Assembly (NCBI RefSeq): GCF_007992495.1
Contig: NZ_BKAJ01000018.1
Coordinates: 1-64,000 of the forward strand
Length of the DNA stretch: 64,000 bases
Reading direction: 5' to 3'
Origin: Reyranella soli
Lineage (GTDB): Bacteria; Pseudomonadota; Alphaproteobacteria; Reyranellales; Reyranellaceae
Shown: one piece after another, positions 1 to 64,000 of the stretch
Layout: every line of letters begins with the position of its first letter
Numbering within the stretch: position 1 is the first letter of the stretch
Notes under the pieces: generated by a model
The model's database searches: none
Told to the model about the DNA's origin: nothing
Seen by the model: the letters and a program-made list of their open reading frames with translations, nothing else
Made by a program: the position numbers and the translations under genes

Positions 1-43
1 CTCCGATGAGCATGAGCGGGCCTGGAGGCCCGCGGTCCGGCAA
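1..43. repeat. Family A intergenic palindrome, cut by the window edge
   Basis: Downstream of the phosphomutase stop codon there is an inverted repeat (GCGGGCC/GGCCCGC around TGGA) followed by GCGGTCCGGCAAAAGCAT. The second part matches the conserved right end (GCGGTCCGGAAGAGCATGA) of repeats found six more times in this window. The left arm probably lies outside the window. Confidence 0.6.
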
Positions 44-48
44 AAGCA

Positions 49-1452
49 TCAGTGGTGTCCGCTGCCCGCGTCATCGGGGAGCGTGACACCGCTCGCCGAC
101 AGGGCCGCCTTCAGGTCGGCCATGAGCCGGTCCAGCCCGGCCTGGTCGGCCGCCTCGCAGCGCGCGACCAGCACGGGCTGGGTGTTGGAGGCGCGCAGCA
201 GCCACCAGCCGTCCTTGGTGCTGACGCGCACGCCGTCGATGTCGGAGAACTTGGCGCCCGCCGTCTTAAGGCGCGCCTTCACCTCGTCGACCACGCCGAA
301 CTTGCGCTCGTCGGCGCAGTCGAAGCGCAGCTCCGGCGTGTTGATCGGCTGGGGCAGCCCGTCGCGCATGTCGGCCAGGCTCTCCGTGCTGTTGGCCACG
401 ATGTTGAGCAGGCGCAGGCCGCAATAGAGCGCATCGTCGAAGCCATAGAAGGTATCGGCGAAGAAGACGTGGCCGCTCATCTCGCCGGCCAGCGGCGACT
501 TGATCTCGGCCATCTTGCTCTTGATCAGCGAATGGCCGGTCTTGAACATCATGGGCTTGCCGCCGGCCTTGGCGATCTCGTCGAACAGTACCTGGCTCGC
601 CTTGACGTCGGCGATGATGGTCGCGCCGGGATGGTTCTTGAGCACGTCGCGCGACCACAGCACCAGGAGCTGGTCGCCCCACAGCACGCGGCCCTTGCCG
701 TCGATCGCACCGATGCGATCGCCGTCGCCGTCGAAGGCGATGCCGAGGTCGCAGCCCTGCTTCTTCACCTCGGCCATGAGCTGCTCGAGGTTCTTGGGCA
801 CCGTCGGATCGGGATGGTGCGCCGGGAAGGTGCCGTCGACCTTCTCGTTCAGCACGAAATGCTCGCCCGGCAGCTTGTCGAGGACGGCGCGGATCGACAC
901 GCCGACCGCGCCGTTGCCGGTGTCCCAGGCGACCTTGAGCTTCTTGCCGGGCTTCACGTCCTTCAACAGGCGTGCGGCATAGTCGGCAAGGATGTTCTTC
1001 TGTACGACCTTGCCCTGGCCGCTCTCCCAGTCGCCCTTGGCGGCGATGGCGCCCAGCTTCTGGATCTCCTCGCCGAAGAACGACTTCTTGCCCATCATCA
1101 TCTTGAAGCCGTTGTAGTCGGGCGGATTGTGCGAGCCGGTGATCTGGATGCCGGCATCGGCATCAAGGTGATAGACGGCGAAATAGAGCATGGGCGTCGC
1201 CGCCACGCCGATGCTGGTGACGTCGAGGCCGGCCGCGGTCAGGCCTTCGATGCAGGCGGCCGCCAGCTCGGGCGAGCTCAGCCGCCCGTCATAGCCCAGC
1301 GCCACCCGTTTCCCGCCGTTGCGACGCACCATCGTGCCGAAGCTGCGGCCGATGGCTCGCGCGTCGGCGGCATGCACTTCCTTGCCGACGACCCCGCGGA
1401 TGTCGTACTCGCGCAGGATGTTGGGGTCGAACTTGTGCGCCGTGTGGCTCAT
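49..1452 (-). CDS. Phosphomannomutase/phosphoglucomutase
   Basis: This 467-residue enzyme of the alpha-D-phosphohexomutase family interconverts the 1- and 6-phosphates of glucose or mannose in the cytoplasm, feeding nucleotide-sugar synthesis. The four family landmarks are visible in order: the phosphoserine loop TGSHNP (Ser about 107), the metal-binding loop DGDGDR (about 243), the sugar-binding loop GEMSGH, and a C-terminal phosphate-binding RASNTQP. The length is normal for the bacterial dual-specificity PMM/PGM type (AlgC/ManB-like). It lies 26 bases after ugd, in a galU-ugd-phosphomutase run on one strand, which supports a role in supplying UDP-glucose, UDP-glucuronate or GDP-mannose for surface polysaccharide. 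Sequence reading alone does not settle the sugar preference. Confidence 0.93.
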
Positions 1453-1478
1453 TCAAAAAGGCTCCGGTTGCTGGGACG

Positions 1479-2795
1479 TCAGTTGCGTGGCTGGGGACGC
1501 CCTACCCCCTCATAGGTGAAACCCAGGCCACGCATCTCCTCGGGATTGAAGATGTTGCGCAGGTCGACGATGCGCGGCTGGCGCATGACCTGCTTGATGC
1601 GGCGCGGATCGAGGCCGCGGAACTCGTGCCATTCGGTGATCACCACCAGGACGTCGGCCTCGAACGCCGCCTCGTAGGCGGTCTTGGTGAAGTTGATGCC
1701 CTTCAGGAGCTTGCCGGCCTCGCTCATGCCCTCGGGATCGAACGCCTGGAGTTTCGCTCCGGCCGACTGCAGCGCCGGCACGATGTCGAGCGAGGGTGCG
1801 TCGCGCATGTCGTCGGTGTTGGGCTTGAAGGTGAGGCCGAGTACGCCCACGGTCAGGTCCTTCACCGAGCCGCCGCAGAAATCGATGACCTTGCGGGCCA
1901 TGCGCTTCTTGCGCGCGTTGTTCACCTCAATGACCTGCTCGACGATGGTCTGCGGTGCGTTGACCTCGCGGGCGGTGTAGGCGAGCGCCAGCGTATCTTT
2001 AGGGAAGCACGAGCCGCCGAAGCCCGGCCCGGGATGCAGGAACTTGCGGCCGATGCGGCCGTCCAGCCCGATGCCGCGCGCCACGTCGTGGACGTCGGCG
2101 CCGACCTTCTCGCAGAGATCGGCGATCTCGTTGATGAAGGTGATCTTGGTGGCAAGGAAGGCGTTGCCGGCGTACTTGGTGACCTCGGCCGTCTCGATGT
2201 TGGTGAACACCATCGGCGTCTGGATCAGATTGAGCGGCCGGTAGATGCCCGCCATCACGTCACGCGCGCGCTGGCTCTCGACGCCGATGACGACGCGGTC
2301 GGGCTTCATGAAGTCCTCGATCGCCGCCCCCTCGCGCAGGAACTCCGGGTTGGAGCAGACGTCGAACTCGGCCGACGGCTGGGTCTCGCGGATGATGCGC
2401 GCGACCTCGCGACCGGTGCCGACCGGCACCGTCGACTTGGTCACCACCACGGTGTAGCCGCGAATCGCGTCGGCGACCTCGGCGGCCGCGGCATAGACGT
2501 AGCTCAGGTCGGCATGGCCGTCGCCGCGCCGGGTCGGCGTGCCGACGGCGATGAACACGGCATCGGCGTTGGCCACGGCATCGCCGAGCTTGGTGCTGAA
2601 GGACAGCCGCTCGGCCTTGACGTTGTCGGCGACCAGCTTGTCGAGGCCGGGCTCGTAGATCGGCATCTCGCCCTTGCGCAGGCGGGCGATCTTGCCCTCC
2701 TCCTTGTCGATGCAAACGACATCATGGCCGAACTGGGCGAAGCAGGCGCCGGACACCAGTCCGACATAGCCCGAGCCGATCATGGCGATACGCAT
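1479..2795 (-). CDS. ugd: UDP-glucose 6-dehydrogenase
   Basis: Predicted to oxidise UDP-glucose twice with NAD+ to give UDP-glucuronate, a precursor of exopolysaccharide and lipopolysaccharide sugars. The 438-residue protein begins with a Rossmann dinucleotide motif (GSGYVG, residues 8-13), has the conserved ETAEVTKYAGNAFLATKI helix in the central dimerisation region, and carries the catalytic motif GGSCFPKD (Cys about 263). A C-terminal UDP-binding domain follows. Length and motif spacing fit the UDP-glucose/GDP-mannose dehydrogenase family, and the galU gene directly upstream (5-base gap) argues for UDP-glucose as substrate rather than GDP-mannose. Start codon and reading frame are unambiguous. 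Confidence 0.94.
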   Translation of the reverse strand: MRIAMIGSGYVGLVSGACFAQFGHDVVCIDKEEGKIARLRKGEMPIYEPGLDKLVADNVKAERLSFSTKLGDAVANADAVFIAVGTPTRRGDGHADLSYVYAAAAEVADAIRGYTVVVTKSTVPVGTGREVARIIRETQPSAEFDVCSNPEFLREGAAIEDFMKPDRVVIGVESQRARDVMAGIYRPLNLIQTPMVFTNIETAEVTKYAGNAFLATKITFINEIADLCEKVGADVHDVARGIGLDGRIGRKFLHPGPGFGGSCFPKDTLALAYTAREVNAPQTIVEQVIEVNNARKKRMARKVIDFCGGSVKDLTVGVLGLTFKPNTDDMRDAPSLDIVPALQSAGAKLQAFDPEGMSEAGKLLKGINFTKTAYEAAFEADVLVVITEWHEFRGLDPRRIKQVMRQPRIVDLRNIFNPEEMRGLGFTYEGVGRPQPRN

Positions 2796-2800
2796 TGAAG

Positions 2801-3676
2801 TTAGCCCTTCAACAGGCGGGCGAGCAGCGCCCGCGTATCCGTAGCCGTGTCGGAGCGGTTGAGCGCGACGGCGACGTTGGCCTCGAGGAAGCCCAGCCGG
2901 CCGCCGCAGTCATAACGCTGACCGGCATAGGTCAAGGCATGGAACGGCTTGCTGCCGATCATCTTGGCCATGGCGTCGGTGAGTTGGATCTCGCCGCCGG
3001 CGCCGGTCTCGTGCTTGTCGAGATGGTCGAAGACTTCGGGGACCAGCACGTAGCGGCCGATGATGGCGAGCGTCGAGGGCGCGACCTCGGGCTTGGGCTT
3101 CTCGACCAGGCCGGTGATCTCCTGCAGTCCGTCCTTCTCGGGCTTCACCGCTGCAATGCCGTAGCTCTTCGTCTGTTCGCGTGGCACGTCCATCACAGCG
3201 ACGACATTGCCGCCGGTCTTGTTGTGCGCCGCCACGAGCTGCGCCGTGCAGCTCGGCGAGTCGATCGTGAGCTCGTCGGGCAGCAGCACAGCGAACGGCT
3301 CGCGGCCGATCCAGTCGCGCGCGCACCACACGGCGTGACCGAGGCCGAGCGGGCGCTGCTGGCGCGTGAAGATCGCGTTACCGGGCTTGATGGCAGCATC
3401 CTGGGTCTGCTTCAGCTCGTTCTTCTTGCCGCGCTCTTTCAGCGTCGCTTCCAGCTCATAGGCGGCGTCGAAGTGATCCTCGATGGCGCTCTTGTTGCGG
3501 CCGGTGACGAACACGAATTCCTCGATGCCCGCCGCCAGGCATTCCTCGACGGCGTACTGGATCAAAGGCCGGTCGACGACAGTCAGCATCTCCTTGGGCA
3601 TCGCCTTGGTGGCGGGCAGGAACCGGGTACCCAAACCCGCCACGGGCAGGACGGCTTTACGGACGCGCTGCGGCAT
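2801..3676 (-). CDS. galU: UTP-glucose-1-phosphate uridylyltransferase
   Basis: Predicted to make UDP-glucose from glucose-1-phosphate and UTP. The 291-residue protein opens with the nucleotidyltransferase signature GLGTRFLPATKAMPKEM, where the GTRFLP loop and PKEM Lys/Glu bind UTP. It continues with the family pattern VFVTGRNKSAIEDHFD and the late motif GGEIQLTDAM. Length is typical of bacterial GalU. It is the first gene of the galU-ugd-phosphomutase group, so the three reactions glucose-6-P to glucose-1-P, to UDP-glucose, to UDP-glucuronate are encoded together. Confidence 0.95.
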   Translation of the reverse strand: MPQRVRKAVLPVAGLGTRFLPATKAMPKEMLTVVDRPLIQYAVEECLAAGIEEFVFVTGRNKSAIEDHFDAAYELEATLKERGKKNELKQTQDAAIKPGNAIFTRQQRPLGLGHAVWCARDWIGREPFAVLLPDELTIDSPSCTAQLVAAHNKTGGNVVAVMDVPREQTKSYGIAAVKPEKDGLQEITGLVEKPKPEVAPSTLAIIGRYVLVPEVFDHLDKHETGAGGEIQLTDAMAKMIGSKPFHALTYAGQRYDCGGRLGFLEANVAVALNRSDTATDTRALLARLLKG

Positions 3677-3759
3677 GCTTCATCGACCTCTTTGGTGCTC
3701 GCTCACCGGGACGCAGGTTGTTGCCATGCCCGGGAAGACCCCGCAAGTTCAACCACTTA

Positions 3760-4464
3760 TTAACCACCGAGCAGTACGTCCTTTGCGCGGTTGATGCGGG
3801 CCGCAAGGTCGGCGGTGCCGCCGGCATCGGGATGCGTGCGGCGGATCAGGCGCCGGTGCGCCGCCCTGATCTCCTCCTCGCTGGCGCTTTCGGCGAGCCC
3901 CAACACCGCAAGCGCCTCCTCGCGCGTCATGTCGGTGCGTGGGCCGCGGGGCGGCGGCTGCCGAGTCGTCCGCCAGTCGACACCGAGCCGCCGGTCGAGA
4001 TAGGCCTCCATCACGCGCAGCGAATCGGCGTCGGTCCGGCATTCTTCGTGAAGGTCCAGAAGCTCACTGTCGGACAGCTGGTCGAGCGTGCGCCCGGCGA
4101 AGCGGCCGGCGAGCACCGTACCGCCGACGTCACCGGTAGAGTGATCGATCCAGGCCTGCAGGATGGACGTGCGGACCTCGGTGCGCCGTCCCGTGCCGGG
4201 CGAGCTGAAGCCGCCGGACGGCCGGCTGCGCAGCGCGCGAGCGATCAGGCCGGTGATCACCAGGCCGGCCAGGCCGAACAGCTCCGGCAGCAGGCTCGGC
4301 AGGAAGCGCAGGCCGAAGATCAGCATGCCGCCGACAGCGATGGCGCCCAGCACGACCAGCGCGATGCGCATGCCGCGCGCCACCGAGGACGGATTGGCGC
4401 GCAGCAACCAGGCGATGCCGAGAGCGCCGGCGGCCAAGAGGACCAGGGCCAGCACAAACGGCAT
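3760..4464 (-). CDS. Membrane-anchored J-domain (DnaJ-like) protein
   Basis: A 234-residue protein with two or three hydrophobic segments in the first 75 residues, a linker, and a C-terminal J-domain (about 179-234) with the essential HPD tripeptide (RRTHPDAGG). J-domains stimulate the ATPase of DnaK-type Hsp70s; here the domain would face the cytoplasm at the membrane. It lacks the Gly/Phe and zinc-finger regions of full DnaJ, so it is a dedicated co-chaperone and not dnaJ. The start lies 3 bases after the mltG stop, so it is probably translated from the fab-mltG transcript. The client is unknown. Confidence 0.85.
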   Translation of the reverse strand: MPFVLALVLLAAGALGIAWLLRANPSSVARGMRIALVVLGAIAVGGMLIFGLRFLPSLLPELFGLAGLVITGLIARALRSRPSGGFSSPGTGRRTEVRTSILQAWIDHSTGDVGGTVLAGRFAGRTLDQLSDSELLDLHEECRTDADSLRVMEAYLDRRLGVDWRTTRQPPPRGPRTDMTREEALAVLGLAESASEEEIRAAHRRLIRRTHPDAGGTADLAARINRAKDVLLGG

Positions 4465-4467
4465 GGC

Positions 4468-5535
4468 TCACTGTCTCGGTGCCGGTCGCTGCTGGCCGGG
4501 AGGAGGCGGCGGCGACGGCGTGCCCGGCGGCGTCTGCGACTGCTGCTGTTGCTGCTCGGCGCGGTCGCGCTGGATCTGACGCCAGCGCTCGACGTTGCGA
4601 TTGTGCTCGGCGAGGGTCGTGGCGAAGGCGTGCCCGCCCTGCCCGTCGGCCACGAACCACAGCGCGCGGTCGCGCGCCGGATTGGTCGTCGCCAGGATCG
4701 AGGCGCGGCCGGGATTGCAGATCGGGCCCGGCGGCAGGCCGGTGACGACGTAGGTGTTGTACGGCGAGTTCGACTGCAGATCGGCGCGCGTCAGCTCGCG
4801 GTTGAACGGCACCCTGCCCTGGGTGATGCCGTAGATGGTTGTCGGATCGCTCTCGAGCTTCATGCGCCGGCGCAACCGGTTGATGTAGACGGCCGCCACC
4901 TTGGGCCGCTCGGCCGGGATCGCCGTCTCCTTCTCGACGATCGAGGCCAGGATCAGCGCGTCGCGCCGGTTGGCGAGCGGCAGGCCGGCGGCGCGCTTGC
5001 GCCAGGCCTCGTCCAGCGTCTTGTCCATCGCCTCCTTCATGCGCATCAGCAGCCCGTCGCGCGTGTCGTCGCGCGAGTAGAAGTAGGTCTCGGGCAGGAG
5101 ATCGCCCTCCTTGAGGTCGAGCGTGATTTCGCCCGAAAGCGCCGGCGTGTTCTTCACCAGCTCGATCACCTCGGGCGTGGTCATGCCCTCGACTACGGTC
5201 AGTCGGCGCTGGACCTGCTTGCCCGACTGCAGCAGGTCGAGCAACGCCAGCATGGAGATGTGCGCCGGGATCTCGTACTCGCCCGCCTTGATGGGCTTGG
5301 GCGTCGGATCGATCATCACCGCCACCCGGAACAACCGCTCGTGGTCGATGACGCCTTCTTCCTTCAGCACCTTGGCCATGGTCTGCGGACCGGCACCGCG
5401 CGGGATGACGATGTTCTTCGTCTTGTCGAGCGGGCCTGCCGCCCCCAGCAGCTGATTGCCAAGCCACAGCGCGCCACCCATCAGGGTGACGAACAGTGCG
5501 ACGAAGAACAGGACCCAACGGAAATAGCTGAGCAC
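4468..5535 (-). CDS. mltG: Endolytic murein transglycosylase MltG (YceG family)
   Basis: Predicted inner-membrane lytic transglycosylase that cleaves nascent glycan strands and helps terminate peptidoglycan synthesis. It starts with GTG, supported by a GGAG six bases upstream. One N-terminal membrane segment (about 5-30) precedes the periplasmic part, which has a LysM-like region and the YceG catalytic stretch: ILASIVEKET (catalytic Glu) followed by the INRL...MKLESDPTTIYG block. Length 355 is typical. The C-terminal about 40 residues are Gln/Pro-rich and probably disordered. The gene follows fabF by 15 bases, an order common in proteobacteria. Confidence 0.94.
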   Translation of the reverse strand: MLSYFRWVLFFVALFVTLMGGALWLGNQLLGAAGPLDKTKNIVIPRGAGPQTMAKVLKEEGVIDHERLFRVAVMIDPTPKPIKAGEYEIPAHISMLALLDLLQSGKQVQRRLTVVEGMTTPEVIELVKNTPALSGEITLDLKEGDLLPETYFYSRDDTRDGLLMRMKEAMDKTLDEAWRKRAAGLPLANRRDALILASIVEKETAIPAERPKVAAVYINRLRRRMKLESDPTTIYGITQGRVPFNRELTRADLQSNSPYNTYVVTGLPPGPICNPGRASILATTNPARDRALWFVADGQGGHAFATTLAEHNRNVERWRQIQRDRAEQQQQQSQTPPGTPSPPPPPGQQRPAPRQ

Positions 5536-5550
5536 GCCCAGCTCCGATGA

Positions 5551-6807
5551 TCAGACGGGGCCGAAGATCAACGAGGCGTTGGTGCCGCCGAAGCCGAACG
5601 AGTTGCTGAGCGCGTAGCGGACCTTGCGCTGCTTGGCCTGCTTGGCGACGAGATCGATGTCGCAACCCTCGTCAGGCTCGTCCAGATTGAGTGTCGGCGG
5701 AACCGCCTGCTCGATGATCGACTTGATCGAGTAGATGGCTTCGATGGCGCCGGCGGCGCCCAGCAGATGCCCCGTCGCCGACTTGGTCGACGACATGGAG
5801 AGCTTGTAGGCATCCTGGCCGAACGTCTTCTTCACCGCGCCGAGTTCGATCACGTCGGCCATGGTCGAGGTGCCGTGGGCATTGACGTAGTCGATCTGGT
5901 CGGTGTTGAGCTTGGCGCGCTTCAGCGCGGCCTTCATGGCGCGCTGGGCGCCATCGCCGTCTTCCGACGGCGCGGTGATGTGGTAGGCGTCGCCCGACAG
6001 GCCGTAGCCTATGACCTCGGCATAGATCTTGGCGCCGCGCTTCTTGGCGTGCTCGTACTCCTCGAGCACGACGACGCCCGCGCCCTCGCCCATGACGAAG
6101 CCGTCGCGCCGCTTGTCCCACGGCCGCGACGCCTGGGTCGGCGTGTCGTTGAAGTCGGTCGACAGCGCCTTGCAGGCGTTGAAGCCGGCGATGCCGATGC
6201 GGCAGATCGCGGCCTCGGCGCCGCCCGCCACCATGACGTCGGCGTCCTCCCACTGGATCAGGCGCGCAGCGTCGCCCAGCGCATGGGCGCCGGTGGCGCA
6301 GGCCGTGACCACGGAATGGTTCGGTCCCTTGAAGCCGTACTTGATCGAGACCTGGCCGGAGGCGAGGTTGATCAGCGCCGAGGGGATGAAGAACGGGCTG
6401 ACGCGACGCGGGCCGCGCTCCTTCAGAACCAGCGAGGTCTCGTAGATCGTCTCCAGGCCGCCGATGCCCGAGCCGATCATCACACCGGTGCGGTTGAGGC
6501 TTTCCTCGTCCGTCGGCTTCCAGCCCGAATCCTCGACCGCCTGCTCCGCGGCAGCGATACCGAAGATCAGGAACTTGTCGAGCTTGCGCTGGTCCTTGGG
6601 CGCCAGATAGCTGTCGACGTTGAAGTGGCCGTTGGCCTTGTCGCCCTGGGGCACCTCGCCCGCGATCTTGGTCGCAAGATCAGACGTGTCGAAGGCCTGG
6701 ATCGACCGGATGCCGGACTCGGCCGCCATCAGGCGCCGCCAGTTGGTGTCGACGCCGTCGCCCAGCGGCGTCACCATCCCCATGCCGGTAATGACGACTC
6801 GCCTCAT
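5551..6807 (-). CDS. fabF: Beta-ketoacyl-ACP synthase II
   Basis: Predicted to condense malonyl-ACP with acyl-ACP in fatty-acid elongation. The start is the ATG at 6807, giving [10 protein letters not shown] and 418 residues; an AAGGAGAACAGGCA leader sits directly before it, whereas the in-frame extension upstream to 6903 overlaps acpP and looks non-coding. The Cys-His-His triad is visible: TACATGAH (Cys about 170), NAHGTSTM, and [12 protein letters not shown] with the conserved Lys. It lies 28 bases after acpP in the fabD-fabG-acpP-fabF order. Confidence 0.96.
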
Positions 6808-6835
6808 TGCCTGTTCTCCTTGCTGCAGGAGACGA

Positions 6836-7075
6836 TCAGGACTTGGCGTTGCTCTTGATGAAGCCGATGGCGTCGCCGACGGTCTGGATCTTCTCGGCGG
6901 CATCGTCGGGAATCTCGATCCCGAATTCCTCTTCGAATGCCATCACCAGCTCGACCGTATCCAGGCTGTCGGCGCCCAGATCGTCGATGAACTTGGCATC
7001 TTCCTTAACCTGCGCCGCTTCGACGCCCAGATGCTCCACGACGATCTTCTTAACGCGCTCGGCAATATCGCTCAT
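6836..7075 (-). CDS. acpP: Acyl carrier protein
   Basis: This 79-residue acidic protein carries growing acyl chains on a 4'-phosphopantetheine arm. The attachment motif is [10 protein letters not shown], with Ser about 37. Length, acidic character and four-helix pattern are typical of ACP. It stands between fabG and fabF. A 135-base gap before it (7076-7210) on the transcribed strand contains a TATAAG hexamer, so acpP may have an additional promoter of its own, as is usual for this very abundant protein. Confidence 0.97.
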
Positions 7076-7210
7076 TTTCTTGTCCTTCCCGTATTCTCAA
7101 GAAACCTGTTTCGCCCAAGGGGATGGCGATTTCCGGCTCTTATACATAGGTGCCCCCCTATTGGCTAGCGCCGGAAAGCCCACAGAATCAGTGACTTGCA
7201 GCCTTTCTCC

Positions 7211-7948
7211 TCAGATCATCGCCATCCCGCCGTTGATGTGCAGGGTCTGGCCGGTGACGTAGGCCGCCTCGTCGCTGGCCAAGTAGACCACCCCGGCGGC
7301 GATATCGTCGGGCGTGCCCAGCCGGTCGGCGGGCACCCGGCCGAGAATCGCCTTCTTCTGCTCGTCGGTCAGCACGTCGGTCATTGGCGTGGCGATGAAG
7401 CCCGGCGCCACGCAGTTCACCGTGATGGCGCGCGAGGCGAGCTCCTGGGCGAGCGACTTGGACATGCCGATCAGGCCCGCCTTGGCGGCGGCATAGTTGG
7501 CTTGGCCGGGATTGCCGGTGACGCCCACGATCGAGGTGATGTTGATCACCCGGCCGTGGCGGCGGCGCATCATGCCGCGCATGGTCGCCCGGGTGAGCCG
7601 GAAGGTGCCGGTCAGGTTCACCTGAAGCACCTTCTCCCACTCCTCGTCCTTCATGCGCATCGAGATGTTATCGCGCGTGATGCCGGCGTTGTTGACCAGG
7701 ATGTCGATCTTGCCCATCGCCGCCTCGGCCTCCTTGACCAGGCGATCGATGTCGGCGGCGTCGTCCATGCGCGCGGCGATGACATGCGCGCGATCGCCGA
7801 GCTCGCCCTTCAGCTTCTCGAGCGCATCGGTGCGCGTGCCCGACAGCGTCACCGTGGCGCCCTGCTTGTGCAACGCGCGGGCGATGGCGCCGCCGATGGC
7901 GCCCGAGGCGCCGGTCACCAGCGCGGTTTTGCCGGAAAGATCGAACAT
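7211..7948 (-). CDS. fabG: 3-oxoacyl-ACP reductase
   Basis: Predicted NADPH-dependent reductase of 3-oxoacyl-ACP in fatty-acid elongation. The 245-residue short-chain dehydrogenase has the cofactor motif TGASGAIGGAIA (about 13-24), the NNAG element (NILVNNAGITRDN), the catalytic Ser in NITSIVGVTGN, and YAAAKAG with Tyr and Lys. Its position between fabD and acpP makes FabG the clear choice among SDR paralogues, two of which lie elsewhere in the window. An inverted-repeat element separates it from fabD. Confidence 0.95.
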   Translation of the reverse strand: MFDLSGKTALVTGASGAIGGAIARALHKQGATVTLSGTRTDALEKLKGELGDRAHVIAARMDDAADIDRLVKEAEAAMGKIDILVNNAGITRDNISMRMKDEEWEKVLQVNLTGTFRLTRATMRGMMRRRHGRVINITSIVGVTGNPGQANYAAAKAGLIGMSKSLAQELASRAITVNCVAPGFIATPMTDVLTDEQKKAILGRVPADRLGTPDDIAAGVVYLASDEAAYVTGQTLHINGGMAMI

Positions 7949-7973
7949 TGGGTCTCCTAAGCTACGTTTTCAT

Positions 7974-8123
7974 CTCCTCCCCCCGTCATACGGGGGAGGA
8001 TACAGGAGGGGGCGAGCAACATCGCTGATATCGGCAATTTCAGATCGGAATGATCTCATTCCTTGAGAGATCGTCTATGCGGCTTTTCCCTCCTGTATCC
8101 TCCCCCGTATGACGGGGGAGGAG
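7974..8123. repeat. Family C inverted-repeat element between fabD and fabG
   Basis: Arms of about 36 bases (7974-8010 and 8088-8123) are exact reverse complements except for one extra C, and each arm has its own internal palindrome (CCCCCGTCATACGGGGG). A 77-base centre separates them. No gene is encoded. The element lies in the 186-base gap inside the fab gene run, where transcripts would form a very strong hairpin. A related element lies at 31243-31368. Confidence 0.85.
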
Positions 8124-8134
8124 CAAAGAAGGAA

Positions 8135-9076
8135 TCAAACCGTTTTCAGAAAACCTTCGATATCCGCCGGCGTGTTCAGCGCCAGGCCGGTCATCTCCTT
8201 GTCGATGCGCTTGACCAGACCCGACAGCACCTTGCCCGAGCCGCACTCCACCAGCGCCTCGACGCGCTGCGATTTCATGTACTGCACGCTCTCACGCCAA
8301 CGGACCAGTCCGGTAACCTGTTCGACCAGCCGCTGCTTGATGGCGTTGGGCTCGGTGATCTCCGACGCCAGCACGTTGGCGATCAGCGGCACGCGCGGTG
8401 TGCCGAGCGTCACCGTCTCCAGCGCCTTCTGCATGGCGTCGGCTGCAGGCTGCATCAGCGGACAATGAAACGGTGCGCTCACCGGCAAGAGCATGCCGCG
8501 CTTGGCGCCGTGCGCCTTGGCCGTCTCGATGCAGCGTTCGACGGCCGCCTTGTGGCCGCTCACCACGACCTGGCCGCCGCCATTGTCATTGGCGACCGCG
8601 ATGATCTCGCCTTGCGCGGCTTCCTTGCAGGCCTCCTGCGCCGGCTCGAGCTCGATGCCCAGCAGCGCTGCCATGGCGCCCTCGCCGACCGGCACCGCCT
8701 TCTGCATCGATTGGCCGCGCAGCTTCAGAAGCCGTGCGGCATCGGCGAGCTGCAGGGCGCCAGCGGCCGTCAGCGCCGAATACTCGCCGAGGGAATGGCC
8801 GGCGACGTGGCTCGCCAGGCTGGCCAACGGCTTGCCGCCGTCCTTTTCCAGGACGCGCACGACCGCGATGCTGACGGCCATCAGCGCCGGCTGGGCGTTC
8901 TCGGTCAGGACCAGGTCGGATTCAGGCCCTTCCCGCATCAATTTCGACAGATTCTGCTTCAGCGCTTCGTCGATCTCGTGGAAGACGTCCCGGGCGGTGG
9001 AAAAGGCCCCGGCCAGGTCGGCCCCCATGCCGACGGCCTGGGACCCCTGTCCCGGAAAGACGAAAGCGCGACTCAT
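8135..9076 (-). CDS. fabD: Malonyl-CoA:ACP transacylase
   Basis: Predicted to load malonyl groups from malonyl-CoA onto ACP. The 313-residue protein shows the N-terminal FVFPGQGSQ motif, the nucleophile elbow GHSLGEYSAL (Ser about 95), the QPALMA motif before it and the conserved PVSAPFHCPLM containing the catalytic His. Length is normal. It is the first gene of the fab cluster; its start (9076) faces rpsF (9350) across a 273-base divergent region, so both promoters must lie there. Confidence 0.95.
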   Translation of the reverse strand: MSRAFVFPGQGSQAVGMGADLAGAFSTARDVFHEIDEALKQNLSKLMREGPESDLVLTENAQPALMAVSIAVVRVLEKDGGKPLASLASHVAGHSLGEYSALTAAGALQLADAARLLKLRGQSMQKAVPVGEGAMAALLGIELEPAQEACKEAAQGEIIAVANDNGGGQVVVSGHKAAVERCIETAKAHGAKRGMLLPVSAPFHCPLMQPAADAMQKALETVTLGTPRVPLIANVLASEITEPNAIKQRLVEQVTGLVRWRESVQYMKSQRVEALVECGSGKVLSGLVKRIDKEMTGLALNTPADIEGFLKTV

Positions 9077-9291
9077 GGGCCGTTTCCCTTGTGTTCTTGG
9101 CGTTACAACTCGATTTCAGGCTCTTCCCCTAGCGGGGGAGAGGAACTCAAAGCAAGGCCGGAACGCCTTGATTTCGGGGGATTTGCCTGTATAACCGCCG
9201 CTCTTCGGGGCCTAAATCGGCCTCGATCTCCTTGCCGACCCAAGCAATACCGCGAAGGGCCGGCTAGATCCGGGCGGTTGCCGGTCGACCT

Positions 9292-9297
9292 TATAAT
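9292..9297 (+). promoter_or_regulatory. Candidate -10 element of the rpsF operon
   Basis: A perfect TATAAT lies 58 bases before the rpsF start. A matching -35 hexamer at the usual distance is not obvious, so this is only a candidate. Transcription from here would begin about ten bases before the leader hairpin. Confidence 0.45.
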
Positions 9298-9306
9298 ACG
9301 GGCACG

Positions 9307-9346
9307 ACGAACGCCGGGTCGCTAACAGCCATAAGGAGCCGTTCGT
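9307..9346 (+). promoter_or_regulatory. Hairpin in the rpsF 5' leader (possible S6:S18 autoregulatory site)
   Basis: ACGAACG (9307-9313) pairs perfectly with CGTTCGT (9340-9346), enclosing a CCGGG-containing segment and the Shine-Dalgarno sequence AAGGAG. The right arm ends 3 bases before the rpsF ATG. In several bacteria the S6:S18 complex represses its own mRNA through a leader stem with a conserved CCG bulge. The position and CCG content fit that role, but the match is by eye only. Confidence 0.5.
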
Positions 9347-9349
9347 TTC

Positions 9350-9805
9350 ATGGCACTCTATGAGAATGTCTTCATTGCGCGTCAGGACGTCCCGACGACG
9401 CAGGTGGAGGCCCTGACCACCCAGTTCTCCGAACTGGTCACCGGGCTCGGTGGCACCGTCTCCAAGAAGGAGTACTGGGGCCTGCGTTCCCTCACCTACC
9501 GCATCAAGAAGAACCGCAAGGGTCACTACACCCTGCTCAACCTCGATGCCCCGCCGGCCGCCATCAAGGAGCTGGAGCGCACGATGTCGATCAACGAAGA
9601 CATCATCCGTTTCCTGACTGTGCGTGTCGACGAGCTCGAGGAAGCCCCGTCGGCCATCATGATCCGCAGCGCCGAGAAGTCGGACCGTCCGGGCGGCGAC
9701 CGCGATCGTGGCGACCGCTGGGGTGATCGTCCGCCGCGCCGCGAGCGTCCGCGCTTCGGCGATGAGGCGCCGATCGCAGCCATCGTTCCGGGAGAAGAAG
9801 AATGA
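9350..9805 (+). CDS. rpsF: 30S ribosomal protein S6
   Basis: Binds the central domain of 16S rRNA together with S18. The first about 100 residues are standard S6 ([14 protein letters not shown], then [19 protein letters not shown]). A C-terminal extension of about 45 residues is rich in Arg, Gly and Asp (repeated GDR) and ends acidic, as often seen in alphaproteobacterial S6. Total length is 151. A Shine-Dalgarno AAGGAG lies in the leader hairpin. The stop overlaps the rpsR start by four bases, indicating coupled translation of the two partner proteins. Confidence 0.97.
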
Positions 9806-10035
9806 GCGCCCAACGTCGTCCCTTCACCCGCCGCCGCAAGAGCTGCCCGTTCTCCGGCGCCAATGCGCCGAAGATCGACTACAAGGACGTGCGCCTGCTG
9901 CAGCGCTTCGTCTCGGAGCGCGGCAAGATCGTGCCGAGCCGCATCTCGGCCGTGTCGTCCAAGAAGCAGCGCGAGCTCGCCCAGGCGATCAAGCGCGCGC
10001 GTTTCCTGGCGCTGCTGCCCTACGTCATCGCCTAG
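9802..10035 (+). CDS. rpsR: 30S ribosomal protein S18
   Basis: This 77-residue basic protein partners S6 on the small-subunit platform. The signature runs from [20 protein letters not shown] through [28 protein letters not shown] to the C-terminal LLPYVIA. The gene overlaps rpsF by ATGA and is followed after 12 bases by rplI, the standard order. Confidence 0.97.
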
Positions 10036-10047
10036 CGGAGAACGATC

Positions 10048-10689
10048 ATGCCGATGAACGTCATCCTGCTGGAGCGCGTGCCCAAGCTCGGCCAGATGGG
10101 GGATGTTGTGAAGGTGAAGCCCGGCTTCGCCCGCAACTACCTGCTGCCGCAGAAGAAGGCCCTGCGCGCCACCAAGGACAACATCACCTACTTCGAATCG
10201 CAGCGTAAGACGCTGGAGGCGCAGAACCTCGAGCGCCGCAAGGACGCCGAGGCGGTGGCGGCCAAGATGGCCGACCTCAAGGTCACGCTGATCCGTCAGG
10301 CCTCCGAGGCCCTGCAGCTCTACGGCTCGGTGACCTCGCGCGACATCGCCGACGGCGCCGCCACTCAGGGCGTCAAGATCGAGCGCGGCCAGGTCGAGCT
10401 CGACAAGGCGATCAAGACGCTCGGCACGCACAAGATCAAGATCCACCTCCATCCGGAGGTCGCGGTCGAGATCAGCGTGCTGGTCGCCCGTTCGCCCGAC
10501 GAGGCGGATTTCCTCGCCAAGGGCGGCACGCTGGTCGCCGAGAACGAGCGTGCGGCGCTCGAGGCGGCGGAAGCCGCCCAGCGCGCCGCCGCGCAGGCCG
10601 CCGCGCTGTTCGAGGCCAAGCCCGCCGAAGGCGAGGCCGCTGCCGAGACGCCGGCCGAGGCCGAGGAAGCACCGGCCGAAAAGCAGTAA
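10048..10689 (+). CDS. rplI: 50S ribosomal protein L9
   Basis: Binds 23S rRNA near the L1 stalk and extends from the ribosome surface. The N-terminal domain is classic L9 (MNVILLERVPKLGQMGDVVKVK, then GFARNYLLPQKKA), joined by the long central helix to the C-terminal domain (about 90-150). Total length is 213 because of an Ala/Glu-rich tail of about 45 residues, a common addition in this class. It is the last gene of the operon, followed by a strong terminator. Confidence 0.96.
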   Translation: MPMNVILLERVPKLGQMGDVVKVKPGFARNYLLPQKKALRATKDNITYFESQRKTLEAQNLERRKDAEAVAAKMADLKVTLIRQASEALQLYGSVTSRDIADGAATQGVKIERGQVELDKAIKTLGTHKIKIHLHPEVAVEISVLVARSPDEADFLAKGGTLVAENERAALEAAEAAQRAAAQAAALFEAKPAEGEAAAETPAEAEEAPAEKQ

Positions 10690-10715
10690 CGAGCGCTTCG
10701 TGCACTCGTTTTGGC

Positions 10716-10752
10716 GCATGCCACCGGTCACCGGTGGCATGCGTTTTTCTTT
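10716..10752 (+). terminator. Rho-independent terminator after rplI
   Basis: A perfect 12-base-pair stem (GCATGCCACCGG / CCGGTGGCATGC) with a three-base loop is followed by GTTTTTCTTT, 26 bases after the rplI stop. This also argues against the upstream in-frame start (10711) for the following permease. Confidence 0.9.
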
Positions 10753-10812
10753 GGGAGCGCGGGCCTCCGGCCCGCTCATGATCATGATGCGGGCCAGAGG
10801 CCCGCGCTCCCA
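10752..10812. repeat. Family A-like intergenic palindrome
   Basis: The outer arms are a perfect 16-base inverted repeat (10752-10767 and 10797-10812) around GCTCATGATCATGA. It shares the layout and the CTCATGA centre with the other family A repeats but has different outer arms. It ends three bases before the permease start codon. Confidence 0.75.
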
Positions 10813-10815
10813 GCC

Positions 10816-12429
10816 ATGATCTGGCGCGTCGGGGCAATGGTCATCGCGGGCATCGTGGCGCTGCCGTTGGTCGGCGTGGCGTCGAGCCTGTTCACGCTGC
10901 AGGCCGACCTGTGGCGGCATCTCGCCGACACCCAGCTCGTCGACATCTTCTTCAACACGCTGGTGCTGCTGCTGGTCGTCGGCTTCGGCACCACCATCAT
11001 CGGCGCGGGCACGGCGTGGCTGGTGACGATGTGCAGCTTCCCCGGCAGCCGCCTGCTGCAATGGGCGCTGCTGCTGCCGCTGGTCCTGCCGACCTATATC
11101 ATCGGCTACGCCTATGCCGACCTTCTGGCCTTCGCCGGGCCCGTGCAGGGCGCGCTGCGCCAGGCCACCGGCTGGAGCCGCGGCGACTACTGGTTCCCCG
11201 ACCTCGGCTCGGCGGGCGGCGTCGCCCTGCTCTTCACGCTGGTCCTCTACCCCTACGTCTACCTCGCCGCGCGCACCGCCTTCCTCACGCAGTCGCACGC
11301 GCTGATCGAGGCGAGCCGCATCCTGGGCCACGGCCCGTGGCGCACCTTCTTCGGCGTCGGCCTGCCGCTGGCGCGGCCCGCCATCGCCGCCGGCGTCGTG
11401 CTGGCGCTGCTCGAGGCGCTCGCCGATTTCGGCACCGTCCAGTATTACGGCGTGCAGACGCTGACGACGGCGATCTACCGGACGTGGTACGGGCTCGGCA
11501 ATCGCGAGGGCGCGGCGCAGATCGCGCTGGTGCTGATCGCCATCGCCGGCCTGCTGATCCTGGTCGAGCGCCGTTCACGCGGCCGCGCGCGCTATAGCAT
11601 CGCCTCGAACCTGCGCCACCAGGGCGATCCCGCCGAGCTCAGGTCGTGGATGGCGGCGGCCGCCCTCCTCGCCTGCACGCTGCCCATCGTTGTGGGCTTC
11701 GTCGTGCCGACCCTCCATCTCGCCCAGCTCGCCTGGAGATCGGGCGCCGTCGTCGGCGATTCGCGTTTCCTGGGCGACGCCCTGAACAGCCTGGGCCTCG
11801 CCGCCGCGGCCGCCGTGATCATCGTCGCCCTCGCCCTCTTCCTGAGCTACGCCGGCCGCCTGGTGCGCCGCCGCGCGCTCAACCGGCTGATCGAGTTCGC
11901 CGCCCTGGGCTACGCCATCCCGGGCGCCGTCATCGCCGTCGGCATCCTGCTGCCGCTCGCACTGGCCGATCACGGCATCGACCGGCTGAGTCGCGCCATT
12001 CTTGGATTGCCGAGCGGCCTGCTGCTGAGCGGCACGGCGTTCGCGCTGCTGCTCGCCTATACGGTGCGCTTCCTGGCTGTCGGCCTCGCCAACATTGCGC
12101 CCGGTCTCGCGGCCATCGATCCCGCGATGGATGCCAGCGCCCGCGTGCTGGGTGCCGGGCCGCGCGAAGTGCTGCGGCGCATCCATCTGCCGTTGCTGCG
12201 CGGGCCGATGCTGACGGCCGCCGTCGTCGCCTTCGTCGAGGTGATGAAGGAGCTGCCGGCGACCCTGCTGATCCGGCCATTCAACCTCGATACGCTCGCG
12301 ATCGGCGTCTACCGCTTTGCCTCCGACGAGCGCTTGGCGCAGGCCGCGGTGGGCTCGATCGTGATCGTTGTGGTGTCGCTGGCGCCGGTGATCGTGTTGA
12401 GTCGCGCGATCGCTGCAAGACGGCGATAA
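10816..12429 (+). CDS. Iron(III)-type ABC transporter permease, double-domain (FbpB-like)
   Basis: Inner-membrane channel protein of a binding-protein-dependent transporter of the ferric-iron/thiamine class. From the ATG at 10816 it has 537 residues with about twelve membrane segments arranged as two fused permease domains. Each half carries an EAA-type loop for contacting the ATPase: EASRILGHGPWRTFFGVGLPLARPAI in the first, and the related DASARVLGAGPREVLRRIHLPLL in the second. Tandem fusion is typical of FbpB/SfuB. The start was moved from an in-frame TTG at 10711, which lies in the terminator. An iron-type binding protein is encoded convergently next door; no ATPase gene is adjacent. Confidence 0.88.
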   Translation: MIWRVGAMVIAGIVALPLVGVASSLFTLQADLWRHLADTQLVDIFFNTLVLLLVVGFGTTIIGAGTAWLVTMCSFPGSRLLQWALLLPLVLPTYIIGYAYADLLAFAGPVQGALRQATGWSRGDYWFPDLGSAGGVALLFTLVLYPYVYLAARTAFLTQSHALIEASRILGHGPWRTFFGVGLPLARPAIAAGVVLALLEALADFGTVQYYGVQTLTTAIYRTWYGLGNREGAAQIALVLIAIAGLLILVERRSRGRARYSIASNLRHQGDPAELRSWMAAAALLACTLPIVVGFVVPTLHLAQLAWRSGAVVGDSRFLGDALNSLGLAAAAAVIIVALALFLSYAGRLVRRRALNRLIEFAALGYAIPGAVIAVGILLPLALADHGIDRLSRAILGLPSGLLLSGTAFALLLAYTVRFLAVGLANIAPGLAAIDPAMDASARVLGAGPREVLRRIHLPLLRGPMLTAAVVAFVEVMKELPATLLIRPFNLDTLAIGVYRFASDERLAQAAVGSIVIVVVSLAPVIVLSRAIAARRR

Positions 12430-12500
12430 CTGTCACCCCGAGCGAAGCGAGGGGCCTTTAAGGCAACAGGAAAGGTCCCTCGCTACGCTCGGGATGACAG
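12430..12500. repeat. Family B intergenic inverted repeat
   Basis: CTGTCACCCCGAGCG...AGCGAGGGGCCTTT and its complement AGGTCCCTCGCTACGCTCGGGATGACAG face each other. The repeat starts at the last base of the permease stop codon and ends 12 bases before the stop of the convergent binding-protein gene, so it could serve as a two-way terminator. Other copies are at 35602, 39641 and 59046. Confidence 0.85.
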
Positions 12501-12511
12501 CGAGCCTGAAC

Positions 12512-13546
12512 CTACTTCCAGCCCGCCCGGTCCATGATCTTCAGCGCCTCGGCGTTGTTCTGCGCGAAGACGCGGGCGTTGAGCTGGTCTTCCTTGAAGG
12601 TGCCGAGCGACTGCAGCTCGGCCGAGAGCGCGACGCCGGGCACCACCGGATACTCCGAGTTGCCCTCGGCGAAGTACTTCTGGGCCTGCGGCGACACCAG
12701 GTACTCGAGGAACTTCACCGCCACCGCCTTGTTGGGCGCGTAGCGCGCCACGGCGCCGCCGCTGATGTTGACGTGCGTGCCGCGGTTGGCCTGGTTGGGG
12801 AACACCACGCCCACCTTGGCCGCGACCTCGCGGTCCTCCGGCTTCTTGGAGCGCATGAGGCCGACGTAATAATAGGTGTTGGAAACGCAGATCTCGGCCT
12901 CGCCCGCGGCCACGCCCTTGATCTGGTCGGTGTCGCCGCCGCGCGGCGCGCGCGCCAGGTTGGCCGCGACGCCCTTGGCCCAGGCCTCGGTCTTCTCCGG
13001 CCCGTTGGCCGCCAGCAGCGAGCCCACCAGCGACTGATTATAGATGTGGCCCGAGGCGCGGATCAGCAGCTTGCCTTTCCACTTGGGGTCGGCCAGGTCC
13101 TCGTAGGTCTTGGGCGCGTCGGCCGCCGACACCTTCTCCTTGTTGTACATGATCACGCGTGCGCGCTTGGAGAAGCCGAACCAGTTGTTGTCGGGATCGC
13201 GCAGGTTCGGCGGCACCGACTTGGTCAGGACCTCCGACGTGACGGGCTGAAGCAGGCCCATCTGGCGGGCGCGCTCGATGCGGCCGGCATCAGTGGTGAT
13301 GAAGACGTCGCACGGGCTCTTGTCGCCCTCGGCCTTCAGCCGTTCGACCAGCGGATCGGGCTCGGCATCGATGCGGTTGATCTTGACGCCGCTCAGGTCG
13401 GAGAAATTGCCGTAGAGCGCCTCGTCCGTGTTGTAGTGGCGTGCCGAGTAGAGGTTGAGTGCGGCGCCCTGCGCCTCCGCGCGGCGTAGGATGAGAACGC
13501 CGGCGCCAAAGGCCAATCCGCTCGTTAGGACTGCACGACGCTTCAC
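12512..13546 (-). CDS. Iron(III) ABC transporter periplasmic binding protein (FutA/FbpA-like)
   Basis: Predicted to capture ferric iron in the periplasm and deliver it to an FbpB-type permease. The GTG at 13546 is preferred because GGGAGAGG lies four bases upstream; translation then gives KRRAVLTSGLAFGAGVLILRR, a signal peptide with a Tat-like twin-Arg and cleavage near AEA-Q, total 344 residues. The mature protein begins LNLYSARHYNTDEALY, as in FutA-type proteins, and has the Tyr-rich ICVSNTYYYVG motif whose tyrosines coordinate iron in this family. The probable partner permease is encoded on the opposite strand, stop facing stop. Confidence 0.9.
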   Translation of the reverse strand: MKRRAVLTSGLAFGAGVLILRRAEAQGAALNLYSARHYNTDEALYGNFSDLSGVKINRIDAEPDPLVERLKAEGDKSPCDVFITTDAGRIERARQMGLLQPVTSEVLTKSVPPNLRDPDNNWFGFSKRARVIMYNKEKVSAADAPKTYEDLADPKWKGKLLIRASGHIYNQSLVGSLLAANGPEKTEAWAKGVAANLARAPRGGDTDQIKGVAAGEAEICVSNTYYYVGLMRSKKPEDREVAAKVGVVFPNQANRGTHVNISGGAVARYAPNKAVAVKFLEYLVSPQAQKYFAEGNSEYPVVPGVALSAELQSLGTFKEDQLNARVFAQNNAEALKIMDRAGWK

Positions 13547-13601
13547 GGAACCTCTCCCACTGCGAGTGATTTGCACTAGGTGTGTGGTAGCATTCGTGAA
13601 G

Positions 13602-13623
13602 TTGCGACGCAATCGCGATGCAA
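13602..13623. promoter_or_regulatory. Nested palindromes between the iron-binding-protein gene and cfa
   Basis: TTGCGACGCAA (13602-13612) is a short palindrome, and it overlaps ATCGCGAT and a closing TGCAA (13619-13623), so the whole block runs TTGC...GCAA. It lies 56 bases upstream of the GTG of the iron-binding protein. Fur/Irr-type sites in alphaproteobacteria are AT-rich palindromes with TGCAA ends, so an iron-responsive operator is possible but unproven. Confidence 0.3.
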
Positions 13624-13730
13624 AAGATTTTCACAGTCGGGCGCAGTATTTCTCGTGCGGCCTTTGCCTTGAAATTGCCATCTGCATTAACATTTCGACT
13701 GAGTACAACGAACACCCCGAAGGTACGGCA

Positions 13731-14969
13731 ATGCTGCTAGCTCGGGTTCTTGCCCGTGTAGTGGACGAAGGCCAGCTCACCATCATCGATGCAGCCGGCA
13801 GGCATCATCGACTCGAAGGTGCGCGGCCCGGCCCGGACGTCACTATTCGCATTCACACCCGGTGGACCGGCATCAGGCTGGCGCTCCGGCCACGGCTGGC
13901 GCTGGGCGAAGCCTATATGGACGGCAAGGTCACGGTCGAAGGCGGCGACATCTACGACCTGCTCGACCTGGTCGGCCGCAACATCGTGGCGCTCGAAGCG
14001 ACGCCGATGGTGAAGTGGTCGTACTGCCTGCAGCGCTGGATACGCTTCCTGCAACAGTACAATCCGATCGGCCGCGCCGAGCGCAACGTGGCGCATCATT
14101 ACGATCTCAAGGACCAGCTCTACGACTTCTTCCTCGACCGCGATCGGCAGTATTCCTGCGCCTACTTCAAGACCGGCGACGAGCCATTGGAGCAGGCCCA
14201 GCTCGACAAGAAGCAGCACATCGCCGCCAAGATGCTGCTGCAGCCCGGCCTCAAGGTGCTCGACATCGGCTCCGGCTGGGGCGGCATGGGCCTGTTCCTC
14301 AGCCAGCAGTTCGGCGTCGACGTGACAGGCGTCACGCTCTCCAAGGAGCAGCACGCCGTCTCGAGCCGTCGCGCGCTCGAGGGCGGCGTGGCCGACCGCG
14401 TGCGCTTCAAGCTGCTCGACTACCGCCAGGAGCCCGGCCGCTACGACCGCATCGTCTCGGTCGGCATGTTCGAGCATGTCGGCTCGGCCCACTACGTCGA
14501 GTTCTTCACCAAGGTGAAGGAGCTTCTGGCCGACGACGGCGTCATGCTGCTGCATTCGATCGGCCGCATGGAGCCGCCAGGCGGCACCAACACGTGGCTG
14601 CGCAAGTACATCTTCCCGGGCGGCTACACGCCTGCCCTGTCCGAGGTGATGGCGGCCATCGAGAAGGTGGGGCTGTGGGTCACCGACATGGAGATCCTGC
14701 GCCTGCACTACGCCGAGACGCTGCGCCACTGGCGCCAGCGCTTCCTCGCCAACCGCGAGCGCATCAAGCAGGTCGCGGGCTACGACGACCGCTTCTGCCG
14801 CATGTGGGAGTTCTATCTCGCCGGTTGCGAGATCTCCTTCCGGTACATGAACCAGATGGTCTTCCAGCTCCAGCTCGCACAGAAGCAGGACGCCGTGCCG
14901 CTGACGCGCGACTACATGCTCGACGCCGAGAAGGGCGTCACGGTCAAGCGATCGATGGCGGCGGAGTAG
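13731..14969 (+). CDS. cfa: Cyclopropane-fatty-acyl-phospholipid synthase
   Basis: Predicted to transfer a methylene group from S-adenosylmethionine to the double bond of membrane phospholipid acyl chains. The ATG at 13731 gives 412 residues; an in-frame extension upstream would run into the neighbouring gene's control region. The N-terminal lipid-binding part contains LALGEAYMDGKV, followed by NVAHHYDLKDQLYDFFLD and the SAM motif VLDIGSGWGGMG, then VGMFEHVG with a conserved Glu and the C-terminal RMWEFYLAGCEISFRYM. All are standard for CFA synthases. It is divergent from the iron-binding-protein gene and convergent with the giant gene. Confidence 0.93.
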   Translation: MLLARVLARVVDEGQLTIIDAAGRHHRLEGARPGPDVTIRIHTRWTGIRLALRPRLALGEAYMDGKVTVEGGDIYDLLDLVGRNIVALEATPMVKWSYCLQRWIRFLQQYNPIGRAERNVAHHYDLKDQLYDFFLDRDRQYSCAYFKTGDEPLEQAQLDKKQHIAAKMLLQPGLKVLDIGSGWGGMGLFLSQQFGVDVTGVTLSKEQHAVSSRRALEGGVADRVRFKLLDYRQEPGRYDRIVSVGMFEHVGSAHYVEFFTKVKELLADDGVMLLHSIGRMEPPGGTNTWLRKYIFPGGYTPALSEVMAAIEKVGLWVTDMEILRLHYAETLRHWRQRFLANRERIKQVAGYDDRFCRMWEFYLAGCEISFRYMNQMVFQLQLAQKQDAVPLTRDYMLDAEKGVTVKRSMAAE

Positions 14970-14970
14970 T

Positions 14971-15043
14971 CATGGTCTTCCGGACCGCGCGCTTCCAGCG
15001 CGCTCATGAGCGAGCCGGAGGCTCGCGGTCCAGAAAAGCATGA
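14971..15043. repeat. Family A intergenic palindrome
   Basis: CATGGTCTTCCGGACCGCG at the left and CGCGGTCCAGAAAAGCATGA at the right frame two small inner palindromes (GCGCGC..GCGCGC and GAGCC..GGCTC) around CATGA. It fills the gap between the convergent stops of cfa and the giant gene. Confidence 0.85.
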
Positions 15044-15058
15044 CAGGCCGCAGCCCCG

Positions 15059-18000
15059 TCAGATGATGTGGTCCGACGTCGGCTTCAGCCGCATGACCAT
15101 GTCGTTGTAGTCGTAGTCGGATCCCTGGTTGTAGGCGAGGTCCTCGAAGCCGAACGTGTTCTCGCCGAACACGCGGATCTGCTCGTGACCGCCGGGATTG
15201 GCGGTGCCGATGACGAAGGTCTGGCCGGACGGCGTGATCAGGACCGGCGCGTAGTAGCCGCTGTTGCCGGACACGGTCCAGCTCACCGTGGTGGCGAAGT
15301 CGCCGCCATGGACCTCATGGAGGCCGCCGTCCATGTGGCTGCGGACAGCCGCGGAGAATGCCGCGGTGTCGCCGAACGCCACGCCGGCGACGCTGCGTGC
15401 CCCCGTCGCCGCATCGACGTCGATGCGGACGAAGCCCAGCGTATTGACGTTGGCCGAGCTGCCGGCCAGCTCGACACTCAGAGTCTGGCCGTGCTTGAGG
15501 AAGACGAAGGCATCGCCCATGTCGCGTTGCGCATCGGCGAGCGTGGTCGCGGCCGACAGCGAGTTGTTGGTCACGGCGGTCAGGTGCAGACCGTCGACCA
15601 TGACCTGCAGCGAGCCGTCGCCGCGGGCGGTGAACTGGGTGTTGGGTGTCACGTCGACGACCTGGTTGCCGCTCAGCACGGCGAAGCGCAGCTGCTCCCC
15701 GGCGGCCAGGTAGACCGACTGCGCGCCGAGCAGCAGGCTCCCGCCATGGTCGTCCTCCACCCCGCCGACCGACCCGAGCGCCGGCAGCCCGCTCAAGGCA
15801 CTGCCGCCATGGTCGTCATTGTGATCGATGATGTTGCCGGAAGAGTCGACCGTATAGACCATCACGGTGGAGCCTGCGTGCGAACCGACATCCTGGGCCG
15901 CGAGTCGGACCCAGTTGCCGGCGACCGAAACGCCGCCGTTCGGTGCCAGCTCGATGCCATGGCCGTCGGCACTGATCTTGAGCGGCACCTCGCCGCCGCC
16001 GGCGCCGGTGTCGCCGAAGCCGCCGACCTGCATGCGATTGCCGCTGACCTGAGTGGAGAGTCCGGCGCCGGTATGCTCGGCGAGGACATTGGCGAGCTGC
16101 CCGGCATCAGAGCCGGCGGCGGCCAGGTCGTGTGCCGTGTCGCCCTGGGCCGCCATGCTCACCGCCGTCACGTAGCGCAAGAACCGCATCGGATCGGTCG
16201 CGCTGGCGGCCGCCTGCTCGGTCAGCGTGTTGCTGGCGAGGGCAAGCTGCGTGACCGCGTTGGCCACACCGCCGGTGAGCCCCGCACTTGCCGCGATGGC
16301 CATGAGGGTGGCGTTGTCCGTCAGGTCGAGACCACTCGTGGCGACGATCCGCGCCGCCAGCGCATCGAAGGCGTCGGTGGCACCCGCTGCGTGCAGCAGC
16401 GAGACGGTATTGAGGATGCTCGACGCCGCCGCGAACGCATTCGTGGCACCCGACACGCCCGTGCGGGTGGCGGCGACGGTATCGAGATCGTTGAGGTCGA
16501 GGCTGGAATTGAGTCCCAGCGCCGAGGCGACGAGCTGCTGGGCTGCGACCGGATCGCCGGTGGTCGAGGCCGCCACCTTCTGGATGAGGGTCGTCAGCGG
16601 CGTAACCACGGTGGAACCCGCGGGCGCCTGCATGGTGCCGGTGAAAGCGAGGTTGGTGGCCGTATCGACGCCGCCCTGCAGGATCAGCGGCGCGCCGTTC
16701 GATGTAATGGAGTAGTGGCCGGTGGCGTCGGTGGTGGTCGAGACTTCGCCGGGATCGAGCACGCCGTTGAAGTTGGCATCGGCGAAGACGGTGGCGCCGG
16801 AAATGTACCCGTCGATGCCGAGGCCATGCAGGATGTCGGTAAAGAAGCCGCCGACCTTATGAGCCACATCGCGGATGGCGTTGCCCGCACCGTCGAGCCG
16901 GGTGCCGACAAGCAGCAGGCCGGTGTAAACGTTCTCGCCGAGGATGCGGTAGGAATCGTTGATGTCGTGCAGCGCCCCGTTGATGGTCTCGGCGTACTGG
17001 ACCATGCGGCTGCCGATAGCGGCGAGGTAGGGGTTCTTGAGGATGGTGTCGAGGTACGCCGAACCCAGCGCCCGCACGTCGTCGCCGAGCGCGCCGGTGT
17101 CGCCGGTGAAGAGGTGGACGATCAGGTCCGCAAACCGCTCGCCGACCGCGCCGTAGAGGCGCGGATCGACGCCGGTCTGCAGCATGTAGTAGTCGGCCGC
17201 CAGCTCGCCGATGGAGCTTGCGATGCCCTGGGCGTCGCCGTGGGCGACGGCGTCGGAGAAGGCGATGAAATGCGGTGCCGAGGAGATCGCAATCTCCGCG
17301 CCGGCTGCGCCAAGGTCGGAGAGTGAGTCGCCCAGCAGGCTCGCGGTGGCGCCCGCGATGGTGAGCTGGCCGCGCAGATAGAGCGTCGGCCCCTCGCCGA
17401 TTGCGTCCTGCACGGCGCCCATGCTGAGGACGAACAGGCCGACCTGGGCGCCGAACTTGGCGGCCGTGATCGCCGCCCCCCACGGCGTGCCGGCAAACAT
17501 CGCATCGACGGCGAGCTTGTTGGCGAAGATGACCCCTACCTGGGCGCCCAGGCGGGCATAGTTGGCAGCGTCGGTCGGGTCATCACCGACCGTGAGCAAG
17601 GCACGGCCGAGCGGTTGCCTCTCGAGCACGAACTGCATGCCGTTGGCCATGGGGATCAGCACGTCCAGCACTGCCTGGTCGCGCTCATTCAGCGGCAGGG
17701 TCGCCGGCGTGCGGGCGCGGATCGTGTCGAACGCCGCCTGGTAGGCCTCCTGCCTGTCGAGCGAGGAGATCACGGCGGTCGCGCCCGACGACGATAGGCC
17801 GAGCAGCGCGCCGAAGCCGGTCAGGAGATCATCGGAATATTGCGCATCGCCGAGCTGCTGCAGGAGCTGGCCTGCCTCGATGGCGCCTTCAGTTCCGGGA
17901 TTCTGCGCGATGTATTTGCGCGCGCTGAGGTTCAGCCAGGCGAGCGAGATGTCGTGCATCATCTCGCGATCGGCGCCGCTCGAGCCCAGCGCGGTAGCCG

Positions 18001-21000
18001 CCACCTCCTTGTCGAGCGCCAACAGGACCTGATCGAAGGAAAGGTTGCCCACGGCATACTGGGCGACCAGCGCGCCCTCGGCGCCACCGTTGAGCAGCCG
18101 CGTGCTGAGCGCATTGAGCGCGATCGTGTAGTCCTGCTGGTCGGCCGGGCGGTCCGCCGCGGTCACCTGCTCCATCAGCGCGACCAGCGCGAGATCGTAG
18201 GCGTAGGCGGAGCGGCCGACGTCCTGGATGCCGGTGTTGTAGTAGGCATTGCCAATGCGCGCCGCGTCGATCACGGCGTTCATCGAGAACGGCGTGAACG
18301 GATTGGAATCGATGCGGACCTGGCGCGCCACCCACAGATCGTCGGCGAACATGAAGCGCACGAGATCGACGTTCTCCGGCAGGAAGGCGCGCGTCGCCTC
18401 CCAGTTCAGGAGGTCGATGGCCTGCTGCTGGGTGATCGCGGTGGCGTCGGCGGCCTCGACGTGGGTGCCGCCCGCGGGATCGCGCACGTAGGCTGAGGTC
18501 GTGCCTTCGGCGACCCGTACGGCCAGCTCCGCCGACAGATCGCCGATCACGATCTTGTCGATCATCGCGAGATTGGTCGCCGCCACCCCGGCGCCGTTGC
18601 CGTACCGGCTGAACAGCGAGTTCAGCGAATAGACGCCGGCATAGGACGAGATACCATGCTCGTCGGCGTACGCCTCGATGGCGTCGATGGCCTGCGCGAC
18701 CGTGATCTGGCCACCCTGGACCTTGGCGAAGACGAGGCCGACCTCGTCGACCACGCCGGCGAAGAACGAATCGTCCTGCCGCCCGACCAGATCGCCGAAC
18801 ACCGTCGCCTGCGCGCCGAAGTAGGCGGCGATGGCGGCATCGTCGGCGGCTGTGCCGTGGCCGACCAGCGCGAACGCGAGGGCGTCGAGGTGCTCCTGGT
18901 CGAGCGACGAGGTCGCCGCCTCGGCGATTACCTGGGCCGCCGACACCTGGCCCGCCGTGACGAGCGCCGCGATCTCGGCGCGCGCCGCGAGGAAGGTCGC
19001 GTCGATGCCTTCGCCGTCGGCGCCGATGCCGAGCAGCAAGCGCATCCCCTGCCCGACGGTGAGGTCACCGCCTGCGATGGCGTCGTGGATGACGGCGACG
19101 TCTAGATCGAGGCCGCCCATGACGGCGCCGAGCCAGGTCAGCCCGGGCGTCGTCGCATGCTCGGCCGCAGTGACCAGAACCGACGAAACGGTCGCGACAG
19201 CGACCAGCCCGTCAGACACATAGTCACCGAGGTGGGAGACGGCCCAGTTGCGGGCCGTGGCCGAAGTATCGGAGGCGAGCGCTCCCAGCAGGCTCGCGAT
19301 GACATGCACCGCGCCCTCGGCGGAGAGGCTGCCGCCGGTCACTGCCGCATCGATCGGCGACAGATAGGGTCCGCCCGGCAGGGCCCCGAGATGCGCGCCG
19401 GCCGCGTCCTGCAGCGCGACGTCGCCGTGGCCGGCGATGCTGACATAGAGGTTGGCGACGGTGTTGCCGGAGATGGCCAGAGCGTCGGCGACATCCAGGG
19501 GCGTCGCAATCATCTCCCTGATGTAGTCGAAGGCCTGCGCCGCGCTCAGGGCACCGTCCGAAATCAGCCCGACAATCTCCTCGGCGACGGCGTCGTGCAG
19601 CGACGACGTCCTGGAAGCGACGGCCAGCCAATACATCAGCTCGGACACGTCGATCGCCGGCAGCGTGCTGTCGACCACCATCATGGCCGCTTCGGCTGTG
19701 ATGCGGCCACTCGTGACGAGAGCATCGAGGGCGCCGATCGAGGTCTGGACCGCGTATGGACCCGGGTACTGCGCCATGCCCACGCCGACCAGCACCGCGA
19801 CGAGCTGAGGCACCGTCAGCGCACCCGCCGCAACGGCGTTGTCGAAAAGGTCGACGGCGCCTTGGTCCACGCCGCCTGCCGGTATCCAGGCCAACACACT
19901 GCCGAATCGTTGCTCACCGATGGCGACCTGAACCGCCGGCCCACTGCCGCCAGCGACGCTCAGGATCAGCATGTCGTACTGCTCGCCGCTGAGGCCGGTC
20001 AGGTTGAGCCCCGCATAGGCATCGCCGAACGACATGCCGCCATCGGTTATGAATTGACCAAGCGCATGGCCAACGGTGATCTGCCGCGAAGCGTCGTCTG
20101 TCGCCGCCATCGCGCCGATGAGCGAGCCTTGCATCCAGGAAATCGAGTTGTGGGCGACGACCTGCCCGAAAATGTCCTCCAGCGCGTAGCCGCCATCCTC
20201 GAACATCTTCCAGAGTTCTTGCCCGATGACCCACCTTGTGTGCGCGCCGGCGGTGTTGTGCATGTAGGTCAGGAGGCTGACGACGTCCTCGGCTGCGAGG
20301 AGGCCGAGTTCGTAGACGTGATCGACCGCAGCCACCGCGGCAGCCGGGTCGGTCCCGGCCAAGACCGCGCTGCCAAACGATGCCATGTAGAGGTCGGCAT
20401 CGGGACGATCGGAAATGGCCCACGCGGCGAAGGCGACGAAAGACGACGCCTGCACATGGGTGACCAGATCGAGCTCAAGTGCCCAGGACAGGATCGATCC
20501 CACTTCGCTGGGGTCGAGCCCGCGCTGGATGAGGTCGCGGAACCCGATCGCCAGGAAGGCCATGTCGCTATCGGTCGCCGTTTCGGCGAGACCGAGCAGG
20601 ATCGCGGCGGCGTTGGCGGTAGCGAGCGTACCGTGGCCTTCTGCCGCCACGATGGCATTGGCCGCGTGGGCATAGGTGACGAGGTCGAGCGCTCCCAGGC
20701 CGCCGATGATGCGGGCCACGGCGAGTACGACCGGTGGATCGGGGTAGATGTCGTCGTTGACCGGCCGCGGCGCGTCGAGAAGCGCGTCGATCACCTGCAC
20801 TGCCGTGACGCCGGTGCCCATCAGCTCGCCGATCTCGTCGGCCGCAACGCCGGCCAGGGAAACGTCGGCCGCCGCCCAGTAGGCCAGGAATTTGAGGCCA
20901 TATGCCGTGGGGAAATTGCCCGCGGCAATCTCGGCCGTCACGCCATCCGCCACTTCCTGCGCCGTGAGGGCGCCGCGGGCGTTCAAGGCCGCAAACTCCG

Positions 21001-24000
21001 ACGTCACGGCCCACAGCCCGCCAAGACCGGACGGCTGGCCTTGGAAGCCGTCCGCCATGCCGAAGAGCACGTCCTTGGCCTTGCCAGCCGCCAGGCCGTC
21101 CGCCACGGCCACCAGGGCATCGAACACCGACATGAAGGAAAGCGAATCCGATTGGTAGACCGCGACCAGGGCATGCCCGACCGCCGCCTGCAGCCCTGCC
21201 GCATCGTGCGCGGCCACGGCCACCAACATCGTGGTCTCGCCCGCGAAATCGCCCATGCGAAACCACGTTTGGGAGGCCGCAACGCCCGCCATCGCGTCGC
21301 TGATGCCGATGCTTCCCGTCTCGATCAGCTCGCCCAGGAAGTCGCCCAGCACCTTCGCGAGGTCATGCGAGGTCGGAAACGGATTCGTGTACTCGCGGTT
21401 GAGCGCCGCGCCGGCAATGAAGGCCGCGATCGCCGCCGGCGTGTTCGTGCCGGCGGCCAGGCTGGCGGACAGGGCGGCGGTGATGTCGGCCGCGCTTGCA
21501 AGCCCTGCATCGACCAGCGCCGCCAGCATGCCGCCGGCTTCCGCCCGCATCTTGTCCACGAAGAAGCTCGTTACCGGTAGCGACGTGAGGAGAATGCCCG
21601 CGGCCACGTCCCCACTGAGATGATCGCGCACGAGGTCCACGAGCTCTTCGTGCAGAGCCGTGCGCAGGGCCAAGGCTTCGTCACCCTGCAGGTTGGCGAC
21701 GTTGACGCCGAGGTAGGCCAGCGCGCGCACGCCGTCGGCGGCCGGCAGCGTGCCCGCGTCCGCGGCGGCGGCGAGAGCCGCCATCATCGCCGGGGTCAGG
21801 TCCTGGCCCGACTGCAGCGACAGGGCGATGAGGAGTATCTCGGCGTTGGGCGCGCCGCTGGAGGCGATCCCCAGCGCCACCATGCTGACCGCATTGTCGG
21901 GGATCTGCATCAGCAGCTGGGCATCGAAAGCCGGGAGGTGGGCGATGGCGTGGCCTGCAGCGAGCTGGTCGGCGGCCGTGCCGGCGCCCGCAAAGCCCGC
22001 GAGGAGCAGCATCATGTTGTCGGCCGAGACGCCGCTGAGGCCGAGCAGCACGTCCATCGCCTGCGAGGACGTGATGTGCCCGTCCGTCAGGTCGGCGATC
22101 GCCGCACCCGAGACGAGGCCGAAAGAGCTGGAGTCGAAGCTGGTGAGCCGTGCCAGCACGTTGATGGCGTCGGCAGCGGTGAGTCCGTGGTCGACGCTGT
22201 TCGCCACGGCCTCCGCCGTCTGCTCCGCGGTAAAGCCGAGCGCGACGCCGACCTCGGCGATCTGCCTGCCGGCGAGATTGGCGTATTGGGGGTCGCTTAC
22301 CAGCGCGCGGCTGAGCAGGGCGAACACGCTGTCCGTCGCGTGGCTTGCCTGGGCGAGCGCAGCAATCGCCACGGCGGCGTCATGCATGACGTCCGTGTCG
22401 CCGACGCGGGCGTAGGCCGAGATGGCCAGCACCGCCTGCGCCAGGCTGAGGCCATTGGCCTGATAGATCGGCCCCTCGCCGAGCGTCGCGCTCGATAGCG
22501 CCGCAATCAGCGGCTGGACGTAAGGCTGCCAGCTGTCCGCGCCCTGCGGCAGCCGAACGTTGGCGACGATCAGCTGCAGCACCGCCACGGGAATGGTGGC
22601 GGCGAGAGGATCGATCATCGCGGCGAGCGTCATCGCCGCCGCCTCGTTGGAGAGGTCCTCGACGTACAGCGCCGCATGCAGCTCGGCCGTCGTAGCGGCA
22701 TGCTCGGCGAGGAGTCGCCCGAGCACCTGCCCGACCGCGATCTGCCCCTCGACGCCGCCGTGGACCGCGATGTCCACGAGGATCGACAGGCTTTGCGCCG
22801 CGGTGAGCCCCTGCGGCCCGATCAGCTGGCCGACATACTGGACGACGTCATAGATGAAGCCGCCCGTCACATGGGTGAGCAGCGCCGCATGAGCGCCCTG
22901 CCCCAACGACGACTGCGAGCCGGCGGCCGCTTCGATGGCGGCGAGCAAAGGCACGACGGCGAAGGGCGGCCAAGCGAGCTGGTCCAGCACCGAGGCGGCA
23001 GTGACCTCGCCACCGGTCACCAGGCTCGCCAGCGCGGCGCCAGCCTGGACGATGACGGCCCTGTCGACGGCATCGACCGGCGCCTGCACATGGTTCTCTG
23101 CCAGGTTGATCAGCAGGTCGACCGCGGCGCCGGGCGCGACGGAGACGGTATCGCGCACCGCCGCCAGCACAGCACTGGTCGCATCGCCGGCCGAAAGCGC
23201 CTCCTGACCCAGCAGATAATTGATGAACGAGACGAACTGGCCGGCCGACGTCGTGTCGTGGACCAGATGCAGCAAGACGAACACGGCGTCGGCGCCGGCC
23301 ATGCGCTCAGCCGTAACCTCCGACGTCAGGCTGCCTGCCACGTTGCCGAACGCGGCGACGCCGGCCTGGACCAGCGCATCCAGCGCTTCGGCCACCGCCA
23401 GTTTCTGGCTCTGCCCACCCGCTTCGGCGATACCGACCATCAACGCAACGCCGCCGACAGGGGTGAGCGTCCCGTCGCCGATGGCGTCGCCGATGCTGTC
23501 GAGCGCGTCGGCCAGGCGCTGGGCATCGCCGCCGATGAGGGCGATCAGCGCCGCTCCCGCTTGTGCTGCAACCTCCGCCACCGTGCCGGCGCCGATCAGC
23601 AGCGTCGATGCTTGCGCGAAGCTCAGCACGGCCAGGCTCGCGAGCGCATCCGACAGGGCGGTGCCGACGTCGGAGAAGGACAGCTGCCCGGCGACGGCAA
23701 GCTCCGCAAGTCCGACGCCGAGCAAGTGTGCGGAGGCCGGAAGGTCGGCGGTCACATGGGCGATGATGGAGACGACGTCGATGGCGCTGAGGCCGGTCGG
23801 CGCGATCGATGCCCCGAGCTCGGCGACCGCATCGTCGGCCGCCATCACACCGTGCGTGATAAGCGCGGCAACGAAGTCCGCGCCGGCGGCAGTGCTGTTC
23901 GCGCGCAGGACGACAGCCACGGCGCCATCGATCATCTCGCTGGCCGAAAGCGTGCCGGCATCGACGGCCGTGGCAAGCTGGCCGGCGAGGTCGGCATAGG

Positions 24001-27000
24001 TCGCAAGGCCATGCGAGCCGACCTGGTAGAGCACCTCGGCGCCGACGCCGATGCCACCGTTGGCCCACAGGCCCGCCGTGACCGCAACCAGATGGCTGAG
24101 AGCGAGGCCGCTGTTGAGGAAGGCGTTGTAGATGCCGATCGCGGCGCCATTCGACGTGACGCTGCCGGCAGCGACGAGCCCGGCAATGCCGCCGCCCGCC
24201 GCCACCTGCAGGTCCGCCCCTCCCCAAATGGCCTCGCCGACCAGCAGGCCCAGCGCCTCCGCGCCGGTGATGACACCGGTCGACGCCGCCAGGATGCCGG
24301 CGACGGCGGCCGCCTCGGATCCCGCGTGGCTGCCGACGAAGGCGGCGATCTCGCCGCCAATGGCAAGAAGCATCGCGCCGGACTGGCCGGAGGCGGATGA
24401 CGCCATCGCCGTCACGGCCTCGGCGAAGGTGATGTGATGGGCGGCGATGAGGGCGTCGATCTCGGTGAGGATCGTGCTCTGCAGTGCCGCGGTGGCGGGA
24501 AGATCGGCGGGATCCAGGCGTGCGACGAGCACGTCCTGCAGCAGCGCCACCATCTCCTGGGCCGTGAGGGCGTCGTCGGCGACGGCCGCCTCGAGCGCCG
24601 ACATCACCGCAGCAGGCGTGAACTGGCTCCCGACCAGCATGTCGCCGAGGAAGCCCGCCACGGCGCTCTCGAATGCCGGCACGCCGTTGGTCGCCAGCGC
24701 CGCCATCACCTCCACGCCGTTGGCGAGCGTGGTGGATCCCGAGGTCATGGCGGCCGCGATGAAGAAGCAGACGCCGGCGCCGAGGTCCGCCAACTCAGCC
24801 AACGCCGCCGCCTTGGCGCCGCTGGCGTAGATGGCGAGCAGCAGCTCGGTCGCGTCCGACAGCTGCAGGTCGTCGACCGTATTGCCGACCAGCGAGCTGA
24901 TGACGTGGAGGCTGTCGATCTGCTCGGACAGCGGCAGGCTGGCGACGCGCGCCGCAAGGTACGACCCGAACTCCGCCATCCCGCGATTGATGAAACCGGC
25001 AACCAAGACGATGAGGGCGGTGCTCCCCTGCCCGAGGCTCGTAACGACCTGGTTGGTGGTGAGGGTGGCGCTGATGTTGACGATCACGAGCGCCGTCTGC
25101 TCGACATGGCCGAGGTCCGCGACAGTGCCCCTGGCGAGAGCGGCGATGACCGGTTGGGCGGTGAATGGCCACATGGGGTGGCTCGGCCCGGCGGCCTGGG
25201 CCGCCGAGTTGGCAGCGACTTCCTGGCGTATGTAGTCGTAGATCGCGGTGCGAGCGCCATCGACCGCGGACAGCGCCACCAAGATGTTCACCGCCTGGAA
25301 GGCATTGATCAGTGGGCTGGCGTTGCTGGGCGAGAGCTGGTCGTCGATGTGCTGTACCGCCTCGGCCGCGGTCAGGTAGCCGCCGGCCAGAAGCCCGTTG
25401 AGCGCCGCCTGCGTGTCGGCCAGGAAGGCCGTGTCGGGAACCGGCATGTAGGACAGCAATTGCAGGAACGCGGCGCTGCCCACGCCGGGCGCGGCCGCGG
25501 CCAGCGCTTCGATGCCTTCCCGGCCCACGAGCCGCAGCGCGTGGTCGCTGCTGACGGCGAGCGCCATGAAGATCGGCAGAGCCTGGCTCGCCAGTGGCGG
25601 GGTTTCGCTCACGAGGGCCTGGACTTCGGCCAACGCTTCCGCACGCAGGCCGGGCGCGGCACCGGGCACGACCGATCCGAGCACGGCGATGGCGTTCGAC
25701 GCGCTGTAGTGGCCAGCATCGACGGCGGCGTCGAGCGCGGCGACGGTGATGCCGCCGCCGGAGATCAGCCCCGCGACCGCCGCGTTGATCGAACCGTACG
25801 CCGACAGCTCACCGAAGACCACGAAGGCCGTCGCAGCATCGAGCGCCCCGGCCGCGACCTGCACGGCAATGGCGTTCGCCATCGTCGATACGGAGATATC
25901 CAGGCCGGTGGTGAGATCGACGATGGTATCGAAAGCGGCATCCGCCGCATCGCCGCCGCGGGCGTAGATCTTCGCCAGCAGGGTCGCGGCCTGGTCGCTG
26001 CTGAGGTCGCCGCCCTGGATGCGGCCCGAGAGCGCGTCGAGGACACCGTGCGCGGCCGTGGGGTCGGTGCTGAACAGCAGGACGATGGCGTTGACCGCCG
26101 CCTGCACCTGGGCGGGCGAGCCGAGGCCGGCGGTCTGGGCGAGCGTGGCAGGATCGGTCAGCAGGATCGCGAGAGCTTCGTCGACCACCGCCTGAAGCGC
26201 GCTGGAGGCGCCAGGCAGCAGGGCCTGGAGCGTGGCGATGGCGTTCGTGAGCGTGATGTCGCCGCCCGTGATCAGCGCATTGATCTCGTCCAGCACCGCC
26301 GAATGCAGTGCCGTGTCGCCGGCTGCAGACATGTAGGACAGCACGACGATGGCGATGTTGGCGTCCAGTGTCGCCGGCACTGCCGCGTCGACGAGCGCGG
26401 TGGCCGTCGCCGCATCGAGCGCGCCATGCGTGACCATTGCCGCGATGTTGGTGCCCGCGACGGCCCGCAGCGCCATCGCGCCGTCGGCCAGGGTCAAAAG
26501 CTGCGTCGCGGCATCGCTGGCCGTGATGGCGCCGTCATCCACCCAGGACAACAGCGCGGCCGTGGCGGCGCTCGCGGTATCGGCCGAACCGAGGGCAGCG
26601 AGTTGCGCCAGGACGAACAGTCCCTGTGAACCGACCAGCGCGCCGGCCGTCACGGCCGCGCTGAGGGCGGCAACGCCCGAGACCGCGTCGGCATCCACGT
26701 AGATCGCGATCTGCGCCAGGAGGTCGGCAAGGCCTTGCGGCGACGAGTCGGTCGCAGCGCCGGCAAGCAGGACGATCGCTTTGCCTCGCGTCAGCGTGCC
26801 GGCCACGACGGCGGCGTCGATCGCCGCGATGCCATCGGCCGCGACAAGGCCGGTCCAGTACACGATGGCGTTGAGCTCGCGGCCCGCGGCCACCTGGTCC
26901 TCGACGGTTCCGGCGGCGGCGAAACCGGCAACGATGGCGATGCCCGCTTGGGCGTCGATATCGTGGCCGCGCACGCGATCGTTCACCTGCCCCATGGCGA

Positions 27001-28717
27001 GCCCGGCGGAAACGGCGTCGGCCTGCGCCAGCGCGGCGCCGATGAGCGTGTAGGCGGCCGGCTCCAGGGCGACCAGCGTGGGAGCGGCCTTGATCAGGGT
27101 GGAGACCGCGAACTCGGCGCTGTCCACGCCCAGCGGAAAGACCGCACTGAGCGCGGCACCGATGTCGGCGGCCGACAGGCCGTGATCGTGGATCAGGCCG
27201 GCGATGGCTGCGGACGCGGCAGCGGCAAGGTCGGCATTGTTCACCCAGACGACGCTGCTGCCGAGGATCTGCTGGAAGCCACTGGCGCCGAGCGCGATGA
27301 GGAAAGTCACGCCCTGCTCTGCCGTGAAGCCGAGCGGTGCCAGGGCGCCGACGACGGCGGCGGCTGCATCGCTGCCGCCGATGGTCCCCGCGAGCAGCCC
27401 GCGCACGCCGTCGGCGGCGGCGTTCATGGCGTTGCGGTCGGAGGTAACACCGCCCGGGACGAAGGCCATCGCCGTCAGTAGGGCGACGGCGCTGGCCCCC
27501 GACAGGCCGCCGAGCAACACGCCGGCGTTGATGTAGCTCAGCGCCTGCTGTGCCGTCATCATGTTGTTCGGCACCATGAACGTCGGAGTCGTGGTGTCGA
27601 TCAGGGTCGCTAGGTGGAGGCCGGCCGCCGGCGCCGCGTCGGGATCCACGGAGGCGACGGCCACGAGGAAGCGTGCCGCCGTCGAGGCGCTGCCCCCGGT
27701 CAACGCATCCAGCACCGCTTCTTGGGAGATGAAGCCGTCGTCGACGAGGGAAAGGACCTCCGTCGCGACGTCGTTGGCGGCGGCGATGGCGTTGTTGTAC
27801 GAGGGCGCGAACCTGACCATCATCGCGATGGCCTGCTCGGCGGTGAGGGTCCCCGCGGTCACCGCGGTGTGAACGTGGGTCGCCAGCTCGGACAAGGAGA
27901 GGTCCGGCGTGACGAACGGCGTCACCAGGCTCATGATGTTCCCGGCAGCCGACGAACCGACGTTGAAAGGAAGGATCGCGACCGAGGCGATGAAGATGTC
28001 GATCACGTCGTCGCGCGCGTCGGTATCGCTCCCGATCAAGGCCTTCAACTCGTTCATGGCCTGGAAGCCGGCGGCCGGGAACGGACTGACCATCAGGCCG
28101 GCCAGCATGGCGTAGGCCTGGGTCTCGCCCAGGCTGCCGCCGACGACGGCATTGTGGATGGCCTGAATGGCGGCCGTCATGCTGAGCGTGCCGCCGGGCC
28201 ACCCACCTCCGCCGCCCTCGCCGCCTTCGGTGCCACCACCTTCGCCGCCTTCGAAGCTGCCGCGCGTGATGATCTGGCCGTAGTAGCAGCCGGCCACGAG
28301 CTGGACGTCCAACGCGCCGGCGTTGGCTACCGCGATGAAGATGCTCGCCGCCTCGCTGCGGCCGATCTGGTAGGCGTTGATGGCGGGCAGGAAGTCCGCC
28401 ATGGCCGCCGCCGCATCGAGGCTTCCCGAGGCGACGAGGCCCGCGATCTCCGTGCCGATTGCCGTGAAGTGGCTGCTGTCGCCGTCGAGCTGGTTCAACC
28501 GATCGACGAAGGCCAGCAGCGCCCGCACCGGGCTGACACCGCCGTCGCCGGCGGCCGCTTCGATCAGGGCGACGGCGTTGGCGTAGCGCGCGGCACCGGA
28601 CAGGTTGGCGAACGCGGCATTCGCCACGTCGATTCCGGCCTGGCCGCCTTGCAGCGCCGCAGCGCCCAGTCCCAGCGACGAGGTGTCGAAGCCGGCGATG
28701 TCATCGTAGGTACTCAT
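15059..28717 (-). CDS. Giant alanine-rich repeat protein (4552 aa) with DUF4114-like C-terminus
   Basis: One uninterrupted 13.7-kb gene. The start is supported by TGAGGAA six bases upstream of the ATG. Layout by residue: 1-150, an Ala-rich helical N-terminus without a Sec signal; 153-176, a Gly/Glu-rich linker; about 180-3390, several dozen degenerate two-helix repeats, usually 35-38 residues apart with some of 50-54, of the form IAALVxxGxLTxxxAxxLL...A; about 3400-3960, non-repeat, partly hydrophobic; 3966-4000, an SdrD-like element (ATVFADANFNGVLDPGEV) followed by TVVTPLTTLI; about 4190-4552, beta-rich and ending FGFEDL...DYDYNDMVM as in DUF4114. RTX nonapeptides are absent. Most likely an exported, possibly type I-secreted, surface or adhesion protein; this is inference, and no secretion genes lie nearby. 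Confidence 0.75.
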   Translation of the reverse strand: MSTYDDIAGFDTSSLGLGAAALQGGQAGIDVANAAFANLSGAARYANAVALIEAAAGDGGVSPVRALLAFVDRLNQLDGDSSHFTAIGTEIAGLVASGSLDAAAAMADFLPAINAYQIGRSEAASIFIAVANAGALDVQLVAGCYYGQIITRGSFEGGEGGGTEGGEGGGGGWPGGTLSMTAAIQAIHNAVVGGSLGETQAYAMLAGLMVSPFPAAGFQAMNELKALIGSDTDARDDVIDIFIASVAILPFNVGSSAAGNIMSLVTPFVTPDLSLSELATHVHTAVTAGTLTAEQAIAMMVRFAPSYNNAIAAANDVATEVLSLVDDGFISQEAVLDALTGGSASTAARFLVAVASVDPDAAPAAGLHLATLIDTTTPTFMVPNNMMTAQQALSYINAGVLLGGLSGASAVALLTAMAFVPGGVTSDRNAMNAAADGVRGLLAGTIGGSDAAAAVVGALAPLGFTAEQGVTFLIALGASGFQQILGSSVVWVNNADLAAAASAAIAGLIHDHGLSAADIGAALSAVFPLGVDSAEFAVSTLIKAAPTLVALEPAAYTLIGAALAQADAVSAGLAMGQVNDRVRGHDIDAQAGIAIVAGFAAAGTVEDQVAAGRELNAIVYWTGLVAADGIAAIDAAVVAGTLTRGKAIVLLAGAATDSSPQGLADLLAQIAIYVDADAVSGVAALSAAVTAGALVGSQGLFVLAQLAALGSADTASAATAALLSWVDDGAITASDAATQLLTLADGAMALRAVAGTNIAAMVTHGALDAATATALVDAAVPATLDANIAIVVLSYMSAAGDTALHSAVLDEINALITGGDITLTNAIATLQALLPGASSALQAVVDEALAILLTDPATLAQTAGLGSPAQVQAAVNAIVLLFSTDPTAAHGVLDALSGRIQGGDLSSDQAATLLAKIYARGGDAADAAFDTIVDLTTGLDISVSTMANAIAVQVAAGALDAATAFVVFGELSAYGSINAAVAGLISGGGITVAALDAAVDAGHYSASNAIAVLGSVVPGAAPGLRAEALAEVQALVSETPPLASQALPIFMALAVSSDHALRLVGREGIEALAAAAPGVGSAAFLQLLSYMPVPDTAFLADTQAALNGLLAGGYLTAAEAVQHIDDQLSPSNASPLINAFQAVNILVALSAVDGARTAIYDYIRQEVAANSAAQAAGPSHPMWPFTAQPVIAALARGTVADLGHVEQTALVIVNISATLTTNQVVTSLGQGSTALIVLVAGFINRGMAEFGSYLAARVASLPLSEQIDSLHVISSLVGNTVDDLQLSDATELLLAIYASGAKAAALAELADLGAGVCFFIAAAMTSGSTTLANGVEVMAALATNGVPAFESAVAGFLGDMLVGSQFTPAAVMSALEAAVADDALTAQEMVALLQDVLVARLDPADLPATAALQSTILTEIDALIAAHHITFAEAVTAMASSASGQSGAMLLAIGGEIAAFVGSHAGSEAAAVAGILAASTGVITGAEALGLLVGEAIWGGADLQVAAGGGIAGLVAAGSVTSNGAAIGIYNAFLNSGLALSHLVAVTAGLWANGGIGVGAEVLYQVGSHGLATYADLAGQLATAVDAGTLSASEMIDGAVAVVLRANSTAAGADFVAALITHGVMAADDAVAELGASIAPTGLSAIDVVSIIAHVTADLPASAHLLGVGLAELAVAGQLSFSDVGTALSDALASLAVLSFAQASTLLIGAGTVAEVAAQAGAALIALIGGDAQRLADALDSIGDAIGDGTLTPVGGVALMVGIAEAGGQSQKLAVAEALDALVQAGVAAFGNVAGSLTSEVTAERMAGADAVFVLLHLVHDTTSAGQFVSFINYLLGQEALSAGDATSAVLAAVRDTVSVAPGAAVDLLINLAENHVQAPVDAVDRAVIVQAGAALASLVTGGEVTAASVLDQLAWPPFAVVPLLAAIEAAAGSQSSLGQGAHAALLTHVTGGFIYDVVQYVGQLIGPQGLTAAQSLSILVDIAVHGGVEGQIAVGQVLGRLLAEHAATTAELHAALYVEDLSNEAAAMTLAAMIDPLAATIPVAVLQLIVANVRLPQGADSWQPYVQPLIAALSSATLGEGPIYQANGLSLAQAVLAISAYARVGDTDVMHDAAVAIAALAQASHATDSVFALLSRALVSDPQYANLAGRQIAEVGVALGFTAEQTAEAVANSVDHGLTAADAINVLARLTSFDSSSFGLVSGAAIADLTDGHITSSQAMDVLLGLSGVSADNMMLLLAGFAGAGTAADQLAAGHAIAHLPAFDAQLLMQIPDNAVSMVALGIASSGAPNAEILLIALSLQSGQDLTPAMMAALAAAADAGTLPAADGVRALAYLGVNVANLQGDEALALRTALHEELVDLVRDHLSGDVAAGILLTSLPVTSFFVDKMRAEAGGMLAALVDAGLASAADITAALSASLAAGTNTPAAIAAFIAGAALNREYTNPFPTSHDLAKVLGDFLGELIETGSIGISDAMAGVAASQTWFRMGDFAGETTMLVAVAAHDAAGLQAAVGHALVAVYQSDSLSFMSVFDALVAVADGLAAGKAKDVLFGMADGFQGQPSGLGGLWAVTSEFAALNARGALTAQEVADGVTAEIAAGNFPTAYGLKFLAYWAAADVSLAGVAADEIGELMGTGVTAVQVIDALLDAPRPVNDDIYPDPPVVLAVARIIGGLGALDLVTYAHAANAIVAAEGHGTLATANAAAILLGLAETATDSDMAFLAIGFRDLIQRGLDPSEVGSILSWALELDLVTHVQASSFVAFAAWAISDRPDADLYMASFGSAVLAGTDPAAAVAAVDHVYELGLLAAEDVVSLLTYMHNTAGAHTRWVIGQELWKMFEDGGYALEDIFGQVVAHNSISWMQGSLIGAMAATDDASRQITVGHALGQFITDGGMSFGDAYAGLNLTGLSGEQYDMLILSVAGGSGPAVQVAIGEQRFGSVLAWIPAGGVDQGAVDLFDNAVAAGALTVPQLVAVLVGVGMAQYPGPYAVQTSIGALDALVTSGRITAEAAMMVVDSTLPAIDVSELMYWLAVASRTSSLHDAVAEEIVGLISDGALSAAQAFDYIREMIATPLDVADALAISGNTVANLYVSIAGHGDVALQDAAGAHLGALPGGPYLSPIDAAVTGGSLSAEGAVHVIASLLGALASDTSATARNWAVSHLGDYVSDGLVAVATVSSVLVTAAEHATTPGLTWLGAVMGGLDLDVAVIHDAIAGGDLTVGQGMRLLLGIGADGEGIDATFLAARAEIAALVTAGQVSAAQVIAEAATSSLDQEHLDALAFALVGHGTAADDAAIAAYFGAQATVFGDLVGRQDDSFFAGVVDEVGLVFAKVQGGQITVAQAIDAIEAYADEHGISSYAGVYSLNSLFSRYGNGAGVAATNLAMIDKIVIGDLSAELAVRVAEGTTSAYVRDPAGGTHVEAADATAITQQQAIDLLNWEATRAFLPENVDLVRFMFADDLWVARQVRIDSNPFTPFSMNAVIDAARIGNAYYNTGIQDVGRSAYAYDLALVALMEQVTAADRPADQQDYTIALNALSTRLLNGGAEGALVAQYAVGNLSFDQVLLALDKEVAATALGSSGADREMMHDISLAWLNLSARKYIAQNPGTEGAIEAGQLLQQLGDAQYSDDLLTGFGALLGLSSSGATAVISSLDRQEAYQAAFDTIRARTPATLPLNERDQAVLDVLIPMANGMQFVLERQPLGRALLTVGDDPTDAANYARLGAQVGVIFANKLAVDAMFAGTPWGAAITAAKFGAQVGLFVLSMGAVQDAIGEGPTLYLRGQLTIAGATASLLGDSLSDLGAAGAEIAISSAPHFIAFSDAVAHGDAQGIASSIGELAADYYMLQTGVDPRLYGAVGERFADLIVHLFTGDTGALGDDVRALGSAYLDTILKNPYLAAIGSRMVQYAETINGALHDINDSYRILGENVYTGLLLVGTRLDGAGNAIRDVAHKVGGFFTDILHGLGIDGYISGATVFADANFNGVLDPGEVSTTTDATGHYSITSNGAPLILQGGVDTATNLAFTGTMQAPAGSTVVTPLTTLIQKVAASTTGDPVAAQQLVASALGLNSSLDLNDLDTVAATRTGVSGATNAFAAASSILNTVSLLHAAGATDAFDALAARIVATSGLDLTDNATLMAIAASAGLTGGVANAVTQLALASNTLTEQAAASATDPMRFLRYVTAVSMAAQGDTAHDLAAAGSDAGQLANVLAEHTGAGLSTQVSGNRMQVGGFGDTGAGGGEVPLKISADGHGIELAPNGGVSVAGNWVRLAAQDVGSHAGSTVMVYTVDSSGNIIDHNDDHGGSALSGLPALGSVGGVEDDHGGSLLLGAQSVYLAAGEQLRFAVLSGNQVVDVTPNTQFTARGDGSLQVMVDGLHLTAVTNNSLSAATTLADAQRDMGDAFVFLKHGQTLSVELAGSSANVNTLGFVRIDVDAATGARSVAGVAFGDTAAFSAAVRSHMDGGLHEVHGGDFATTVSWTVSGNSGYYAPVLITPSGQTFVIGTANPGGHEQIRVFGENTFGFEDLAYNQGSDYDYNDMVMRLKPTSDHII

Positions 28718-29149
28718 GGCAATTCCTCAGGCCGTCGTCGCAACGGGCAATGGCGGGGCAGAGAGAAGCGTCGTTGAAGTGTCGTTCTGGGCCACCCGGG
28801 GGTCTGGTGCGGCTGCCGACATCGTCATCCTTTCAGCCGGCGGCTGGGCTTCAGGCAAAGCTTCGCCCTTGGCGATTCGCGCGTGCGAATCGCCACCGCC
28901 GATCTTGCTTTCAGTTTCTTCCCATCCAGCGGACTACGCGCCGCCGCCGACCACGTTCGTCCCGATGCTCCCTCAAGCGAACGGAACGCTGCTGCCGGAA
29001 CGCGATCACCCTAGTGGAGGGGCCGTGTGGCAATCAATTTGCATTGCGCTTTGGGCGCTGACTTTTATTGGGTGTTTCTTTTTGCCGAATTCACGCCAAA
29101 ACCAGCCAAGCAAGGCCCGGGCTACAGGGCCCAATCGGGCGAGAAAAAC
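28718..29149. other. 432-base intergenic region upstream of the giant gene
   Basis: No convincing gene. A 145-codon open frame on the plus strand has no recognisable protein features and begins inside the leader of the giant gene. The half near 29030-29100 is more AT-rich than the surroundings. The promoter of the giant gene should lie here, but no clear -35/-10 pair was found. Confidence 0.6.
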
Positions 29150-29806
29150 CTAGGCGGCGCTGGTCGCCGCGAAGGTTTCGAAGGCGTCCTCCACCAGGCT
29201 GACATGATGCAGCATCGCGGCATGCGCGCCCGCGGCATCGCCCGACAGGATCGCGCGGACCACGGTGTCGTGCTCGCGGTTGGACAGGACCAGCCGGCCA
29301 TCGACGTTGAACTGCGCGCGGCGGAAGGGGCCGACGCGGCGGCGCAGCCCGAGCGTGTACTCGGCGATCGGCTCATTGTGCGCGCCGGCATAGATCGCCG
29401 AATGGAAGGCGACGTTGGCGTCCGAGTAGGCCGCACGATCGCCGGCGGCGGCCAGGGCCGTCATGGCTTCGTGCCGCGCCTGCAGGCGGCGGCGCTCGAC
29501 CGGCGTCATGCTCATCGCAGCGAGGCGCGCACAGGTCGCCTCCATCTCAGCCATCGCCACGAACAGGCTCTCGACCTGCCCGGGCGTCGCCTTGGAGACG
29601 ACCGCGCCCTTGCGCGGCCGCATGTCGATCAGGCCGCTGCGCATGAGCTGGCGCAGCGCCTCGCGCACCGGCGTGCGCGACACGCCGTACTGCCGCGCCA
29701 GGCTGTTCTCGTCGAGGCGTAGCCCGGGCGTCAGCGACCCGTCGAGGATGCCGTCGGCGATCGCCGAAGCGAGCTTCTCCGTCAGCGTGGGATTGTCTGT
29801 CTGCAT
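29150..29806 (-). CDS. GntR-family transcriptional regulator, FCD type
   Basis: Predicted DNA-binding regulator of the divergent BMP transporter operon. From the ATG at 29806 it has 218 residues; the in-frame extension to 29914 covers the operator-like repeats and is rejected. The N-terminal winged helix shows the GntR pattern LARQYGVSRTPVREALRQLMRSGLIDMRPRKG, and the C-terminal half is a helical FCD ligand-binding domain ending AGAHAAMLHHVSLVEDAF. FCD members often bind carboxylates or catabolic intermediates and repress adjacent transport genes. GGAAGGATC precedes the start. Confidence 0.9.
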   Translation of the reverse strand: MQTDNPTLTEKLASAIADGILDGSLTPGLRLDENSLARQYGVSRTPVREALRQLMRSGLIDMRPRKGAVVSKATPGQVESLFVAMAEMEATCARLAAMSMTPVERRRLQARHEAMTALAAAGDRAAYSDANVAFHSAIYAGAHNEPIAEYTLGLRRRVGPFRRAQFNVDGRLVLSNREHDTVVRAILSGDAAGAHAAMLHHVSLVEDAFETFAATSAA

Positions 29807-29834
29807 GATCCTTCCGCGAGAACGACACTGGCTC

Positions 29835-29915
29835 TGCATACAATATCGATGCCAAAGCGCTCTCTTGCATTCTCCATGCTCAAAAAGAATGCAATCTGTC
29901 GAAATTGCATACAAT
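29835..29915. promoter_or_regulatory. Repeated TGCATACAAT sites, probable GntR operators
   Basis: The sequence TGCATACAAT occurs twice (29835-29844 and 29906-29915), the second within the near-palindrome ATTGCATACAAT (29904-29915). Between them is an inverted repeat TTGCATTC/GAATGCAA (29865-29872, 29887-29894). FCD-GntR proteins typically bind short palindromes with TTG/CAA ends. The sites lie 29-109 bases upstream of the gntR start, so autoregulation is likely; control of the operon starting at 30092 is possible. Confidence 0.5.
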
Positions 29916-30091
29916 TGCCCAAAAGCAGATAAGCGTCGAAATGAGCTGAAACCGCCGATTCCTTCGTACTAGTTAGTGATTCCCTAAGGTGATGCACGCT
30001 CTAGGCGGCGATAATCCCTATCCGCTTCAATGGCACATGGGTTGCTCCCTCATCATTGGCCGCCACCGGCCGGGCAACGCAGGGGGAAGCA

Positions 30092-31213
30092 ATGAGCGAC
30101 AAGTTCACGATCGGCCGCCGTGGCCTTTTAGGCGGTGCAGCGGGCGCGGCGGGCGCCGCGGCACTCGGACTCGCAGGCGCCGCCAACGCGCAGAAGCCGC
30201 TGGTCGTCGGCTTCATCTATGTCGGGCCGCGCGACGACTACGGCTACAACCAGGCCCACGCCGAGGCGGCTGCCGTCCTGAAGAAGATGCCGGGCGTGAA
30301 GGTGGTCGAGGAAGAGAAGGTCCCTGAGACCGTCGCCGTCGAGAAGTCGATGGAGAGCATGATCAACATGGACGGTGCCACCCTGCTCTTCCCGACCTCG
30401 TTCGGCTACTTCGACCCGCACATGCTGAAGATGGCCGTCAAGTATCCCAAGATTCAGTTCCGCCACTGCGGCGGCCTGTGGACTCAGGGCAAGCACCCGA
30501 TGAACACCGGCAGCTACTTCGGCTACATCGACGAGGCGCAGTATCTCTCCGGCATCGTCGCCGGCGCCACCAGCAAGAGCGGCAAGCTGGGCTTCGTCGC
30601 CGCCAAGCCCATTCCCCAGGTCCTGCGCAACATCAATGCCTTCACCTTGGGCGCGCAGTCCGTGAACCCGAAGGTCACCACGCAGGTCATCTTCACCGGC
30701 GACTGGTCGCTGCCCGTCAAGGAGGCCGAGGCGACCAACTCCATGATCGCGCAAGGCGTCGACGTCGTGACCTGCCACGTCGATTCGCCCAAGGTCGTCA
30801 TCGAGACGGCCGAGCGCGCCGGCATCTTCTCGTCGGGCTATCACTGCAACCAGGCCAAGCTCGCGCCCAAGGGCTACCTGACCGGCGCGGAGTGGAACTG
30901 GGAGCGGATCTACGTCGACATGGTCAACGCCATGAAGGCGGGCCAGGCACCCGGCAACTTCGTACGCGGCGGCCTGAAGGACGGCTATGTGCGCACCTCG
31001 GCCTACGGTCCGGCGGCGGCGCCCGCCGGCAAGGAGAAGGCCGATGCGGCCAAGCTCGCGATCCTGAACGGCAGCCTCGCGATCTTCAAAGGCCCGCTCA
31101 AGGACAACAAGGGCAACACCGTCATCCCGGCGGGAACGTCCTATGTGGCGACCGAGCCCAAGCTCGAGAGCATGAACTACCTGGTCGAAGGCGTCGTCGG
31201 CGCGACGTCGTAG
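30092..31213 (+). CDS. BMP-family ABC transporter substrate-binding protein
   Basis: Predicted periplasmic receptor of the basic membrane protein/PnrA family, whose characterised members bind purine nucleosides. The ATG at 30092 follows AGGGGGAAGCA. A Tat-type signal (GRRGLLGG, residues 8-15) leads to cleavage near ANA-QKP. The mature protein has the family pattern VVGFIYVGPRDDYGYNQAHAEAA at its start and VAAKPIPQVLRNINAFTLGAQSVNP in the middle. Length is 373. It heads an operon with two permeases, an amidohydrolase and an ATPase; the hydrolase suggests a ureide or similar N-compound rather than a nucleoside as the natural ligand. Confidence 0.9.
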   Translation: MSDKFTIGRRGLLGGAAGAAGAAALGLAGAANAQKPLVVGFIYVGPRDDYGYNQAHAEAAAVLKKMPGVKVVEEEKVPETVAVEKSMESMINMDGATLLFPTSFGYFDPHMLKMAVKYPKIQFRHCGGLWTQGKHPMNTGSYFGYIDEAQYLSGIVAGATSKSGKLGFVAAKPIPQVLRNINAFTLGAQSVNPKVTTQVIFTGDWSLPVKEAEATNSMIAQGVDVVTCHVDSPKVVIETAERAGIFSSGYHCNQAKLAPKGYLTGAEWNWERIYVDMVNAMKAGQAPGNFVRGGLKDGYVRTSAYGPAAAPAGKEKADAAKLAILNGSLAIFKGPLKDNKGNTVIPAGTSYVATEPKLESMNYLVEGVVGATS

Positions 31214-31242
31214 GCCGTTCGCGATGGAACACAAGAGTTCTG

Positions 31243-31368
31243 CCTCCCCACGCTTCGCGTGGGGAGGTGCCCGCGCAGCGGGCGGAGGGGTCATGAGCGA
31301 CCCGACCCATGCTCATGACCCCTCCGTCGGCGTGAGACGCCGACACCTCCCCAGCTTCGCTGGGGAGG
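31243..31368. repeat. Family C composite inverted repeat inside the transporter operon
   Basis: Outer arms CCTCCCCACGC...GTGGGGAGG and CCTCCCCAGC...GCTGGGGAGG are each palindromic. Between them CGGAGGGGTCATGAGC faces GCTCATGACCCCTCCG, a perfect 16-base inverted repeat. It lies between the binding-protein stop and the first permease start, only eight bases before the latter. Confidence 0.85.
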
Positions 31369-31376
31369 AAGACTAG

Positions 31377-32414
31377 ATGCAGCAGGCGCTTGAACGCATC
31401 GCCGTGCCGACGCTGGCTCTGCTGGCGTCGGCGATCGCCTTTGGCCTGCTGCTCGCCGTCTACGCCCGCGTCGACCCGCTCGAGACGTTCGCGCTCATGT
31501 ACCAGGGCGCCTTCGGCACCTGGTTCTCGTGGCAGAACACGCTGACGCGTGCCGCGCCGCTGATCCTCACCGCGTTGTGCACGGCATTGCCGGCGCGGCT
31601 GGGGTTCATCGTCATCGGCAACGAGGGCGCGCTGGTCGTGGGCGGCGTCGCCGGCGCCGCGGCCGGCATCGCCACCAGCGGCGCGAGCCCGCTGGTGGCC
31701 CAGCTCGCCATGGCGGTGGCCGCGATGGTCATGGGCGGCCTCTGGATCGCCCTGGCCGGTGCGCTGCGCCAATGGCGCGGCGTCAACGAGACGATCTCCA
31801 GCCTGCTGCTGACCTACATCGCCATCGCCCTCATGAACCACTTCGTCGAGGGGCCGTTGCGCGATCCCTCGAGCCTCAACAAGCCGTCGACCTGGCCGAT
31901 CGGCGACGCCAACATGATCGGCACCATCCCCGGCACCGACGTGCATTGGGGCCTGGTGTTCGGCATCGTGGCATGCCTGCTGGCCTGGGTCGTCCTGCGC
32001 TTCACGACCTGGGGCTTCGCCATGCAGGTGATCGGCGGCAATCCCAAGACCGCGCGCATGATGGGCCTCGACGTCGGCCGCTACGTGCTGCTGGCCTGCG
32101 CCGCCGGCGGTGCCGCCGCCGGTCTCGCCGGCATGGTTGAGGTGGCAGCGGTGCACGGCCGCGCCAATGCCTCGCTCGCCGTCGGCTACGGCTTTGCCGG
32201 CATCCTGGTGTCCTTCCTCGCCCGCCATCATCCGCTGGCCATCATCCCGGTGGCGGTGCTGCTGGGCGGCATCGGCGCCAGCGGCGGCCTTCTGCAGCGC
32301 CGCCTCGACCTGCCCGACGCCGCCGTCGTCGTCCTGCAGGGCATCATCTTCGTCGCCATCCTGGCGAGCGAAACGCTCTACGGCCGGCTGCTGCCGCGCA
32401 AGCGGGAGGGCTGA
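31377..32414 (+). CDS. BMP-type ABC transporter permease, first subunit
   Basis: A 345-residue inner-membrane permease of the BPD_transp_2 (LivH/RbsC-like) family, with about eight to ten hydrophobic segments. The conserved cytoplasmic stretch [25 protein letters not shown] (about 219-243) corresponds to the ATPase-contact region of NupB/YufP-type nucleoside permeases. Its neighbours are the binding protein upstream and the second permease two bases downstream, giving the usual heterodimeric channel. Confidence 0.88.
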
Positions 32415-32416
32415 GC

Positions 32417-33343
32417 ATGGCCGACGGCGGACTGGGCATCTGGGGCGTGCCCTTGGCCATGCTGGCCGGGGCCATCCGCGTCAGCACGCCGTTCATCTTC
32501 GTGAGCATCGGCGAATGCCTCACCGAGCGCTCCGGCCGCATCAATCTCGGCCTGGAGGGCACCCTGGTGATGGGCGCCATGAGCGCCTACGGCGTTGCGC
32601 TGGGCACCGACTCGCCGTGGCTCGGCGTGCTGGTCGCGGCCGGTGTCGGCCTGCTGATGGGCGCGCTCCATGCCGGCATCTGTCAATTGCCGCGCGTCAA
32701 CGACATCGCCACCGGCATCGGCCTGATGCTGTTCGGCACCGGCCTCGCGTTCTTCCTGGGCAAGCCGTTCATCCAGCCCAAGGCGCCCAATCTCGGCGCC
32801 ATCGATCTCGGCTGGTGGAGCGACATCCCGCAGGTGCGCCAGGCGCTGCAGGTCAACTATCTGTTCGTGCTGGGCATCGTGCTCGCCTTCGCCCTGGCCT
32901 GGGCGCTCCAGAACACGCGCTGGGGCATGATCGTGCGACTGGCCGGCGAAAGCGTCGATGCCGCGCTCGCCATCGGCGTCTCGGTTGGCCGGGTGCGCCT
33001 GATCGCGACGTCGATCGGCGGCGCCTTTGCCGGTATCGGCGGCGCCTTCCTGTCGCTCTACTATCCGGGAAGCTGGAACGAAGGGCTGTCGAGCGGCCAG
33101 GGCCTGATGGCCGTGGCGCTGGTGATCTTCGCGCGCTGGGATCCCGTGCGCTGCCTGTGGGCGTCGCTGCTGTTCGGCGCGGCCGGCGCGATCAGCCCGG
33201 CATTGCAGTCGATCGGCGTGACCCAGGGCTACTATCTCTTCAGCGCGGCGCCTTACGTGCTGACGCTCGCCCTGATGATCGCCACCTGCTCGCCCGAGCG
33301 CAGCCTGCGCGGCGCTCCCGGCGAGCTGGGCGCGGTCAAATGA
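32417..33343 (+). CDS. BMP-type ABC transporter permease, second subunit
   Basis: A 308-residue inner-membrane permease (NupC/YufQ-like, BPD_transp_2 family). It begins close to the membrane with the characteristic [20 protein letters not shown], has [11 protein letters not shown], and includes the contact loop [20 protein letters not shown]. It starts two bases after the first permease, and its stop overlaps the ATG of the amidohydrolase (ATGA), so the genes are translationally coupled. Confidence 0.88.
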
Positions 33344-34031
33344 CGGAGACCCTCATGGCCAAGCATGTGAAGTCACACCCCTACCCCTGGCCGTGGAACG
33401 GCGACCTGCGGCCGCAGAACAGCGCCCTGATCGTCATCGACATGCAGACCGACTTCTGCGGCGTCGGCGGCTATGTCGACAAGATGGGCTACGACCTGTC
33501 GCTGACGCGCGCGCCCATCGAGCCGATCAGGCGGCTGCTGGCCGCGGTGCGCCAGGCGGGCTGGCACGTCTTCCACACCCGCGAGGGTCATCGGCCCGAT
33601 CTTGCCGACCTGCCCGCCAACAAGCGCTGGCGTTCGCGCCAGATCGGCGCGGGCATCGGCGATCCCGGCCCGTGCGGGCGCATCCTGGTGCGCGGCGAGC
33701 CCGGCTGGGAGATCATTCCCGAGCTGGCGCCGGCCGCGGGCGAGCCGGTGATCGACAAGCCGGGCAAGGGCTCGTTCTGCGCCACCGACCTCGAATTGAT
33801 GCTGCGCACCCGCGGCATCGACAACCTGGTGCTGACCGGCATCACCACCGACGTCTGCGTCCACACCACCATGCGCGAGGCCAATGACCGCGGCTTCGAG
33901 TGCCTGATCCTGGACGACTGCACCGGCGCCACCGACAAGGGCAATCACCTCGCGGCGCTGAAGATGGTCGAGATGCAGGGCGGCGTGTTCGGCGCCGTGG
34001 CCAGCTCGGCCAACGTCATCGAGGCGATCGC

Positions 34032-34035
<4 letters not shown>
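33340..34035 (+). CDS. Cysteine hydrolase of the isochorismatase fold, biuret amidohydrolase-like
   Basis: Predicted cytoplasmic amidase acting on a urea-type amide. The 231-residue protein has the full Asp-Lys-Cys triad of the family: VIDMQTDF (Asp34), DKPGKGSF (Lys140) and [15 protein letters not shown] (Cys173). The spacing equals that remembered for biuret amidohydrolase BiuH (36/142/175), and long stretches such as [14 protein letters not shown] and [17 protein letters not shown] look the same. RutB-type ureidoacrylate hydrolases are the main alternative. The start ATG overlaps the previous stop; ATG at 33355 is also possible. It lies inside a BMP-type transporter operon, suggesting the imported compound is its substrate. 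Confidence 0.85.
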
Positions 34036-35576
<1,541 letters not shown>

Positions 35577-36045
35577 TACCGACTATCGCTGAAGAGTGAG
35601 TCTGTCACCCCGAGCGCAGCGAGGGGCTTTTAAGGCCGCAGGAAAGGTCCCTCGCTACTGCGCGTGACCAGCAATACACCGCCATCGATATTGCGCTACG
35701 CGAGCCCATGTGGAGCGCAAAAAGCAAACAATATGTCGCCGCCTATAATACTCTGGTGATTAAATTATCACCTTGGTTATTGACAGGAGATGATCACACA
35801 TTCATTCTGGCGGCATGTCCACCGGTCCCGCCGTCATCTTGCGTTGGCCATATCCGCGACGCGACGGCACAGGGCCGGACAGCCGGTTGCCTGGATCTGT
35901 CGAAGCCGCAGACCGCGCGAAGGAACCGGGTCGGCAGAGCGATCCTTGGGCGGCGCGAGACTTGTCCCCAGCTTTCAGGTATTCCTGTCCACACCATCGA
36001 TTAGCGGTGGTAGACGGCCCCCTCGTCTCCTTAAGAAGCTCTGCC
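35577..36045. other. Intergenic region upstream of dnaB (469 bases)
   Basis: Contains the degraded family B repeat (35602-35669), then an unusually AT-rich stretch (about 35680-35800) with TATAAT at 35744-35749, the hyphenated palindrome GGTGATTAAATTATCACC at 35755-35772 and TTGACA at 35780-35785. Open frames here show no protein features. The dnaB promoter is probably within it. Confidence 0.6.
35602..35669. repeat. Family B intergenic inverted repeat, right arm degraded
   Basis: The left arm CTGTCACCCCGAGCGCAGCG is intact, while the right end reads CTCGCTACTGCGCGTGACCA instead of CTCGCTACGCTCGGGATGACA. It begins 26 bases after the ABC ATPase stop. Confidence 0.75.
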
Positions 36046-37578
36046 ATGGAGCCACTGAAAGATTCATCGAACGTCACGCGCCTGCCCGGCGCCGAAGACA
36101 TCCGTCTGCGCGAGCCGCCGCACAATTTCGAGGCGGAGCAGGCGCTGCTGGGCGCTATCCTGATCAACAACGCCGCCTACCAGCGCGTCGCCGAGTTCCT
36201 GCGGCCGGAACATTTCGCCGACCCCCTGCACGGCAAGCTCTACGATTCGCTCTCGAAGCTGATCGAGCGCGGCCAGGTCGTGAGCGCGGTCACGCTGAAG
36301 ACCTACGTCGAGCAGGACGAGGACATGAAGGCGGCCGGTGGTGCCACCTACCTGGCGCGGCTGGCGGCGGCCTCAGTCCATGTCATCGACGCCGCCGGCT
36401 TCGGCCATGCCGTGCACGACCTCTACCTGCGCCGCCAGCTCATCGACATCGGCGAAACCGTGGTCAACGGCGCCTTCGGCACGGGCGATGTCGAGGAAAC
36501 AGCGCTGAACCAGATCGAGGTCGCCGAGAAGAAGCTCTACGACCTCGCCAGCACCGGCCAGACCGAGGGCGGCTTCAAGGCGTTCCGTGTCGCCCTCACC
36601 GAAGCGACGGTCGCGGCCGAGGCGGCCTACCGCCGCGTCGGCCAGCTCACCGGCGTCGCCTCCGGCCTTTTCCAGCTCGACCAGTTGCTGGGTGGCCTCC
36701 ACAGGTCGGACCTGATCATCCTGGCCGGCCGCCCCTCGATGGGAAAGACGGCGCTCGCCACCAACATGGCCTTCAATGCGGCACGCGCCTATCGCGAGGA
36801 GATCGTCGACGGCCGCCCCAAGGCGGTCGACGGCGCGGTCGTGGGCTTCTTCTCGCTGGAAATGTCGTCCGAGCAGCTCGCCACCCGCATGCTCGCCGAG
36901 CAGGCCGAGGTGCCGTCGGAGAAGATCCGCAAGGGCGAGCTCATAACCAGCGACTTCGACAGGGTCCTGGCGGTCAGTCATGAGCTGGAGCACCTGAACT
37001 TCTTCATCGACGATACGCCGGCATTGTCGATCGCGGCACTGCGTACCCGCGCCCGCCGCTTGAAGCGCACGCACGGGCTCGGCCTCCTGGTCGTCGACTA
37101 TCTCCAGCTGCTGTCGCCCTCGGGCAAGAACCGCCAGGACAATCGCGTGCAGGAGGTGTCGGAGATCACCCGCGGCCTGAAGACCCTGGCCAAGGAGCTC
37201 GACGTGCCGGTGCTGGCCCTGTCGCAGCTCAGCCGCGCCGTCGAGCAGCGTGAGGACAAGCGGCCGCAGCTCGCCGACCTGCGCGAATCGGGCTCGATCG
37301 AGCAGGACGCCGACGTCGTCATGTTCGTCTATCGCGAAGAGTACTATCTCACGCGCGCCGAACCGGCACGCCGCGCCGAGGAAAGCGACCAGAAGTTCAA
37401 CGAGCGCCACGAAGGCTGGCGCCAGCGCTGCGAGCAGACCTACGGCAAGGCCGAGGTGATCGTGGCCAAGCAGCGCCATGGTCCCACCGGCATCGTGCGC
37501 CTGTCGTTCGAAGGCCAGTTCACCAAGTTCGGCAACCTGGCCGCAGACGCCGACGGGCCGATCCCGGTGTTCGAATGA
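36046..37578 (+). CDS. dnaB: Replicative DNA helicase
   Basis: Hexameric helicase that unwinds DNA at the replication fork. The 510-residue protein has the N-terminal DnaB domain (PPHNFEAEQALLGAIL) and a RecA-like C-terminal domain with Walker A GRPSMGKTALA (about 229-239), Walker B LLVVDYLQLL, the LSQLSRAVEQREDKRPQLADLRESGSIEQDAD block and arginine-finger region. The ATG at 36046 matches usual DnaB length; the frame stays open 77 codons further upstream, but that part has no DnaB character. No intein is present. Confidence 0.95.
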   Translation: MEPLKDSSNVTRLPGAEDIRLREPPHNFEAEQALLGAILINNAAYQRVAEFLRPEHFADPLHGKLYDSLSKLIERGQVVSAVTLKTYVEQDEDMKAAGGATYLARLAAASVHVIDAAGFGHAVHDLYLRRQLIDIGETVVNGAFGTGDVEETALNQIEVAEKKLYDLASTGQTEGGFKAFRVALTEATVAAEAAYRRVGQLTGVASGLFQLDQLLGGLHRSDLIILAGRPSMGKTALATNMAFNAARAYREEIVDGRPKAVDGAVVGFFSLEMSSEQLATRMLAEQAEVPSEKIRKGELITSDFDRVLAVSHELEHLNFFIDDTPALSIAALRTRARRLKRTHGLGLLVVDYLQLLSPSGKNRQDNRVQEVSEITRGLKTLAKELDVPVLALSQLSRAVEQREDKRPQLADLRESGSIEQDADVVMFVYREEYYLTRAEPARRAEESDQKFNERHEGWRQRCEQTYGKAEVIVAKQRHGPTGIVRLSFEGQFTKFGNLAADADGPIPVFE

Positions 37579-37596
37579 GCCATTGCTGGGAGCGCT

Positions 37597-37675
37597 CATG
37601 GTCTTCCGGACCGCGCGCATCTTGCGCGCTCATGATTCATGAGCGAGCTGGAAGCTCGCGGTCCGGAAGAGCATG
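37597..37675. repeat. Family A intergenic palindrome overlapping the alr start
   Basis: CATGGTCTTCCGGACCGCG and CGCGGTCCGGAAGAGCATGA frame inner palindromes GCGCGC...GCGCGC and GAGC...GCTC around CATGATTCATGA. The terminal GCATGA of the element contains the first possible ATG of alr (37673). Confidence 0.85.
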
Positions 37676-38851
37676 AACTCAATGTCGTCCGACGACGCCA
37701 CGCGCCGGGCCGGCGCGATCCTGACGGTCGATGTCGGCGCCATCGCCGCCAACTGGCGCGGGCTGCGCGACGCGGGGCGCGCCGCCGGACGGCCGGTCGA
37801 CTGCGCCGCCGTGCTCAAGGCCGATGCCTACGGCTGCGGCGCCACGGTCGTCGGCCCGCGGCTTGCCGCCGAGGGTTGCCGGCAGTTCTTCGTCGCCCAT
37901 CTCGAAGAAGGCATCGCGCTGCGCAAGGCGATGCCCGAGCACCCGATCTACGTGCTGAACGGCCTTTTGGCCAACACCGAGGCCGACTTCGTCGAGCACG
38001 ACCTCACGCCCGTGCTGAACCATCTCGGCCAGCTCAACAGCTGGCGCGCCGCGGCCCAGCGCTTCAACCGGCCGCTCGACGCCATCATCCACATCGACAC
38101 CGGCATGCACCGCCTGGGCTTCGGCCCCGAGGAGGCGCAGGTGCTGATCAACGAGCGTGGCCGCCTGCGCGGCCTGCGCCTGGCCCTGCTGATGAGCCAT
38201 CTCGTGGCCTCCGAGGAGCCCAACAACGCCATCAACGGCGAGCAGCTCTCGCGCTTCCGCAATTTCGTGCGCGCCATGCCTGGCTCGCCGACCTCGCTCG
38301 CCAACTCCTCGGGCATCTTCCTCGGGCCCGACTACCATTTCGACCTGCTGCGGCCGGGCGCCGCGCTCTACGGCATCAATCCGCTGCCCGGGCGCGACAA
38401 TCCCATGCTGCCGGTGGTGACGCTCGAGGCGCGCATCCTGCAGACCCGGCGAATTGACGCTTTTCAGACCGTTGGATACGGTGGCGCCTGGCGGTCAGCC
38501 CGGCCCTCCCGCGTGGCCACGATCGCGCTGGGCTATGCCGACGGCTACTTCCGTATCCTCATCAACCGCACCCACGTCCATCTCGCCGGACACCGCGTGC
38601 CCGTGATCGGCCGCATTTCCATGGATCTAGTGACGATCGACGTGACCGAAGTGCCAGAAGCCCTGAGCGAGACCGGCGCCGTGGTCGAGGTGTTGGGCCC
38701 GCACATGACGGCCGACGACCTCGCCGACCATGCGCGCACCAATGCCTACGAAGTCATGACCGCCCTCGGCCGGCGCTACGCCCGCGTCTATATCGACACG
38801 CCGCCTGAGGGCGAGGGTGAAAGCGAGACAGAGCCGGAGACCGCGTCGTGA
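37673..38851 (+). CDS. alr: Alanine racemase
   Basis: PLP-dependent enzyme that makes D-alanine for peptidoglycan. The PLP lysine is in AAVLKADAYGCG (Lys about 49), and the second catalytic base is the Tyr in QTVGYGGAW (about 267). RISMDLVTIDVT and the C-terminal TNAYEVMTALGRRYARVY are also family-typical. Total length is 392 from ATG 37673 or 389 from ATG 37682 (MSSDDATRR). The earlier ATG belongs to the tail of a repeat element; neither start has an obvious strong Shine-Dalgarno sequence apart from GGAAGAGC. The stop overlaps the mlaE GTG. Confidence 0.93.
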   Translation: MNSMSSDDATRRAGAILTVDVGAIAANWRGLRDAGRAAGRPVDCAAVLKADAYGCGATVVGPRLAAEGCRQFFVAHLEEGIALRKAMPEHPIYVLNGLLANTEADFVEHDLTPVLNHLGQLNSWRAAAQRFNRPLDAIIHIDTGMHRLGFGPEEAQVLINERGRLRGLRLALLMSHLVASEEPNNAINGEQLSRFRNFVRAMPGSPTSLANSSGIFLGPDYHFDLLRPGAALYGINPLPGRDNPMLPVVTLEARILQTRRIDAFQTVGYGGAWRSARPSRVATIALGYADGYFRILINRTHVHLAGHRVPVIGRISMDLVTIDVTEVPEALSETGAVVEVLGPHMTADDLADHARTNAYEVMTALGRRYARVYIDTPPEGEGESETEPETAS

Positions 38852-39627
38852 GCATTCCGCTGGTCACCCTGCTCGGCCGCATGACGCTCGCCTTCCTGGA
38901 GGCGATCGGCTCGGTCACGTCCTTTGCCCTGCAGTCGGTCCGCTGCGCGCTGCAGCCGCCGTGGTATCGCCAGCAGATCCTCCGCCAGATGCTGGAGATC
39001 GGCTACTACTCCCTGCCGATCGTGGGCCTCACCGCCATCTTCACCGGCATGGTGCTGGCGTTGCAGAGCTACACCGGCTTCGCCCGCTTCTCTGCCGAAT
39101 CGGCCATCCCCAACGTCGTCGTGGTGTCGCTGACGCGCGAGCTCGGCCCGGTGCTGGCGGCGCTGATGGTGGCGGGCCGCGTCGGTGCCGCGATGGCGGC
39201 CGAGATCGGCACCATGCGCGTCACAGAGCAGATCGACGCACTGACCACGCTCTCGACCAATCCCTATAAGTACCTGGTCGTGCCGCGCCTGATCGCCGGT
39301 GTCGTGACCATGCCGATCCTGGTGCTGATCGCCGACATCATCGGCGTGCTGGGCGGCTATCTGGTCGGTGTCTACAAGCTCGACTTCAACGACCAGGCCT
39401 ATCTCCGCAACACGCTCGACTTCCTGCAGTTCCAGGACGTCTTCTCCGGCCTGGTGAAGGCCGCGGTGTTCGGCTTCCTGATCACCCTGATGGGCTGCTA
39501 CCACGGCTACACGTCCAAGGGCGGCGCCCAGGGCGTCGGCACGGCGACAACCAACGCCGTGGTCTCGGCCTCGGCGCTGATCCTGACCTTCAACTACTTC
39601 ATCACCGAAGCCTTCTTCGCACGATAA
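38848..39627 (+). CDS. mlaE: MlaE-family lipid transport permease
   Basis: Inner-membrane subunit of the Mla-type ABC system that moves phospholipids between the outer and inner membranes. The 259-residue protein shows the MlaE pattern: an amphipathic N-terminus, then IVGLTAIFTGMVLALQSY, TRELGPVLAALMVAGRVGAAMAAEIGTMRVTEQIDAL and LITLMGCYHGY. It starts with a GTG that overlaps the alr stop codon. The ATPase mlaF follows after a repeat element; the order E then F is the reverse of enterobacteria, and no mlaD-type substrate-binding gene follows. Confidence 0.92.
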   Translation: MSIPLVTLLGRMTLAFLEAIGSVTSFALQSVRCALQPPWYRQQILRQMLEIGYYSLPIVGLTAIFTGMVLALQSYTGFARFSAESAIPNVVVVSLTRELGPVLAALMVAGRVGAAMAAEIGTMRVTEQIDALTTLSTNPYKYLVVPRLIAGVVTMPILVLIADIIGVLGGYLVGVYKLDFNDQAYLRNTLDFLQFQDVFSGLVKAAVFGFLITLMGCYHGYTSKGGAQGVGTATTNAVVSASALILTFNYFITEAFFAR

Positions 39628-39640
39628 GCATATGGCCCAC

Positions 39641-39762
39641 CGTCATCCCGACCGGAGCCGAGCGCAGCGAGGCGCAGCGGAGGGACCTATTCTGTTGATG
39701 CGTGGACAAGAAGAGGTCCCTCGACTGCGCCGCCCTTCGGGCGGCTCCGCTCGGGATGACGG
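39641..39762. repeat. Family B inverted repeat between mlaE and mlaF
   Basis: CGTCATCCCGACCGGAGCCGAGCG on the left pairs with CGGCTCCGCTCGGGATGACG on the right; an inner pair GGAGGGACCT / AGGTCCCTC surrounds a short unpaired centre. The element ends three bases before the mlaF ATG, and its last bases (GACGGAGC) supply the only Shine-Dalgarno-like sequence for that gene. Confidence 0.85.
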
Positions 39763-39765
39763 AGC

Positions 39766-40536
39766 ATGACTTCCAAGATCTCCCTCCGCGGCGTCACGAA
39801 ATCCTTCGGACCCAAGAAGGTCCTGCAGGGCATCGACCTCGACGTCGCCAAGGGCGAATCGATGGTGGTGATCGGCGGCTCGGGCACCGGCAAGTCGGTG
39901 CTGCTGAAATGCGTGCTGGGCCTGATGCGGCCCGATGCGGGCTCGATCAAGATCGACGACGAGGAGACGGTGGCGCTGGCCGACGGCGGCCGCGCCGACG
40001 TCATGCGCAAGTTCGGCATGCTGTTCCAGGGCGGCGCGCTGTTCGATTCGCTGCGCGTCTGGGAGAACGTTGCCTTCGGGCCGATCCAGAGCGACGGCAT
40101 GAAGCCGGCGCAGGCGCGCGAGGTGGCGATCGCCAAGCTCGGCGCCGTCGGTTTGGGTCCCGAGATCGGCGAGCTCTATCCCGCCGAGCTGAGCGGCGGC
40201 ATGCAGAAGCGCGTGGCGCTCGCCCGCGCCATCGCCCGCGAGCCCGAGATCATCTTCTTCGACGAGCCCACGACCGGCCTCGACCCGATCATGGCCGACG
40301 TCATCAACGACTTGATCGTGAAATGCGTCAGCGACCTCGGCGCCACCGCCGTGTCGATCACCCACGACATGGCCTCGGCGCGCAAGATCGGCCATCGCAT
40401 CGCCATGCTCTACGACGGCAAGCTGATCTGGCAGGGCCGCACCGCCGACATCGACCATTCCGGCGACGCCCACGTCGACCAGTTCATCAACGGCCGCGCC
40501 GAGGGGCCGATCCGCATGCAGGTCCGGAGGCTCTGA
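39766..40536 (+). CDS. mlaF: MlaF-family ABC transporter ATP-binding protein
   Basis: Cytoplasmic ATPase partner of MlaE in lipid trafficking. The 256-residue protein has Walker A GGSGTGKSVLLK (about 38-49), signature LSGGMQKRVALARA, Walker B IIFFDEPTTGLDP and switch His in SITHDM. The pattern LSGGMQKRVA with Met-Gln is characteristic of the MlaF/Ttg2A group. Its start lies immediately after a family B repeat. Confidence 0.93.
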   Translation: MTSKISLRGVTKSFGPKKVLQGIDLDVAKGESMVVIGGSGTGKSVLLKCVLGLMRPDAGSIKIDDEETVALADGGRADVMRKFGMLFQGGALFDSLRVWENVAFGPIQSDGMKPAQAREVAIAKLGAVGLGPEIGELYPAELSGGMQKRVALARAIAREPEIIFFDEPTTGLDPIMADVINDLIVKCVSDLGATAVSITHDMASARKIGHRIAMLYDGKLIWQGRTADIDHSGDAHVDQFINGRAEGPIRMQVRRL

Positions 40537-40538
40537 CC

Positions 40539-41399
40539 ATGACGCCCGATCTCGCTGACGCCCGCCGCCACTTCGCCGACGAACTGCGCGTCACCGCCCA
40601 CATGGGCAACGAACGCCTGGTCGAGGCCTTCGCCGCCGTGCCGCGCGAACGCTTTGCCGGGCCGGGCCCGTGGCGCATCCTGAACTCCTGGGATGGCTAC
40701 TGGACCACGCCGGACAACGATCCGCGCTGGCTCTATCACAACGTCCTGGTGGCGCTCGACGAGACTCGCCGCCTCAACATCGGGGAGCCGAACCTGTGGG
40801 CCTACCAGCTCGATCGCATTGCGCTCGGGGAGGGCGAGCGCGTCCTGCAGATCGGCACGGGCTCGGGGTACTTCACGGCGATCCTGGCCGAGACGGTCGG
40901 CCGCGGCGGCCGCGTCGATGCCATCGAGATCGACGAAGATCTGGCGGCCAGGGCGACGCACAATCTCGAATCGTGGCCGGCAGCCGTGGTGCACCAAGGC
41001 GACGCCGCCCAACCGGTTGATGGACAGTGGGACGTCATCGTGGCGTTTGCCGGCGCCACGGCGCCGCAGGCCTGGTGGCTCGATGCTTTGGCCGATGGCG
41101 GGCGCCTGTTGCTGCCGATGACCACCGTCGATTTCTCGATCAGCGGCTTCATGCTGCGGCTCGACCGTCGTGGCGAGACCCTGGCCGCGCGCTCCGTCGG
41201 CCGTGTCGGCTTCTATCCCTGCATCGGTGCGCGCACGCCCGAAGGCGAGACGGCCCTGCGCCAGGCGCTTGCCGATCCGGCCGGCCAGCAGGCGCTGACG
41301 AGCCTGCGTCGCGACCGGCACGACAAGGACGACTCGTGCTGGCTGCATCGCGACGACTGGTGCCTCTCCAAGCGCCCCCTGTCGCCGACCGTGCACTGA
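40539..41399 (+). CDS. Protein-L-isoaspartate O-methyltransferase-like SAM methyltransferase
   Basis: A 286-residue predicted methyltransferase with the PCMT-type SAM motif VLQIGTGSGYFTAILAETVG (about 104-123), preceded by GEPNLWAYQLDRIAL where classical PCMT has a substrate-binding TISQP-like loop. The usual PCMT role is repair of isoaspartyl residues in aged proteins. The N-terminal part and the C-terminal extension differ from classical PCMT (about 215 residues), so it may belong to the PCMT-related branch with another substrate. The ATG at 40539 lies two bases after the mlaF stop; in-frame codons upstream lie inside mlaF. Confidence 0.78.
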   Translation: MTPDLADARRHFADELRVTAHMGNERLVEAFAAVPRERFAGPGPWRILNSWDGYWTTPDNDPRWLYHNVLVALDETRRLNIGEPNLWAYQLDRIALGEGERVLQIGTGSGYFTAILAETVGRGGRVDAIEIDEDLAARATHNLESWPAAVVHQGDAAQPVDGQWDVIVAFAGATAPQAWWLDALADGGRLLLPMTTVDFSISGFMLRLDRRGETLAARSVGRVGFYPCIGARTPEGETALRQALADPAGQQALTSLRRDRHDKDDSCWLHRDDWCLSKRPLSPTVH

Positions 41400-41400
41400 C

Positions 41401-42837
41401 ATGGCGCGGCCGCTCAAACGCTTCGTCTGCCAGTCGTGCGGCGCGGTCGCGAACAAGTGGAGCGGCCGCTGCGAGAGCTGCGGCGAGTGGAACACCATCG
41501 TCGAGGAAACAGCCCCCGCCCCCGGCCCGGCCGGCGGCGGCCTGGCGCGTGCCGGCAAGGGCCGCCTGCTCGAATTCGCGGGCCTGCGCGGATCGACGCC
41601 GCAGCCGGAGCGCTATCGCAGCGGCATCAGCGAATTCGACCGCGTCTGCGGCGGCGGCCTGGTGGTCGGTTCCGCCCTGTTGATCGGCGGCGATCCCGGC
41701 ATCGGCAAGTCGACGCTGCTGCTGCAGGTCGCGGCGGCCTTGGCGCGCCAGCATACGGCTTGCGCCTATATCTCGGGCGAGGAAGCGCTCGACCAGGTGC
41801 GGCTGCGCGGCGAGCGGCTCGGGCTGGGTGATGCGCCGGTCCAGCTCACGGCCGCGACCTCGGTGCGCGATATCGTGGCGACCCTGGAGCGGCCCGACGC
41901 CCCCAAGGTGGCGGTGATCGATTCCATCCAGACCATGTGGCTCGACACGATCGACAGCACGCCGGGCACGGTGAGCCAGGTGCGCGGCTCGGCGCAGGCG
42001 CTGGTCGAGCTCGCCAAGCGACGCGGCATCGCGGTGCTGCTGGTCGGCCACGTCACCAAGGACGGCGCCATCGCAGGCCCGCGCGTGCTCGAGCACATGG
42101 TCGACACCGTGCTCTACTTCGAGGGCGAGCGCGGGCATCACTTCCGCATCCTGCGTACGGTCAAGAACCGCTTCGGGCCGACCGACGAGATCGGCGTGTT
42201 CGAGATGTCAGACCGCGGCCTGTCGGACGTCGCCAATCCGTCGGCGCTGTTCCTGGGCGAGCGCCGCGGTCATGTCTCGGGCACCTGCGTGTTCGCCGGC
42301 ATCGAGGGCACGCGGCCGCTGCTGACCGAGATCCAGGCACTGGTCGCGCCCTCCTCGTTCGCCACGCCGCGCCATGCCGTGGTCGGCTGGGATTCCAACC
42401 GGCTGGCCATGGTGCTGGCCGTGCTGGAAGCACGCTGCGGCGTCGTCGTCGGCGCCAACGACGTCTATCTCAACGTCGCGGGCGGCTTGCGCATCGGCGA
42501 GCCGGCGGCCGATCTCGCCGTCGCTGCAGCCGTGGTGTCATCGCTCGCCGACGAAGCCGTTCCGACCGACATGGTCGTGTTCGGCGAGATCGGTCTGGGC
42601 GGCGAGGTCCGCCCCGTGAGCCAGCGCGAGGCGCGATTGCGCGAGGCGGCCAAGCTCGGCTTCCGCAGCGCCCTGGTGCCGAGAGGGCGCGCGGGCACAG
42701 GACCGGCACCGCGCACGGAGGGCATCGCCATTGACGAAATCGAGCATCTATCGGACCTTGTGGCGCGTTTTCAGCCGGCCGATCGACCCATGAAACGGTC
42801 GCGCCGCGAAAGCCCCTCTGATCGTGGGCGAGATTAG
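41401..42837 (+). CDS. radA: DNA repair protein RadA
   Basis: RecA-like ATPase that promotes branch migration in recombination. The 478-residue protein has the N-terminal four-cysteine zinc finger (C10, C13, C24, C27), Walker A GGDPGIGKST (about 96-105), the RadA-specific KNRFGPTDEIG motif and a C-terminal Lon-protease-like domain with the GGLRIGEPAADLAVAAA pattern. All are diagnostic. It begins one base after the preceding methyltransferase gene. Confidence 0.96.
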   Translation: MARPLKRFVCQSCGAVANKWSGRCESCGEWNTIVEETAPAPGPAGGGLARAGKGRLLEFAGLRGSTPQPERYRSGISEFDRVCGGGLVVGSALLIGGDPGIGKSTLLLQVAAALARQHTACAYISGEEALDQVRLRGERLGLGDAPVQLTAATSVRDIVATLERPDAPKVAVIDSIQTMWLDTIDSTPGTVSQVRGSAQALVELAKRRGIAVLLVGHVTKDGAIAGPRVLEHMVDTVLYFEGERGHHFRILRTVKNRFGPTDEIGVFEMSDRGLSDVANPSALFLGERRGHVSGTCVFAGIEGTRPLLTEIQALVAPSSFATPRHAVVGWDSNRLAMVLAVLEARCGVVVGANDVYLNVAGGLRIGEPAADLAVAAAVVSSLADEAVPTDMVVFGEIGLGGEVRPVSQREARLREAAKLGFRSALVPRGRAGTGPAPRTEGIAIDEIEHLSDLVARFQPADRPMKRSRRESPSDRGRD

Positions 42838-42860
42838 GCAACGGAGCGTTTGTAGGGGCG

Positions 42861-43484
42861 ATGGACAAGCTGGGAATCACTGTTTTTGACGTGGCGATCA
42901 TCGCCGTCGCCTGCTTCGGCGCCCTGCTCGGCGCCTCGTCGGGCTTCGCCCATGCAGTGCTGTTCATCGGCTCGTGGATCGCCGCCGGCTGGGTGGCGTG
43001 GAAATACGCCAAGCTGGTCCAGCCCGAGGTCGAGCAGCTGGTCGGCAGCACCGAGCTCGCCTATTTCCTCGCCATGCTGGCGGTGTTCGTGGCCGCGCTG
43101 ATCGTGCTGGTGATGCTGACCAATGCCCTGTCGCGCTCGGTGCGGGCGAGCCCGCTCGCCAAGCCCGACCGCATCCTGGGCGCCGGTTTCGGCGTGCTGT
43201 GCGCCTGGGTGGCGGTCGGCACTGCCTTCCTGTTCTACGGCTATCTCGGGCCGCGCGCGCTGCCGCCCGCGGTCGAGGGCGGCGCCACCTTCCCGATGAT
43301 CAAGGAAATGGCCAGTTTCGTCGAACCGTACCTGCCGCCGGGCTTCCGCACCCGCCTGCAGGACCGCGGACGCGATGCCGGGTCGGTTTCCGTCCCCTCA
43401 CCGGCGGCTCCCGGAGGGCAGGCTGCGCCGGCAGCGCCGCCCACGGACGATGCCAAGCCGCCGGAGAACAAACCGCCGCAGTGA
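42861..43484 (+). CDS. cvpA: CvpA family membrane protein
   Basis: A 207-residue inner-membrane protein with four hydrophobic segments in the first about 125 residues and the CvpA pattern VAIIAVACFGALLGASSGFAHAVL near the start. The C-terminal about 50 residues are Pro/Ala-rich and probably disordered. CvpA is needed for colicin V production in E. coli and contributes to envelope stress tolerance in several bacteria; its biochemical role is unclear. The gene lies directly upstream of purF, the same linkage as in enterobacteria. Confidence 0.9.
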   Translation: MDKLGITVFDVAIIAVACFGALLGASSGFAHAVLFIGSWIAAGWVAWKYAKLVQPEVEQLVGSTELAYFLAMLAVFVAALIVLVMLTNALSRSVRASPLAKPDRILGAGFGVLCAWVAVGTAFLFYGYLGPRALPPAVEGGATFPMIKEMASFVEPYLPPGFRTRLQDRGRDAGSVSVPSPAAPGGQAAPAAPPTDDAKPPENKPPQ

Positions 43485-43494
43485 GTTATCCTTG

Positions 43495-44991
43495 ATGGCG
43501 CGACGGGCGGTCCCCAGTTATAACCCCGCCGTGTCCAGTGCCCCCAAACGCCTCGACCATGACCTCGATAAGTTTCACGAGGAATGTGCGTTGTTCGGCA
43601 TCTACGGCACTTCTGATGCCGCCGCCCACACCGCATTGGGCCTGCATGCCCTGCAGCATCGCGGCCAGGAGGCCTCCGGCATCGTCACTTTCGATGGCCG
43701 ACATTTCCACAATCACCGCGCCGCCGGCCTGGTCGGCGACATTTTCGGCGAGCAGTCGATCATCGCCAAGCTGAAGGGCTATTCGGCGATCGGGCATAAC
43801 CGCTATGCCACGACCGGCGGCTCGTCGGACCGCAACATCCAGCCGATCTTCGCCGATTTCGACTTCGGCGGCCTGGCACTGGCCCACAACGGCAACCTCA
43901 CCAACGCCTACCTGCTGCGCAAGGAGCTGGTGCGGATCGGCTGCCTGTTCCAGTCGACTACCGACACCGAGGTCATCAACCACCTGATCGCCCGCTCCAA
44001 CTACTCGACCGTGGTCGACCGCGTGATCGACGCGCTGGGCCGGGTCAAGGGCGCCTACTCGCTGCTGCTGCTCACCAACGAAGCGCTGCTGGGCGTGCGC
44101 GATCCGATGGGCGTGCGGCCGCTGGTCATCGGCCGGCTGGAGGATTCCTGGATCCTGACGTCGGAGAGCTGCGCCCTCGACATCATCGGCGCGCGCTTCG
44201 TACGCGACGTCGAGCCGGGCGAGATCGTCATCGTCGACGGCAACGGCCTGCGCTCGATCAAGCCCTTCACGAAAGAGAAGCGCCGCTTCTGCGTGTTCGA
44301 GCACATCTATTTCGCCCGCCCCGATTCCAAGGTCGAGGGCATCGGCGTCTACGATGCGCGCAAGCGGATCGGCATGGAACTCGCCAGGGAAAGCCCGGTG
44401 CCGGCCGACGTCGTTGTCCCGGTGCCCGATTCCGGCGTGCCGGCGGCGATCGGCTATGCCGCGCAGTCGGGCCTGCCGTTCGAGCTCGGCATCATCCGCA
44501 ACCATTATGTCGGCCGCACCTTCATCGAGCCCGCCGACCATATCCGCCATCTCGGCGTGCGCCTGAAGCACAACGCCAACCGCGCCCTGATCGACGGCAA
44601 GCGGGTGATCCTGGTCGACGATTCGATCGTGCGCGGAACGACGTCGATGAAGATCGTCGAGATGGTGCGCCAGGCTGGCGCCCGCGAAGTGCACATGCGC
44701 ATCGCCGCCCCGCCCACGACCAACCCGTGCTTCTACGGCATCGACACGCCCGAGCGCGACAAGCTGCTCGCCTCGCACTACGACGTCGCCGGCATGGCGA
44801 AGTTCATCAAGGTCGATTCGCTGGCCTTCGTGTCGATCGACGGGCTCTATCGCGCCATGGGACTGCCGGGCCGCGACCCCAATCAGCCCTCGTTCTGCGA
44901 CGCCTGCTTCACCGGCGACTATCCGATCTCGCTCGACGACGTCGAGGGCGTCGAGGATCGCCAGCTTTCGCTGCTCGTCGAATCGGCCTGA
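43495..44991 (+). CDS. purF: Amidophosphoribosyltransferase
   Basis: Catalyses the first step of purine synthesis, making phosphoribosylamine from PRPP and glutamine. The ATG at 43495 gives 498 residues with an N-terminal extension that should be cut off to expose the catalytic Cys31 (EECALFGIYG). The Ntn glutaminase domain is followed by the PRTase domain with the PRPP motif VILVDDSIVRGTTS. Cysteines in FCVFEHIYF, NPCFYGID and SFCDACF match the ligands of the 4Fe-4S cluster in the B. subtilis-type enzyme, so this is the Fe-S form and not the E. coli form. Confidence 0.95.
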   Translation: MARRAVPSYNPAVSSAPKRLDHDLDKFHEECALFGIYGTSDAAAHTALGLHALQHRGQEASGIVTFDGRHFHNHRAAGLVGDIFGEQSIIAKLKGYSAIGHNRYATTGGSSDRNIQPIFADFDFGGLALAHNGNLTNAYLLRKELVRIGCLFQSTTDTEVINHLIARSNYSTVVDRVIDALGRVKGAYSLLLLTNEALLGVRDPMGVRPLVIGRLEDSWILTSESCALDIIGARFVRDVEPGEIVIVDGNGLRSIKPFTKEKRRFCVFEHIYFARPDSKVEGIGVYDARKRIGMELARESPVPADVVVPVPDSGVPAAIGYAAQSGLPFELGIIRNHYVGRTFIEPADHIRHLGVRLKHNANRALIDGKRVILVDDSIVRGTTSMKIVEMVRQAGAREVHMRIAAPPTTNPCFYGIDTPERDKLLASHYDVAGMAKFIKVDSLAFVSIDGLYRAMGLPGRDPNQPSFCDACFTGDYPISLDDVEGVEDRQLSLLVESA

Positions 44992-45001
44992 GGCCTTCGT
45001 C

Positions 45002-45739
45002 GTGACTGCTGCTTCTCCCGGTCGCCTGGCCGGCCGTCTGGCGCTGGTCACCGGCGCCTCGCGCGGCCTCGGCGCCGCCGCTGCCCTCGCCTTCGCCCGC
45101 GAAGGCGCGCATTGCGTGCTGGTCGCGCGCACCGTGGGCGGCCTGGAAGACCTCGACGACAGGATCAAGGCCGAGGGCGGCTCGGCGACGCTGGTGCCGC
45201 TCGACGTCACCGACGGACCGGGCATCGACCGCCTCGGCGCGGCGCTCTACGAGCGCTTCGGCCGCCTCGACGTGCTCTTGGGCAACGCCGGCATCCTGGG
45301 CGTGCTCTCGCCGATCGGCCATATCGATCCTGCCGTGTTCGAGCAGGTGATGGCGGTGAACGTGACGGCCAACTGGCGGCTGATCCGGTCGCTCGATCCG
45401 CTGCTGCGCCGGTCCGACGCGGGCCGCGCGATCTTCGTGACCTCGGGCATCGCCAACAAGGCCGTGCCCTACTGGAGCGCCTATGCCGCCAGCAAGGCGG
45501 CGCTCGACGTGCTGGCCGCGACCTACGCCGCCGAGGTCGCGCACACCGCCGTGCGCGTCAACCTCTACAATCCCGGCCCGATGCGCACGAGGATGCGCGC
45601 CCAGGCCTTCCCGGGCGAGCCGACCGAGCAGCAGGTCCCGCCCGAGGCGCACGCCGAGGGATTGATCCAGCTGGCGCTGCCCTCGTGCACCCTGAACGGC
45701 CAGTGGATCGCCGGAGACGAGGCGGCCCGCTTATCCTGA
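45002..45739 (+). CDS. Short-chain dehydrogenase/reductase
   Basis: A 245-residue SDR of unknown substrate. It shows the cofactor motif TGASRGLGAAAALAF, the LLGNAGIL element in place of NNAG, and YAASKAALDVLA with catalytic Tyr and Lys; the catalytic Ser is in FVTSGIA. The start is the GTG at 45002, ten bases after the purF stop. Its position after purF is common in alphaproteobacteria and suggests co-transcription, not necessarily a link to purine synthesis. Confidence 0.85.
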   Translation: MTAASPGRLAGRLALVTGASRGLGAAAALAFAREGAHCVLVARTVGGLEDLDDRIKAEGGSATLVPLDVTDGPGIDRLGAALYERFGRLDVLLGNAGILGVLSPIGHIDPAVFEQVMAVNVTANWRLIRSLDPLLRRSDAGRAIFVTSGIANKAVPYWSAYAASKAALDVLAATYAAEVAHTAVRVNLYNPGPMRTRMRAQAFPGEPTEQQVPPEAHAEGLIQLALPSCTLNGQWIAGDEAARLS

Positions 45740-45744
45740 GGCGC

Positions 45745-47457
45745 CTATCTTGAGGCGTTCGTCACCTCGGCGGGGCGTATGCCGACCCTGGTAACGCTGT
45801 CGATCGCACCGTCGATGCAGAACTTGAAGGCCGCGGCATCCTTCCATTTCTCGATCTTGGGATCGGCGAAGGGCGGCGCCGCGAGCGTCTTGCTCAGGCA
45901 CTCCTCGAACTCCTGGCCGTGGCCGACGCTGGCGAGCAGCCGCTTAACCCTGGGAAGCAGCGCCCTGTACGGGCCGCCGGAAGACGTCCAGGCGAGATAG
46001 TCGTCCAGCGCGCCCAGCGCGACCAGCAACTGGCCCGTGTCGGGCGATCCGGAATTGCGCTCGAAGCGCTCGATATAGGCGACCGCTATGTTGAGCGCCG
46101 GGTCGGCGTTCGCCGGGTCGAGGTCGAAGGCGCGCCGGTATTTGACGATCGCGTCATCGAACTTGCCGGCCGCGCGGAGGATGTTGCCCCAGTCCATCAA
46201 GTCGGTTGCCGACGCCGGATCCTTGGCCTCTGCTGCCGCGTACTTGGCCGCGGCCCGATCGAGATCGGCGAGCTCGTCCTTGCCCACGGCAACGGTGATA
46301 ACGCCGGACTTCATGCGCCGATGCGCGTCGATCATCCACTGCCGGTAGATCAGCAGGCCTTCGAGACGGTTGACCAGCGCATCGAGGCCGGGGCTGCGCG
46401 TCTTCGGGATCTGCTGCAGCTGCTCGGCCGCTTCGGCGAAGGTCTGGTCGGCGATGGTGAGGCGCTTCTGCAGCAGCGAGTCGGCGTCGTCCACCCATTC
46501 CATGGGCGGCGTCGTCTGGTGGATGATGATGCCCTTGCGAAGAAACGCCTTCATCAGCACGGCAATGGTCGTGGGTGAATGCTTCATCTGGCGCTGCGAA
46601 TCGTGGAACCGGCCGATCGCCTGGTCGAGCTCGGAGAGCTGCTGCTGAAGGCCGACGTCGACCAGCGCCTCGGCTCGCGCCATGTGGATCTGGCCGAAGA
46701 TGTAGGGTACCCAGCGCAGCTCCGACTTGTCGGTGCTGCCCATCATCTTGGCGATGACCTTCTGGGTTTGCGCGAAGCTGCAGTGCTCCCGGCGATTGTT
46801 GATGCGATGCTCCTCGCGGTGCAGGTCGGGCATGGCCGGCGCGAGCCCGCCATCGAGCCCTTTGCACTCCGCCTGCTCGCGCTTGAGGATGTAGGAGGCC
46901 GCCGTCTTGGGATCGACGAAGGCGATCGCGTTGAAGGCGATGCATTCGTAGATGTTGTCGAGCGTGTCCTCGATGCCATCAGCCGGGCAATTGGCCATCG
47001 CGCCGTGGTCGCCGGCGAGGCTCATCACCGCCGAATACCCGCCCTGATCGTTGCGCCGCGTCAGCGCCGAACGCAGCGTCACCGGCGCCAGCCCGAAGAG
47101 GGCAACCACCTCGCGCGCCGCGCTGCGCAGGCTGAGCGGTGCACCCGGGATCTGCAGGTCAACGGGATGGACGCCGTCGTCGACATGCAGCCGACGCCAT
47201 TCCTGCACGCCCGATCGCTGGATCCGATCGAGCTGCCGCGCGATCTGCTGGGCGGCAAGCTCGGGCGTCGGCGCGTCGGGTGTGTTGGTCGCCTTGACGA
47301 CGACGGGATCGATGGCAAGGCCGCCCATCGCGAGCTCGCGCACGATCGCGGCCGCTGCGATGACGACGACAGCTCCCGCGCCACCGGCCACCAGGACCTT
47401 GCGCAGGCCGTCGAACCAATTGGCTACGCGCTCGAACTTCGTCGGTGCATCCGGCAT
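45745..47457 (-). CDS. Membrane-anchored TPR-containing protein of unknown function
   Basis: A 570-residue protein from the ATG at 47457, supported by GAGGGGGC before it; the frame is open further upstream but without coding character. One membrane segment (about 24-45) follows a short cytoplasmic N-terminus, so most of the chain should be periplasmic. The C-terminal part contains tetratricopeptide-type repeats, clearest at AKYAAAEAKDPASATDLMDWGNILRAAGKFDDAIVKYRRAFDLDPANADPALNIAVAYI. The central about 300 residues are helical with several cysteines and match no family that I recognise. It stands alone, convergent with the SDR gene. Confidence 0.75.
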   Translation of the reverse strand: MPDAPTKFERVANWFDGLRKVLVAGGAGAVVVIAAAAIVRELAMGGLAIDPVVVKATNTPDAPTPELAAQQIARQLDRIQRSGVQEWRRLHVDDGVHPVDLQIPGAPLSLRSAAREVVALFGLAPVTLRSALTRRNDQGGYSAVMSLAGDHGAMANCPADGIEDTLDNIYECIAFNAIAFVDPKTAASYILKREQAECKGLDGGLAPAMPDLHREEHRINNRREHCSFAQTQKVIAKMMGSTDKSELRWVPYIFGQIHMARAEALVDVGLQQQLSELDQAIGRFHDSQRQMKHSPTTIAVLMKAFLRKGIIIHQTTPPMEWVDDADSLLQKRLTIADQTFAEAAEQLQQIPKTRSPGLDALVNRLEGLLIYRQWMIDAHRRMKSGVITVAVGKDELADLDRAAAKYAAAEAKDPASATDLMDWGNILRAAGKFDDAIVKYRRAFDLDPANADPALNIAVAYIERFERNSGSPDTGQLLVALGALDDYLAWTSSGGPYRALLPRVKRLLASVGHGQEFEECLSKTLAAPPFADPKIEKWKDAAAFKFCIDGAIDSVTRVGIRPAEVTNASR

Positions 47458-47610
47458 CTGAGCCCCCTCGTGATGCCACGGCTGGCCGTCCGAAAGGGAG
47501 GACGGCAACGTCGAGGTTTTCACAATAACGGGCGACCGTTCTGTGCGAAAGCGCACACTGCGTGCGCAATCGTCGGACTTCGTGCCTTGTCTGTCCAAAC
47601 TGGAAACCTA

Positions 47611-47712
47611 TCCTGAGGAGGCGCGAAGCGCCGTCTCGAAGGATGGGCAACAAATGCGGTGCTCGTACACACCCTTCGAGACGCGGTCCTGCGGACCGCT
47701 CCTCAGGATGAG
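47611..47712. repeat. Family D intergenic inverted repeat
   Basis: TCCTGAGGAG (47611) pairs with CTCCTCAGGA (47699-47708), and GTCTCGAAGG (47633-47642) pairs with CCTTCGAGAC (47673-47682). Between each pair are small GCGC-type hairpins. Elements with this TCCTGAGGAG/CTCCTCAGGATGAGG pattern are frequent in rhizobial-type alphaproteobacterial genomes. It lies between the TPR gene and the der stop codon. Confidence 0.8.
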
Positions 47713-47742
47713 GTCATTGTTTCATCGTGAGTGGACTATGCC

Positions 47743-49155
47743 CTAGCGCTTGCGTGCGCGTCCCGCGAAGGGGTTATTCGGCTTGCGCATGGTGAGCCGG
47801 ATCGGCACGCCCGGCAGGCCGAAATCGTCGCGCAGACGGTTCATCAGGTAGCGCAGATAGTCGTCGCCCAGTTCCTCGGGCTGGCTGACCTGCAGCACGA
47901 AGGTCGGCGGGCGCCGCTTGATCTGGGTCATGAAGCGCAGCCGGATGCGGCGGCCCTTGGCCAACGGCGGCGGATGCAGGGTCTCCATCTCGCGCAGCCA
48001 ACGATTGAGCTTGGGCGTCGGCACGCGCTTGTTCCAGATGTCATAGGTCGTGAACACCGCCGGCATCAGCCGGTCGATGCCGCGGCCGTTCAGCGCCGAG
48101 AAGCCGACGATCGGCACGTCCTTGACCTGGGCGAACGACGCCTCCAGCCGATCGGCGAGCTTGCGCCAGGCCCGGCTCGCGCTCGCCCGGTCGTCGGCCA
48201 AAAGATCGGTCTTGTTGACCGCCACCACAAGCGCGCGGCCCTCGTCGATCACCCGGCCGGCGATGGTGAGGTCCTGCTTGTCGGCCATGTCGGCAGCGTC
48301 GAGGACCACGACCACGACGTCGGCCAGCCGGATGGTGTCGAGCGTGTCGGCCACGGAGGCAGCCTCGAGCTTGGCCTCGATGCGGCTGCGCCGGCGCATG
48401 CCCGCAGTGTCGACCAGGCGCACCTGCCGGCCCTTCCATTCCCATTCGACGCGGATGGCGTCGCGCGTGATGCCGGCCTCGGGACCGGTCAACACCCGCT
48501 CCTCCCCGACCAGCCGGTTGAGCAAGGTCGACTTGCCGACATTGGGCCGGCCGACGATCGCCAGCAGCAGGGGCCGCTTGGGATCGACCGCCTCGTCTTC
48601 CTCGCTGCCCTCGGCTTCCTCGTCTTCCTCGGGCATCGGCTCGATGTACCTGGCCAGCGCCTCGTGCAGGTCACTCAGGCCCTCGCCGTGCTCGGCCGAC
48701 ACCGGGATAGGATCGCCCAGTCCCAGCGCGTGCGCCTCGGCCAGGCCCTGCTGGCCGGCGCGGCCCTCGCATTTGTTGGCGACCACGATCACCTTGTCGG
48801 CGCGCTTGCGCAGCCAGCCCGCGAAGCTCTCGTCGAGCGGTACGACGCCGGCGCGTGCATCGATCAGGAACAAAACGGCGTCGGCGCTGTCGATCGCCCG
48901 TTCGGTGAAGCGGCGCATGCGCGCCTCCAGCGCCTCGCCACCCGTCGTCTCCCACCCTGCCGTGTCGAGCAATGTGAAAGCGAGATCGCCGAGCTGCGCC
49001 GGCGCCTCGCGCACGTCACGGGTCACGCCCGGCGTGTCGTCGACGATGGCGCGGCGCTTGCCGACCAGGCGGTTGAACAGCGTCGACTTGCCGACATTGG
49101 GCCGGCCGACGATGGCCACCCGAGGAAGGGAAGGCTTTGTGTCAGCGGAGGGCAA
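47743..49155 (-). CDS. der: Ribosome-assembly GTPase Der (EngA)
   Basis: Essential GTPase with two G domains in tandem that assists 50S subunit assembly. The 470-residue protein has two copies of the P-loop GRPNVGKSTLFN/GRPNVGKSTLLN, two G3 motifs (DTAGWE and DTAGMRRR), NKCEG and NKTD G4 motifs, and a C-terminal KH-like domain. An acidic linker rich in Glu (about 170-185) separates the G domains. The start overlaps the end of bamB by 14 bases, a linkage conserved in proteobacteria. Confidence 0.96.
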   Translation of the reverse strand: MPSADTKPSLPRVAIVGRPNVGKSTLFNRLVGKRRAIVDDTPGVTRDVREAPAQLGDLAFTLLDTAGWETTGGEALEARMRRFTERAIDSADAVLFLIDARAGVVPLDESFAGWLRKRADKVIVVANKCEGRAGQQGLAEAHALGLGDPIPVSAEHGEGLSDLHEALARYIEPMPEEDEEAEGSEEDEAVDPKRPLLLAIVGRPNVGKSTLLNRLVGEERVLTGPEAGITRDAIRVEWEWKGRQVRLVDTAGMRRRSRIEAKLEAASVADTLDTIRLADVVVVVLDAADMADKQDLTIAGRVIDEGRALVVAVNKTDLLADDRASASRAWRKLADRLEASFAQVKDVPIVGFSALNGRGIDRLMPAVFTTYDIWNKRVPTPKLNRWLREMETLHPPPLAKGRRIRLRFMTQIKRRPPTFVLQVSQPEELGDDYLRYLMNRLRDDFGLPGVPIRLTMRKPNNPFAGRARKR

Positions 49156-50494
49156 TGAGCCGCCCTGAGTCGGTCAAGATGTAGATCGTGCGGTTGGCGA
49201 TCACCGGCCCGAGCCGGATCGGGTCGCGCAGATCCATCTTGCCCAGGATCTCGCCGGTGTAGGGCGAGACGGCCAAAAGCTCGCCCAGCGTGCCGCCGAC
49301 CAGCAGGCGGTCGCCGGCCAGCACCGGCCCCGACCACAGGACGGGCCGCTTGCGCCCCTCATCGTGATACTGCGTCAGCGGCGTCACCCACTTCACTTTG
49401 CCGGTGTCGCGCGTCAAGGCCGCGATCTCGGCGCTGCTGGTGGTGACGAACACGAAGCGGCCAGCCACCCACGGCGTCTGGTTGCCACCAATACTGCGCT
49501 CCCACATGCGCTGGCCCGAACGCAGCTCGACGGCTGCGAGCTGGCCCGCCGAGCCCATGGCCAGCACCAGGCCGCGATCGATCACGGGGCGGCCGCGAAT
49601 GTCAGTCATGTTGCCGAAGGCGCGCACTTCGCCGCGGGCGCCGATCATCGTTTCGTTCCACACCGGCCGGCCGTTGTCGACGCGCAGCCCCACCAGCTCG
49701 CCCGAGCTGAAGGGCGCCACGATGTAGTCGGCGGAGCCCGCCGGGCTGTTGCCGCCGACGAAGCCCGCGCTTTCCGTCAGACCGGCGAACTGCCAGAGCT
49801 CGGCACCGTCGACGGCCGCCAGCGCCTGCAGCTTGTTGTCGATGCTGATGGCGAACACGCGGTCGGCGAAGACCAGCGGCGCGCCGCGCACCGGCGCGCT
49901 CACGGTCGACATCCAGACTTCCTTGCCGTCGTTGGGGTCGAGCGAATAGACCGCAGCGAAGCCCGTGGTCACGAACAGCTTGCCGCCGTAGTAGGCCAGA
50001 CCGCCGCCGAACTCGTCGCCATCGCGCGCCTTCTCGGGCTTCAGCGTCACCCGCCACACCAGCTGACCGGTGTCGGCATTGAAGGCCGAGACGGTGCCCT
50101 GCGCGTCCTTGGCGAATACCTTGCCTTCGGCCACGATCGGCGGCGAGGTCAGGATGCGCGAGGAGGTCGAGCCCGACCCGACATCGGCCGTCCAGATGAT
50201 CTGCGGCGAAGCGCTGACCGCGAGATTGTGCATGGCGTAGTTGGCGAAGCCGCCCGACTGCGGCCACGAATCGTTGACCGCGGGCGCCGGCAGCACGACC
50301 GGCACACTGGCCAGTTCCTTGTCGGGCTCGAGCTCGCTTCGTTCGGTGAATACCGGAAGGCGCTCGCCCACCAGCGGCGTCTTGCTCTTGCCGAACCAGT
50401 CGCCGACCATGTCGCAACCGGACAGCGACACGACGAGCAACAGACCGACGAGACCGATGCGGGACGAGACCGCGACACGCAACACGTTTTGCAT
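49142..50494 (-). CDS. bamB: Outer-membrane protein assembly lipoprotein BamB-like (PQQ beta-propeller)
   Basis: Predicted lipoprotein partner of the BAM complex, which inserts outer-membrane proteins. The ATG at 50494 gives 450 residues; the signal peptide ends in the lipobox LSGC (Cys27). The mature part contains repeated PQQ-type blades, seen as recurring AFNADTGQLVWRV, SLDPNDGKEVW, AVDGAELWQF, RVDNGRPVWNE and VELRSGQRMWE motifs, consistent with an eight-bladed propeller. The neighbourhood (YfgM-like gene upstream, der downstream) is the same as around bamB in E. coli. Confidence 0.92.
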   Translation of the reverse strand: MQNVLRVAVSSRIGLVGLLLVVSLSGCDMVGDWFGKSKTPLVGERLPVFTERSELEPDKELASVPVVLPAPAVNDSWPQSGGFANYAMHNLAVSASPQIIWTADVGSGSTSSRILTSPPIVAEGKVFAKDAQGTVSAFNADTGQLVWRVTLKPEKARDGDEFGGGLAYYGGKLFVTTGFAAVYSLDPNDGKEVWMSTVSAPVRGAPLVFADRVFAISIDNKLQALAAVDGAELWQFAGLTESAGFVGGNSPAGSADYIVAPFSSGELVGLRVDNGRPVWNETMIGARGEVRAFGNMTDIRGRPVIDRGLVLAMGSAGQLAAVELRSGQRMWERSIGGNQTPWVAGRFVFVTTSSAEIAALTRDTGKVKWVTPLTQYHDEGRKRPVLWSGPVLAGDRLLVGGTLGELLAVSPYTGEILGKMDLRDPIRLGPVIANRTIYILTDSGRLIALR

Positions 50495-50499
50495 CGCTG

Positions 50500-51147
50500 C
50501 TACTTCGCCTCTGCCGGGCCGTAGAAGTTGAGCATCGCCGAGGCGCGCTGGGCGGCGGCCTGCGGCGCCTGCGGATCCTTGGCGATCTCGCTCCACAGTT
50601 CACGGGCGCGCTTGAGGTCGCCCTTGCGCACCGCGAGCATCCCCTGCAATTCGCGCACGCTCAGGCGGAACGGCCGGTCGGGACCGGCCAGCGGTTCGAG
50701 CTTGGCGACCATCTCCTCGGCCCTGGGCGAGTCGATGCTCTTGTAGGCGGCGATCACGTTGGCGAGGTCGGCGAGCTCGGCCGAATTGAGCGTCGGCGCC
50801 ACCGCGAGCAACGCGGTCACCTGAGCGTCCAGCGGCTCGCGCAACTGCGCGGCGACCAGCGCCGCCAGCGAGCGGTAGGGCTCGGGTGCGTTCCTGGCCT
50901 GGTCCTCGAAGGCCTTCAGAGCGGCCGGCTTGTCCTGGGCGATCTGCGCCAATGCCGCCGAGTAGGCCGCACTCGCCCCGGCGCGACGCGAGGCATCGTA
51001 CTGGCGCCAGCCGACCAGTGCCGTCACGGCGACGACGAGGATCACGGCCCCCGCCACGACCCAGGTCCCCCAACGGCCCCACCATTCCTTGAGTTCGTCC
51101 TTGCGGACGGCCTCGTCTACTTCATGAAAGGCGGCGGAATCGGACAC
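50500..51147 (-). CDS. YfgM-like tetratricopeptide membrane protein
   Basis: A 215-residue protein with one membrane segment (about 29-48) and a periplasmic helical domain resembling the TPR_21/YfgM family, whose E. coli member associates with the SecYEG translocon and PpiD. The GTG at 51147 is preferred to the ATG at 51234: GGGAG lies five bases upstream, and the N-terminus VSDSAAFHEVDEAVRKDELKEWW is the family-typical start. It is five bases upstream of bamB, in the conserved yfgM-bamB-der order. Confidence 0.87.
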   Translation of the reverse strand: MSDSAAFHEVDEAVRKDELKEWWGRWGTWVVAGAVILVVAVTALVGWRQYDASRRAGASAAYSAALAQIAQDKPAALKAFEDQARNAPEPYRSLAALVAAQLREPLDAQVTALLAVAPTLNSAELADLANVIAAYKSIDSPRAEEMVAKLEPLAGPDRPFRLSVRELQGMLAVRKGDLKRARELWSEIAKDPQAPQAAAQRASAMLNFYGPAEAK

Positions 51148-51312
51148 GATGGCTCCCGGATTATCGCGGAATATCAACGGCTTCAGGCGCGGTTCATAGA
51201 CCCGCAACCGATCTTTAGCAAACCACAGCAGCAAGGCCTTTTGGGGGCGCTTTACCGTTCCCGGCGCTTCTGCAACAATTCACGCAGACGTCATGGTTCA
51301 AGTCCCGGCTGC

Positions 51313-51645
51313 ATGACCAATCTCTACCGTTTGGCCGACCAAAAGGCCCGGCGCCGCATTGTCTCATTCGACCGGCGAGAACTGTCCCGGCTCCTCAATC
51401 TCTACAGCATGCGCGTCGCGTCGGGCGAATGGCGCGACTACGCCATCGATTTTCGTCCGGGAATGGCGATCTTCTCGATCTTCCGCCACACCGCCGAGCA
51501 GCCGCTGTTCGCCATCGCCAAGGTCCCGGGCACCAGCCAGGGCGGGTACATGGTCTACAACGGCCCGCGCAAACTGGCGCACGGCGATTCGCTCGAGGAC
51601 GTGCTCACCATCTTCGAGCGCAAGATCAGGCTGCTGACGGGCTGA
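51313..51645 (+). CDS. DUF2794 family protein
   Basis: A 110-residue cytoplasmic protein. The start at 51313 (MTNLYRLADQKARRRIVSFDRRELSRLLNLYS) matches the usual N-terminus of DUF2794, a family found almost only in alphaproteobacteria. The centre (DYAIDFRPGMAIFSIFRH) and the C-terminal IFERKIRLL are likewise typical. The function is unknown. It is divergent from the YfgM-like gene. Confidence 0.85.
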   Translation: MTNLYRLADQKARRRIVSFDRRELSRLLNLYSMRVASGEWRDYAIDFRPGMAIFSIFRHTAEQPLFAIAKVPGTSQGGYMVYNGPRKLAHGDSLEDVLTIFERKIRLLTG

Positions 51646-51667
51646 GCCGACGGCTCACCCCTATTTA

Positions 51668-51886
51668 TTATTGCTTCGGCGTGGTCGCAGCGCCGATGCC
51701 CGCCCCCACGGCCGTGCCGACCAGGACCGGCGCCAGCAGCGGCCAGCCGGCCACGGCGCCGATTGCCAGGCCCGTGCCGGCACCGATGCCGCCGCCCGTA
51801 ACAGCACGTTCTCCCCAGGTGTCGCCGCAGGCCGCCAGCGTCAGGACGAGTGGCAAGGCGATCACGGCAACGAGCTTGGTGTTCAT
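51668..51886 (-). CDS. Small glycine-zipper lipoprotein
   Basis: A 72-residue protein with a lipoprotein signal ending in LAAC (Cys20). The mature part, GGGIGAGTGLAIGAVAG...GTAVGAGIGAATTP, is a glycine-zipper segment of the kind found in small outer-membrane lipoproteins and osmotically inducible proteins. No specific function can be assigned. It is convergent with DUF2794. Confidence 0.75.
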   Translation of the reverse strand: MNTKLVAVIALPLVLTLAACGDTWGERAVTGGGIGAGTGLAIGAVAGWPLLAPVLVGTAVGAGIGAATTPKQ

Positions 51887-52081
51887 GGGACGACCTCTAG
51901 AGGGGTAATGGCCGATCTGACGCCGGCCCTATCAATATTTATATATTGCCTTAGGAAACCCCATCACTGTGTTGAAATCGTGACCATTTTCGACTTCGGA
52001 CAGTCGATCAAGAAAATCGGGCTCCCGATCATGTTCATACCATGTGATTCCCGTAGGCTAGCAGCACCTCATATGGAGTGA

Positions 52082-53046
52082 ATGATGGTCGACACCGCCA
52101 AATACCGGGCTTCCTTGCCGCAACGCAGCGGCGCCCTCTTCCTGACCGACGGCGGCATCGAGACCACGCTGATCTTCCAGGACGGCTGCGACCTGCCCTA
52201 CTTCGCGGCCTTCCACCTGCTCCGCGATGCCGACGGCCGCGCCGCGCTCGTGCGCTACTACGAGCGCTACATCGCCATCGCCAAGGCCGACCGCATGGGT
52301 TTCGTCCTGGAGAGCCCGACCTGGCGGGCGAGTGCCGACTGGGGCGGCAAGCTCGGTTACTCGGCCGACGACATCGTGGCGGTGAACCGCGACTCGGCGC
52401 AGCTCATGCACGACCTGCGCGCCCGTCATGAGACGGCGGAGTCGCCCTTGGTGGTGAGCGGCTGCATCGGCCCGCGCGGCGACGGCTACGATCCCGGGCA
52501 GATCATGTCCGCGCTGGACGCCGAAGCCTACCACGCCTGCAGGTCGGGGCCTTCGCCGACGCCCGCGCCGACATGGTGACGGCCATCACCATGACCAACG
52601 CCAACGAGGCGATCGGCATCACGCGGGCGGCAACGAAGGCCGGCCTGCCCGTGGTCATCTCCTTCACCGTCGAGACCGACGGCCGGCTGCCGACCGGCCA
52701 GAGCCTGGCCGACGCGGTCTGCGAGGTCGACGTCGTCACCAGCAAGGCGCCGGCCTACTACATGATCAACTGCGCCCACCCCACGCACTTCCAGAAGACA
52801 CTGGGCGACGAGCCCTGGGCGCGCCGCATCGGCGGACTGCGCGCCAACGCCTCCAAACGCAGCCACCAGGAACTGAACGACTCGCCCGACCTCGATGTCG
52901 GCAATCCGGTGGAGCTGGGCGCCGAGTACCGCGACCTGCTGCGGCGTCATCCGCAGATCAACGTGCTGGGCGGCTGTTGCGGCACCGACCACCGCCACAT
53001 CGAATGCATCGCCCTCGCCTGCCGCGAGGTGACGCGGGCGGCGTAA
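52082..53046 (+). pseudogene. Homocysteine S-methyltransferase, frameshifted
   Basis: Two frames together encode one methyltransferase of about 320 residues. The first (52082-52579) begins TKYRASLPQRS-like and has LFLTDGGIETTLIFQDG and GFVLESPTWRAS; the second supplies MVTAITMTNANEAIGI to the end with the zinc cysteines in MINCAHPTHF and GGCCGTDHRHI. The homology passes from one frame to the other at about 52538-52541, consistent with loss of one base (after CACGCCTG), since the second frame read upstream gives a plausible QVGAFADARADMVTA. The intact enzyme would methylate homocysteine to methionine. Sequencing error is a possible alternative to a real mutation. Confidence 0.8.
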
Positions 53047-53064
53047 CAACGGCCTGCTCATGGT

Positions 53065-53140
53065 CATGCTCTTCCGGACCGCGCGCTTCCAGCGCGCCTC
53101 ATGATTCATGAGCGCGCAGGATGCGCGCGGTCCGGAAGAC
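53065..53140. repeat. Family A intergenic palindrome
   Basis: CATGCTCTTCCGGACCGCGC and GCGCGGTCCGGAAGAC frame inner palindromes built from GCGCGC and TGATTCATGA. It follows the methyltransferase stop by 18 bases. Confidence 0.85.
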
Positions 53141-53144
53141 TATA

Positions 53145-53208
53145 GGCGGACCGGACCTGCCTGCGCGAAGCCGAAGCGGCTTCGCTTCGGCGGAGGCAGG
53201 GGTCCGCG
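53145..53208. repeat. Intergenic hairpin, fifth repeat type
   Basis: GGACC...CCTGCCT on the left pairs with AGGCAGG...GGTCC on the right, around GAAGCCGAAGC/GCTTCGCTTCGG. It is directly next to the family A element and just before the stop of the convergent ArsC-like gene. Confidence 0.75.
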
Positions 53209-53213
53209 CTCCC

Positions 53214-53552
53214 TTAAAAGAGATCTTCGTACTGGTCCGGCTTGAAGCCGACTAACAGCTTGCCGCCGGCTTCAAGCACCGGCCGCTTGATCATCGACGG
53301 CTGCTCCAGCATGAGCGCGATCGCCTTCTTCTCGGTGAGGCCTTCCTTGTCGGGCAGCTTGCGGAAGGTCGTGCCGGCGCGGTTGAGAAGCGTCTCCCAG
53401 CCGACCTTGCCAGCCCAGCCTTCGAGGCGGCCGCGTTCGATGCCGGCGGCCTTGTAGTCATGGAAAGCGTAGGCGACGCCCTTCTTGTCCAGCCAGGCGC
53501 GCGCCTTCTTCATCGTGTCACAATTCTTGATGCCGTAGATTGTGACCGCCAT
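53214..53552 (-). CDS. ArsC/Spx-family (YffB-like) thioredoxin-fold protein
   Basis: A 112-residue thioredoxin-fold protein with the ArsC-family opening TIYGIKNCDTMKKARAWLD; the single N-terminal Cys10 is the reactive cysteine position. The pattern NRAGTTFRKLPD and the late IKRPVLE (with family-typical Arg) are as in YffB/Spx-type proteins. It lacks the arginine set of true arsenate reductase, so arsenate reduction should not be assumed; a glutathione-dependent reductase role is possible. Confidence 0.85.
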   Translation of the reverse strand: MAVTIYGIKNCDTMKKARAWLDKKGVAYAFHDYKAAGIERGRLEGWAGKVGWETLLNRAGTTFRKLPDKEGLTEKKAIALMLEQPSMIKRPVLEAGGKLLVGFKPDQYEDLF

Positions 53553-53646
53553 GTGCCCCTCGAAATAATCTGCCGCGCGATGTCGGAAGGTGGATAGCCC
53601 GTTCGTCCTTGGGTTAGCAACGTGGTTACCCCCAAGGAGAAATCAG

Positions 53647-54105
53647 ATGTCTGCCGATCGTGAGCTCGTCCTCACCCGCCTGATCAACGCGCCGCGCGAG
53701 AAGGTCTATCGCGCCTGGACCGACCCCGTGCTCCTCAAGCAGTGGTTCGCGCCGAAACCCTACACCACGCCCGTCGTTGAGATCGACGTGCGGCCCGGCG
53801 GTTCCGGCTACTTCGTCATGCGCGGCCCCGACGGCAAGGACCTGCCCAATCGTGGCGTCTATCTCGAGGTCGTGCCCAACGAAAGGCTGGTCTCGACCGA
53901 CGCCTTCGTTAAGGCTTGGGAACCATCGGAGAAACCGTTCATGACCATGATCCTCACCTTCGAGGACGAGGGCGGCAAAACCCGCTACACCGCGCGCGTG
54001 CGTCACTGGACGGTGGCCGACAAGGAGGCTCACGAGAAGATGGGCTTCCATGAGGGCTGGGGTCTCTGCACCGACCAGCTCGAAGCCTTGGTCGCAACGA
54101 TCTGA
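53647..54105 (+). CDS. SRPBCC (AHSA1-type) domain protein
   Basis: A 152-residue START-like protein of the activator-of-Hsp90 homologue group. The start at 53647 has AAGGAGAAATCAG before it. Typical features are the N-terminal LVLTRLINAPREKVYRAWTDP, LLKQWFAPKP, the beta-strand GSGYFVMRGPDG and the C-terminal HEGWGLCTDQLEALV. The fold forms a hydrophobic cavity, but the ligand is unknown. It is 12 bases upstream of a VOC-family gene, a pairing frequent in proteobacteria. Confidence 0.87.
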   Translation: MSADRELVLTRLINAPREKVYRAWTDPVLLKQWFAPKPYTTPVVEIDVRPGGSGYFVMRGPDGKDLPNRGVYLEVVPNERLVSTDAFVKAWEPSEKPFMTMILTFEDEGGKTRYTARVRHWTVADKEAHEKMGFHEGWGLCTDQLEALVATI

Positions 54106-54117
54106 AGGGAGGATGAC

Positions 54118-54882
54118 ATGGCCGACAACTTCGTCTGGTACGAGCTGATGACGACCGACGCCAAGGCGGCGCAGGCCTTCTACAGCAAGGTCGTGGGCTG
54201 GAAGATCCAGGACGCGAGCCAGCCCACCATGGCCTACACGCTCCTGCTCGCAGGCGAGGCGCCGATGGCGGGTCTGATGACCCTGCCAAAGGACGCGTGC
54301 GATGCCGGCGCCAAGCCCGCCTGGATCGGCTATGTCGGCGTCAACGACGTCGACGCCTATGCCGGACGCATCGCCAAGGCCGGCGGTGCGGTGCATGTGC
54401 CGCCGACCGATATTCCCAACATCGGCCGCTTCGCCATGGTCGCCGATCCGCAAGGCGCCGTGTTCAGCCTGTTCAAGCCCGTGTCCGACATGCCGCCGCC
54501 GCCGGCCGACCCGGCCACGCCGGGCACGATCGGCTGGCACGAGCTGATGGCGGGCAATGGTGAGAATGCCTTCGCCTTCTATGCCGAGTTGTTCGGCTGG
54601 ACCAAGGACGAGGCGCTCGATATGGGCGCCATGGGTCGCTACCAGCTGTTCGCCGCCGGTGACTCGGCAATCGGCGGCATGATGACCATGCCCGCCCAAA
54701 TGCCGGCGCCGTCCTGGAACTACTACTTCCGCGTCGACGCCATCGGCGCGGCGCTCGAGCGCCTGAAGAAGGAAGGCGGCCAGGTCATCAACGGACCGAT
54801 GGAAGTGCCGGGCGACGATTGGATCGTCCAGGGTATCGACCCGCAGGGCGCGATGTTCTCGCTGGTCAGCCGCAGGGCGTGA
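54118..54882 (+). CDS. VOC-family protein with two glyoxalase-like domains
   Basis: A 254-residue protein formed by two vicinal-oxygen-chelate modules in tandem. The first starts NFVWYELMTTDAKAAQAFYSKVVGWKI, and the second TIGWHELMAGNGENAFAFYAELFGWTKDE. Each ends with DPQGAVFSLF or DPQGAMFSLV, where metal-binding Glu often lies in enzymes; the residues here make activity uncertain. Proteins of this layout are often annotated glyoxalase or hydroxylase-like without known substrate. GGGAGG precedes the start, and the SRPBCC gene is just upstream. Confidence 0.86.
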   Translation: MADNFVWYELMTTDAKAAQAFYSKVVGWKIQDASQPTMAYTLLLAGEAPMAGLMTLPKDACDAGAKPAWIGYVGVNDVDAYAGRIAKAGGAVHVPPTDIPNIGRFAMVADPQGAVFSLFKPVSDMPPPPADPATPGTIGWHELMAGNGENAFAFYAELFGWTKDEALDMGAMGRYQLFAAGDSAIGGMMTMPAQMPAPSWNYYFRVDAIGAALERLKKEGGQVINGPMEVPGDDWIVQGIDPQGAMFSLVSRRA

Positions 54883-54893
54883 GAGCAACAGAT

Positions 54894-54975
54894 CATCGTC
54901 TTCCGGACCGCGAGCCTCCAGGCTCGCTCAAGATCATGAGCGAGCCTGGAGGCTCGCGGTCCGGAAGAGCATGAC
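54894..54975. repeat. Family A intergenic palindrome
   Basis: ATCGTCTTCCGGACCGCGAG and CTCGCGGTCCGGAAGAGCAT frame two copies of GAGCCTCCAGGCTC-type palindromes around CAAGATCATGAG. This is the most regular copy in the window: the outer arms (TCTTCCGGACCGCGAGCC) pair without mismatch. Confidence 0.88.
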
Positions 54976-55099
54976 GGCCATTTTCAGCAGCTACCTCTCG
55001 AACTGCTAAAAGATGCACCTCCGGTGTCTCGATTGACGCTGTCAGTGCGCCGCTGATTCCAATAGCCTGCTCTCCAGGGGAGTCTATTGGGGCAGGACA

Positions 55100-56881
55100 A
55101 TGAGCGTGGATGACGACGACAGCGGCAGGCGCAGTGGCGGACGGTTGTGGATCCTGGGCGCCATCGTGGCCGGCGCGGCCGTGCTGGCGGGTTTCTATGG
55201 CATGGACACCTATTCCGCCGGCACCAACGCCGCCATCCAGACGTCCAGCGATAACGCCAAGGACTTCGAGACGGTGTTCCGCGATCTGCTGAAGCAGCGC
55301 TCGCTCGTCATGAGCATGGCGGCCGACGTGCTGCTCCAGGACACCACCACGATGGAGGCCTTCGCACGCCAGGATCGCCCGACCCTGGTGGCGCGCATGG
55401 AGCCGTTCTTCCAGCAGCTCAAGAAGGCTCACAGCGTCGAGCAGCTCAATTTCTGGCTGCCCCCAGCCACCGTCTACTACCGCGCCAGCCAGCCCAACGA
55501 CTTCGGCGCCGATGTCTCGAAGTATCGCCGGACTGTCGTGGCGGCGAACGAACGCCGCCAACCGGTGATCGCCGTCGAGACCGGCATCGGCGGCCACGTC
55601 GATGTCCGCGCCATCACGCCGATCATGATCGACGGCAAGTTCGCGGGGTCGCTGGAGTTCGCCAGCAACCTCGACGTGCCGCTCGAGCGCGCGAGCGCCA
55701 CGGCTGAGGTGAAATGGGCGGTCGGCATCAGCCGGGAGGTCTCCGAGCGCGTCGAACGGCCGGCCGATGCGCGGGTCGACGTCTGGCAGAAGGACGATGT
55801 CTTCTATCTCTTCTCCGATCCGCAGACCGCGCAGTTCCTGCGCTCGATCAGCTTCGATCCCAACGCCCCCGGCTACACGGTGGCGACCGACAAGCGCCAC
55901 CACACCATCTTTGTACGCACGTTCCAGGTGATCGATTTCGCCGGCGCACCATCCATCGTCGTCGCCATTGTCGACGACCTCACCGACGATTTCTCCGACG
56001 CGATGCGCTCATCGCTGATCAGGGCCGGCATCTTGTTCATCGTGCTGGCGGCGATCGGACTCTATGCCTACGTCAAGTTCGGCCAGATCCGCGCCCGCCT
56101 GACCGGCCTGGTCGGCAGCCAGCGGCGCGAGCTCGCCCAGCAGGTCGCCGTCGGCCAGGCAGCCCTCGCCAAGCTCAAGGAAGTCGACCTGATCAAGCGC
56201 GGCTTCTTCACCAACCTCGTCGCCGCCATCAACGAGCCCTTGCAGGCGGTCAGCGGCCAGCTCGCGACGCTCGCGCCGGCAATGGCCAAGGCCGATCCCG
56301 GCACGGCCGGGCGGCTGGCCTTCGTGACGGGCGAGACCGCGCGGCTCAGCCGCTTGACCGGCGACTACCAGCAGATCGAGCTGTTCCGCCAGAAGCTGGT
56401 CAAGGCGGACACGACACCGGTCAGCCTGTCCGCCGTGGCGGCCGATGTCGTCGAGGACGACCTCGTCGCCTACCGCCGGCTGCCGCAGTTCTCGGTCGCG
56501 TCCACGGTATCGGCCGACCTTGCGCCGGCACGCGCCGACGCCGATCTGCTGCGTCGGGCGATCGCCAGCATCGTCGCCATGGCGGCCCAGCGTTCGGGCC
56601 AGGGCAGGGTGACGATTTCGGCGAAGCAGGATACCGAGCAATGGCTCGTGCTCGCGATCACCGGCTCGGCGTTTACCGGTCCCGCCCAACCGACCGCAGC
56701 CATGCTCGACGAATCGCGCCAGTTCATGGCGCGGCTCGCGGCGGTCGACACCACCAACGCCGGCGGCGGCGAGCTCGTGGGTCTCGTGCTCGCCCGCGTC
56801 ATCGTGGAATTCTATGGCGGCTCGCTTGCCATCTCCGGCGGCGAACCCGGTTTCATCGTCCGCCTGCCGGCGGCGGTTTAG
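55100..56881 (+). CDS. Membrane sensor with Cache-type domain and degenerate histidine-kinase module
   Basis: A 593-residue protein: membrane segment about 15-35; periplasmic region about 36-310 resembling a double Cache sensor (LNFWLPPATVYYRASQP, VAVETGIGGHVDVRAITPI-like core); second membrane segment about 312-332; a coiled linker; then a helical-hairpin and ATPase-like region. Where kinases have the HE of FLANMSHELRTPL, this protein reads FFTNLVAAINEPL (369-381), with Ala375 at the His position. Both N-box asparagines (ASIVAMAA) and the DxGxG box are lost, while the C-terminal GG scaffold (VGLVLARVIVEFYGGSLAI) remains. It is therefore probably a non-catalytic sensor. An MscS channel gene follows after nine bases. 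Confidence 0.75.
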   Translation: MSVDDDDSGRRSGGRLWILGAIVAGAAVLAGFYGMDTYSAGTNAAIQTSSDNAKDFETVFRDLLKQRSLVMSMAADVLLQDTTTMEAFARQDRPTLVARMEPFFQQLKKAHSVEQLNFWLPPATVYYRASQPNDFGADVSKYRRTVVAANERRQPVIAVETGIGGHVDVRAITPIMIDGKFAGSLEFASNLDVPLERASATAEVKWAVGISREVSERVERPADARVDVWQKDDVFYLFSDPQTAQFLRSISFDPNAPGYTVATDKRHHTIFVRTFQVIDFAGAPSIVVAIVDDLTDDFSDAMRSSLIRAGILFIVLAAIGLYAYVKFGQIRARLTGLVGSQRRELAQQVAVGQAALAKLKEVDLIKRGFFTNLVAAINEPLQAVSGQLATLAPAMAKADPGTAGRLAFVTGETARLSRLTGDYQQIELFRQKLVKADTTPVSLSAVAADVVEDDLVAYRRLPQFSVASTVSADLAPARADADLLRRAIASIVAMAAQRSGQGRVTISAKQDTEQWLVLAITGSAFTGPAQPTAAMLDESRQFMARLAAVDTTNAGGGELVGLVLARVIVEFYGGSLAISGGEPGFIVRLPAAV

Positions 56882-56890
56882 GGGGGCGCT

Positions 56891-58351
56891 ATGTCGGACG
56901 GCGCGATGAAGGTCTACGGCCGGTTGGCGATGATCATCGCCGCGCTGGTCGTGCTGGTAATCCTCGACCGGCTGTTCACCGGTCCAGTGGCTGTGGTCTC
57001 GGGCCTTTCCGAGGTCACGCTGACGCAATGGGTCGTGGGCGCGCTCTGCCTTGCCATCACGGTGATGCTGGCCCGCGTCGTCAAGCGCGAGGTCATCCAC
57101 GGCTGGCTCGAGCGGCGCAGCGGGAAAGACGTGCCGCCGCTGATCGGCAGCCTGGTGTCAGGACTGGTGATCTTCATCGGCATCTGCCTGATCCTGGCCT
57201 TCGTCTTCCAGCGCGACGTCACCGCCCTGGTGGCGACCGGCGGCGCCTCGCTGATGATCCTGGGCATTGCGCTGCGCGACGTCATGCTGGCGCTGTTCAC
57301 CGGCATCCTGCTCAACGTCGAGAAGCCCTTCCGGGTCGGCGATCAGGTGCGCATCAATGACCGGCTGACGGGCAAGGTCGAGCGCATCACCTGGCGTACC
57401 ACGGTGCTGCAGACCGGCGCCAACGAGACCGTCTACGTGCCCAACCTGCAGCTCTCCAGCGCCGTCATCCTCAACCAGGCCCAGCCCGACAACCGCTCCA
57501 AGCGCTCCCTCGAGCTCACCATCGACTACGACACCTCGGTCGAAAGCGCCGAGCGCATTCTCTACGCCGCGACGCTGGCAGCGGCGGGCGTGACGCATGT
57601 ATCGCCACCCACGGTGTTCGCCCGCAAGCTCACGCCCGACGGCGTGCTCTACGAGGTCGCCTTCACCATAGGCAACTACGGCGACGGCAAGAAGGCCGAG
57701 CACGCGGTGATCAAGAGCATCCTGCAATGTATGCGCGACGCCGACATCGGCATCGCTTTCCCCAAGGCCGGATCGATCACGATCGAAGGCCGCACGCGCA
57801 TCGCCAACCGCTCGCTCGATGTCTTCCACCTGGTGCAGCAGGTCCGCCTGTTCCGCGGCCTGCCGCAGGAACTCTGCCATCGCATCAGCGGTGCGCTGAT
57901 CGAGCACCACTTCGCCGCCGGCGCTACGATCGTGCGGGCGGGCGAGCGGCGCCACTCTCTGTTCATCGTCGGCGAGGGCATGGCCAAGCGCACGGCCTCG
58001 GATCGCGAAGGCGCCAGCGTCGAGGAGCAGCGCTTCATCGCCACCGAGTTCTTCGGCCGCAAGGCGCTGTTCGCCTGCCAGCCGCACAACGCCACGGTGA
58101 CGGCCGAGACCGCTCTCCTGATGTACGAGTTCGACCGTCGCGCCTTCGGCCGGCTGATCGCCGAGACCCCCGCGCTGATCGAGACCTTCGCCTCCGCCCT
58201 GGCCCATCTCGCCTGGCGCGAGACTTACCAGCACAGCGCCGACGAGGAGCCGCCGCCCGACGTGATCGATCGGCTGATCAATCTCTATCGCGGCCAGATC
58301 GAGGCCAACTATGGTCCGCGGACCGAGCCCGTGTCGCTTGCCGCCGAATAG
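56891..58351 (+). CDS. MscS-type mechanosensitive channel with C-terminal cyclic-nucleotide-binding domain
   Basis: A 486-residue predicted inner-membrane channel. Four hydrophobic segments (about 8-30, 40-62, 78-103, 108-138), the last forming the pore helix (VATGGASLMILGIALRDVMLALFTGI), lead into the MscS beta domain NVEKPFRVGDQVRINDRLTGKVERITWRTTVLQT and the C-terminal alpha-beta part. From about 317 a cNMP-binding domain follows (VRLFRGLPQELCHRISGAL, GATIVRAGERRHSLFIVGEG, EFFGRKALF). This is the bCNG-like MscS class, in which ligand binding modulates opening. Directly downstream of the sensor gene, with which it is probably co-expressed. Confidence 0.9.
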   Translation: MSDGAMKVYGRLAMIIAALVVLVILDRLFTGPVAVVSGLSEVTLTQWVVGALCLAITVMLARVVKREVIHGWLERRSGKDVPPLIGSLVSGLVIFIGICLILAFVFQRDVTALVATGGASLMILGIALRDVMLALFTGILLNVEKPFRVGDQVRINDRLTGKVERITWRTTVLQTGANETVYVPNLQLSSAVILNQAQPDNRSKRSLELTIDYDTSVESAERILYAATLAAAGVTHVSPPTVFARKLTPDGVLYEVAFTIGNYGDGKKAEHAVIKSILQCMRDADIGIAFPKAGSITIEGRTRIANRSLDVFHLVQQVRLFRGLPQELCHRISGALIEHHFAAGATIVRAGERRHSLFIVGEGMAKRTASDREGASVEEQRFIATEFFGRKALFACQPHNATVTAETALLMYEFDRRAFGRLIAETPALIETFASALAHLAWRETYQHSADEEPPPDVIDRLINLYRGQIEANYGPRTEPVSLAAE

Positions 58352-59039
58352 GCCACGCTTGAAAGGCCTCACTGCTCTTCTCGCGCTGCTGTTCCTGTCG
58401 ACGGAGGCAGCCTGGGCACAGACAGGCGAGAGCGCCGAGCAGCTCATCGCCCGCTGGACGGCGAGCGACACGACCTGCCGCAACCCGGCCGCCCCTGCCG
58501 TCGATGCCGTCGGCGCCTGCGAGCAGCGCGACACGCTGGCCAAGGTCCTGGCGCTGGCCGGTTTGTGCCATGCGCCAGCGGCCGACCGCAGCGCGCCCGT
58601 CTGGACGCGCTGCGCCGGCCGCGGTCAACAGGAGGCGACCCGGGCAACCTCGCAGTTCCAGAGGATGGGCGGCGTGTTCGTGCTGTCGGCGCGGTTGGCC
58701 GATAGCACCCAGGTGTACTTCATCGTCGATTCCGGCGCCGCGACGGTCCAGATCCCCGCAGAGGCGGTCGAGGAGATGAAACGCAACGGTACGCTCACCG
58801 ACGCCGACTTCATGGGCGAGCGCCGCTTCATCCTGGCCGACGGCCGCGGCATGCAGCAGCGCGTGTTCCGCTTGCGCAGCCTGCAGATCGGCGACCGCAC
58901 GATGGAGAACGTCTTGGCCACCATGGGCGCCCCCAAGAGTCGCGCCCTGCTCGGCCAGAGCTTCCTGCGGCGGCTGAACTGGTGGAAGATCGACAATGTG
59001 AGGAACGCGATCGAGTTCGAGTTCACGGGAGCGTTTTAG
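58311..59039 (+). CDS. Retropepsin-like aspartic protease, periplasmic
   Basis: A 242-residue clan AA aspartic protease. The active-site triad is FIVDSGAATVQIP (Asp140); the flap-side and C-terminal LLGQSFLRRLNWWKIDNVRNAIEF matches the TIGR02281/retroviral-type group, which acts as a dimer. The N-terminus carries a signal peptide (LKGLTALLALLFLSTEAAWA-Q). ATG 58311 has GAGG six bases upstream but overlaps the channel gene by 41 bases; TTG 58359 at the start of the signal peptide is the alternative. Tight overlap suggests one transcription unit with the sensor and the channel. The target is unknown. Confidence 0.85.
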   Translation: MVRGPSPCRLPPNRPRLKGLTALLALLFLSTEAAWAQTGESAEQLIARWTASDTTCRNPAAPAVDAVGACEQRDTLAKVLALAGLCHAPAADRSAPVWTRCAGRGQQEATRATSQFQRMGGVFVLSARLADSTQVYFIVDSGAATVQIPAEAVEEMKRNGTLTDADFMGERRFILADGRGMQQRVFRLRSLQIGDRTMENVLATMGAPKSRALLGQSFLRRLNWWKIDNVRNAIEFEFTGAF

Positions 59040-59045
59040 GCACAA

Positions 59046-59126
59046 CTGTCACCCCGAGTGTCACCCCGAGCGCAGCGAGGGGCCTTTAGGCCACAGGAAG
59101 GTCCCTCGCTACGCTCGGGATGACAG
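59046..59126. repeat. Family B intergenic inverted repeat
   Basis: CTGTCACCCCGAG is present twice in succession on the left, and CTCGGGATGACAG is on the right; the inner pair GCGAGGGGCCTTT / AGGTCCCTCGC is typical. It lies between the protease and hydrolase genes. Confidence 0.87.
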
Positions 59127-59154
59127 CGGGTTTCGTGGTCCAAGGTACCGCTCA

Positions 59155-59781
59155 ATGGCACAGAATTTCCTGATCGACGGACCGGCCAAGGCGAAGCACT
59201 CGATCCTGCTGGCGCACGGCGCGGGCGCGGCGATGGATTCACCGGCGATGAACGCGATCACCAAGAGCCTGGCGGACGCGGGCTTTCGCGTCGCCCGCTT
59301 CGAGTTCGGCTACATGGCAAGCCGCCGGACGTCGGCCGGCCGCAAGCCACCGCCGCGGGCCGAGACGCTTCGTCCGGAGTATGTCGCCGCGATTGACGCG
59401 CTGAAGGCGCGCGGGCCGCTGATCATCGGCGGCAAGTCGATGGGCGGGCGCGTCGCCAGCATGATCGCCGACGAGCATCACGCCGCCGGCCTGCTCTGTC
59501 TCGGCTATCCCTTCCACCCGGTCGACAAGCCGACGCAGCTCCGCACCGCCCACCTCGCCGATCTCAAGACACCGACGCTGATCGTGCAAGGAACGCGCGA
59601 TCCGTTCGGTACCCGCGAAGAAGTGGCGGGCTACGAGCTTTCGAAGGCCATAAAAATTCTCTGGCTGGAGGATGGCGACCACGATCTCAGGCCGCGCAAG
59701 GCCGTGTCGGGTTTCTCCATGGCCGATCACCTGAAGACGCTGGCGGCGAAGACCGCCGCCTGGGCCGAAAAAATCACGTGA
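59155..59781 (+). CDS. Alpha/beta hydrolase (dienelactone hydrolase/KANL3-Tex30-like)
   Basis: A 208-residue small alpha/beta hydrolase. The nucleophile elbow is GGKSMGGR (Ser about 103), the oxyanion region is LLAHGAGAAMDSP, the acid is in VQGTRDPFG and the His in LEDGDHDLRPRK. This arrangement is as in the KANL3/Tex30 and DLH-type families; the substrate is unknown. It is 10 bases upstream of the metallo-beta-lactamase-fold gene. Confidence 0.87.
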   Translation: MAQNFLIDGPAKAKHSILLAHGAGAAMDSPAMNAITKSLADAGFRVARFEFGYMASRRTSAGRKPPPRAETLRPEYVAAIDALKARGPLIIGGKSMGGRVASMIADEHHAAGLLCLGYPFHPVDKPTQLRTAHLADLKTPTLIVQGTRDPFGTREEVAGYELSKAIKILWLEDGDHDLRPRKAVSGFSMADHLKTLAAKTAAWAEKIT

Positions 59782-59791
59782 GGAGGACGCC

Positions 59792-60787
<996 letters not shown>

Positions 60788-60798
60788 CGGAGCGAAGA

Positions 60799-61512
60799 AT
60801 GAACGACTTTGCCGGGAAGAATGTCCTTGTCCTGGGCGGCAGCCGCGGCATCGGCGCCGCCATCGTCCGCCGGTTCGCCGGCGGCGGCGCCAGGGCCGCC
60901 TTCACCTATCTCGGCTCGTCAGACGCCGCCCTGGCGCTCGCCAAGGAAACTGGTTCGGAGGCACTCAAGGTCGATAGCGCCGACCGGAAGGCGCTGATCA
61001 AAGCCGTCGCCGATCGCGGCGCGTTGGACGTCATCGTGATCAGCGCCGGCGCCCTGGTGATGGGCGATCCGCTCAGCCTCGACCCCGAGGCTGTCGACCG
61101 ACTGATCGACGTCAACGTGAAGGCACCCTACCACGCCGCCGTCGAGGCAGCGCGGCGCATGCCCGACGGCGGCCGCATCGTCGTCATCGGCTCGACCAAC
61201 GGCGATCGCATCCCATTTGCCGGCGGCGCGGCCTATGCGCTCAGCAAGTCCGCCATGCAGGGCATGGTGCGCGGCTTGGCACGCGATTTCGGCGCGCGCG
61301 GAATCACGGTCAATGCCATTCAGCCTGGACCTACCGACAGCGACATGAATCCGGCCAGCGGCCCGATGGCCGAGACCATGCATAGCTTCATGGCCATTAA
61401 GCGCCATATCCGGCCGAGCGAGATTGCCGACTACGTAGCCTTCATCGCCGGACATCAGGCCGCCATGATCACCGGGTCGCTACAGATGATCGACGGTGGC
61501 TTTGCGGCATAG
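60799..61512 (+). CDS. Short-chain dehydrogenase/reductase
   Basis: A 237-residue SDR starting MNDFAGKNVLVLGGSRGIGAAIVRRF with the cofactor motif GGSRGIG. The ISAGALV element, catalytic Ser in VIGSTNGD and YALSKSAMQGM (Tyr, Lys) follow, and the C-terminal GSLQMIDGGFAA is typical of FabG-like SDRs. The upstream MBL-fold and hydrolase genes are on the same strand and closely spaced; no joint pathway can be named. Confidence 0.87.
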   Translation: MNDFAGKNVLVLGGSRGIGAAIVRRFAGGGARAAFTYLGSSDAALALAKETGSEALKVDSADRKALIKAVADRGALDVIVISAGALVMGDPLSLDPEAVDRLIDVNVKAPYHAAVEAARRMPDGGRIVVIGSTNGDRIPFAGGAAYALSKSAMQGMVRGLARDFGARGITVNAIQPGPTDSDMNPASGPMAETMHSFMAIKRHIRPSEIADYVAFIAGHQAAMITGSLQMIDGGFAA

Positions 61513-61519
61513 CAATCAT

Positions 61520-61535
61520 TCAACCAATTGGTTGA
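61520..61535. promoter_or_regulatory. ArsR-type operator, upstream copy
   Basis: Perfect 16-base palindrome TCAACCAATTGGTTGA, overlapping the -35 element of the arsR-like promoter. It shares the CAACCA...TGGTTG core with the second operator 37 bases downstream. Confidence 0.8.
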
Positions 61536-61559
61536 CAATCGAGCGGCCTCTCCTATATT
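61532..61559 (+). promoter_or_regulatory. Promoter of the ArsR/SRPBCC pair, leaderless
   Basis: TTGACA (61532-61537), a 16-base spacer and TATATT (61554-61559) form a near-consensus promoter. Transcription would start about seven bases later, at or next to the ATG (61567), so the mRNA has essentially no leader. Both flanks are covered by operator palindromes. Confidence 0.8.
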
Positions 61560-61576
61560 CAACCATATGGTTGAAT
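61557..61576. promoter_or_regulatory. ArsR-type operator overlapping the start codon
   Basis: Perfect 20-base palindrome ATTCAACCATATGGTTGAAT. Its right half begins with the start codon ATG of the regulator, so repressor bound here would cover the -10 element, transcription start and first codons. Confidence 0.82.
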
Positions 61577-61938
61577 TAGAAACCCCGCAGCTCGACTCCG
61601 TCTTCCACGCCCTGGGCGACGCCACGCGCCGGCGCATGCTGCGCGAGCTTTCCGAGGGCGAGCGGACGGTCGGCCAGCTCGCCGAGCCCTTCTCGATCTC
61701 GCTGGCGGCAGCGTCCAAGCACATCAAGGCGCTGGAGAATGCCGGCCTCATCCGGCGCGAGGTGCGCGGCCGCACCCACCTCTGCCATCTCGAACCCGGG
61801 CCGCTCGCCAGCGCGCACCAATGGCTGATCTACTACGAGCGCTACTGGAGCGACCGGCTCGCTCGCCTCGAGAAGCTCCTACTCGAGGAGGGCACCAGGA
61901 AATCCCCGCCCGCCAAGAAGGAGACGACCGATGAGTGA
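61567..61938 (+). CDS. ArsR-family transcriptional repressor (SdpR-like)
   Basis: A 123-residue winged-helix repressor: MVELETPQLDSVFHALGDATRRRMLRELSEGERTVGQLAEPFSISLAAASKHIKALENAGLIRREVRGR. The helix-turn-helix SLAAASKHIKALENAGL and the wing are typical. No ArsR metal-binding cysteine motif (CVC) is present, so it is a non-metal type, often paired with SRPBCC proteins. The ATG at 61567 lies inside a perfect palindrome; the upstream in-frame ATG at 61528 lies in the promoter and is rejected. It overlaps the next gene by eight bases. Confidence 0.9.
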   Translation: MVELETPQLDSVFHALGDATRRRMLRELSEGERTVGQLAEPFSISLAAASKHIKALENAGLIRREVRGRTHLCHLEPGPLASAHQWLIYYERYWSDRLARLEKLLLEEGTRKSPPAKKETTDE

Positions 61939-62464
61939 CGCCACGACCGTCGATCCCTATGGCCTGCTGACCGAGCCGGCCACCCTGAAGATCCAGCGAC
62001 TGCTGCCCGGCCCGCTCGAGCGCATCTGGGTCTACCTCACCGAGAGCGACATGCGCCGCAAGTGGCTGGCCTCGGGCTTCATGGAGATGAAGGTCGGCGC
62101 GCCGTTCGAACTGGTGTGGCGCAACAACGAGCTCACCGATCCGCCCGGCCAGCGCCCGGAAGGCTTCGGCGAGGAGCATCGCATGCAGAGCCGCATCACC
62201 GAGCTCAATCCGCCGCACAAGATCTCCTTCACCTGGCAGAACAGCGGCGACGTCACCTTCGAGCTCGAGCCCAAGGACGACAAGGTGCTGCTCACCGTCA
62301 CCCATCGCCGCCTGCCCGACCGGCGCACCATGCTGATGGTCGGTCCGGGCTGGCACATGCACCTCGACGTGCTCGCCGCGCGCGTGAGCGGCGCCGAGAT
62401 CGGCCCGTTCTGGGACGGCTGGCTGCGCCTGCAGAAGGAATACGAGAAGCGTCTGGCGACGTGA
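61931..62464 (+). CDS. SRPBCC (AHSA1-type) domain protein
   Basis: A 177-residue START-like protein: LKIQRLLPGPLERIWVYLTESDMRRKWLASGFMEMKVGAPFELVWRN, with a hydrophobic cavity fold. The C-terminal GPFWDGWLRLQKEYEKRL is standard for the AHSA1 group. It is translated directly after the ArsR regulator (overlap of eight bases), and that regulator probably controls it. The ligand is unknown. Confidence 0.88.
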   Translation: MSDATTVDPYGLLTEPATLKIQRLLPGPLERIWVYLTESDMRRKWLASGFMEMKVGAPFELVWRNNELTDPPGQRPEGFGEEHRMQSRITELNPPHKISFTWQNSGDVTFELEPKDDKVLLTVTHRRLPDRRTMLMVGPGWHMHLDVLAARVSGAEIGPFWDGWLRLQKEYEKRLAT

Positions 62465-62513
62465 CGTCTTCCGGACCGCCGGCTTCCAGCCGGCGGTCCG
62501 GAAGAGCATGACG
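62464..62513. repeat. Family A intergenic palindrome, minimal form
   Basis: CGTCTTCCGGACCGCCGGCT and its complement AGCCGGCGGTCCGGAAGAG form one uninterrupted stem with a tiny TCC loop. It lacks the central CATGA segment of the longer copies, suggesting that the basic unit is one hairpin. It lies between convergent genes. Confidence 0.87.
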
Positions 62514-62515
62514 GA

Positions 62516-63055
62516 CTAGCGCGCGACGCCTGCCGGCGCGCGGATGTTCGCGTAGTCCGAGCGGACCTCGTGCTTCAGCTTGACCGTGCCCTGCTCGAGC
62601 ATGGTTACGGTCTGGCGCAGCGGCAAGCCGGACGCGGTCGAGATCCAGATCTGTGAATCGCTGCCGCCGGTCGCGGTCTTGCTCTGGACGCGGTAGAGCT
62701 CGGCCGGCTGGCCGTCGACCGCCTCGCTGCGCACACGCGTGCAGTTGTGCTCGCCCTTGGTCATGGCCTGGCGGGCATCCTCCGCCGCCTTCGCTGCATC
62801 GTAGGGCCGCGCCATCCACTGGCCGCGCACCTGCATGTAGAGCGTGTCGCCGAGACGGATCATCTCGTTGTGCATCGGCTTGTCCGGCGCTGCGGCGGTT
62901 TCGATCGTGACCTTCTGGTGCACGGGCGCCGCCGTCTGCTTGAGGACCGCCTGCAGCACGGCCTGGCAGGCAGCGTCGTCGGCGCGGGCCCCTGCCCCCG
63001 CGACGCAGAAGGCGGCGGCGACCACGGCGACGGACGGCAGCCGGGCAGCAATCAT
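62516..63055 (-). CDS. Predicted periplasmic protein of unknown function
   Basis: A 179-residue protein with a Sec signal peptide ([20 protein letters not shown]). The mature part has two cysteines ([10 protein letters not shown] and HNCTRVRSE), which could form a disulfide, and a beta-rich C-terminal half ([38 protein letters not shown]) that recalls LolA/LolB-type lipid-binding folds, but this similarity is weak. It is convergent with the SRPBCC gene and divergent from msrB. Confidence 0.65.
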
Positions 63056-63135
63056 GCTGCGGTTTTATCAGGTCGAGGGAGGCTGGCGCGACGGCGTTTT
63101 CGGCCTATATGGTCTCTACTCCACAGGAGCAGACG

Positions 63136-63585
63136 ATGCCGACTTACGCCAAGACCAAAGAGGCCCTGTCGAAACTCACGCCCGAGCAGTACCGCGTCAC
63201 CCAGCAGAGCGGCACCGAGATGCCCGGCACGGGTCCGCTGCTGCACAACAAGGAACCGGGCATCTATGTCGACATCGTCTCGGGCGAGCCATTGTTCGCC
63301 TCGTCCGACAAGTATGAATCGGGCTGCGGCTGGCCCTCTTTCACCAAGCCGATCGAGCCTGCCAACGTCGCCGAGCTCAGCGACGCCAGCCACGGCATGA
63401 TCCGCACCGAGGTGCGCTCCAAGCACGGCGACAGCCATCTCGGCCATGTCTTTCCCGACGGGCCGCGCGATCGCGGCGGCCTGCGCTATTGCATCAATTC
63501 GGCCTCGCTGCGCTTCGTCCATCGCGACGACATGAAGGCGGCAGGCTATGGTGACTATCTCGACCAGGTGGAGGACGTGCGATGA
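63136..63585 (+). CDS. msrB: Peptide-methionine (R)-S-oxide reductase
   Basis: Repairs R-methionine sulfoxide in proteins. From ATG 63136 (CAGGAGCAGACG upstream) it has 149 residues: [21 protein letters not shown], then [30 protein letters not shown] and the catalytic [11 protein letters not shown]. The two CxxC zinc sites found in many MsrB proteins are missing (the first reads [10 protein letters not shown]), so it is the zinc-free type. Its stop overlaps the msrA start. Confidence 0.95.
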
Positions 63586-64000
63586 GCCAAGAACGCGCAG
63601 TGCTGGCCGGCGGCTGCTTCTGGGGCATGCAGGACCTGATCCGCAAGCAGCCCGGAATCCTGACAACGCGGGTCGGCTACACCGGCGGCCATGTCGCCAA
63701 TGCGACCTACCGCAACCATGCCGGCCACGCCGAAGCGATCGAGATTGTCTACGATCCGGCCAAGACCAGCTTCCGGCAGATCCTGGAATTCTTCTTCCAG
63801 ATCCACGATCCGACGACGCTGAACCGCCAGGGCAACGACCTCGGTACCAGCTATCGCTCGGCGATCTTTTATACCGACGACGAGCAGCGCCGGATTGCCG
63901 AGGACACCATCGCCGACGTCGAGGCCTCGGGCCTGTGGCCCGGCAAGATCGTGACCGAGGTGACCAAGGTTTCCGACTTCTGGGAAGCCGAGCCCGAGCA
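63582..64000 (+). CDS. msrA: Peptide-methionine (S)-S-oxide reductase, 3' end outside window
   Basis: Repairs S-methionine sulfoxide. The first 139 codons are present: [18 protein letters not shown] with the catalytic GCFWG motif (Cys about 12), then [29 protein letters not shown] and [16 protein letters not shown], all diagnostic of MsrA. The ATG overlaps the msrB stop by four bases, so both oxide forms are handled by one operon. The gene continues past the end of the window. Confidence 0.95.

Follow-up and report, generated by a model that had tools for sequence, protein, structure and literature searches.

The arsR gene described here and an overlapping AHSA1-domain gene very probably form a leaderless, autorepressed operon in which an operator is part of the arsR coding sequence. 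Comparison with homologues suggests that the same design recurs, with half-sites that match the recognition helix of each locus's own protein. An ArsR autorepressor is of an ordinary kind; what is new in this arrangement is that an operator has its centre at the start codon and that a specificity code can be read. The locus lies in a window of 64,000 nt, which is the whole stretch of DNA that was analysed, and its features are listed in Table 1.

Table 1. Promoter, operator and gene features of the arsR locus in the window
Feature	Position	Strand	Description
O1	61520-61535	none	16-bp perfect palindrome TCAACCAATTGGTTGA
-35 element	61532-61537	+	TTGACA
-10 element	61554-61559	+	TATATT, 16-base spacer after the -35
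O2	61557-61576	none	20-bp perfect palindrome ATTCAACCATATGGTTGAAT; arms 8, centre 4
ATG	61567-61569	+	start codon; predicted (leaderless) transcription start
arsR (P0001)	61567-61938	+	123-residue winged-helix repressor; recognition helix residues 46-58
Shine-Dalgarno of the AHSA1 gene	61918-61923	+	AAGGAG, seven bases before its ATG
AHSA1-domain gene, SRPBCC type (P0002)	61931-62464	+	overlaps arsR by 8 bases; AHSA1 67.2 bits

The sequence-only reading had described TTGACA, 16 bases and TATATT, followed by two perfect palindromes of 16 and 20 bases, and all of these were read in the DNA as claimed. Some details changed. The ATG had been placed eight bases after the -10; seven bases lie between them, and the ATG starts at the eighth. 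O1 overlaps the -35 that it was said to cover, but its right arm provides only the first four of the six bases. O2 reaches codon 4 as stated, taking in only its first base, and on the other side includes the last three bases of the -10. Its axis runs between 61566 and 61567, that is, between position -1 and the A of the ATG, and codons 2 to 4 (GTT GAA TTA) make up its right arm. Neither this placement of the axis nor the recurrence of the design with changing sequence was part of the earlier reading. A promoter scan of 1.7 kb returned a single site with 11 of 12 matches, the TTGACA/TATATT pair of arsR (0.3 expected). In contrast to the AHSA1 gene, arsR is preceded by no Shine-Dalgarno-like sequence.

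The pattern TTCAAC-N6-GTTGAA, from which O1 deviates by one mismatch, was used to estimate how rare these sites are. With up to one mismatch it occurred at two places in the window, which were O1 and O2 (0.03 expected from 100 shuffles). The perfect pattern was present once in the 9.85-Mb genome, as O2, and up to one mismatch gave seven genome sites including O2 and O1, compared with four for a reversed control pattern. The shorter core CAACCANNTGGTTG had three exact genome places: O1, O2, and a third inside an unrelated coding frame, presumably that of a periplasmic binding protein. The search for more CAACCA-TGGTTG palindromes that had been proposed earlier gave a third exact core in an unrelated frame and no further good site. 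As no third good site was present, O1 and O2 look private to the arsR-AHSA1 operon; a wider regulon, sought in the 9.85-Mb genome with TTCAAC-N6-GTTGAA at up to one mismatch, did not appear.

The class of the regulator was clear from profile matches above the cut-offs for ArsR/SmtB winged-helix proteins (NF033788, 73.5 bits with a cut-off of 55; HTH_20, 52.4 with 27; HTH_5, 46 with 22). An AlphaFold2 model with a mean pLDDT of 92 had a winged-helix fold with a long terminal helix, and its best PDB match was 3f6o (TM 0.69-0.70 of the query). The match to the SdpR profile NF033789 was 53.1 bits, below the cut-off of 100, which none of the 15 matches in the genome reached. The cysteine pair of the classical alpha-3 metal site, the motif of metal-sensing ArsR/SmtB proteins, was absent from P0001, whose single cysteine, C73, lies in the wing region. 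Residues 1 to 5 had neither helix nor strand in the model, and the first ten residues averaged a pLDDT of 71 compared with 95 to 98 in the core, so that the first five residues need not matter for the fold if the model is correct. With a downstream, overlapping AHSA1/SRPBCC gene the locus has the gene arrangement of arsR-AHSA1 operons of the Rv2034 type. Upstream on the same strand are a metallo-beta-lactamase-fold gene and an SDR gene (59792-61512), the latter ending 54 bases before the arsR ATG, and read-through from the SDR gene into arsR is possible. Downstream lie a SelR-domain (MsrB) gene at 63109-63585 and an overlapping open frame at 63582-64000, which we take to be MsrA-like.

Close relatives were collected as 80 loci from one protein scan, in which MVELETPQ was one of six retrieval patterns and may have favoured these residues, but not their codons. 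The ATG, O1 and O2 were all kept in 74 of the 80, and the other six were remote or partial matches; this conservation argues that the arrangement is not due to chance. The 74 comprised 69 Alphaproteobacteria, 2 Betaproteobacteria and 3 unassigned loci, with Mesorhizobium (19) and Agrobacterium (9) over-represented. The distance from the O1 axis to the ATG was 40 bases in 45 loci, 39 in 28 and 41 in one; the spacer between -35 and -10 was 17 bases in 45, 16 in 28 and 18 in one. The right arm of O1 loses its symmetry in the last two bases, giving TTGACA or TTGACT as the -35. The latter was present in 39 relatives and the former in 28, with other forms in 7, while the -10 was TATATT in 54. None of the 74 had GGAG, GAGG or AGGA at -18 to -4. 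An in-frame ATG lay upstream in 19 relatives, and 50 had some open in-frame start between -33 and -45.

The absence of a Shine-Dalgarno motif from all 74 relatives and the spacing of 16 or 17 bases in 73 of them lend comparative support to the leaderless start proposed in the sequence-only reading. The first codons, which that reading had taken to be constrained by the operator as well as by the protein, are so on the comparative evidence. Codon 2 was GTT in 74 of 74 relatives, compared with 33 of 289 Val codons elsewhere in the same genes. Codon 3 was GAA in 71, and codon 4 was TTA in 61, although not one of 1107 other Leu codons was TTA. The G+C content at the third positions of codons 2 to 4 was 0 to 1%.

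A wider sample of homologues was assembled by protein similarity alone. It combined the matches of a more distant family member in Alphaproteobacteria (82 of 241 genomes) with the loci of further searches. The resulting 331 loci were reduced to 297 with a tblastn match and to 266 after merging identical contexts; 182 of these were kept as protein-search finds, and 181 had a usable start and upstream region. Since the merging kept the lower locus number, two palindromic loci, L153 and L156, moved from the 181 to the test set described below. A locus was called palindromic if arms of 8 around a centre of 4 had at least 7 of 8 pairs and the axis fell precisely on the start codon's first base. Such palindromes were present in 38 of the 181 loci, compared with a mean of 0.43 and a maximum of 4 at 100 other offsets. 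When relaxed to 6 of 8 pairs the number rose to 67 (mean 2.06 and maximum 10 at 85 other offsets). Over all 181 loci, positions -k and +k (k from 4 to 11) were complementary at 4.02 of 8 pairs, while permuted left halves gave 2.61 (sd 0.10, maximum 2.96 in 2000 permutations) and registers shifted by 1 to 4 gave 1.55 to 2.35. The 38 palindromic loci spanned 25 family codes and 27 genus codes. As 143 of the 181 homologues had no 7/8 palindrome on the chosen start, the design is common but not general.

The palindromic loci had 12 versions of codons 2-3, among them GTTGAA, GTTAAG, GTTAAC, CTTAAC, CCTAAC, GATAAC, GCTATA and GTTCAG, and the upstream halves were complementary to them at 7 or 8 of 8 pairs. 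The corresponding N-termini were MVEL, MVKY, MVNY, MLNY, MPNY, MDNY, MAIY, MVQY and similar. Val2 occurred in 31 of the 38 palindromic, 18 of 41 intermediate and 1 of 102 non-palindromic loci. GTT accounted for 30 of the 31 Val2 codons in the palindromic loci but for only 17 of the 202 Val codons further along the genes. A promoter at leaderless distance was recognised in 26 of 38, 22 of 41 and 6 of 102 loci of the three groups, and a Shine-Dalgarno in 0, 0 and 8. In all 26 palindromic loci with a recognised promoter the -10 ended exactly at -8, which extends the probable leaderless start to the wider family. For the 38 loci, 34 downstream genes were found; 20 of them had a Shine-Dalgarno in front, and AHSA1 was present in 28. 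A phylogenetic tree had 15 changes of codon 2-3 type among the 38 loci and 22 changes of palindromic state, with support too weak for a test of independent pairs. A test on sister pairs with differing right arms gave 12 of 22 differences, which points neither way, and is biased, as its rows had been chosen for being palindromic.

A second site with matching arms (at least 12 of 16) was present in 11 of the 38 loci, compared with 23 of 464 foreign-arm controls. O1 is typical of the close subgroup and not family-wide.

Other arrangements were also seen. The 181 loci had a small second palindrome peak at offset -22, with 4 loci at 7/8 and 10 at 6/8, which may mark a variant whose operator lies ahead of the start codon. 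In the alphaproteobacterial locus L046 the ATG palindrome is perfect over 21 bases on each side (42 bp), so that even the -10 has its mirror image in the first codons. Locus L301 has a second palindrome, ACTTAGCTGTTGAACTAAGT, upstream of arsR, with its axis at position -35 and a -35-like TTGAAC in its centre, which is another route to merging operator with promoter. A scan with the pattern TTNAACNNNATGGTTNAA matched 65 of 385 genomes; this figure is not taken as a count, since a single genome has 77 copies of an unrelated repeat. This alphaproteobacterial genome, G044 (e.g. L339-L342), contains 77 copies (46 + 31) of TTGAACNNNATGGTTCAA. Four of these copies were examined and lay inside longer inverted repeats, with no relation to ArsR seen.

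To relate operator to protein, all operator bases were compared with all protein columns, starting at residue 8, in the 67 loci that passed the 6-of-8 threshold. The top column was K51 for position +4, A48 (then S45) for +5 and A47 for +7, all three within helix 46-58. At residue 51, K or R went with G at +4 in 53 of 54 loci, and all 12 loci with Q had C there. At residue 48, A or G went with T at +5 in 52 of 52, while each of the 15 loci with S or T had C (13) or A (2). At residue 47, P went with A at +7 in 42 of 43 and A with G in 17 of 17; all these figures include shared descent among the loci. Residues 51 and 48 still led when the non-coding left arm was used alone. For -7 the top column was V66, in the wing, followed by A47. 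The same columns led when the loci were thinned by genus, helix and site, which left 52, while in the 102 non-palindromic loci columns 51, 48 and 47 were not leading.

The rule was then applied to a test set of 44 loci, 40 of them additional places from one of these protein searches, fetched after the rule was fixed, and 4 others. Seventeen were palindromic, and 44 of 46 base calls were right: 17 of 17 at +4, 16 of 17 at +5 and 11 of 12 at +7, where five residues at position 47 lay outside the rule and gave no call. Guessing the commonest base would have been right in 15, 12 and 5 of the 17 loci, respectively. Both misses fell in one locus, L379, whose non-coding arm fits the rule. L153 and L156 had been retrieved with a DNA pattern in which +4 and +5 are fixed, and are not independent at these positions; when they were left out, 15 of 15, 14 of 15 and 10 of 11 calls were right. 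Four test loci with GTTCAG share one helix and may be close relatives. The claim that both palindromes are operators of the gene's own regulator gains support from this covariation of operator bases with the recognition helix of the same gene's protein, and from the lack of another good site in the genome.

Several other explanations of these observations were considered. The transcript might start further upstream, from another promoter or by read-through from the SDR gene, and the protein might start at an in-frame TTG at 61528. The SDR gene has the same orientation and stops close by, at 61512, the frame is open from this TTG, and the in-frame starts at -33 to -45 in 50 of 74 relatives would agree with such a start. 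However, it appears improbable, as none of the 74 relatives has a Shine-Dalgarno and the -35 and -10 are conserved at a leaderless distance. Furthermore, the distance between the O1 axis and the ATG varies among 39, 40 and 41 bases (28, 45 and 1 loci), so that the frame of any start inside O1 is not kept, and across the wider family the start codon and its palindrome shift jointly with respect to the protein domain. Control of translation by an RNA hairpin is very improbable. The palindrome overlaps the AUG and could pair in a longer transcript, but its left arm would be untranscribed with the predicted start, and there was no Rfam match. Nor was there an excess of wobble pairs among the 65 mismatches of the 67 loci (11 G-T compared with 19 A-C), and the bases track a DNA recognition helix.

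That helix also bears on whether the palindromes belong to a different regulator. Positions +4, +5 and +7 were best predicted by recognition-helix residues of the protein from the same locus and not by other columns, the helix rule held on further loci, and the genome has no other good site, all of which makes a foreign regulator very improbable. A palindrome that merely coincides with selection for an A+T-rich start in leaderless translation would fit the composition of codons 2 to 4, with 75% A+T in palindromic loci compared with 45% in the others, and a TTA at codon 4 that the palindrome mostly leaves uncovered. Composition, however, produces neither complementarity at one offset only (4.02 of 8 compared with 1.55 to 2.35 in shifted registers) nor G/C changes matched on both sides. 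Taken as the sole cause, an A+T-rich start is hardly credible, although it may act as an added constraint.

The leaderless, autorepressed operon would work as follows. An ArsR dimer on O2 would cover the -10 as well as the start codon and the site where transcription begins, while a second dimer on O1 would block the -35. Free RNA polymerase would begin transcription on the A of the ATG or one or two bases from it. The arsR message would be translated without a leader and the AHSA1 gene by way of its ordinary Shine-Dalgarno. With the axis of O2 on the A of the ATG, codons 2 to 4 would represent one operator arm, and residues 2 to 4 would be a by-product. The axes of O1 and O2 are 39-40 bp apart, or about 3.7 turns, so that the dimers would sit on different faces of the DNA and a side-by-side contact is not obvious. 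Other members of the family would use other half-sites, each fitting the recognition helix of its own protein. We infer autorepression by ArsR bound to its own promoter from the comparative sequence data, and the leaderless start from the agreement between the promoter position and the absent Shine-Dalgarno.

In the literature covered (titles and the beginnings of abstracts, in a library with few subscription papers), no ArsR operator centred on a start codon was recognised. Lambda cI and Tn1721 tetR, which belong to other protein families, have leaderless messages under their own operators, and neither is known to have a start codon on the operator axis. Both are named as leaderless repressor mRNAs in the available text on CvkR of Anabaena, itself a repressor translated from a leaderless mRNA and with a short palindromic binding motif, but of the MerR type and with no operator placed on its own start codon in that text (PMC9938897). 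In Cupriavidus metallidurans, arsR is among the leaderless mRNAs detected by start-site mapping; according to the part of the source consulted, it belongs to a metal-responsive ars operon, in which it differs from the present gene (PMC7563307). Brucella ArsR6 footprints its own promoter, and Rv0081 binds -40 to -1 of Rv3334, as given in the respective excerpts (PMC8509827; PMC6177252). SdpR of Nocardia terpenica, an SdpR-type ArsR protein, resembles the present case in having two boxes in its own promoter. These boxes have 14 nt, however, and are placed otherwise relative to the start sites, and the protein governs a biosynthetic cluster (PMC12185567). No autoregulation was seen despite binding to its own promoter, in the portion of that paper available, which counts against the present reading (PMC12185567).

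The closest studied case found is Rv2034 of Mycobacterium tuberculosis, a dimeric ArsR-type autorepressor co-operonic with Rv2035, which has a polyketide_cyc2 domain (PMC3338718). Its operator, CCGTAAGT-N4-ACTTACGG, was footprinted beside its start codon; an ArsR-type repressor, operator arms of 8 around a centre of 4 and a co-operonic partner gene are thus common to both loci, and Rv2034 did not respond to the metals tested as far as the accessible text reports (PMC3338718). It differs in having one palindrome, with protection from -30 to +3 of the coding strand, and in regulating dosR, phoP and groEL2 as well. From the quoted sequence, its palindrome would lie just upstream of the start codon and not be centred on it. 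The word 'leaderless' does not occur in the text of this paper (PMC3338718).

It is likely that a broad group of ArsR regulators has its operator written in the coding sequence in this way, so that N-termini such as MV[EKN], MLN, MPN, MDN, MAI and MVQ represent an operator imprint and the operator can be read from the gene and predicted from the helix. A shift of specificity by way of residues 47, 48 and 51 would then mean that residues 2 and 3 of the regulator must change as well. As operator and recognition helix are paired in each such locus, protein-DNA specificity would become readable without experiments in a very large and mostly uncharacterised regulator family. The locus would also be a clean case of a transcription factor site that dictates coding sequence, and one that misleads measures of N-terminal conservation and start-codon calls. 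It further offers a possible reason for the existence of leaderless repressors, since the operator may then cover promoter, start site and start codon together.
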